Shown here: positions 1 to 29,684 of the stretch, in pieces
Numbering within the stretch: the first letter of the stretch is position 1
Layout: the number at the start of each line of letters is the position of its first letter
Virus record (IMG/VR): IMGVR_UViG_3300031758_008194
Span: 1 to 29,684 of that record
Length of the DNA stretch: 29,684 nt
From: a virus
Strand: one strand, 5' to 3'
The notes under the pieces: generated by a model
Seen by the model: the letters and a program-made list of their open reading frames with translations, nothing else
Told to the model about the DNA's origin: nothing
Database searches by the model: none
Translations under genes and position numbers: made by a program

Positions 1-85
1 CCGTTCCGGTTCTATCTCCTTTCTGAATACCATTATCTAAAATATCTTGTAGTAAATTTTGATATGATTTATCTATGTTATTCAT
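1..85 (-). CDS. thyA: Thymidylate synthase, N-terminal fragment (cut by window edge)
   Basis: Only the first 28 codons are present; the rest lies beyond the left edge. The reading starts at an ATG at position 85 and contains YQNLLQDILDNG followed by KGDRTGT. That is the conserved N-terminus of classical ThyA, where the Arg of DRTGT contacts the dUMP phosphate. By family the enzyme makes dTMP from dUMP with methylene-tetrahydrofolate, feeding phage DNA synthesis. The DRTGT form argues for ThyA rather than the related dCMP or dUMP hydroxymethylases, but the catalytic Cys is out of view, so that distinction is not final. The start overlaps the end of the upstream membrane-protein gene by 8 bases (ATGAATAA), which indicates translational coupling. 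Confidence 0.82.
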   Translation of the reverse strand, partial: MNNIDKSYQNLLQDILDNGIQKGDRTGT

Positions 86-464
86 CTTTATTCATTTTTA
101 ACCTTTCTTTATTTTCTCTATCCAAATTTCTACTATATCTTTCTCTCATTCCAATTATACGATGAAAATCTTTATATGCAGCCGGATGATAATCTTTTAA
201 ATAAGATAATCCAATTTCATATTCACTAATAATATCTTCGTATCTATTTTCCTTAGTATCAAACCCATCGTCTTGAAATTTCAATTCAGTTTGTAGAGAA
301 TCAATTACATCTTGTAAAGAATCAATTTGTTCCAATTTAACTAAATAACTTTTTTCAGCGGTTGTTATATTTTCTTTATTGTGGTTCATGCTTAAAGCAA
401 TTGCAATAATTCCTATGATTAGAATTGTACCCAATGCAAATTTATACGATGTATTAGTATCCAT
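78..464 (-). CDS. Membrane-anchored coiled-coil protein, unknown function
   Basis: This 128-residue protein has one hydrophobic segment at about residues 9-26 (FALGTILIIGIIAIALS) and no clear signal-peptidase site, so it probably stays anchored with a short N-terminal tail. Residues 37-80 are charged and heptad-like (LEQIDSLQDVIDSLQTEL) and predict a coiled coil. The C-terminal third is very polar and basic/acidic. I do not recognise a named family. The single-pass topology resembles an inner-membrane spanin, but no outer spanin partner is visible next to it, so I do not make that call. It starts one base after the primase stop and overlaps the thyA start, so it belongs to the primase-thyA operon. 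Confidence 0.8.
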   Translation of the reverse strand: MDTNTSYKFALGTILIIGIIAIALSMNHNKENITTAEKSYLVKLEQIDSLQDVIDSLQTELKFQDDGFDTKENRYEDIISEYEIGLSYLKDYHPAAYKDFHRIIGMRERYSRNLDRENKERLKMNKDE

Positions 465-465
465 T

Positions 466-1392
466 TTATAATGATAGTTTAAGTTTTATTAAATCTTCAA
501 ATGATGAAGTTGTATTTGTTTCTATTTGTTTTGTTACTTCGGTAAATCCCATTTCCGAAGGGTCTTTCCCATTCAGAGTTATTATTTTACAATCAATTCC
601 ATTATTAGTTAGATATTGATAATGCTTAACAGCATCTCCCATAGCATCTTTATCCAATACAATATTAACTGATGGTTTTTTTGTTAGAATCTTATCACTT
701 AAAACTTTGGGAAGAGTTTTACCAAAAATAGGCACTGCATTTCTTTTAATTGCAATTGCATCAAATGCCCCTTCACAAAGTGTTATAGGCATATCCCAAT
801 TTATAGTTGAATCAAATCCAATTATATTTTTTGATACAGGAGGATTTTTATATTTCATATTTTCATTTGGGTAAATACTTCTTGCGATAAAGAAATTTAA
901 TCTGCTATCTGAATCATAAGATGGTATAATAACCCTACCTTTGTATAACCCACTATCACAATAACCTATTCGATGTTTAAGAATGTCATTATCACTTATT
1001 CCCCTCTTCTTTAAATAATTATAAGCTACTTTATATTCTATAATATGCTGATTATCTAAAATAGTTTTGTATTCGGAAGGTAATTTAAGTTCAATTTGTT
1101 CTTCATCTTTTATATCTCCTCCAATGTTGGCTTCGTTGTAAATAGTATTAACTTTTACTATTACCTCTCTATCAACTTGTAATTTACGAAGAAGTGTATA
1201 TACCTTCTTACCCTTTGAATCGCATACCCAACATCTCCACTTTTGTGATTCTAAATTAACTTGCAATTTAGGTTTATGATGTGAACAAAAAGGGCAATAG
1301 TATTGGATTTCATCTTTACCCAAATTTCTACCGCCGCCTAAAACCTCATCGATTTTAGTTTTAACATATTGCTTATCTATTTCAGAAATCAT
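466..1392 (-). CDS. 61: DNA primase, T4 gp61 / DnaG-like (zinc finger + Toprim)
   Basis: This 308-residue protein has the two hallmarks of bacterial-type primases. Near the N-terminus CPFCSHH (C33, C36, H38/H39) and CWVC (C54, C57) form the zinc-binding module that reads the template. In the C-terminal half the Toprim motifs are present: CEGAFDA (E207, D211) and VLDKDA (D247, D249), the acidic residues that bind Mg. GKDPSE follows at about 275. By family it lays down short RNA primers on the lagging strand and works with a phage helicase (gp41 type), which is not in this window. T4 gp61 is 342 residues, so this one is slightly compact but complete. The start overlaps the end of the SGNH gene by 11 bases. 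I use gene number 61 by analogy only. Confidence 0.9.
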   Translation of the reverse strand: MISEIDKQYVKTKIDEVLGGGRNLGKDEIQYYCPFCSHHKPKLQVNLESQKWRCWVCDSKGKKVYTLLRKLQVDREVIVKVNTIYNEANIGGDIKDEEQIELKLPSEYKTILDNQHIIEYKVAYNYLKKRGISDNDILKHRIGYCDSGLYKGRVIIPSYDSDSRLNFFIARSIYPNENMKYKNPPVSKNIIGFDSTINWDMPITLCEGAFDAIAIKRNAVPIFGKTLPKVLSDKILTKKPSVNIVLDKDAMGDAVKHYQYLTNNGIDCKIITLNGKDPSEMGFTEVTKQIETNTTSSFEDLIKLKLSL

Positions 1393-2095
1393 AACGCTCT
1401 AATAAAAATTTTAGATACCAATTATTTCCTTCATCATTTAAATGCTTATCTACTCTAGAAACAAAGTAATTGGTCTTATCGGTTTTCCTTAAATAAGTTT
1501 CAATCGAATTGTATTCCCCAAACTTAATATGTTCTGAATTTAATTCCGAATCGTTTTTAAAGTGAGTATCATAATCGTTGGTAAAAAACAAATACTCAAA
1601 ATTAATCCCTACACTTCTACATAAATTGGATAGAATTTTTAATTCTAAAAGTAAATCTTTTAGTATTCTATAATAATTTAAATGATATACAAATGAGCAA
1701 TACGGTGAAAATAAATTTTTAATAAGAGGATCTTTACTCCACCCTAAATATGGATACAAAGTATTATACATCTTATCCTCAAAAATAGAATTATCCCTAA
1801 TCAAATTATTTTTTTCTAAATACTCTAAATTTTCAGGTGATGAGATTGAACTTTGAAATGTATCATTGTAGAGAACCATTAGCCTTTCGGGAACAGTTAG
1901 TTGAACCAAAATATTACACCCAAATTTGTTTTCTTCAATTAATTTATTTACCTTTAACTTTACCAATTTAAGTATATGCTCATTCGATAAAGATGAATGT
2001 GAATTATTCTCTAACTGCAAATGCAGGGAATTTTCAAGTATAAGTTTATCATTTAGCAGAGAAAATGAATCACCAAATAGGTATAATTTTTTCAT
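1382..2095 (-). CDS. SGNH/GDSL hydrolase-like protein (1 of 3)
   Basis: From the ATG at 2095 the protein has 237 residues and opens with KKLYLFGDSFS, the block I motif of SGNH hydrolases with the nucleophile Ser in GDSFS. Near the C-terminus VDKHLNDEG supplies the Asp and His expected in block V (DxxH). The middle is poorly conserved and rich in Asn, Leu and Tyr, and I see no convincing block II Gly or block III Asn. It may therefore be a divergent esterase/acetyl-hydrolase or a non-catalytic relative. A longer reading from TTG at 2101 adds only two residues, and I prefer the ATG. It follows a second SGNH gene and overlaps the primase start by 11 bases, so the genes are co-transcribed. The substrate is unknown; glycan O-acyl groups are a family-based guess. 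Confidence 0.7.
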   Translation of the reverse strand: MKKLYLFGDSFSLLNDKLILENSLHLQLENNSHSSLSNEHILKLVKLKVNKLIEENKFGCNILVQLTVPERLMVLYNDTFQSSISSPENLEYLEKNNLIRDNSIFEDKMYNTLYPYLGWSKDPLIKNLFSPYCSFVYHLNYYRILKDLLLELKILSNLCRSVGINFEYLFFTNDYDTHFKNDSELNSEHIKFGEYNSIETYLRKTDKTNYFVSRVDKHLNDEGNNWYLKFLLERYDF

Positions 2096-2111
2096 ACCCA
2101 AATGTATGAAA

Positions 2112-2933
2112 TTATTTTATCAATTCCAAATATTTTTTATACAATGTATTGGCTAACCACTTATGGGAAGCGGAGCAAGGGTGGTCATCATTTACCCCTA
2201 TATTTTGCCTTAAAGTAAGATAACAATCCTTATTCATCGAATCCCAACTTCGGTATTCATTTCCATTGAAATTTATAGGTAAATAATATGGACTTTCTTT
2301 AATAGTATCATAAATTAAGTGGTGAGAATAAAAATCTTCCAGCCCCATAAAAAATACACACTTACATCCCATTTCTTCCAACTCCTTAAATTTTTCTATT
2401 AGTTTATTGTAAATAATAAAAAATACTTCGGCTATTGTTTCGTTTAGTGAACTTCTTCTTAAAGGGTCATCTAATAAGTTTATATTTTCTATTATTTTTT
2501 TCTTTAAATCTACACCTAACCATCTTACTCCTTCATCATGCCCACCAAATGAATTACTATTAGTAAATTCAACTATATCTCTTATTACATTTGTAAATTG
2601 AAAAACACAATATTTTGGAACATAATTTTTTTCAACCTTAAGGTATTCCATCAAAATTCCTAACCTCTCAATGTTTCTATAATTGTTTCCCCCATTTTCG
2701 TTTTTAGTCATTAAGCTAAAATTCAAAAAATTTTTAAGGATACCAGACCATCTATATTTTTCTCTATACGCTACTAACTCATCCAATGAAATCATTATTA
2801 AGGATGAGGGATAATATGTAACTTTATTTTTATATAATTCAAAAGATGTTGGGTATTTTTCTTGCCAATGATGAAATTCTAACCCCTCCCCATAAGTAAA
2901 TGAACAACCAAACGTTAATAATAAATTTGTCAT
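2112..2933 (-). CDS. SGNH/GDSL hydrolase-like protein (2 of 3)
   Basis: This 273-residue protein starts NLLLTFGCSFTYGEGLEF, a phage-style block I in which the nucleophile Ser sits in GCSFT. The C-terminal block V candidate is VNDDHPCSASHKWLAN, giving Asp-x-His and a second His. The central part (residues 60-200) is lineage-specific and shows no domain I recognise. The start overlaps the nuclease stop by four bases (ATGA), and another SGNH gene follows after a 16-base gap. Two adjacent but poorly similar SGNH proteins suggest different substrates rather than a recent duplication. By family these enzymes cleave acyl or acetyl esters, often on polysaccharide. Nothing here fixes the substrate or whether the protein is in the virion. 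Confidence 0.72.
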   Translation of the reverse strand: MTNLLLTFGCSFTYGEGLEFHHWQEKYPTSFELYKNKVTYYPSSLIMISLDELVAYREKYRWSGILKNFLNFSLMTKNENGGNNYRNIERLGILMEYLKVEKNYVPKYCVFQFTNVIRDIVEFTNSNSFGGHDEGVRWLGVDLKKKIIENINLLDDPLRRSSLNETIAEVFFIIYNKLIEKFKELEEMGCKCVFFMGLEDFYSHHLIYDTIKESPYYLPINFNGNEYRSWDSMNKDCYLTLRQNIGVNDDHPCSASHKWLANTLYKKYLELIK

Positions 2934-3373
2934 ATATGAGGAATGTCTTTTCTAAAAAATTTTCCCAATATGTTATCATTATAAAAAACATTTGGGTTTT
3001 CTAATACTTCTAATGAAAATAGATACTTTGTTTCCAAGTATGTTAGGTGTTTTGGGGAAAAGGCAAATTGAATAATAGTTCTCTTAAATTCACTACTCTT
3101 ACCTTCCTTAATAAGTTGTTTGATTTCGGAATGTGAACCATAGTAGGATTTCCAATCACTTTCTTTTTGAACTTTCTTTTTCTTACTAGCTCTTTTATCG
3201 GTTAATTCCGCTAATTCCTTTTTACCCAAAGCCTTAGTGGTCACCGAAATAAGTTGTTTTCTTCCTATATATTTTTTGCCAGTTGGAATATGATATACTT
3301 CATAAACAAACCCAAAAGCATCTTCCGGTATCTGATTAATATCGGAAATTAATTCGTTTTTATACTCCCACAT
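2930..3373 (-). CDS. Putative GIY-YIG-type nuclease
   Basis: This 147-residue protein carries a GIY-YIG-like core. GFVYEVYHIPTGKKYIGRK (about residues 21-39) supplies the two Tyr and the Arg of the catalytic face. SDWKSYYGS (about 72-80) is the second conserved block in this phage group. YLETKYL (about 112-118) gives the metal-binding Glu, followed by FYNDN with the C-terminal Asn. A Lys-rich stretch (RASKKKKVQK) sits between the first two blocks and probably contacts DNA. Related phage proteins are often called Seg-like or putative endonucleases. It is small, has no separate DNA-binding domain and sits inside an operon, so it may be a repair or DNA-processing nuclease rather than a homing endonuclease. 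It overlaps the downstream SGNH gene by four bases. Confidence 0.72.
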   Translation of the reverse strand: MWEYKNELISDINQIPEDAFGFVYEVYHIPTGKKYIGRKQLISVTTKALGKKELAELTDKRASKKKKVQKESDWKSYYGSHSEIKQLIKEGKSSEFKRTIIQFAFSPKHLTYLETKYLFSLEVLENPNVFYNDNILGKFFRKDIPHI

Positions 3374-3392
3374 CTGTAACCTTTATTTTAAT

Positions 3393-3623
3393 TTATCTTT
3401 TGGTTTTATCTGAATACTTTGATAAATCTACTTGCCCCTTTCTAGCTCCACTTAATACCTTATCATTTAAATTATAATCAGTATTACCTGTCAATGCTTT
3501 TGAAGTAAATCCTTTTACTGCTAATAATCCACCTACTTTAGTTTTTATGTAGTCGGTTATTTGGCTAGGAGCATTTTTCTCAGCCATTTTTGAATTTTTG
3601 TAAAGATCTATTATCTGTGCCAT
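3393..3623 (-). CDS. Small basic protein, unknown function
   Basis: This is a 76-residue, Lys-rich, soluble protein with no hydrophobic segment and no family I recognise. It starts MAQIIDLYKNSKM and has a Gly-containing middle (KVGGLLAVKGFTSKAL). It is preceded by a TATTTATA octamer 16 bases upstream of the ATG, so it is probably expressed late. The nuclease gene follows after 19 bases with no terminator in between. Because it sits between a virion gene and a DNA-metabolism block under a late-type promoter, it could be a minor virion component, but the sequence does not show this. Confidence 0.7.
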   Translation of the reverse strand: MAQIIDLYKNSKMAEKNAPSQITDYIKTKVGGLLAVKGFTSKALTGNTDYNLNDKVLSGARKGQVDLSKYSDKTKR

Positions 3624-3639
3624 AGTTTGTTTATTTTTA

Positions 3640-3647
3640 TATAAATA
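3640..3647 (-). promoter_or_regulatory. Putative late promoter octamer TATTTATA
   Basis: On the coding strand the intergenic gap reads TTAATATTTATATAA, with TATTTATA ending 16 bases before the ATG at 3623. The same octamer recurs in five other gaps. The 24-base gap between the two flanking genes consists mostly of this element and the leader. Confidence 0.55.
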
Positions 3648-5075
3648 TTAAGTATCGAAACGAATAACGAAATTAATAGGATAATCTGGTGTAGATTTAG
3701 GTTTAGATGGTATTTTTGCCACCGCTACCATATCATAATTTTCATCATATAATCCAATAGTTGTAATATAAGGTGCTAAATAAGAACCCGTTGGGTCTAT
3801 TGAGGAACTATATTCATATTCATCAAATCCAATTTTTGTTGTTCCATTATAATCTGAAACCAATCTAAAATCCAAATTATATGCGTTTGTTGCCCCACTT
3901 ACATTACCCGGTGTGAAAGGTATATATTTTTTTACATATACATCTCCATTATAAAATTTAGTAGCAGAAGGATTTGTGGAATAATTGAATTCATTAGGGT
4001 TTACTTCCAAAAATAATTCGTTTTCATAGATTGTTTTAGTTGATTGGAATTTCATATCCCAATTACCATCATTTCCAAAGTTATAATTACTTTCTTGTTC
4101 TAATGTATCACTCGCTCTCTCAACACCATAAGTTAATACTATGATTCCATTTGAATAAAATATATTACCTATTGTAGTAGCAACATTATATTTGCTTAGT
4201 TCCAAAGGAAAGTTAAAATTACCTAATGCTGTCAATTCTCCCGATGATACATCAAACTTAAAAATTAAGGTTTCCGATGCCGGTCCACCGCTATAACTTA
4301 AATTAATACTTCCTTCATCATCTCCATCAGCATCACCCATATCAAAAGAAGTGATGGTTAATGTATAATATAAACCATCATTCATTAAAAATGTAGCCGT
4401 ATTATTTTCTAAATCAAGTTGTGTTAAATCAACAAATGCTTTTCCTAAATAAAGTAAATTACCTTTTCCATCATCTACAATAGTTGAATCATCAGTATAG
4501 TTGGTTAAAAGTAATGAATTTTTTTTAATTCCTTCTCCGATATATCTTTGTGGTATATTCCAAAATAAGAATCTATTACCTAACACTCTTTCAGTATTAG
4601 AAGCGTAATTATTCATTTCTCCATACACCTTTGTAACATCAGTATATTTACCTTCAAAAATTATCCCCGCATCATCAACTCTATATGAATTACTATCCAA
4701 ATATTGTTGAAATTCATCGATGTATTTTTTATCTGATTGGCTATAATAATACTGAAATGCATTAGTAGTTGGGGTGGATAGGTTATTAGTAATGTTTACA
4801 TTATATACTTTTAATTGCTTAGCATTATGTTTTCTCAAATTCCAATTCGTTACAACTCCAATTTGTTTTGCTGAATTAGAATAAAATAATTGCTTTATAC
4901 CTTTATATAAAGAATACTCTTTATATCCTGCTACCTCTCTATTCTCGCTATCCTCAAATGAACCCGATATATTTTCAACGGCATAAACAGGTGCAATAGA
5001 ACTATCTATCGTCCAATTTTTATAGACTTTAAATGGTCTTACCGTTATATCAGATTTTTGAATTGATTTAAACAT
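3648..5075 (-). CDS. Probable virion structural protein, shares a C-terminal domain with the 413-residue protein
   Basis: The start is taken as ATG at 5075 (MFKSIQKSD), giving 475 residues. An upstream GTG at 5108 would place the start inside a terminator hairpin and upstream of the promoter, so I reject it. The sequence is rich in Asn, Ser, Thr and Tyr with beta-strand character, as in phage tail and fibre proteins. Its last ~120 residues mirror the next gene upstream: NEFNYSTNPS matches REFNFSNNPT, and YITTIGLYDENYDMVAVAK matches YITSVGLYNDANELIAVAK. Both then end in a short beta strand (FVIRFDT and IKVKLDF). It forms its own transcription unit, with a terminator and a late-type octamer in front of it. 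The role is not known. A tail or fibre-associated component is an inference from composition and neighbours. Confidence 0.75.
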   Translation of the reverse strand: MFKSIQKSDITVRPFKVYKNWTIDSSIAPVYAVENISGSFEDSENREVAGYKEYSLYKGIKQLFYSNSAKQIGVVTNWNLRKHNAKQLKVYNVNITNNLSTPTTNAFQYYYSQSDKKYIDEFQQYLDSNSYRVDDAGIIFEGKYTDVTKVYGEMNNYASNTERVLGNRFLFWNIPQRYIGEGIKKNSLLLTNYTDDSTIVDDGKGNLLYLGKAFVDLTQLDLENNTATFLMNDGLYYTLTITSFDMGDADGDDEGSINLSYSGGPASETLIFKFDVSSGELTALGNFNFPLELSKYNVATTIGNIFYSNGIIVLTYGVERASDTLEQESNYNFGNDGNWDMKFQSTKTIYENELFLEVNPNEFNYSTNPSATKFYNGDVYVKKYIPFTPGNVSGATNAYNLDFRLVSDYNGTTKIGFDEYEYSSSIDPTGSYLAPYITTIGLYDENYDMVAVAKIPSKPKSTPDYPINFVIRFDT

Positions 5076-5080
5076 ACACC

Positions 5081-5088
5081 TATAAATA
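5081..5088 (-). promoter_or_regulatory. Putative late promoter octamer TATTTATA, 5 bases before a start codon
   Basis: The coding strand reads TTATATTTATAGGTGTATG. The octamer lies between an intrinsic terminator and the ATG at 5075 and ends only five bases before that ATG. If it works like a T4 late promoter, transcription would begin at or very near the start codon. Confidence 0.55.
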
Positions 5089-5093
5089 TAATA

Positions 5094-5119
5094 ATTAAAA
5101 AAACCCACCGAAGTGGGTT
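5094..5119 (-). terminator. Intrinsic terminator with TTCG tetraloop
   Basis: On the minus strand AACCCAC-TTCG-GTGGGTT forms a 7-bp stem closed by a stable UUCG-type loop and runs directly into seven T residues. It lies 29 bases after the stop of the 413-residue protein gene and ahead of the next promoter, so it separates two structural transcription units. Confidence 0.9.
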
Positions 5120-5147
5120 CTATTAAAATTAAGGTTTAAAATTAAAT

Positions 5148-6389
5148 TTAAAAATCAAGTTTTACCTTAATCAACACCTCCTTATCGAAGGATTTCGCGA
5201 TTGGTTGCGATGTTTTCGCAACTGCAATCAATTCGTTAGCATCGTTGTATAAACCAACTGATGTGATATATGTTTTAGGATCAGATTCAAATGAAGGTTC
5301 TCTAAATGTTCCATCAGAACCACTTACAAATGTAGGATTGTTTGAGAAGTTAAATTCTCTATTAGTCGCTCTTACAAAGAAGTGTTGAGTTGATACATTT
5401 TCAGTTCTTCTCATTTCAAAATCTGCTCCGCCTTTAATTGCGTTAAATAATAATTTTTGGTTATAAGTTTCAACCGAAGTAGATCCGGTTGTTGGTAATA
5501 ACTCACTTCCCACTACTGATGCTAATGCGGTTGGATTTAATAACATAATACCCAATTTAGGATAGAACTTACCAAATCCTTGTTGATTAGATGCGGTATA
5601 TGTATTGATAGTTGCTGCTGCCTCAGTTCCAACATTTGTTGAACCAGAAACTATATTAAAAACAGTTCCTGCTTTACCAGCTTTATCAGAAAACTTCTTA
5701 CCACTATCATCTATAAAATACCTTATTCCATTAGAACCGCTTAATGTTAATGTAAAATTACCCGCATCAGCCTGTTGTCTATATCTAGCTCTTGCTAAGT
5801 TAATAACATATGCATGATCTATTTGGTAACCATCTTCAATTGATGCTGAATATACTGTAAAGTATTCATCAGCTTCACCTTCATAGTTATCATTCAATAA
5901 CATTCTATATTGTGAATAGATTGCTTTTGTTGGTAAAAGAGCAGAATCAGATGTTGTTAATTGAACCGAACCACTTGCGAACTTATGCCCGTAAGCAATC
6001 GCAAATTCAACAGGTGCAGATGATCCAGTGTTTGAACCAGTTAAGTAAACATTTAGATAATACTTCGATGCATCTGAACCACTGTGTCCTGCTATTGTTG
6101 TTGTAGAACCGGTCACCATTGAACCATTTAAACTACCACTACCATTACTCCACAATCCTTCAGTTACTACTTCAATTTTATTTGAAATCTTATCAAACTC
6201 ACCAAATTTTTTAAAAATACCTTGTGATAATACACCACCACTCGCCACACCCAATCTTTCATTAGGTGGCAATGATGCATTAATTATATTAGCAATCGCA
6301 GTTGCATCAATTACACCCGCATTATCGATAAGATATTGGGATAATTGTTGTGTTACTGCTGCTCCTTGTGCTCCTGTAATTTGTGCCAT
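5148..6389 (-). CDS. Probable virion structural protein with conserved C-terminal domain
   Basis: This 413-residue protein begins MAQITGAQGAAVTQQLSQYL and is rich in Gly, Ser, Thr and Ala, typical of an abundant virion protein. The N-terminal ~70 residues look helical; the rest looks like beta structure. The C-terminal ~85 residues contain FFVRATNREFNFSNNPTF, then YITSVGLYNDANELIAVAK, and end in IKVKLDF. The same order of motifs occurs in the 475-residue protein downstream, so the two share a domain. I recall similar C-termini in unnamed virion proteins of other large myoviruses, but I cannot attach a function. The gene is 16 bases downstream of the 204-residue protein gene, with which it is co-transcribed. 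The unit ends at the terminator at 5094-5119. Confidence 0.8.
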   Translation of the reverse strand: MAQITGAQGAAVTQQLSQYLIDNAGVIDATAIANIINASLPPNERLGVASGGVLSQGIFKKFGEFDKISNKIEVVTEGLWSNGSGSLNGSMVTGSTTTIAGHSGSDASKYYLNVYLTGSNTGSSAPVEFAIAYGHKFASGSVQLTTSDSALLPTKAIYSQYRMLLNDNYEGEADEYFTVYSASIEDGYQIDHAYVINLARARYRQQADAGNFTLTLSGSNGIRYFIDDSGKKFSDKAGKAGTVFNIVSGSTNVGTEAAATINTYTASNQQGFGKFYPKLGIMLLNPTALASVVGSELLPTTGSTSVETYNQKLLFNAIKGGADFEMRRTENVSTQHFFVRATNREFNFSNNPTFVSGSDGTFREPSFESDPKTYITSVGLYNDANELIAVAKTSQPIAKSFDKEVLIKVKLDF

Positions 6390-6405
6390 TTTCTATTTTT
6401 AATTT

Positions 6406-7020
6406 TTATGCTACATAGTTTACTGTCACAGGAATAGAAACTGAACCCCCGGTCTCGTTTCCATAAACTGTCAAAGTTGTTACAACTGTTGCAGTAAGTG
6501 CAGGGTTTGGAATAAATTCAAATGAAGTTCCTCTCCTAACATCAGCTGTTGCTGCTACTGAATCACTAACTGAAATTTGTCCCGTTGCTGCAACTCCTAA
6601 ACCGATTAAAGTTCCTGCCGTCTTATCAGCTAAAACTGCGGTATATCCAGAAGTTGTATTACCTGCCGGTGAAGTTGTTGGTGAAATAGTAACTTTACCT
6701 CTCGTTTGATTTGTGCTAATGGAAGTAGTTCCAATAGATACCTGAGGTATTTTAGTTGTTCCTTTTGGAAGTGTTACAAGTTTATATTTTAAAACTTGTG
6801 TTTCATCTGGTGATGCTTCTAAAATAGGAATTGCTTTAATAGCCGCATCATAATATGCAGAACCTTTTGGGTGCGCTGCATCATACAATTGGTAATCAAT
6901 TTCATCATCACCCAATGCAAATTGAGTAATGTTTAACGATTGTCCCGCTGCTAATTTTTCTCTACCTTTTTTTGTAAGAATAGCATCTACAATTATGCTC
7001 GAATTATCTAAGTAAGCCAT
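6406..7020 (-). CDS. Probable virion structural protein, unknown role
   Basis: This 204-residue protein starts AYLDNSSIIVDAILTKKGRE, then KLAAGQSLNITQFALGDDEIDY. I associate this N-terminal signature with conserved, unnamed structural proteins of T4-like phages. After about residue 105 the sequence is Thr/Ser/Gly/Val-rich (for example TTVVTTLTVYGNETGGSVSIPVTVNYVA region, 177-204) and looks like an Ig-like or other all-beta domain. It is preceded by a TATTTATA octamer 28 bases upstream and followed 16 bases later by the 413-residue protein, with which it probably forms a two-gene late unit. The position after the large baseplate protein suggests a tail or fibre-attachment role, which is inference only. 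Confidence 0.78.
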   Translation of the reverse strand: MAYLDNSSIIVDAILTKKGREKLAAGQSLNITQFALGDDEIDYQLYDAAHPKGSAYYDAAIKAIPILEASPDETQVLKYKLVTLPKGTTKIPQVSIGTTSISTNQTRGKVTISPTTSPAGNTTSGYTAVLADKTAGTLIGLGVAATGQISVSDSVAATADVRRGTSFEFIPNPALTATVVTTLTVYGNETGGSVSIPVTVNYVA

Positions 7021-7048
7021 TTTTAATTATTTTGGTCTTTTTTTCAAT

Positions 7049-7056
7049 TATAAATA
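7049..7056 (-). promoter_or_regulatory. Putative late promoter octamer TATTTATA
   Basis: The coding strand reads GTTATATATTTATAATTG in the 63-base gap before the 204-residue protein, 28 bases upstream of its ATG. This is the longest leader among the octamer sites in this window. Confidence 0.55.
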
Positions 7057-7083
7057 TATAACCTTTTAGTTTTACAACTTTTT

Positions 7084-10000
7084 TTAATCAACTTCCAAAA
7101 TTGGTTCTCCACTTCCTCTTCCAGAAGGTGATACTCTCAATCTATTTGGATTAGTAACAAATACTTCAACAGGCGATGTTCCGTCTAAAGTAGTATCAGA
7201 AGTTTGCTTAGAACCCTCATAAAAACTATTTTCTAATCCCCTCGCAGTATCCTTTGTATATCTATAATGTCCGCTAGTATATCCATCAAATGGTTCAATA
7301 GCGGTTATTATTCCATTTTTATATGGGAATACCCCCAATGCCGAACTTATATCAGTATAGAATGAGTGTGCAGTAGGAGTTCTAAACGCTCCACTTGCAT
7401 TTTCATCAAATGGGCTTATTAAAACCATTTTTTTCTCAAATCTATATTTTAGTTCTAATTCAATTTTATCAGTAACTCCTAATTTAGTGGTATTGTATAG
7501 TGATGATGATAAACCATTTTCAGTTACTCTTTTCGGAACATATCTACCATATCTTATTGTTAGGATATAAGCGTTATATCTTTCGGTTAATACTAATGTT
7601 CCATCTTCTCTAAAATATGTTCTATCCAATGCACCATTTTCACCATAAAGACCGAATCCTAAATTAAAAGGTGAGTCTGCATCATTTCCTATTTGTTGGT
7701 ATGAATCCTCTAAATCATATTCTCCTACAATTGTTGCATTTCGTAATCCTGCATCAATTTTTATTTCAATGCCACCCATCGTTGAACCAGAATTGTAGAT
7801 GATTTCCCCATCCATTAATTCATCGGTTACCAATGTGTTACTTGCGGTATAGAAAATGTAATCCGAATTAATGCTCATCAACCCATCAACACTATATGAA
7901 GATGAATAGAATGGAGTTGTAACATCTAATTCTCTATCCAATTCTACATTAAGACTTCCAGTATGATAAGGAACATCTAAAGTTATTTGTTGCGTTTCAG
8001 TTACATCGATAGATGAATCATAATAAATTTTATCCGCTTTCGGTCTATTAATTTTTATCTTACTTCTATCTAATAAAGAAGGTTCAATTAATATACCTTT
8101 TGATACATTAGCTCTCGCAGGTATTACCTGTTCTAACATATCAAATAGGGATTTATCAACTGATTTTATCAATCGAATATATTCATCAAAGTTTAATGAT
8201 GTTCTTTGGAAATAATAATTTCTTAATTCAGTAAGACTTGAATAGGTATCAGTTCCATATTCATCTCCCCAATCACCTATATAATCACCTATATTTAATG
8301 CACCTAATGAACGAAGAATGTCTAAATTCAATTCTTTCACCGGTGAGAAAAATAATCCTAATCTATTTGAATCTATCGGTGCTCTATCAAATGCTTTTTT
8401 AGTAGCTCTTGCTTTATATGATAATTGACCGGTTAATTCTATATCTTCTAATCTAACTTTATCTTTTCCAACGAATCCAATTTGTGGAACTTCTGCGGTT
8501 ACAAATCTTTCATAACTCTCATAGTGGTAAGGATATGTTGAAATTGATTGAGAAACAACTGCAATTACCGATGATGTATATGATGATGTTACCGGTGCCA
8601 CATTCTTAATAGAGCCGGTTGTATAAAGATTTTTAGGGTATTCAAAATCTAAACGAAGTAATAAATCTTCGGTTGATGATGATATATGGTTTCCAAATAT
8701 TACATCAGGATTTAATGTATGCGAAGTTATTACCGATGATGATAAAGCGTTATTCCATAATCTAACTTCATCAATTGAACCTACTATTCCACTTGAACCA
8801 CTTCCATTTACAATAAGTTTTCCACTATAATCAAATGGAGATCCAGTGTAGTAAGTGTTTCCATTTACATAAGAAGCAGATGATGATACTTGTAAAGTTA
8901 AAGATGCACTTTTGGCTAGTTTTATTCTATCACCATTCGCCTCTCTTAAATACATTTGGTATGTATCGTATAATTTACCAGAACTATCCGATGAAGTAGA
9001 TTTTTGAACTGTCAAAAATTTAAATTCTCCATCGTATAGAGGTATATTATCTATACTCATACTACTCGTATAATTAGGTGTTAAATCTACATCTAATATA
9101 TCAATATCAACTTTTGTATTTACTAATTCAAAATTAAGATTTCCGAATAATGCACTACCAGTTGGTTCTAAACTTACTCTCCAATAATTACTTCCGGAAA
9201 CACCATATAATAATTGTGAATTAGTTTTGTTTGCCGTTTTAAATCTTAACTGAACTGCGTTTGGGACACCATTAATCCAAGGTATATCCAAATACTCATT
9301 ACTCTTTAAATTTAAAAATACACTTCTATCTTCGTAAGTAAATTTAGTAGTGTCCGATGGATTATTAGATGGCCCACCAAATTCAATTATTGTTAATAAA
9401 GAAGATGGAACACCATAACAAGCTAAAATAGCATTTATCGATTTTCTTGTACCCTTATGTTTTAATAAGTAAGGTAAGTTGTTTAGTATTCTTCTCCAAA
9501 CTTGATTCTTAGCAGCTTCTGGTGTATAGGAGGTTGCAACATTATTACCTAATGCGTTTTTATTTGAATTAGATTGACCGTTTGGATTTAAACCAAATGC
9601 ATAATTCCAAAGTTCTTTACCCGCAAATGGATTTTTGGGATCCCAACCAAAAGATTCCAATAATTCATAAACTAAATTATCAGATATACCATCGATTGAT
9701 TTATTCTCAACTTTTTTAACTCTATTAATTCCATTTATATACCCCCATAGAATGTCAAAATGTTGTCCAATCATTTCAATAAAAGTTAGGTAATCTAAAT
9801 TATCCGAACTTTCTTGAAGGTATTGTGGTATATGTCTAACTAAATAGTTTTTATTAGTTTTATCAAATACTTCTGCGTATATAGATTGTGATGTAAAGAA
9901 TATATCGTTAGAAGATGTGATAGAGAAATCTTCATACATCTTTCTTTCAAACCCATCAAATCCATTCTTTACACTTTTAATTTTATCGTTATAAGATGCA

Positions 10001-11829
10001 CTTGTTAGTAAAGAATTTGAAGAGGTTGATAATAAACTAGCTGAATATAAAGTTGTATCTATTTTATTTTCCCACTCTTCTATCGTTCCTATTTTATATT
10101 GGAAATTTTCAATCCTACTTAACGCACTTCCAAAATTTACAAAGTTTTCAAATTTTAAGAAATACTCACTCGTTTTACTACTACCACTTACATAATCAAT
10201 TTGTAAATCTTCTAAATTGAATTCACTTTGTGAAATGAATTTATTTACTAATTGAGTAGATGATAAACTACCGCTTGAAATTATTTCATCGAAGAATTGT
10301 AATCCGGTTTCTTGAATTATATCAGTTCCGAAATTAGGTTTTAATGGAAGACATTTATCATCATCTTCGTCTGAAATAATAATTGATTCAACTATTGTTG
10401 GGATTATCTGCTTTGAAATCCAAACTTGCGTATTTAAATCAATAGTACCGGGTAGTGGTTCTAATAATTTAACAACTAATGTTCCATAATCTTTATATCC
10501 TAATTTCTTTCTAGTACTACCACTTTCAGTATCTATTTCAAATTGTGTTTCAACAACTTTTCCACCAAATACTGAATAGGTTAATCTATCCATTGCAGTA
10601 TTAGTTATTACAAAAGATTGGTCAGCTGATGTTCTTACTTGATAATAAAGATGTTTATCATCTTCGAAAACTATTTGGTCTTCGTAATTTCGTTTAGTTA
10701 ATTCACCGGAAAATAATTGTGCAAATGTGCTAGATATATCTCTAACCGCTGTTCCTTTATCTATTAAGAAAGGAGTTCTTTGAACGGTGATTGATACCTG
10801 TTCGGTTTTACCAAATATTTTACCACCTATACCATTAAAATAAGGTCTAAACCCAAATGTAATTAAATAGGTTTTTTGTGTTTCGCTAAAATACTCTTTA
10901 TAAAGATTATATAATTCTTTTGCATTAAATGAAATTTTTGAAATACCTTTTGTTATTTCAAAATTTACTTCTCCTACTTTATTTTCTCCTAAAAATACCT
11001 CAATACCTTCTGAATTTACTGCCTTTAAATCAAATTCAAAATTAAAATCTAATGGCCTTAAATCTGCCTCTATTATATTCTTATCATATATAATTTGAGT
11101 AACATCTGGCTCACCATAAGTTTTTTCTCTAATTACATCGATAAAAGTTCTTAATTCATCTCTTTCACCTACCTGCCCATTACCTGCAATAATTACTAAT
11201 TCAAATCTACCCAATGCGTTTGGATTAGATAGATTTATTAAAACTTCATTATTATTTGGTGTTATTCTTTTAGAACCATTTTCATCAACTCCTATTTGGT
11301 TTGGAAAATAGTATCTTACGAATTGTGTTGAATTTGATACATTTACTTTAAGGATAAATTCCTGTGAGTATTCAGTATTCCACACATATCCTTGATTGAT
11401 AGGTGATATGAATGAAGGGAATTCTCCGGTTTGAACTACGTCATAACTATCTACATCAATTCTATAATTTTTATCTATATCGGTAAAATCGAATGTATTT
11501 GAGGTGCTCTCCTCAACCAATACATCGTTTTCATCATAAATTTTTATGCTTCTTATATTGTATAACGAACTATTCGCTCTTACAATTGAAAGTTTCGAAT
11601 TTTTTTGTAATCTAAATAGATTCGAATTGGGTATTTCTAAATTACCAGCATCGGTAATTACCCTTATTGAATTCTTTCCTAAATTATTTGTTACTCTTAC
11701 TAAAACAACATCGCTAGATGAAGGATCAGATGGTGTTATAATTTCAGACACCCCAAGTTTCTCAAATGGAACATCCAATTGAAAATTAACCTGATTTAAC
11801 GGTGGTATAAAATACTCTCTTCTTTCCAT
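7084..11829 (-). CDS. Large tail/baseplate protein with P2 gpI-like core and inserted LamG-like domain
   Basis: At 1581 residues this is by far the largest gene here. Residues 1-500 look like a series of beta domains. Around 670-800 lies a helical section: YLQESSDNLDYLTFIEMIGQ, a Trp-Gly-Tyr (ILWGYI) segment, then NLPYLLKHKGTRKSINAIL with a following CYGVP. This resembles P2 gpI-type tail proteins, where a Leu-rich LLxxKGT segment precedes a short Gly loop. About 830-1060 looks like a LamG/concanavalin-type jelly roll, from FLNLKSNEYLDIPW to SIDEVRLWNNALSS and LLLRLDFEYPKN. Residues ~1120-1270 contain FDEYIRLIKSVDKSLFDMLE then IPARANVSKGILIEP, a block I recall from baseplate proteins of other phages. 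By size and place after gp25-gp6 it could play the part of T4 gp7 (1032 residues), but that is analogy. A TATTTATA octamer sits just before the ATG. Confidence 0.75.
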   Translation of the reverse strand: MERREYFIPPLNQVNFQLDVPFEKLGVSEIITPSDPSSSDVVLVRVTNNLGKNSIRVITDAGNLEIPNSNLFRLQKNSKLSIVRANSSLYNIRSIKIYDENDVLVEESTSNTFDFTDIDKNYRIDVDSYDVVQTGEFPSFISPINQGYVWNTEYSQEFILKVNVSNSTQFVRYYFPNQIGVDENGSKRITPNNNEVLINLSNPNALGRFELVIIAGNGQVGERDELRTFIDVIREKTYGEPDVTQIIYDKNIIEADLRPLDFNFEFDLKAVNSEGIEVFLGENKVGEVNFEITKGISKISFNAKELYNLYKEYFSETQKTYLITFGFRPYFNGIGGKIFGKTEQVSITVQRTPFLIDKGTAVRDISSTFAQLFSGELTKRNYEDQIVFEDDKHLYYQVRTSADQSFVITNTAMDRLTYSVFGGKVVETQFEIDTESGSTRKKLGYKDYGTLVVKLLEPLPGTIDLNTQVWISKQIIPTIVESIIISDEDDDKCLPLKPNFGTDIIQETGLQFFDEIISSGSLSSTQLVNKFISQSEFNLEDLQIDYVSGSSKTSEYFLKFENFVNFGSALSRIENFQYKIGTIEEWENKIDTTLYSASLLSTSSNSLLTSASYNDKIKSVKNGFDGFERKMYEDFSITSSNDIFFTSQSIYAEVFDKTNKNYLVRHIPQYLQESSDNLDYLTFIEMIGQHFDILWGYINGINRVKKVENKSIDGISDNLVYELLESFGWDPKNPFAGKELWNYAFGLNPNGQSNSNKNALGNNVATSYTPEAAKNQVWRRILNNLPYLLKHKGTRKSINAILACYGVPSSLLTIIEFGGPSNNPSDTTKFTYEDRSVFLNLKSNEYLDIPWINGVPNAVQLRFKTANKTNSQLLYGVSGSNYWRVSLEPTGSALFGNLNFELVNTKVDIDILDVDLTPNYTSSMSIDNIPLYDGEFKFLTVQKSTSSDSSGKLYDTYQMYLREANGDRIKLAKSASLTLQVSSSASYVNGNTYYTGSPFDYSGKLIVNGSGSSGIVGSIDEVRLWNNALSSSVITSHTLNPDVIFGNHISSSTEDLLLRLDFEYPKNLYTTGSIKNVAPVTSSYTSSVIAVVSQSISTYPYHYESYERFVTAEVPQIGFVGKDKVRLEDIELTGQLSYKARATKKAFDRAPIDSNRLGLFFSPVKELNLDILRSLGALNIGDYIGDWGDEYGTDTYSSLTELRNYYFQRTSLNFDEYIRLIKSVDKSLFDMLEQVIPARANVSKGILIEPSLLDRSKIKINRPKADKIYYDSSIDVTETQQITLDVPYHTGSLNVELDRELDVTTPFYSSSYSVDGLMSINSDYIFYTASNTLVTDELMDGEIIYNSGSTMGGIEIKIDAGLRNATIVGEYDLEDSYQQIGNDADSPFNLGFGLYGENGALDRTYFREDGTLVLTERYNAYILTIRYGRYVPKRVTENGLSSSLYNTTKLGVTDKIELELKYRFEKKMVLISPFDENASGAFRTPTAHSFYTDISSALGVFPYKNGIITAIEPFDGYTSGHYRYTKDTARGLENSFYEGSKQTSDTTLDGTSPVEVFVTNPNRLRVSPSGRGSGEPILEVD

Positions 11830-11833
11830 CTAA

Positions 11834-11841
11834 TATAAATA
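11834..11841 (-). promoter_or_regulatory. Putative late promoter octamer TATTTATA, 4 bases before a start codon
   Basis: The coding strand reads AAAAGTATTTATATTAGATG. The octamer lies in the 15-base gap between the 227-residue protein gene and the 1581-residue protein gene and ends four bases before the ATG. A transcript initiated here would be leaderless or nearly so. Confidence 0.5.
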
Positions 11842-11844
11842 CTT

Positions 11845-12528
11845 TTATTGTATGTTTTCTCTTTGTGTTACATCCGCCAATCCATATCCAGCTCCTCTAA
11901 AATCAAGCGGATTAACTTCTCTCATTCCACCTCCTCCTCCACCGAAGCCACTTACTCCTCCACCACTTCCATCGAATTGTCCGCCGGTTGTGTTTACAAA
12001 TCCACTTCCTCCATCAGGATTTTCAGCGAACAATCTTCTTCTAGTATCATTTGCTTCGGTATCTGGTTCAATTATTTCTCTTCTTCTTATCAATCCTATT
12101 GGTTCACTTATTATAACATCGTTAAATACATTACCATATTCATCTGTCTCTTTTATCACCACTTCATTTTCTTGATTTACTTTTGCTTGTAAAAGAAAAG
12201 ATTTTTTTGCCTTAACATTTGTTCCTATAAATGAAATTCTAGTTGGGTTTAAAATTTGGTAATCGAAAAATTTTAATGTAATCTTACCATTTTGAGATGA
12301 ACTATCTGTCCACTCTGAGCCATTAACTAAAACTTTTGCTTGAATACTATTCCCACCTTCTTCCAAAAAGGTATTAAAGGTAATGTTTATTTCCCTCGCA
12401 GCAGATACGGGTGTGTAATTATCATTTCCTGCGGTTCTCCATTCATTTCCTATCCAAACATATCTTTCACCTAATTCATTAGTGAACATTTGTCCAGTAT
12501 AATAACCGTTTCTATTAGGTATTGGCAT
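11845..12528 (-). CDS. Probable baseplate-associated protein with Gly-rich tail, unknown function
   Basis: This 227-residue protein opens PIPNRNGYYTGQMFTNELGE with RYVWIGNEW, a short segment that looks like a small beta module. Residues 40-140 are beta-rich. About 165-205 is a Gly run (GGQFDGSGGG, GFGGGGGGM), a flexible linker, before a short end. No family is recognised. It starts two bases after the 475-residue protein gene and is the last gene of the long baseplate operon that begins at 18893. The 1581-residue gene follows 15 bases later, behind its own octamer. A virion role is inferred from position. Confidence 0.75.
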   Translation of the reverse strand: MPIPNRNGYYTGQMFTNELGERYVWIGNEWRTAGNDNYTPVSAAREINITFNTFLEEGGNSIQAKVLVNGSEWTDSSSQNGKITLKFFDYQILNPTRISFIGTNVKAKKSFLLQAKVNQENEVVIKETDEYGNVFNDVIISEPIGLIRRREIIEPDTEANDTRRRLFAENPDGGSGFVNTTGGQFDGSGGGVSGFGGGGGGMREVNPLDFRGAGYGLADVTQRENIQ

Positions 12529-12530
12529 TT

Positions 12531-13958
12531 TTAAAGTATATTTTCAACGTTATTTCTTTCGTAATCTCTTATGTAATCATCATTAGATGCTCTTTCAATT
12601 GTTAGGCCTCCCGCACCACCTACTACTGGTTCTCCACCAACTTGAATTGGTTGTGATGGAGTTTGATAAGGGGATTGATATGGAACATCAAATTGAGTTC
12701 CTCTACCTCCGGCCTGATACATCATTTCTTCTTGTAACCTTCTTAATCTTTCTCTTTCTATATCCCCATCATTAGGTGAAGGTGATACATATGGATTCGA
12801 TGGTTCAACGGTTACCGCGATTGGTTCATTAAATGGTTCTTTTAAAACCGGTGTTTCTATAACAATCGGCTTATCACCCGGTATTACCGCAGGTATTATA
12901 GTTTTAGTTGTTGTAAATAAATCTTTAACTTCTGCTATTGTTGGAGGCTCTACTACAAATTTTTGAGTTTGTGGATTAGTTCTTGTCATATCTGATTTTA
13001 ATGATTGAACTAATTCTTGTAATTTATCAATACTTTGTTGTGTAATGTTATCTAATTTAACCTCATCGGATAAAGTTCTCTTTGGTAAATGATAATCTAC
13101 TGCCTCTTCAAACTTATTGTTTAATAGTTTAACTATATCAGCTTTGTTATAGTATATAAAATCTATATCATCACCTAAATACGCGCCAAATGTATTACTT
13201 CCAATTGTAGAATTTTTGTGTAAAAGTGCATGTCTTACTGCTACTCTCATCGAATCCAACACTTTACTAAAAAATATTTCCCAACTATTAATACCGAATT
13301 CAGAGCCTAATTGTTCAATATATGCCTTTGCTTTTATCGATTGAAAAGTATTGTATAGTTGAGCAGGAGTTAATGCATTTAAAACCGCATCAATCTCCGA
13401 ATACACTTCATCACCACTAAATTTATTTAAAACAAAACTATTATAAGATTGATTAAGGTCTATTTTTGTATCTATATCCTCATTTGAAGTTTCATCAAAA
13501 TTATCATAAGGGAGTAATCGTAATTCTAATCTTGTTGCAGAAATTTCTTGTATCCACATTTTATCTTTTTCAACCGAACTACCAACTCTATCGTTTACGA
13601 AGTTTAATTGAACTCTAAATACACCCACATTATATCCCGCTTCTTTTATTAGTTTTTTTATATCAACTAAAAATCCGCCACCATCTAATACTTTATCTAG
13701 AACATTTTCACTTTGAATTAAGTAATCATTTAATTCTTGCCCCTTAACATATCTAATTTTACCATAATCTTTTTGTTCTAATATATTGTTAGCAGAATCG
13801 TATAGTATAAATTCTAATACATCATTCACACCTAAATTAAAAGGAGTTGCCTTAAATCCTTGATTAATTAAAGCTAAATCAATAGGATTTAATTCAGTTG
13901 TAAGAGATGTTCCCTTATTTATTACCTCATCAATATTTTTAAATTGTTCTAATGCCAT
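12531..13958 (-). CDS. Probable baseplate-associated structural protein, unknown function
   Basis: This 475-residue protein has three visible parts. Residues 1-150 are mixed alpha/beta, starting MALEQFKNIDEVINKG. Residues 150-330 are mostly helical (for example YNTFQSIKAKAYIEQLGSEF and SIDKLQELVQSLKSDM). The C-terminal 130 residues are low-complexity, rich in Pro, Gln and Gly (YQSPYQTPSQPIQVGGEP), and look like a disordered linker or tail. I recognise no named domain. It lies 13 bases after the 336-residue coiled-coil protein and two bases before the 227-residue protein, inside the gp25-gp6 operon, so a virion role is likely. The disordered end may thread between other baseplate parts; that is speculation from composition. 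Confidence 0.75.
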   Translation of the reverse strand: MALEQFKNIDEVINKGTSLTTELNPIDLALINQGFKATPFNLGVNDVLEFILYDSANNILEQKDYGKIRYVKGQELNDYLIQSENVLDKVLDGGGFLVDIKKLIKEAGYNVGVFRVQLNFVNDRVGSSVEKDKMWIQEISATRLELRLLPYDNFDETSNEDIDTKIDLNQSYNSFVLNKFSGDEVYSEIDAVLNALTPAQLYNTFQSIKAKAYIEQLGSEFGINSWEIFFSKVLDSMRVAVRHALLHKNSTIGSNTFGAYLGDDIDFIYYNKADIVKLLNNKFEEAVDYHLPKRTLSDEVKLDNITQQSIDKLQELVQSLKSDMTRTNPQTQKFVVEPPTIAEVKDLFTTTKTIIPAVIPGDKPIVIETPVLKEPFNEPIAVTVEPSNPYVSPSPNDGDIERERLRRLQEEMMYQAGGRGTQFDVPYQSPYQTPSQPIQVGGEPVVGGAGGLTIERASNDDYIRDYERNNVENIL

Positions 13959-13971
13959 TTAATTTATATTT

Positions 13972-14982
13972 TTATAAGCTAAAATCATTACCTCTTTGTT
14001 TTTGAACTGAAGTAGATAATGAAACGGTTCCATTAGTTGATTTAAATTCTAATGTTCCGGTATATTCCTTATCACCTGTAAACCCAAACCCTGATGATGG
14101 CTTAAACCCATCAACTTTCCCTGCATTATGAGTAAATGATATAGTTTTCTTTTCTTGTGGCGGAACGCTTACTGAAAAAGGCCCACCTATGAAACTTACG
14201 TTTTTTTCAGTAATTGTTACATTCTGAACCTCTAATGAAAAATTAAATATTTCAACTTCTGGACCATTTATCCATTTTCCATTTCCATCATCTTTTGCTC
14301 TCGCTCTATAAGTTAAATCATTATATTTTTGGTCACCCTTATTAATTACCCTTACCGTAATGTCAGCTCCCGCCTTCGCACCTTCTGCTATTCTTGCATT
14401 CTTACCATTCAATTGTTCGGTTAAACTATCTACTTGTTTTTTAAGCGATTCAATAGTTGCATTTTGACCTTCATTTCTGGCTTTAAGAGATGCATTTTCA
14501 ATACCCTCCAAAGTCATTCTTTGTATATTACCTTGCAATGTATCACTAATAATAGCAAATTGAGTTCTTAAACTTTCAGCATTTGCCTCAGCAGTAACTC
14601 TTAATAATCTTTCACTATCCAATTCAATATCTAATGCTGCTGATATAGCAGTTAGATTTGCCACCTCCGATTGTAATAACGATATCTGTAAAGATTGTGA
14701 AGTGATTGTTCCATTTGCTAATTCTAATGAACGAGTTGCATCATTATAAACTGGTCTAGGAACTAAATCTAATTCTAATTCGGGTGAAGATGGGATTAAC
14801 TCAAAAACGTTTACATCGATTGCTTTTTTTAATTCATCGGTATTGTAAACCCTTTTTTTAGATGGAGCATATACATATCCGGTTTTATCCGAATCCAAAG
14901 TGGCTTCAAAATAAACATTATCCCTATCTCTTGCGACTAGGGATCCACTATTTTGTATATCTTTAATTAATTCAAACTCCAT
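13972..14982 (-). CDS. Coiled-coil structural protein with C-terminal Ig-like domain
   Basis: This is a 336-residue protein. The first ~75 residues form a small domain (MEFELIKDIQNSGSLVARDR). Residues ~85-205 are a long heptad-patterned coiled coil (LQISLLQSEVANLTAISAAL, then SLKKQVDSLTEQLNGK). Residues ~215-336 are beta-rich, with NVTITEKNVSFIGGPFSVSV and PPQEKKTISF, and look like an Ig-like domain. This head-rod-beta layout resembles a trimeric fibre or an assembly rod. It overlaps the DNRLRE gene by 11 bases and is followed by another virion gene. A short baseplate fibre or whisker-like part would fit, but no family match is claimed. Confidence 0.78.
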   Translation of the reverse strand: MEFELIKDIQNSGSLVARDRDNVYFEATLDSDKTGYVYAPSKKRVYNTDELKKAIDVNVFELIPSSPELELDLVPRPVYNDATRSLELANGTITSQSLQISLLQSEVANLTAISAALDIELDSERLLRVTAEANAESLRTQFAIISDTLQGNIQRMTLEGIENASLKARNEGQNATIESLKKQVDSLTEQLNGKNARIAEGAKAGADITVRVINKGDQKYNDLTYRARAKDDGNGKWINGPEVEIFNFSLEVQNVTITEKNVSFIGGPFSVSVPPQEKKTISFTHNAGKVDGFKPSSGFGFTGDKEYTGTLEFKSTNGTVSLSTSVQKQRGNDFSL

Positions 14983-15961
14983 TACTTCTTATTTCAAATG
15001 TTAAATCATCTTCAAAATATTCTTCGTATCCATCTCTTTCTATCAAAAATAAAAATTTATATACTCTATTTGTTGGGAAATTCGTTGTATCAAATACAAA
15101 ATAATTTCCAGATGAATTACAATTTATTTTAGTATAAGTAGAAAAATCTACAATTTTCTTCTTTGTAATTTCATCTCTGATAGCATAATACGAACTCGTT
15201 GGAAGATACTTTACATCTAAATAAGAGAATGAGTTAGAAAAGGTTTTAAGTGGGTATTGCTCTCTGCCAATTACTTTTATCTTTACCTTTCCTCCTTCGG
15301 TATAATATGGTTTTAATTCCTTTGTTCTTACTATGATTGATGCTGAGGTCAAAGGCCCTAATGTTCCAGTAACAAATGAACCACTTACGTCATCCCAACT
15401 TAATTTTAAAAGTGGTTGATGAATAGTATTAGTCTCCTTTGAATAAAAATTCATAATACCATAATCCAATGAGGATGATTCAACTGAATTAGTATGTTTT
15501 AATACTAAACCAAAATTTTCACTCCCTGTCCAATAGTTGTATAAAGATTTTACATCCATATCGATATCTAAACTTTGATAAGTAAATGATTGAGATGCTG
15601 CTGCAGAAGATGATAATATAAATGGTTGAGTGTTCCACGTAATACCATCCGCATTTTCCGGTGTGTAATAAAAAGTTCCCACACCCATATTCCAACTTGA
15701 AGTTACAGGATATGCAAAAAGAGAAAAACTTACCGGTAACTCTTCCGCTTCGGTTAATTTTAAATTTAAGGTAGCTGCTGATGCCGTAACATAGGTAGGA
15801 ACATTAGTTATATCAAAATATAAATAGGCTCTAGCATTATCCTCTTCTTCAAAACGTGAATAGTGTTTAGATACGGTTAAGATTTCATCTAAACCCGTAT
15901 TTTTAGTTTTATACAAAGAATAAACTGTTGCATCTTTTGATGCCGTTACAAAGTGTATCAT
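14972..15961 (-). CDS. DNRLRE/CBM96-like baseplate-associated protein
   Basis: The N-terminal two thirds of this 329-residue protein match the pattern of DNRLRE-type jelly-roll domains. ASKDATVYSLYKTKNTGLDE is followed by ARAYLYFDITNVP, with the typical (R/A)xYLxFDI strand, then ASAATLNLKLTEAEELPVSF, then a W near TSSWNMGVGTF and GITWNTQPF. Such domains occur in secreted carbohydrate-binding proteins. About 200-329 is a second beta-rich region. The gene overlaps the gp6 stop by one base (TAATG) and overlaps the next gene by 11. In T4 the gene after gp6 is gp7; here a glycan-binding-type domain holds that place. It could bind host surface glycan or simply be a structural jelly roll. Confidence 0.68.
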   Translation of the reverse strand: MIHFVTASKDATVYSLYKTKNTGLDEILTVSKHYSRFEEEDNARAYLYFDITNVPTYVTASAATLNLKLTEAEELPVSFSLFAYPVTSSWNMGVGTFYYTPENADGITWNTQPFILSSSAAASQSFTYQSLDIDMDVKSLYNYWTGSENFGLVLKHTNSVESSSLDYGIMNFYSKETNTIHQPLLKLSWDDVSGSFVTGTLGPLTSASIIVRTKELKPYYTEGGKVKIKVIGREQYPLKTFSNSFSYLDVKYLPTSSYYAIRDEITKKKIVDFSTYTKINCNSSGNYFVFDTTNFPTNRVYKFLFLIERDGYEEYFEDDLTFEIRSNGV

Positions 15962-18003
15962 TATACTGCTCTTCCTTTTATATCTTTATCAGGAAACTTT
16001 ACTTCAAAGATAGAAGGATCCAATGAAGGATATATTATCTTATTCTTTGTAGCACCTTTTATATCATAACTATTTCTCGCATACGCTCCACCACATTTAT
16101 TTACAATCTCAACTTTTTGAATAGAGGCAACCCCATCAACCATTGCCAATCCTAATTCTATATCCGATAGGTTTATGGTTTGATTAAATTGCCAATTATC
16201 AATTGAGAAAATTGATTTTATTTCTTCGATACATCTTAATACTACCTCTTTGGAATTATAGTTTTTGTATACCGTAATATCGAAATTAATACCTATGTTA
16301 ATGACGAACCCATCTATTATGTTTACACCATCAGTAAGAATTCTAAATTCGTTTAAGTAGGTTTTTAAGTTTTCTTTTACCGCCCTATTAAGAGTCGTTA
16401 ATTTACCATTTGAATCATATCCTAATGTGTATAGATTAATAGCAAAAGGATTAACTAATTCAGCGTTTTGAGTTGTTTTTTGAACAAAATTTCTTACATT
16501 TTGTTTTATCTCATTTGTGGTTGGTAATTTTCCACCTTTTGCTAATGATGAATTTACAATACTTCTAACAATTTCCGCAAATTCAGTTACATTATCAGTT
16601 GAATTTAATACTGATTGCGGTGAATTAGCGTTTAATGAATTATCACCAATTGCAAATACTTTAGAAACTGAACCAAACTTTGTCGGCATTGAAAGTGCTC
16701 TTACTTGATAATCCTTTGCAGTTACGGCTCTATTTTGAGATGCGTAATTTGCTAATGCCGTTTCTCTAATTTCTTCTATTGTATCAAACCCTCTACCACC
16801 TTTTGCGGGTATTTCATTTTCAACCGCAACTGAATTTTTTACAAATTGGTAAACAGTATTATCAATATCGACAAATGTATTAATTAAATCATCATTATAA
16901 GTTATGTTCGTAATAGTAGTTAAATCTCCTTGTGGAACGTTTGAACCAACACCTCCTCCAACTAAATAAGTTACACTTAAAGTGCTATTAGCCGATGGAG
17001 CCTGTCCATATGATTTTGTTTTAAGGAAATTAGTAGGGTCATAAGATTCAGCCATTCTATTAACTGAATTGTTTAAACCTAATCCAACATTCTTAACATT
17101 TGGTATAATTAATTCATCCGATAGGGAACTATCTCCTCCTCCAAAATGAATTGATGTTGTAAAATTATCATTCGTTTTAACTACAAATCTTCTTGAAGTT
17201 TTTAATAGTTTTAGAAGGTATGGAACAGTCGTTGAAAATTGATTTAAATCAGGATCGTTTTGTTCTACATTTGGATAATCAATGTAAATTGTTTCTTGTG
17301 CCAAATATGGAACTTCATACCACTTATTACCATTATCATCTATCACACTTTCGATTGAGATTACATTTGTTTCTTCAATATCTAATTTCTGAAACGCTTC
17401 TGATGTTGTAAATGTTTTTTCTATTGTTTTTTCACTTGCTGATATAGCCTGAATCTTTTTCTTTACTAAAAAATAATCAGGTATGTTGGTTATTTCAGTT
17501 GTGCTGTAAACACTAACCTCTCTATCAGTAGCATCGTTAAAATCTAAAATTTCAGTAGTTCTAAATGTTATTTCATTATTTACACTAGACCTTACCTCTA
17601 ATCCTTCATTTATTCTTAATAGGTATTTTGTATCCAATTCACCATTAGAAGTTGCTTTACATAATTGGTAAACCGATAGAGTTGTAATTGCAGGTGAGGT
17701 TGCTTTTGGTTTATATCCCAATAAGTTTGCCAATGCAAATACATTTTTTTCTTCACCCGCATATTGTATAAGACTTTCTTTTAATGTAGAATCAGTATAG
17801 TATCCTAAAACATCACCAATATAAGATGCCATTTCAATAAACATCATACCAGGTGATGCTTCATTAAAATCATTATATGAGGAAGGGAAATAGGTTTTAG
17901 CATATTCAACCAAATTATCTCTAAATGATTGAAAATCTTTACCCAAGTAGTTTATATCTCTACTATTCCTTCCTATTTTTTTATTTGTTACTTTAAATGC
18001 CAT
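15961..18003 (-). CDS. 6: Baseplate wedge protein, T4 gp6-like
   Basis: This 680-residue protein is close in length to T4 gp6 (660 residues) and directly follows gp25, as in other T4-like genomes. Early in the sequence FQSFRDNLVEYAKTYFPSSY and SPGMMFIEMASYIGDVLGYY match the conserved N-terminal helix region of the gp6/J-like baseplate family. In the middle TIEEIRETALANYASQNRAV plus TAKDYQVRALSMPTKFGSVS is the best signature, the J-like 'RAVTxxDY' block. By family gp6 dimers form the inner wedge ring that closes around the hub and changes shape on contraction. The stop overlaps the DNRLRE gene start by one base, and its start overlaps the gp25 stop likewise. Gene number is by homology. Confidence 0.92.
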   Translation of the reverse strand: MAFKVTNKKIGRNSRDINYLGKDFQSFRDNLVEYAKTYFPSSYNDFNEASPGMMFIEMASYIGDVLGYYTDSTLKESLIQYAGEEKNVFALANLLGYKPKATSPAITTLSVYQLCKATSNGELDTKYLLRINEGLEVRSSVNNEITFRTTEILDFNDATDREVSVYSTTEITNIPDYFLVKKKIQAISASEKTIEKTFTTSEAFQKLDIEETNVISIESVIDDNGNKWYEVPYLAQETIYIDYPNVEQNDPDLNQFSTTVPYLLKLLKTSRRFVVKTNDNFTTSIHFGGGDSSLSDELIIPNVKNVGLGLNNSVNRMAESYDPTNFLKTKSYGQAPSANSTLSVTYLVGGGVGSNVPQGDLTTITNITYNDDLINTFVDIDNTVYQFVKNSVAVENEIPAKGGRGFDTIEEIRETALANYASQNRAVTAKDYQVRALSMPTKFGSVSKVFAIGDNSLNANSPQSVLNSTDNVTEFAEIVRSIVNSSLAKGGKLPTTNEIKQNVRNFVQKTTQNAELVNPFAINLYTLGYDSNGKLTTLNRAVKENLKTYLNEFRILTDGVNIIDGFVINIGINFDITVYKNYNSKEVVLRCIEEIKSIFSIDNWQFNQTINLSDIELGLAMVDGVASIQKVEIVNKCGGAYARNSYDIKGATKNKIIYPSLDPSIFEVKFPDKDIKGRAV

Positions 18004-18434
18004 TATTCAACTACATTAAATGTTACCGTCTCCAAATTTTGTTGTCCCGAAACCCTAAATGATAATGAAATATCAAAATTATATCTATCTCTATCAGAAT
18101 TTGATTGGTCTACCAAAATTTCTTCAATAGAAACAAATGGCATCCACTCTGCAATTGATTCTTCTATTGATGTTTGAACTTTTATTTCTAAATCATCGGT
18201 GTTTTGTTCAAATAATGCTTCATATAATGAAGTTCCAAATGTTGGATGCATTATCCTCTCACCCCTTCTAGTTAATAAAAGGTTTCTAATATTTGATTTT
18301 ATCTGGTCAATAGTTTGAAACGATTGAGCAAAATAACCATTATTACCCCTTTGAAGAGGGAGAGTTACTCCAATCGCTACTCTATCTTTTTCGGGTAAAT
18401 CTTTGGTTAATTTTGGCCCAATAATTATCGCCAT
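18003..18434 (-). CDS. 25: Baseplate wedge protein, T4 gp25-like (GPW/gp25 family)
   Basis: This 143-residue protein matches the gp25 family, whose T4 member has 132 residues. The core signature is RRGERIMHPTFGTSLYEALF (about residues 55-75), with the R-G-E-R and P-x-F-G-T motif. It is followed by a helical section and EWMPFVSIEEILV. In known baseplates gp25 sits at the wedge core, contacts gp6, and primes sheath assembly. Its gene is immediately upstream of gp6 with a one-base overlap, and four bases downstream of the 151-residue protein. A complete, ordinary member of the family. Confidence 0.94.
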   Translation of the reverse strand: MAIIIGPKLTKDLPEKDRVAIGVTLPLQRGNNGYFAQSFQTIDQIKSNIRNLLLTRRGERIMHPTFGTSLYEALFEQNTDDLEIKVQTSIEESIAEWMPFVSIEEILVDQSNSDRDRYNFDISLSFRVSGQQNLETVTFNVVE

Positions 18435-18437
18435 TTA

Positions 18438-18893
18438 TTATCTATTTTTATCTTTACTTGCTGCTAAAACCTTTGCACTTCTTGCAATCGCTTTATCTAT
18501 TAAATCATTACCTGTTACTGGCATAGATTGACCTCTATTCGGCTGAGAACTCATTCCTACTTCACCATATCCTATCATTTCAGGAGATAATGTTCCCCAT
18601 TCACCATCGGTTCTACTAAAGTTCGGTCTCATAGCCGTTTCATTTAGTATTTGATTTAGAGCAGGATTTTTCGAATACTGTTTTTGTTCGATCTCCCTAT
18701 CTTCTTCTAATACTGCCAATGCTTTATCGAATGGATTTTCTATTTTCCTTTCAGAAATAGTTGGTTTTACATTTGATTTTTTCAGTTCGGCTAGAATTTC
18801 CTTCCTAACCTGTTCCTTAATTAAGGAAGTTTGTTTTTTTACCTCTTCCTTAACTACAATTTGGATTGCTTTAAAAAGTTTGTTAGTGTCCAT
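18438..18893 (-). CDS. Conserved structural-operon protein with N-terminal coiled coil
   Basis: This 151-residue protein has a strongly helical, charged N-terminal part, MDTNKLFKAIQIVVKEEVKK and QVRKEILAELKKS, which predicts a coiled coil up to about residue 45. A more extended, Pro/Asn-rich remainder follows. Proteins of this layout commonly precede gp25 in T4-like phages, but I know no assigned function. It is the first gene of the long wedge operon (151-residue protein, gp25, gp6, and so on), with a TATTTATA octamer 18 bases before the ATG. A chaperone or minor baseplate part is possible and cannot be decided here. Confidence 0.75.
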   Translation of the reverse strand: MDTNKLFKAIQIVVKEEVKKQTSLIKEQVRKEILAELKKSNVKPTISERKIENPFDKALAVLEEDREIEQKQYSKNPALNQILNETAMRPNFSRTDGEWGTLSPEMIGYGEVGMSSQPNRGQSMPVTGNDLIDKAIARSAKVLAASKDKNR

Positions 18894-18911
18894 AATTTAA
18901 TTGATTCTGTT

Positions 18912-18919
18912 TATAAATA
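18912..18919 (-). promoter_or_regulatory. Putative late promoter octamer TATTTATA for the gp25-gp6 operon
   Basis: The coding strand reads AACAATATATTTATAAACAG in the 49-base gap before the 151-residue protein gene. The octamer ends 18 bases before the ATG at 18893. Confidence 0.6.
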
Positions 18920-18942
18920 TATTGTTCCTATATTATCGAATT

Positions 18943-20418
18943 TTATCCTCCGGTTATAGTTGATTTTAATGGATTAGTAACTGCCGCTAATGTGTTTGTA
19001 TTTTTGGCTGCCAATTGAGCTGCATAACTATTTGCTTTACCTAACGCAGTTGTGGTTAAGAATCCAGTTCCTTTAGGGTCAATCACTTTACCCGCAACTA
19101 TACTTGTTATTAAATGGGTAGCCTGTTCTTGTGTTAAATCATTTTTATTGATGTTCATCTTATTAGCAAAATTATCTAAACTTCTATTTACGAACCAAGC
19201 GGTTGCTTCTGCTGCTGCTTTCGGGTCATTTAATAAATCTGGATTTTTAACTAATCTATCATCACCATATAATGCTTTTGATGCCGCTGCATAGTTTGCT
19301 CTACCTGTAATTTGAATAAATCCTCTACCTCTGAATTTGTAGCCATCACCGGGTTGTGTATTTCCTAATGAGTTACCAGGTGCTCCATAGATATAATTTG
19401 CAAATGCTTCCGGAGAGGTTTGTATTTGTGCCAATTCCGCATCTGATAATCTACTAATTCTTTTTCCAAAGATTTCAGTAAGCCTTTCTCTACTATTTTT
19501 GGTATAATTAACATTCTCAACTATTACCCTGCCACCTGTCTCTTTAAGAGCGTTGGCTTGCATCGCTATAATCAATTGAGGATTATCAATCTTAAACTTC
19601 TTAGCCGCAGCTGCGATTTCATTTAAGTTAGAATCCTGATTACCCGCATATGTAATTTGTAATGCACCCCCACCACCACCGGCTGATAGAGCAACTGCTT
19701 TTTGTGCATCCGCTTGCTTTATTAATTCTTGTGCTGCTAATTCTGCATCACTTTGAAGTACCGTTGGGTCTACAATAGTTCCACCGAATCTCGCTTTTAA
19801 TTCCGCCAAAACCCTCGGATCAGTTTCAAACGCACTTGGACTAAATGAACTAAAATCAACTGGATTAGCTGAAACCGAGTACCCTTGCCAAGGTAGATAA
19901 CCAGGTGCAACTACACCACTCGGATATGCTGATGTGGTGAATGTCCAACCTCCAACGGTAAATAAATGAATGTTAGCTGCTTGGATTATTTTATCTATAA
20001 ATCTATCAACATTATCCAATCCTTCATATGTAAATGGAATGGATACTTGAATGCCTGGATTAACAACTATGTTTTGAGTAACAGCGATGTTTGAAATTGC
20101 TCCGGGTGCAGGAAGAAGTGGAATAGGTAATTGTTTGAGGGTTGCCCCCGCCCAATATGCAACGAATCCATTTGCAATTCCATTTATAATTGGAAATTGT
20201 ATTTCGGAACGAGATTGTTGTATTAAAACTATCTTTATAAGATTTTCTAATACCTCAACATTACCCCTTTCAATCGTTATTTTATTAGTTAAATCTCCTG
20301 CTGGTGGGAATTTAAGAACATTATCATACGAACTAGCAATTACCTTTGCCAAATCATCGGATGATTCCGGTGATTGCAACATCACTGCTTTAACTTGTAG
20401 TTTAAAAATGTCCCACAT
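18943..20418 (-). CDS. Virion protein fused to a GH19-type muralytic domain (tail lysozyme candidate)
   Basis: This 491-residue protein has two parts. Residues 1-200 resemble a conserved phage virion module (AVMLQSPESSDDLAKVIASS, FVAYWAGATLKQLPIPLLPA, then NPG near 120). About 262-480 is a glycoside hydrolase family 19 domain. LKETGG holds the likely general acid E293, and ENVNYT the second Glu, E301. NTQPGDGYKFRGRGFIQITG and RANY (354-376) form the most diagnostic GH19 block, and AWFV follows near 407. An Ala/Gly-rich linker (ALSAGGGGGALQ, ~241-253) joins the two. By family the domain cuts peptidoglycan glycan strands. Fusion to a virion module and location between the spike-like protein and gp25 argue for a tail lysozyme acting at injection, in the place of T4 gp5 lysozyme. 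A free endolysin is less likely, since no signal, holin or spanin is adjacent. Confidence 0.83.
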   Translation of the reverse strand: MWDIFKLQVKAVMLQSPESSDDLAKVIASSYDNVLKFPPAGDLTNKITIERGNVEVLENLIKIVLIQQSRSEIQFPIINGIANGFVAYWAGATLKQLPIPLLPAPGAISNIAVTQNIVVNPGIQVSIPFTYEGLDNVDRFIDKIIQAANIHLFTVGGWTFTTSAYPSGVVAPGYLPWQGYSVSANPVDFSSFSPSAFETDPRVLAELKARFGGTIVDPTVLQSDAELAAQELIKQADAQKAVALSAGGGGGALQITYAGNQDSNLNEIAAAAKKFKIDNPQLIIAMQANALKETGGRVIVENVNYTKNSRERLTEIFGKRISRLSDAELAQIQTSPEAFANYIYGAPGNSLGNTQPGDGYKFRGRGFIQITGRANYAAASKALYGDDRLVKNPDLLNDPKAAAEATAWFVNRSLDNFANKMNINKNDLTQEQATHLITSIVAGKVIDPKGTGFLTTTALGKANSYAAQLAAKNTNTLAAVTNPLKSTITGG

Positions 20419-21662
20419 TAAAATTGAATTTTAACACGATTGGATAACATATTACTTAACTTACCTGCTAATTCTTCGAATTCGGTTACCACTTCTTGCT
20501 TCATACCGGAAACAGGCCCTGCTGGTGTTAATAATCCACCATTTCTTAAATTTACAATTAAGCGAATTAGGTCTTCTAAAAATCCTCTTAATAATATACC
20601 ATCAACCGCAGGTTTTAAATTTTTGTTTCCTAAATTAATCTCACCACTATCCCCTATGTAAAAATTTATTTGGTTATTAAAAGCCTGTATATCAATTGGC
20701 ATCTTTGAGTTTATATTAATACCTCTTTCAGCGTCAACTGAAAATATGCCATCGGTTATAACCCCATAATGAGATTTACTCCAAAATATCGTTTCATTCT
20801 TTCTTGAAGAAAAAACTAATCTATCTGATGATATAATACATTGTTCTCCATCATAAACTTTTGGGTATGCTTCAAATCCATATTCATCATCTTTTCCAAC
20901 ATAAACAAATTTAGAAGATTTATCGGGTCTATTTTTAAAATCAGATGAACCTAACAAATCTGGAGTACCAGGAATAAAATTGATTTTATCTGTCCCACTA
21001 CTCATCATTATAGTTGAACCATCTCTATTTAAATCTTCTTCAACTAATGATGAAACAGGTAGGAGATTAAATTTAGATGCTTCTTTATTTCGGATTATTA
21101 ATTTAGGATTAAAATCGTTTCCCTTATTATTGTATCCACTTAATCTAATACTTTGTCCGAATTTTGATTGTATTACTGTATCACCTTCGTAAAGTTTCAA
21201 TCGGTGTATTGGTTTCTTTTTAAAATAACTACCAAAAGAACCGCCTGCTCCCGCCAATGCACCTATTACTCCACCAAATGATTTAAAGTTTGAAATACCC
21301 GTTTGTGGAGTAGAAGCAGTTTTAGTTCCGGCTTCAGTTCCACCATTATTGATAGTCTTGTTTAAATTTACTCTTCTATAAACTGATACAACTCCATTAT
21401 AATATACATCTACAATTTCAGTTACTAATGGTATATCTAAAAATAATTCACTTTCCGGATAAGCTATAATTTTAGTTGATTTGGTTTTACCATAACACTC
21501 AACTTCAATAGTTCCAGGAATAATAGTTCTGCCATTAGGTTGCTCACCAAATTCCAAATAAACTTTTTTTACTACACCGGCAGTAACTCCTGTTCCGGTA
21601 TAGGTTGCAGTTTTGGATTGAGGTGAAACCTGATAATCATCCCTAAAAGAAAAAATTCCCAT
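20418..21662 (-). CDS. Baseplate hub/spike-like structural protein (gp5-like, tentative)
   Basis: This 414-residue protein starts with ~25 residues of extended sequence, then a beta-rich domain (about 25-120). The middle carries HRLKLYEGDTVIQSKFGQSI followed by RLSGY (about 152-176), a block I recall from hub/spike-like proteins of other myoviruses. About 270-370 shows repeated short beta strands: IISSDRLVFSSRKNETIFWS, FSVDAERGININSKM, and NLGNKNLKPAVDGILLRGFL. This looks like a small beta-helix/spike followed by a helix, in the style of gp5/VgrG C-termini. It lacks any lysozyme domain. That activity is on the next gene, which overlaps this one by one base. Together they could replace a single T4 gp5. 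The assignment rests on pattern and context, not on a sure family match. Confidence 0.6.
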   Translation of the reverse strand: MGIFSFRDDYQVSPQSKTATYTGTGVTAGVVKKVYLEFGEQPNGRTIIPGTIEVECYGKTKSTKIIAYPESELFLDIPLVTEIVDVYYNGVVSVYRRVNLNKTINNGGTEAGTKTASTPQTGISNFKSFGGVIGALAGAGGSFGSYFKKKPIHRLKLYEGDTVIQSKFGQSIRLSGYNNKGNDFNPKLIIRNKEASKFNLLPVSSLVEEDLNRDGSTIMMSSGTDKINFIPGTPDLLGSSDFKNRPDKSSKFVYVGKDDEYGFEAYPKVYDGEQCIISSDRLVFSSRKNETIFWSKSHYGVITDGIFSVDAERGININSKMPIDIQAFNNQINFYIGDSGEINLGNKNLKPAVDGILLRGFLEDLIRLIVNLRNGGLLTPAGPVSGMKQEVVTEFEELAGKLSNMLSNRVKIQF

Positions 21663-22087
21663 TATTTTTTATCCAATTTATTTTGAATTTCTTGTAACTC
21701 TAATTCGATATCATCAACTTTATCTTTTGTATTTCTTTCCATTTCATCCGCAACACTACGAACTTCATCTAATAATTGAGCCCTTTCTGCCTCCGATAAG
21801 AATCCATCATCAGATGGCCCTTTGGATTCAGCCGCAATTATTCTTTGTGCAATAGTCGCTAATCTCAATAGTAAATCATCGTTTTCTACTGAAAATTTAA
21901 CTAAATCCTTTATAACTGGTCCAATTTCAGCTATATCTCCAGCATGTCTAATAGATTTTTTAAATTCCTCTATTAAATCAGCTATTTTTTGTTTTTTGTG
22001 TCGTTGATTTGAATATATTTCCTGAAACAAGTCTGATAACTTTTTCTCACCAAATAAAACAAAATCTGTTGCCTGTTGTTTTCCCAT
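21662..22087 (-). CDS. Helical protein at head of hub operon, unknown function
   Basis: This 141-residue protein is almost wholly helical and highly charged. LFGEKKLSDLFQEIYSNQRH and KKQKIADLIEEFKKS come first, then IGPVIKDLVKFSVENDDLLL, and a coiled-coil end (DDIELELQEIQNKLDKK). Similar unnamed proteins occur next to baseplate genes of many T4-like phages, in my recollection. It is the first gene of a three-gene unit with the spike-like protein and the GH19 fusion, and overlaps the next gene by one base. A variant of the late octamer, TATTTATT, lies 14 bases upstream. A baseplate assembly or terminator-type role is possible but unproven. Confidence 0.75.
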   Translation of the reverse strand: MGKQQATDFVLFGEKKLSDLFQEIYSNQRHKKQKIADLIEEFKKSIRHAGDIAEIGPVIKDLVKFSVENDDLLLRLATIAQRIIAAESKGPSDDGFLSEAERAQLLDEVRSVADEMERNTKDKVDDIELELQEIQNKLDKK

Positions 22088-22101
22088 AATCTTTTCTTAC
22101 T

Positions 22102-22109
22102 AATAAATA
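22102..22109 (-). promoter_or_regulatory. Variant late promoter octamer TATTTATT
   Basis: The coding strand reads TTTGGGTATTTATTAGTAAG, one base different from the TATTTATA found in the other gaps, with its end 14 bases before the ATG at 22087. The position between the glycosyltransferase and hub operons is where a new late unit would be expected to begin. Confidence 0.4.
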
Positions 22110-22125
22110 CCCAAAACCAAAATAT

Positions 22126-23262
22126 CTAAATCATTGATGAAATGATACTATAAACTGGGTAATTATCGTTTTCCACAGTGTTTAATAATAAATCATTTTT
22201 ATCTTCGTATGAATCAGATAAAATATATCTATATATATTTTCTATATTTAAATTTTTATAAAATAAAAATTTATTATAATTGTGTTCTATCCTTTCCTGA
22301 AATTGAGGTTGTAGAACCATTTGTTTAACATCGTATGACCTCATCTTACTAATTTGTTCAATTACATCAACATATTTTTTTATAGTCCCATCAACATCGA
22401 AATTATCTATTTTAAAATCAAATAAATCATTAAATAAAATAAACCCTAAATCTTCTATCACTTTAATTTGAGCTTCCGAAGAAATCATTAGTAAGAAGGG
22501 TATTTTATGTGCAAAGTTTCTAATTGTTTTTTCAGTTAGGTGGCAATTAACACCATCATTATCCATTCCAAAGTCGGAAAAGGTTTCTACAACAAAAGCA
22601 AAAAATGAGTTTTTATAAACTAATTGAAACTTTCTATCTTCTTCCAAAATTGTGTGATAATAAACCTTATCATAATCGTGGCTTTTAAGAATGTTTAAAT
22701 TATTTTTAATGTTTACATACTTTTCAATGTTCTTATCACCATAACATTCATCACCATTCGCACCCACATAACTTTGATTGAAATTTAAATTTCTAGACAT
22801 TAGTTCATTTAAAACTAATGCTCTCGGAGTTCTTATTGCATTATTTAGAAAACTAAATTTTAAAAATCTATGGTCAAAGTTTATAAATCCTGTATCTAAT
22901 TGTGAATTAACGGTGTGGTCTTTTATCGATAAACCCTTTGTTAAACAATTAAAATTATCCAAATAATGATTACTACAAAGAAATAAAACATTTTTTTTGT
23001 TTAATCCTAAATCCACACACTTTTCAACGAATTGTTTAGCATTACCAAACGCAATTGGTTCGGTATGATTATAATAAATTATTTTTTTAGTATTGTAATC
23101 GTTTGTTTCTAAATCCCTAATGAAATCATTATGGTTTGAACTACAAACAAAAATGAAATCAGCTGATTGAGGATTATCTATTGTTTCGAAAAAGGTTTCG
23201 TTTAATAAATGGCATCTATTAACAAAATCAATTGATAGATTATAAAAATAAAATTTTATCAT
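22126..23262 (-). CDS. Putative glycosyltransferase (GT10/fucosyltransferase-like C-terminus)
   Basis: This 378-residue soluble protein has an N-terminal part (KFYFYNLSIDFVNRC, then SADFIFVCSSNHNDF and KIIYYNHTEP) that looks like a Rossmann-type half. A C-terminal donor-binding part spans about 225-285. The latter contains FFAFVVETFSDFG, then HLTEKTIRNFAHKIPFLLMI, then VIEDLGFILFNDLFDF. The T-E-K-T...PF order is the signature of fucosyltransferase-type (GT10) and related phage glycosyltransferases, where the Glu-Lys pair binds the nucleotide sugar. No membrane segment is visible, so it acts in the cytoplasm. It overlaps the SGNH gene by four bases and is the last gene of the carbamoyltransferase cassette. 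Acceptor and donor sugars are unknown: DNA, a virion protein and host surface precursor are all possible. Confidence 0.68.
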   Translation of the reverse strand: MIKFYFYNLSIDFVNRCHLLNETFFETIDNPQSADFIFVCSSNHNDFIRDLETNDYNTKKIIYYNHTEPIAFGNAKQFVEKCVDLGLNKKNVLFLCSNHYLDNFNCLTKGLSIKDHTVNSQLDTGFINFDHRFLKFSFLNNAIRTPRALVLNELMSRNLNFNQSYVGANGDECYGDKNIEKYVNIKNNLNILKSHDYDKVYYHTILEEDRKFQLVYKNSFFAFVVETFSDFGMDNDGVNCHLTEKTIRNFAHKIPFLLMISSEAQIKVIEDLGFILFNDLFDFKIDNFDVDGTIKKYVDVIEQISKMRSYDVKQMVLQPQFQERIEHNYNKFLFYKNLNIENIYRYILSDSYEDKNDLLLNTVENDNYPVYSIISSMI

Positions 23263-24026
23263 TTTATAAAATTATATAATTCGTTTCCAATAAGCTCATA
23301 CCCTTTTACATTAGGATGCTGAGTGCTTCTGGTATCCCAATTTTCATTATACTCCCAATAAGTTGAATCAGTTCTTTTTATTAACCAATCCCTAAACGTA
23401 TCCTTCTTATATCCCCAATAATTTTGTGATTTAATTAAATTGGTTTTATCATATTCAGGTATTATTCCCAAAAACATATCTTCAATACCATCACATAAGA
23501 CGTATTTTATTTTATAATGTTCTAAAAATGATTGCAGAAATATAATATAATTTTGATTTACGATTGAGTAGTATAAATCATCATATAAATTAGTTAGCCA
23601 AAATTTTTTATAATCTTCCATAAAAAAATCATAATAACGATTTTCAGTTTGAGTTGATGTAAAAAATCTATCAGGTGTTTGCATTAGATGTTTAGTGCTC
23701 CAACTTAACCACTCTCCCTTTGGGCCGTGAGGCATGAAGGGTAAATAATCTCTTAATGATGAACTCCACATTACAACAACTAAATCATTTTTAGTAGTTA
23801 TACCATTTTTAACATCATCTATAATTTGATTGAAAATTTTATTATTTGGATTTCCACTAATACCATTATTTTCATATGGTAGATTTAATTTATTAGCCAA
23901 AAAACTTACCCAACTATTTTCTTTTTGGTAAGCCATCTTTTCGTGTTTAGAGAGGGTATCTTCGATTTCTCTATTACAACCCTCTCCAATAGTCCAGCTA
24001 TCACCGTATGCAACTAATCTTTTCAT
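23259..24026 (-). CDS. SGNH/GDSL hydrolase-like protein (3 of 3), in the carbamoyltransferase cassette
   Basis: This 255-residue protein begins KRLVAYGDSWTIGEGC, block I with nucleophile Ser in GDSWT. About residue 54, ENNGISGNPNNKIFN resembles blocks II and III (Gly and Asn of the oxyanion hole). WSSSLRDYLPF follows near 88. Close to the end TQHPNVKGYELIGNEL is block V, with His as the catalytic base. It is the most complete of the three SGNH-like proteins here. The start overlaps the carbamoyltransferase stop by four bases and its own stop overlaps the glycosyltransferase start, so the three are probably made together. A role in adding or removing an acyl group on the same glycan or base the neighbours modify is inferred from context only. 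Confidence 0.78.
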   Translation of the reverse strand: MKRLVAYGDSWTIGEGCNREIEDTLSKHEKMAYQKENSWVSFLANKLNLPYENNGISGNPNNKIFNQIIDDVKNGITTKNDLVVVMWSSSLRDYLPFMPHGPKGEWLSWSTKHLMQTPDRFFTSTQTENRYYDFFMEDYKKFWLTNLYDDLYYSIVNQNYIIFLQSFLEHYKIKYVLCDGIEDMFLGIIPEYDKTNLIKSQNYWGYKKDTFRDWLIKRTDSTYWEYNENWDTRSTQHPNVKGYELIGNELYNFIK

Positions 24027-25708
24027 TTTTTTGTCAAAACATAATTCTCTATTACCAATATATCTAATCCTATATCCAAAAATGTTTTTATTGCAGTTTC
24101 GGGATTCATAATCATAGTTTGGTCTTTTACATTAAATGATGTGTTTAAAACTATTGGATAACCATTCTTTTTTTCTAATGCTTCCAATAATCCATACACC
24201 CTTTCACATTGCGTTTTCTTTAATGTTTGTATTCTCGCAGTTCCATCAATATGGGTAATAGCAGGTAATTTACCTCTATATTCTTTTCTTACTGAAACGA
24301 TTTGATTCATATAAGGGACTTCTTTATCCCATTCAAAATAGAAGGTTTTAGCCTCATCTTTTACTATTGGAGCAAATGGTCTAAACCCTTCTCTTTTTTT
24401 AACAATTTGATTGATTCGACCTTTCATTGTAGGATTCTTTGGGTCAGCAAAAATAGAACGATGGCCCAATGCTCTAGCTCCCAACTCCAATCTACCTTCG
24501 AACCAACCAACAACTTTTCCATTTGAAATTTCAGTTGATACCAAATCGATAATTTCATAATCAGATAATTTTTTATATACTAATTTATTACTATAATTTT
24601 TTAATAATTGGAAAATATACTCATTTGAAAATTTTGGCCCTAAATAAGGATTTGTATTATTTCTTCTTTCTGTGTTCTTACCTCTATAATATGAATTAAG
24701 GCAAGCTCCAATTGAAGAACCCGAATCCGATGGTGAATATGGAATCCAAACATTTTTAAATCCTGTCTTTTTGCTTATTTTTCCGTTTGCAGTTCCGTTA
24801 TAAGCACAACCACCTCCTAACACCAAATTATCACATTTTGTTTGCTTATGTAATTCTTTTAATAAACGAAAAAAATACATTTCATAAATGAATTGTACTG
24901 TTGCCGCTAAATCTTTATGTTGTTGTGTTAATTCTTCATTCGGTAATCGAGGTAGAAGGTTTAAATGAGTTGAAAGATTTGATGTGAACATTACCTCATC
25001 ACTTTTATGGTAATTGAACATCTTCATATTCAATTTATAGATGCCCTTTTTAGATGGGTATATAATCTCTCTAAACTTATCTATAAATGTACGAGGGTTT
25101 CCATAAGGTGCTAACCCCATTACCTTATATTCACCCTCATTTGGTTTAAATCCTAAAAAGGCAGTAAAGGTTGAATAGAACATACCTAATGAATGTGGGA
25201 AAATAGTAGAATCTAATTTTTCCCAATCATTACCTTCTGCTTTTGCTAATACAGTAGTTTCCCATTCTCCTACACCATCTACACTTAATACGGCTGCCTC
25301 ATCAAATGGTGAAGTGAAATATGAATAACCAATATGTGAATCGTGATGTGAATTAAATTTTATTTCCGCATTTGAAAATAAAAATTTGAACTGATTCTTT
25401 AAACCCAAATATTGTTTTAACCCCTTTACACCAAATTTAAATGCATCTTTTATTTGCCAATTTGATAAACACATTGAAACAACTCTATGTGTTTTTACTA
25501 ATGGATTTTCATAAAAACAAACCTCTTCAATTTCTTCAAAGGCTATTTTTGATTCATTCATTATCCAATTTATTGATTTATGTGGAAATGAACTATCATG
25601 CTTTATACCACTAAATCTTTCTTCCTCTACTGCTAAAATTACCTTCCCATCCTTCACTAAACATACTGAACTATCGTGGTAAAAGCAGCTTATTCCTATA
25701 CTAATCAT
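24023..25708 (-). CDS. Carbamoyltransferase, NodU/CmcH/TobZ family
   Basis: This 561-residue protein is full length for the family. The N-terminal YrdC-independent kinase-like half opens ISIGISCFYHDSSVCLVKDG, VEEERFSGIKHDSSFP, with H11 in the conserved HDSS. SHHDSHIGYSYF (H121, H122, H125) and SVDGVGEWET (D144) match the metal-binding residues of TobZ. The second half has LVLGGGCAYN, WIPYSPSDSGSSIGACL, and FEGRLELGARALGHRSIFAD, then GFRPFAPIV, the strongest family signature. By family it transfers carbamoyl from carbamoyl phosphate, via carbamoyl-AMP, to a hydroxyl of a sugar or related acceptor. It lies three bases after the gp55-like gene and overlaps the SGNH gene by four. All key motifs look intact. 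The acceptor is not shown by sequence: a modified DNA base and a surface or virion glycan are the main options. Confidence 0.95.
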   Translation of the reverse strand: MISIGISCFYHDSSVCLVKDGKVILAVEEERFSGIKHDSSFPHKSINWIMNESKIAFEEIEEVCFYENPLVKTHRVVSMCLSNWQIKDAFKFGVKGLKQYLGLKNQFKFLFSNAEIKFNSHHDSHIGYSYFTSPFDEAAVLSVDGVGEWETTVLAKAEGNDWEKLDSTIFPHSLGMFYSTFTAFLGFKPNEGEYKVMGLAPYGNPRTFIDKFREIIYPSKKGIYKLNMKMFNYHKSDEVMFTSNLSTHLNLLPRLPNEELTQQHKDLAATVQFIYEMYFFRLLKELHKQTKCDNLVLGGGCAYNGTANGKISKKTGFKNVWIPYSPSDSGSSIGACLNSYYRGKNTERRNNTNPYLGPKFSNEYIFQLLKNYSNKLVYKKLSDYEIIDLVSTEISNGKVVGWFEGRLELGARALGHRSIFADPKNPTMKGRINQIVKKREGFRPFAPIVKDEAKTFYFEWDKEVPYMNQIVSVRKEYRGKLPAITHIDGTARIQTLKKTQCERVYGLLEALEKKNGYPIVLNTSFNVKDQTMIMNPETAIKTFLDIGLDILVIENYVLTKK

Positions 25709-25711
25709 ATT

Positions 25712-26437
25712 TTAAAAAAATGTATCTTCTTCTATTTCGATATCACCTGTATTTAAAAATTCTTCTAAAATTCTATCTTGATGAACTTTCATTATCGAAA
25801 TAACTTTTGTTATGTAATGTGTTTTGTATCCCGTCATTTCTCTTATTAAGAGATAGAGGCTTTTTTTATTAAAATTCTCTATGTAATCAACCCTTCTAAA
25901 CAATTCTAATATAGCATCTGCGATTTGTATATCTCTTTTCTTATCGAATACTGAATTTAATTTTTTATCCCAATAATCTAACATTATTACTCTAAATTCA
26001 GCGTGATTACTATCAGTTTCAATTGCTACGGTATCTTCAGCAGGATTCCAACTCTCAGGCATTGCTGACATCAAATCGTTTTGTTTATATCTTTTATAGT
26101 TGGAATTATTTAATAGAATAAAATGGTTTAGCGCCATTCTGGTAAAATAAGAAAATGCTTTTCCCTTACCTTCCTGAAACATATGAATTTTATAAATCAT
26201 TTGTGAAACAACCTCTCTTTTCACATCACCCGCCCCATCATCAAAATATGAAAACTTATAAGTGTTCAATACATTTTCTGCTAACTTTTCAAAAGCGTAT
26301 TGTATTCTTTCTTTGTAAAGTTGGTTTTTAACTCTTTGGTCGGTTGTTTTATTATATTCAATTATAGCTTGTTCGGTATCCAAAGTAAAATACATTTTAT
26401 TCTTTGGAGTTCTAGGTTTTCTTGTTTTCGCAGGCAT
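25712..26437 (-). CDS. 55: RNA polymerase late sigma factor, T4 gp55-like
   Basis: This 241-residue protein has a basic, disordered N-terminus (PAKTRKPRTPKNK). A sigma region 2-like core lies at about 35-125: KNQLYKERIQYAFEKLAENV, then GKGKAFSYFTRMALNHFILL, with the aromatic run that melts the -10 element. Helices follow, and the acidic C-terminus ends EIEEDTFF. T4 gp55 (185 residues) replaces sigma-70 on late promoters and uses an acidic-hydrophobic C-terminus to bind the sliding clamp gp45; the tail here is of that kind. No region 4 is visible, as expected for gp55. It is two bases after the 82-residue gene and three before the carbamoyltransferase. It is the probable reader of the TATTTATA octamers in this window. 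Confidence 0.85.
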   Translation of the reverse strand: MPAKTRKPRTPKNKMYFTLDTEQAIIEYNKTTDQRVKNQLYKERIQYAFEKLAENVLNTYKFSYFDDGAGDVKREVVSQMIYKIHMFQEGKGKAFSYFTRMALNHFILLNNSNYKRYKQNDLMSAMPESWNPAEDTVAIETDSNHAEFRVIMLDYWDKKLNSVFDKKRDIQIADAILELFRRVDYIENFNKKSLYLLIREMTGYKTHYITKVISIMKVHQDRILEEFLNTGDIEIEEDTFF

Positions 26438-26438
26438 A

Positions 26439-26687
26439 TTATTCTAAAATGTTTTCAAATGATTCTATCTCGTCTTTTATTTGCGTAAAAACACTACCAA
26501 CATCATCATCTTTTTCAAATAATTCTTTACTATCTATTTCTCTAATTGAATTTAATAGTTGTATGTATTTTTCTCTTCGATTTGATATAAAATTTTCATA
26601 ATACTCTAATTTATTAAGAGTATTAACTATACCATAAACTAATACACCAATTACTAAACACAAAAATACTATTATAAAAATTTCCAT
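26439..26687 (-). CDS. Small single-pass membrane protein, conserved-type
   Basis: This 82-residue protein has an N-terminal membrane helix at residues 3-24 (IFIIVFLCLVIGVLVYGIVN). A cytoplasmic-type helical segment (NKLEYYENFISNRREKYIQL) follows, then SIREIDSKELFEKDDDVGSV, an acidic FxKDDDVG motif that I recall from small proteins near gp55 in other T4-like phages. I know no function. It sits 11 bases after the 98-residue gene and one base before the gp55-like gene, so it is co-transcribed with the sigma factor. A membrane tether for something in the sigma operon is possible but unsupported. Confidence 0.78.
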   Translation of the reverse strand: MEIFIIVFLCLVIGVLVYGIVNTLNKLEYYENFISNRREKYIQLLNSIREIDSKELFEKDDDVGSVFTQIKDEIESFENILE

Positions 26688-26698
26688 AATTTAATTTT

Positions 26699-26995
26699 TT
26701 ATGCTTCACCCTTCTCACCGAAATAAGGATACGATTCTATAATTTCAGTATCTTCTTTTTTCAATTTATCTAACTTTGATTGAAAATCTAATTTAACCTT
26801 AACTATATCAATTTTTTTATTCATTATCTCTAATAAATCCTCATTAGAAATCACACCTTTATCGATTATTAAATCAGTCATTGATGCTATAAGAATTTCA
26901 GCCTCAACTAATCGTTTAGATAGGTTATTTATAGCAACGGTTTGATTATCTAAAATCTTAACTATATTTTTAATATCGTTTTCGGTTAATTTCAT
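26699..26995 (-). CDS. Small helical protein, unknown function
   Basis: This 98-residue, soluble, charged protein looks wholly helical. KLTENDIKNIVKILDNQTVA and NNLSKRLVEAEILIASMTDL are amphipathic with a heptad pattern, and KLDFQSKLDKLKKE follows near 75-88. It begins six bases after the stop of the deformylase-like gene. I considered T4 gp33 (the late coactivator, 112 residues, also near sigma genes in some phages). The C-terminus SYPYFGEKGEA lacks the acidic-hydrophobic clamp tail expected of gp33, so I leave it unnamed. Confidence 0.72.
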   Translation of the reverse strand: MKLTENDIKNIVKILDNQTVAINNLSKRLVEAEILIASMTDLIIDKGVISNEDLLEIMNKKIDIVKVKLDFQSKLDKLKKEDTEIIESYPYFGEKGEA

Positions 26996-27001
26996 TTTTT
27001 A

Positions 27002-27550
27002 TTACATTATAGTATATCCATTATCGATATACTTTTGTATGTGTTTATATTTAATTTGCTCAATCAACCCATCGGGTGATTTTGCCATAACCAACTGATT
27101 TCTTTCATATTTTACCTGCGATACAACAGGTCTATTTACATTTCTATCCGCAATCGTAATACCATTTAAGCTATCAATCATTTGTTGAGCATAAATCGTT
27201 TCGTTTAATCCTTCTTTATCTTCTTCAGTTCCTTCGAAAATAACCAAGCCTAAATTATCTGATTGGACTTCAACTCTTACTGCCCTATTAACATATCTAT
27301 ACTTTCTTAAATCATCAAATTCCGAAACTTCTTGTGACAAGATAGATTCGTTTGAATACTTTAAGATAGTTGGATTGATTAATAATAAAGGAGTTTCAGA
27401 ATTAATTACAAATGCTCTAAATGGTAACCCAATTGATTGTGTCGATGCAGCGTAAAAGTTATTTTTTTTACAATAAGAAATTAGCCGCTTTCTAATTACC
27501 TCCTCATCAGTTTTATTGAATGGAGTTGATTCAATTTTTTTTAATTTCAT
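27002..27550 (-). CDS. Peptide deformylase-like protein lacking the metal ligands (probable pseudoenzyme)
   Basis: The 182-residue protein keeps the deformylase fold pattern but not the catalytic centre. Motif I (normally GxGLAAPQxG) is FYAASTQSIGLPFRAFVIN at 32-50, keeping the Gln (Q38). LLLINPTIL follows as in the family. Motif II (EGCLS) is replaced by SQEVSEFDD with no Cys. Motif III (QHEIDHLNG) is QQMIDSLNG at 122-130: both His ligands are lost (Q123, S127), the catalytic Glu is Met (M124), while Asp126 and the LNGI-x-DR frame remain. So all three metal ligands and the general base are missing. By family deformylase removes formyl from new proteins; this one should not. A regulatory, scaffold or ribosome-binding role is an inference. 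It is the first gene of the sigma-factor operon, 13-20 bases downstream of a Bacteroidetes-type promoter. Confidence 0.75.
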   Translation of the reverse strand: MKLKKIESTPFNKTDEEVIRKRLISYCKKNNFYAASTQSIGLPFRAFVINSETPLLLINPTILKYSNESILSQEVSEFDDLRKYRYVNRAVRVEVQSDNLGLVIFEGTEEDKEGLNETIYAQQMIDSLNGITIADRNVNRPVVSQVKYERNQLVMAKSPDGLIEQIKYKHIQKYIDNGYTIM

Positions 27551-27569
27551 ATTATTTTGCTTAATATAA

Positions 27570-27600
27570 CAAATGTAGGGAAAAATTTTATAATTTCAAA
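27570..27600 (-). promoter_or_regulatory. Bacteroidetes-type promoter: TTTG, 19 bp, TACATTTG
   Basis: On the coding strand TTTG (27600-27597) is followed by a 19-base AT-rich spacer and TACATTTG (27577-27570). This fits the Bacteroidetes primary-sigma consensus TTTG-N19-21-TAnnTTTG exactly, in a 50-base gap just upstream of the ATG at 27550. It should be read by unmodified host polymerase, and would start the deformylase-like / gp55-like / carbamoyltransferase operon. Confidence 0.75.
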
Positions 27601-27870
27601 CTATTCCTTATTTTTTTTATGTGTAATCCAATAGTTTACAGCATTTTGGTCATTAATCCATTTATTTTTATCACTCCAATCAAAACTAGGTCTAGCATAA
27701 TATGGTAACATATCTTTGGCTACTAATGCTCTATTTGGATGTGCAGTAAATTTATCGATTAATCCATCTCCATCGGTATCATATCCATCTATTGAGCCAT
27801 CTCCATCTAAATCAATACCTCTTCTACTATAATCTCTTTGTAAGGAATTTAAAACTATATCTTCAAAGAC
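27601..27870 (-). CDS. C-terminal extension read in the -1 frame (calcium-binding repeats), no start codon of its own
   Basis: A 89-codon open stretch runs from a GTC codon at 27870 to a TAG at 27601-27603. It carries GIDLDGDGSIDGYDTDGDGL then IDKFTAHP: two DxDGDGxxD motifs 11 residues apart, as in EF-hand-like, dockerin or thrombospondin type-3 calcium-binding loops. The rest (AKDMLPYYARPSFDWSDKNK, WINDQNAVNYWITH) is ordinary-looking protein. In this frame no ATG, GTG or TTG occurs before the motifs; the frame is closed by a TGA upstream of the slippery run. It is therefore most simply a -1 frameshift extension of the membrane protein (346 + 89 = 435 residues), or the fused end of a gene split by a homopolymer error. 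An internal ATG (residue 53 of the extension) would lose the calcium motifs. Confidence 0.72.
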   Translation of the reverse strand, partial: VFEDIVLNSLQRDYSRRGIDLDGDGSIDGYDTDGDGLIDKFTAHPNRALVAKDMLPYYARPSFDWSDKNKWINDQNAVNYWITHKKNKE

Positions 27871-28907
27871 TTTTTTTTTAAAGATTCTTCATATCGTTCT
27901 TTAGCTTCAATTAAAGCATCAACGGGTTCGGTAGGCGTGTTTATTGAATCAAAGAATACTTCCGCATCCTTTTCAGATTGTAGAATATTTTCTACTATTG
28001 GTGGGGTTTCTTCTTCTTTTGATAAAATTTTTCCATTAAAATTGGTATTTTGTGAATTATTTTCCACTAAATCCTCTTTTTTATCACCATACACCTCATA
28101 TAAACCTAATTTCTGATCATTTTTCATCATTTCGGTTAAAATCTCTTTTTGCTTACGCTTTTTATCGGTAATCAACCCATTAAATGCTATTATAAGTGCA
28201 ACTGCCAACGGATCAAACACAAAAACTATGATAAAAATGAAAAATTTTACCACATTATTAAGGGAAACATCAAATGCTTCAGCTACAAATCGAAATCCAC
28301 CAACTTCTCTCTCTAAATCGATGTTTTTGTTCTTAATGTTGTTGATTGAATCTAATGCAACGTTGTTCTGAATGGTTAATTCATCTATTCTTTTCGATAT
28401 TTTAGTAATTTCTGAATCCGCATTACGAACCATTTGGGAAAGACGTGATGTTGAACCATTTCTTTCCACTACTTTAGAAATGTTCGCCTCCTGGGAGTTA
28501 CGAATGTTTTGCTGATTGGTTAATTGAGTTGTGTATCTTTCAATCTCTTTATCATTTTTATTGATTTGAGTTTGAAATACTGCAACATCTCTTTCAATTT
28601 TTTGTAATTCTAAATTTTGTTGTTGGAAGGCATTGGAAAGGTATCCAAAAATACCAGCAGATGTAATTAACATAAGAATACCTACTGATAAAGTAAGATA
28701 CCATTTATTAAATCCATGTATTGAATCCCACATTTGCTTTAAGTAGGTTGCAGCAACCAATTTGGCAAATTCTAATGAACCTGCCATCACCATTACTGAT
28801 AATGATGCTCCAGCAAATAATACCCCTAAACCTGTAACTGAAAAATATGCAGCACAACCTGCTACCAAAATTGCTGAAAAACCTACTAAGATTTTTAACC
28901 AATTCAT
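27855..28907 (-). CDS. Multi-pass coiled-coil membrane protein (zero-frame product)
   Basis: The zero-frame product has 350 residues and four predicted membrane helices. Two lie in the N-terminal 60 (ILVGFSAILVAGCAAYFSV; then GVLFAGASLSVMVMAGS), a third is at about 70-92 (LTLSVGILMLITSAGIFGYL), and the fourth is at about 218-245 (FFIFIIVFVFDPLAVALII). Between the third and fourth, ~95-210 is a long heptad coiled coil, probably in the periplasm or cytoplasm depending on orientation. The tail is polar and ends in KKKSLKI. I know no assigned function for such phage proteins. The last codons lie on an A9 run. A -1 slip there would replace the last four residues by an 89-residue calcium-binding-type extension. 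It follows the 58-residue gene by one base under a late-type octamer. Confidence 0.83.
   Translation of the reverse strand: MNWLKILVGFSAILVAGCAAYFSVTGLGVLFAGASLSVMVMAGSLEFAKLVAATYLKQMWDSIHGFNKWYLTLSVGILMLITSAGIFGYLSNAFQQQNLELQKIERDVAVFQTQINKNDKEIERYTTQLTNQQNIRNSQEANISKVVERNGSTSRLSQMVRNADSEITKISKRIDELTIQNNVALDSINNIKNKNIDLEREVGGFRFVAEAFDVSLNNVVKFFIFIIVFVFDPLAVALIIAFNGLITDKKRKQKEILTEMMKNDQKLGLYEVYGDKKEDLVENNSQNTNFNGKILSKEEETPPIVENILQSEKDAEVFFDSINTPTEPVDALIEAKERYEESLKKKSLKI
27870..27876 (-). other. Putative -1 ribosomal frameshift site A AAA AAG within an A9 run
   Basis: On the minus strand the zero frame reads TTA AAA AAA AAG TCT; the heptamer A AAA AAG is the classic dnaX-type slippery site. 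A -1 slip after AAG gives GTC TTT GAA, the exact start of the 89-codon open stretch. The full run of nine A residues lies at 27871-27879. A possible UCUUUG/CAAAGA stem lies just beyond it, but it is weak and too close to the slip to be a convincing stimulator. RNA polymerase slippage on the A9 run would give the same fusion. Confidence 0.6.
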
Positions 28908-28908
28908 T

Positions 28909-29085
28909 TTATCCTAAGTCTAATAAATCGTTGTTACCTTCAACTAAATTTTTAACTTCTTCTAATAATCTAATTGCTTCCGTATTGTTAGCCGGTCTCG
29001 CTCCCTTCATCATATCCAAAACAATTCTTAATCTTTGATTGATTGCTTCATTGTTGTCTTGAATTCTTTGTTTAAATTTTGCCAT
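28909..29085 (-). CDS. Small helical protein (58 residues), unknown function
   Basis: An ATG at 29085 opens 58 codons to a TAA at 28909-28911. The product starts MAKFKQRIQDNNEAINQRLR and continues through IVLDMMKGARPANNTEAIRL to a Leu/Asp-rich end (EGNNDLLDLG). It is polar, helical and lacks a membrane segment; no family is recognised. Support comes from context: a TATTTATA octamer ends 16 bases before its ATG, an intrinsic terminator lies just beyond, and its stop is one base before the ATG of the membrane-protein gene (TAAAATG). It is therefore the first gene of the unit that includes the frameshift candidate. Confidence 0.78.
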   Translation of the reverse strand: MAKFKQRIQDNNEAINQRLRIVLDMMKGARPANNTEAIRLLEEVKNLVEGNNDLLDLG

Positions 29086-29101
29086 AAAATTGATTTGTTT
29101 A

Positions 29102-29109
29102 TATAAATA
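29102..29109 (-). promoter_or_regulatory. Putative late promoter octamer TATTTATA
   Basis: The coding strand reads AATATATATTTATATAAAC. The octamer ends 16 bases before the ATG of the 58-residue gene, directly downstream of the terminator of the heat-shock gene. The spacing equals that before the 76-residue gene at 3623, where the octamer is also followed by TAAA. Confidence 0.6.
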
Positions 29110-29116
29110 TATATTA

Positions 29117-29146
29117 ATAAAAAAGGGAAGATATAAATCCTCCCTT
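29117..29146 (-). terminator. Intrinsic terminator after the small heat-shock gene
   Basis: On the minus strand AAGGGAGGAT-TTAT-ATCTTCCCTT forms a 10-bp stem with one G-U pair and a four-base loop, and runs into six T residues. It lies 26 bases after the Hsp20 stop codon and ends just before the next promoter octamer. Confidence 0.88.
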
Positions 29147-29171
29147 ACTAAATATAGAAATAAAAATCTAA

Positions 29172-29564
29172 TTATCCAACTTTTAGCGAAAGTTTTTTAG
29201 GTTTAGATTCTTCTTTTCTTTCAACAATGAATGTCAAGATACCATTCTTAACTTCTGCTTTAGCACTTCTACCATCTAAATCTTTACCCAAAGTAATTCT
29301 TTCATCGATGTTAGCAACTAATTCAGTAAATGGTGTTTTATCTTCACCTTTTTTTGCTTTTACTTCTATTTTGTCTTCATAACAATTAATCTCAATGTTT
29401 TTCGGGTCATGCCCTAAAACTGATAATGCAATAAATGCTTTATCATCTTTTACCTCAACCGCAAATTTTGAGGGAACATAGGTATGAGAATAAGTTTCCC
29501 ATAGCGGGGTTTTGTCTGCAACCATTAATTTGTCAACGAATCTGTCGAAATCTGAATAGAACAT
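29172..29564 (-). CDS. hsp20: Small heat-shock protein, Hsp20/alpha-crystallin family
   Basis: This 130-residue protein shows the alpha-crystallin domain from about residue 30 to 125. VPSKFAVEVKDDKAFIALSV and GHDPKNIEINCYEDKIEVKA give the beta2-beta5 strands. DERITLGKDLDGRSAKAEVK, then NGILTFIVER is the conserved A-x-x-x-N-G-x-L-x-(I/V) region that ends the domain. The N-terminal arm (FYSDFDRFVDKLMV) is short, as in phage and cyanobacterial-phage members. By family it holds unfolding proteins, ATP-independently, in the cytoplasm. Here it could help fold or protect phage capsid or tail proteins, or guard against host stress. It is single-gene, with its own terminator at 29117-29146. The next promoter begins right after, so it is separate from the membrane-protein unit. 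Confidence 0.92.
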   Translation of the reverse strand: MFYSDFDRFVDKLMVADKTPLWETYSHTYVPSKFAVEVKDDKAFIALSVLGHDPKNIEINCYEDKIEVKAKKGEDKTPFTELVANIDERITLGKDLDGRSAKAEVKNGILTFIVERKEESKPKKLSLKVG

Positions 29565-29636
29565 AGTTTTAAGTTTTTAAGTTTACTTATAGTATTCAAT
29601 TCTTATACCACCACCCCTTTTGTTACAAAATACTGA

Positions 29637-29644
29637 CAAAATTA
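29637..29644 (-). promoter_or_regulatory. Candidate Bacteroidetes-type -7 element TAATTTTG for the heat-shock gene (weak)
   Basis: The coding strand has TAATTTTG, which fits the TAnnTTTG -7 consensus, 72 bases before the ATG at 29564. A TTTG lies upstream but only 14 bases away, shorter than the usual 19-21, so the pair is imperfect. Further downstream, TTTTGTAACAAAA is a small inverted repeat that could be an operator. I see no TATTTATA octamer here, consistent with expression that does not need the late sigma. Confidence 0.3.
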
Positions 29645-29684
29645 CATTCACAATATAACAAAAAAGAAAAAGTGTCATTAAAAT

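Follow-up and report, generated by a model that had tools for sequence, protein, structure and literature searches.

The 29,684-base virus record analysed here (hereafter the window), in which baseplate wedge genes are present, raises the question of whether one phage gene specifies two membrane proteins, given that a 350-codon gene on its minus strand ends over a run of nine A's and that the -1 frame stays open beyond this run. On balance we think it rather probable that the run is a programmed slippage site, by which a single phage gene would yield its membrane protein in two forms. Zero-frame decoding would give a 350-residue anchor, and a slip on the nine A's, most likely by RNA polymerase or else by the ribosome, would in effect cause one more A to be read; the resulting shift to -1 would append a tail of 89 residues that contains two DxDGDGxxD loops (346 + 89 = 435 residues in the predicted long form). 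The fraction of slips would set the ratio of short to long form. In fused relatives with A9-A11 before the tail, normal reading would give the long form and a slip the short form. From comparison of sequences we infer the occurrence and level of slippage as well as the use of both products.

The proposed slip site and the tail frame

The 3' end of the 350-codon gene reads ...GAA TCT TTA AAA AAA AAG TCT TTG AAG ATA TAG, and the short form terminates in ...LKKKSLKI (Table 1). A preliminary description of this DNA had reported a gene ending over TTA AAA AAA AAG TCT, an 89-codon continuation in -1 with two DxDGDGxxD motifs, the lack of ATG, GTG or TTG in that frame ahead of the repeats, and a stop in the same frame just 5' of the A run. 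All of this holds: the continuation was recovered by re-reading the frame from G27870, and the lack of start codons was confirmed on an identical copy (L002). The upstream TGA means that the tail frame opens at the A run, and all 22 split loci listed in one scan have an equivalent stop 12-36 nt before the run. The -1 frame of the window contains DLDGDGSIDGYDTDGDGLID, and the identical tail, with the same A9, is found on five other IMG/VR contigs from five different metagenomes (L002-L005, L161).

Table 1 Features of the locus, with positions in the window except in the last row
Feature	Position	Strand	Basis and remarks
Zero-frame gene, 350-aa membrane-anchor protein (short form)	27855..28907	(-)	ATG at 28907, stop TAG 27855-27857; tblastn relatives in phages
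Conserved slip-site 14-mer TTAAAAAAAAAGTC (slippage predicted)	27868..27881	(-)	Nine A's at 27871-27879; same in 21/21 split relatives among matches listed
-1-frame tail, 89 codons	27604..27870 (from G27870; stop 27601-27603)	(-)	dN/dS, alignment with fused tails, AlphaFold mean pLDDT 87.9
Two DxDGDGxxD loops, putative Ca2+ ligands	27754..27813	(-)	Sequence and alignment; putative function
Conserved C-terminal motif PYYARPSFDW..KWINDQNAVNYW	27628..27705	(-)	Alignment; partly present also in repeat-less relatives
-1-frame stop TGA upstream of run	27889..27891	(-)	Ends 18 nt 5' of G27870 (read on identical copy L002)
Second DxDGDG gene	L449:691-1389 in G001; L450:641-1294 in G007	(-) both	Tail-profile matches also in G004, G008

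In the -1 frame the tail is under purifying selection, with a median dN/dS of 0.24 and a range of 0.05-0.41 (164 usable pairs of 171, from 19 split tails, L093 being left out); fused tails gave 0.20 where an A run is present and 0.31 where it is not. The putative ligands D20, D22, D24, D28, D31 and D35 are invariant in 47 aligned tails, a chosen subset of 12 split and 35 fused.

Codon choice at the site bears on both frames. The Lys columns at the run are AAA in 54/54, 54/54 and 29/29 rows, and some less-filled Lys columns away from the run are likewise all AAA. In these genes Val is encoded by GTC in 3% of cases and Lys by AAG in 19%, yet the slip site invariably has both. Its G is a silent third base of Lys when read in the zero frame and opens the Val codon in -1. 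Its C occupies a silent position in -1 and a non-silent one (Ser) in the zero frame. This combination of a C constrained in the zero frame with a G constrained in -1, and with rare codons fixed, suggests that the end of the short form matters too.

Were the tail instead translated separately, by re-initiation near the stop of the short form, the position of the zero-frame stop just inside the tail frame would suit. However, 15 of 19 split contexts offer no ATG, GTG or TTG in the tail frame ahead of the repeats, the remaining four have one TTG or GTG each, and the invariant A9 would be left without a reason; we give re-initiation a very slight chance.

Split, fused and repeat-less relatives

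Six scans of viral contigs in IMG/VR yielded 161 distinct gene ends among the matches listed, 13 loci in which the gene runs off its contig having been dropped beforehand; the family is larger than this. Twenty-one of the listed genes are split (20 with the tail in -1, together with L093, whose contig ends 25 codons past the run), 64 have fused repeat tails and 75 are without repeats. The preliminary description had looked to homologues for a verdict, and had reckoned with relatives devoid of any trace of the extension; although 75 of the 161 listed lack the repeats, 21 are split at the same slippery site and 64 have the extension fused in frame.

All 21 split genes listed carry exactly TTAAAAAAAAAGTC in the same phase, and the flanks of the site vary, with 7 forms in the six bases upstream and 8 in the six bases downstream. 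After the run the zero frame of split genes ends in S*, SLKI*, SMNL* or SLNLI*, and further on in L174. A run of at least nine A's occurs at the corresponding position in 0 of the 75 repeat-less relatives listed. Two long A runs within one linker were observed in nine split loci (L072-L076, L090, L092, L173, L174); their upstream run resembles that of fused relatives, the second being the slip site.

The preliminary description had also cautioned that a base missing from the assembly would look the same. Homopolymers are indeed error-prone, and most relatives listed have the C-terminal region in frame, as might be expected of a sequencing or assembly error or of a recently broken gene. Yet exactly A9 recurs within one 14-mer in 21 distinct sequences and on at least 31 contigs (from a tally of 89 split loci against contig names), the tail is under purifying selection, and the split state appears in several anchor backgrounds. 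On these grounds assembly error and gene decay are rejected, their probability being negligible. As a separate observation, the tail of one fused relative (L041:7117-7314) goes out of register after the repeats, possibly through a mutation or a sequence error.

Among the 64 fused repeat tails listed, 36 are preceded by a run of A9-A11 (A9-C in 17, A10-G in 12, A11-G in 5, A10-C in 1 and A10-T in 1; L041 is not counted here), and 28 have no run of nine or more, from which it follows that the run is not always needed by the family. In 33 of the 36 genes with a run, a shift to -1 would reach a stop after two codons; in 2 others the stop would come after one codon, and in the last it would be immediate. 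This regularity may stem partly from the E-[IT]-[DN] motif, from amino-acid conservation or from recent ancestry. To judge from the reading frames, both arrangements, split or fused with a run, should give the anchor with and without the tail.

The locus L095, which adjoins a clade of split genes, has A10 GTC at the site and is fused, a natural instance of the earlier statement that A10 would fuse the frames. It also bears on reversible DNA phase variation, in which the tail would be turned on or off by genomic changes between A9 and A10: no other natural A10 at the slip site occurs among the matches listed, and assemblies represent a consensus, hence minority variants would be hidden. Nevertheless, run lengths are the same in 61 of 79 near-identical pairs, the close fused pairs of unequal run length that were read differ by substitution (A9C to A10) rather than by an indel, and no split gene among the matches listed has another run length. 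Phase variation therefore appears improbable to us.

A quick anchor tree (113 of 128 distinct proteins, without the last two of the six scans, and with one very long branch, L231) places six changes of the split state, all six forced by starred branches, and nine changes between run and no run. The changes of the split state indicate that tails and runs have been exchanged between anchors. As run and tail travel together by recombination, the 21 split and 36 fused genes are not independent events, and the changes need not be independent gains. Further afield, 13 distant phage records were found as relatives by tblastn, and the three that were read (Flavobacterium phage immuto, Pelagibacter phage Mosig and LR756508) are without the repeats and show no run of at least nine A's in the gene. 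One scan (with A2) found no relative in cellular genomes. The baseplate protein is 40-41% identical to its best phage matches, those in Microcystis phage Mel-JY01 and Flavobacterium phage immuto.

Polymerase slippage and ribosomal frameshifting

Conservation of the length of a 9-A run among homologues is the yardstick for purposeful slippage given in the excerpted part of one source (PMC1088944). In the present family a run of at least nine A's lies at the overlap of the ORFs with its length conserved (exactly A9 in 21 of 21 split genes listed), the downstream ORF is protein-coding by dN/dS, alignable, and fused in 64 homologues listed, and such runs are avoided in other ORFs near the family gene.

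This avoidance was gauged on 1,111 non-family ORFs (698,850 nt), mechanically called ATG ORFs of at least 100 codons near the family gene rather than whole genomes. They contain 13 A9 runs and 0 longer ones, against 40.1 A9, 14.1 A10, 7.6 A11 and about 1 longer expected by synonymous codon shuffling; for runs beyond A9 the comparison is thus 0 observed with about 23 expected. Set against this background, the presence of exactly A9 at all 21 split sites listed exceeds chance. In the 164.5 kb record G002 (L092), A9 was matched three times over both strands, two of these being inside the family gene; other records have more A9 as well as A10 and A11 runs, counted over whole records, coding or not. 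Six of the 13 background runs fall in the last 8% of their ORF (L014, L017, L050, L052, L054 and L138), where a slip would cost little, and in L138 and L052 the run is followed by an off-frame stretch of about 200 codons that may be a neighbouring gene.

If, instead, ribosomes shift to -1 at A AAA AAG in a programmed manner, by tandem re-pairing of tRNA-Lys, a homogeneous mRNA would suffice for both proteins. All 21 split genes listed have this heptamer, of the form X XXY YYZ, unchanged and in phase, AAG is fixed at the site despite its low share of Lys codons, and A AAA AAG is described as an efficient -1 site in E. coli in an excerpt of PMC4066793. Against this, the run of the 36 fused genes closes with AAC, AAA or AAT and is 9-11 long regardless, and the G may instead be kept by the Val codon of the -1 frame.

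Nor is a stimulator apparent. Pseudoknot-free folding of 19 split contexts found no downstream RNA structure beyond that of shuffles (mean z 0.28 over 70 nt, and -0.29), as the preliminary description, which thought the stimulator unconvincing, had anticipated, and among the matches listed an SD-like element lies upstream in 2 of 21 split genes. Unstimulated frameshift sites exist, and a missing stimulator lowers the probability of frameshifting without excluding it. The 60 nt upstream have a mean z of -0.92 in the 19 contexts, with L008, L009 and L072 below -3; an upstream RNA stimulator is not claimed, since the strong values are confined to 3 of 19 contexts and are inconsistent.

Taken alone, ribosomal frameshifting strikes us as possible but doubtful. 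We favour RNA-polymerase slippage as the probable source of the long form, since the runs have a floor of nine A's, the next base varies and no RNA structure stands out downstream; we rate it some two to three times as likely as ribosomal frameshifting, and both may act. The earlier proposal of a -1 programmed frameshift or slippage stands as regards a slippage site, and leans towards polymerase slippage and away from a stimulated dnaX-type ribosomal site, given the missing downstream structure, the rarity of SD-like elements, and the fused relatives that have a run of at least nine A's followed by differing bases.

A broader reading, on which we are evenly divided, is that of a slippage switch whose polarity flips among the members of a phage gene family. 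One anchor gene would exist in two states, either split at A9, with the tail gained by a slip, or fused with a run of A9-A11, with the tail lost by a slip. In this way a mix of tailed and tailless membrane protein would be maintained as tail modules are exchanged by recombination, in genomes whose other genes avoid A runs of nine or longer; within the infected cell the tail may respond to Ca2+.

The protein and its precedents

The preliminary description had taken the tail to bind calcium. Its DxDGDGxxD loops, putative EF-hand or thrombospondin-type-3-like Ca2+-binding repeats, retain their acidic positions throughout the 47 aligned tails, in keeping with that class. No Pfam family reached its cut-off, EF-hand_5 scoring 13.8 bits against 25.9 and nothing matching in the L036 tail, and it is from the motif that we infer Ca2+ binding. 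No PDB sequence or fold match was found for the AlphaFold tail model. For L036, a fused homologue modelled with a mean pLDDT of 69.1, there is no PDB match at E<=0.001, just helical toxins and transporters at low TM, and the 7 viral structural matches at E<=0.001 are uncharacterised or nameless.

The tail is probably cytoplasmic, as judged from a Lys/Arg-rich segment after the last hydrophobic stretch; our guess is that it is Ca2+-responsive or binds a partner, its dose being set by slippage. Phages that infect several different hosts encode distant relatives of the anchor, and those relatives that carry an annotation are called hypothetical. Functions suggested by family searches, namely an Rz-like spanin (phrog_739, 38 of 60 members, E<=0.01), tape measure and HrpB2, were set aside, as the matches are weak and lie largely over a coiled coil.

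Two further observations concern other genes. A second phage gene (217-232 aa, with hydrophobic segments seen by eye) has a DxDGDGxxDGxDxDGDG-type stretch near its C-terminus, and no PHROG match was found for it. Neighbouring genes in the window resemble those for a peptide deformylase (27002-27550), a Nol-like carbamoyltransferase (24023-25708) and an Hsp20-type heat-shock protein (29172-29564).

If the proposal is correct, this is a comparative case of programmed slippage in a phage gene other than the tail chaperone, the natural variants A9, A10 and A11 and the two polarities make the nine-A threshold testable, and ORF callers will overlook the tail where the gene is split. Neither the gene nor the switch was found described among the matches listed in open-licence PMC full texts, which falls short of proving its absence.

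Known systems, compared here through excerpts of their sources, share parts of this anatomy. In phage CPt10 the methyltransferase gene CPt10_0091 resembles ours as a virulent-phage gene broken in a poly-A tract, with restoration by slippage suggested by its authors, but it is a single gene and a suggestion, without a conserved two-product arrangement (PMC2853527). The phage tail-chaperone G/GT likewise has a short product and a -1-extended one in a set ratio; that system, however, is ribosomal and serves tail assembly, and our searches suggest no protein relation (PMC5009743). Genes of IS elements share a conserved 9A in the ORF overlap, yet encode transposases rather than a membrane protein with a family of fused homologues, and dnaX of Thermus thermophilus has nine sense-strand A's on which polymerase slippage gives two products, although the slip there gives the shorter product whereas that of the window gene would give the longer (PMC1088944).

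The closest precedent in anatomy, among the systems so excerpted, is tssM, likewise a membrane protein with a C-terminal domain and an A run (A11 in tssM1) just 5' of a stop, and likewise found in both polarities, as slipping gives the long form of tssM1 in Citrobacter rodentium and the short form of tssM3 in Yersinia pseudotuberculosis (PMC4256274). Slippage was shown experimentally there, whereas for the phage gene it is deduced; moreover, tssM is a secretion-system gene, to which our searches indicate no protein relation. In C. rodentium the ratio of the two forms matters, and while such sites are rare among tssM genes in that account (PMC4256274), both polarities recur across a single phage family here.
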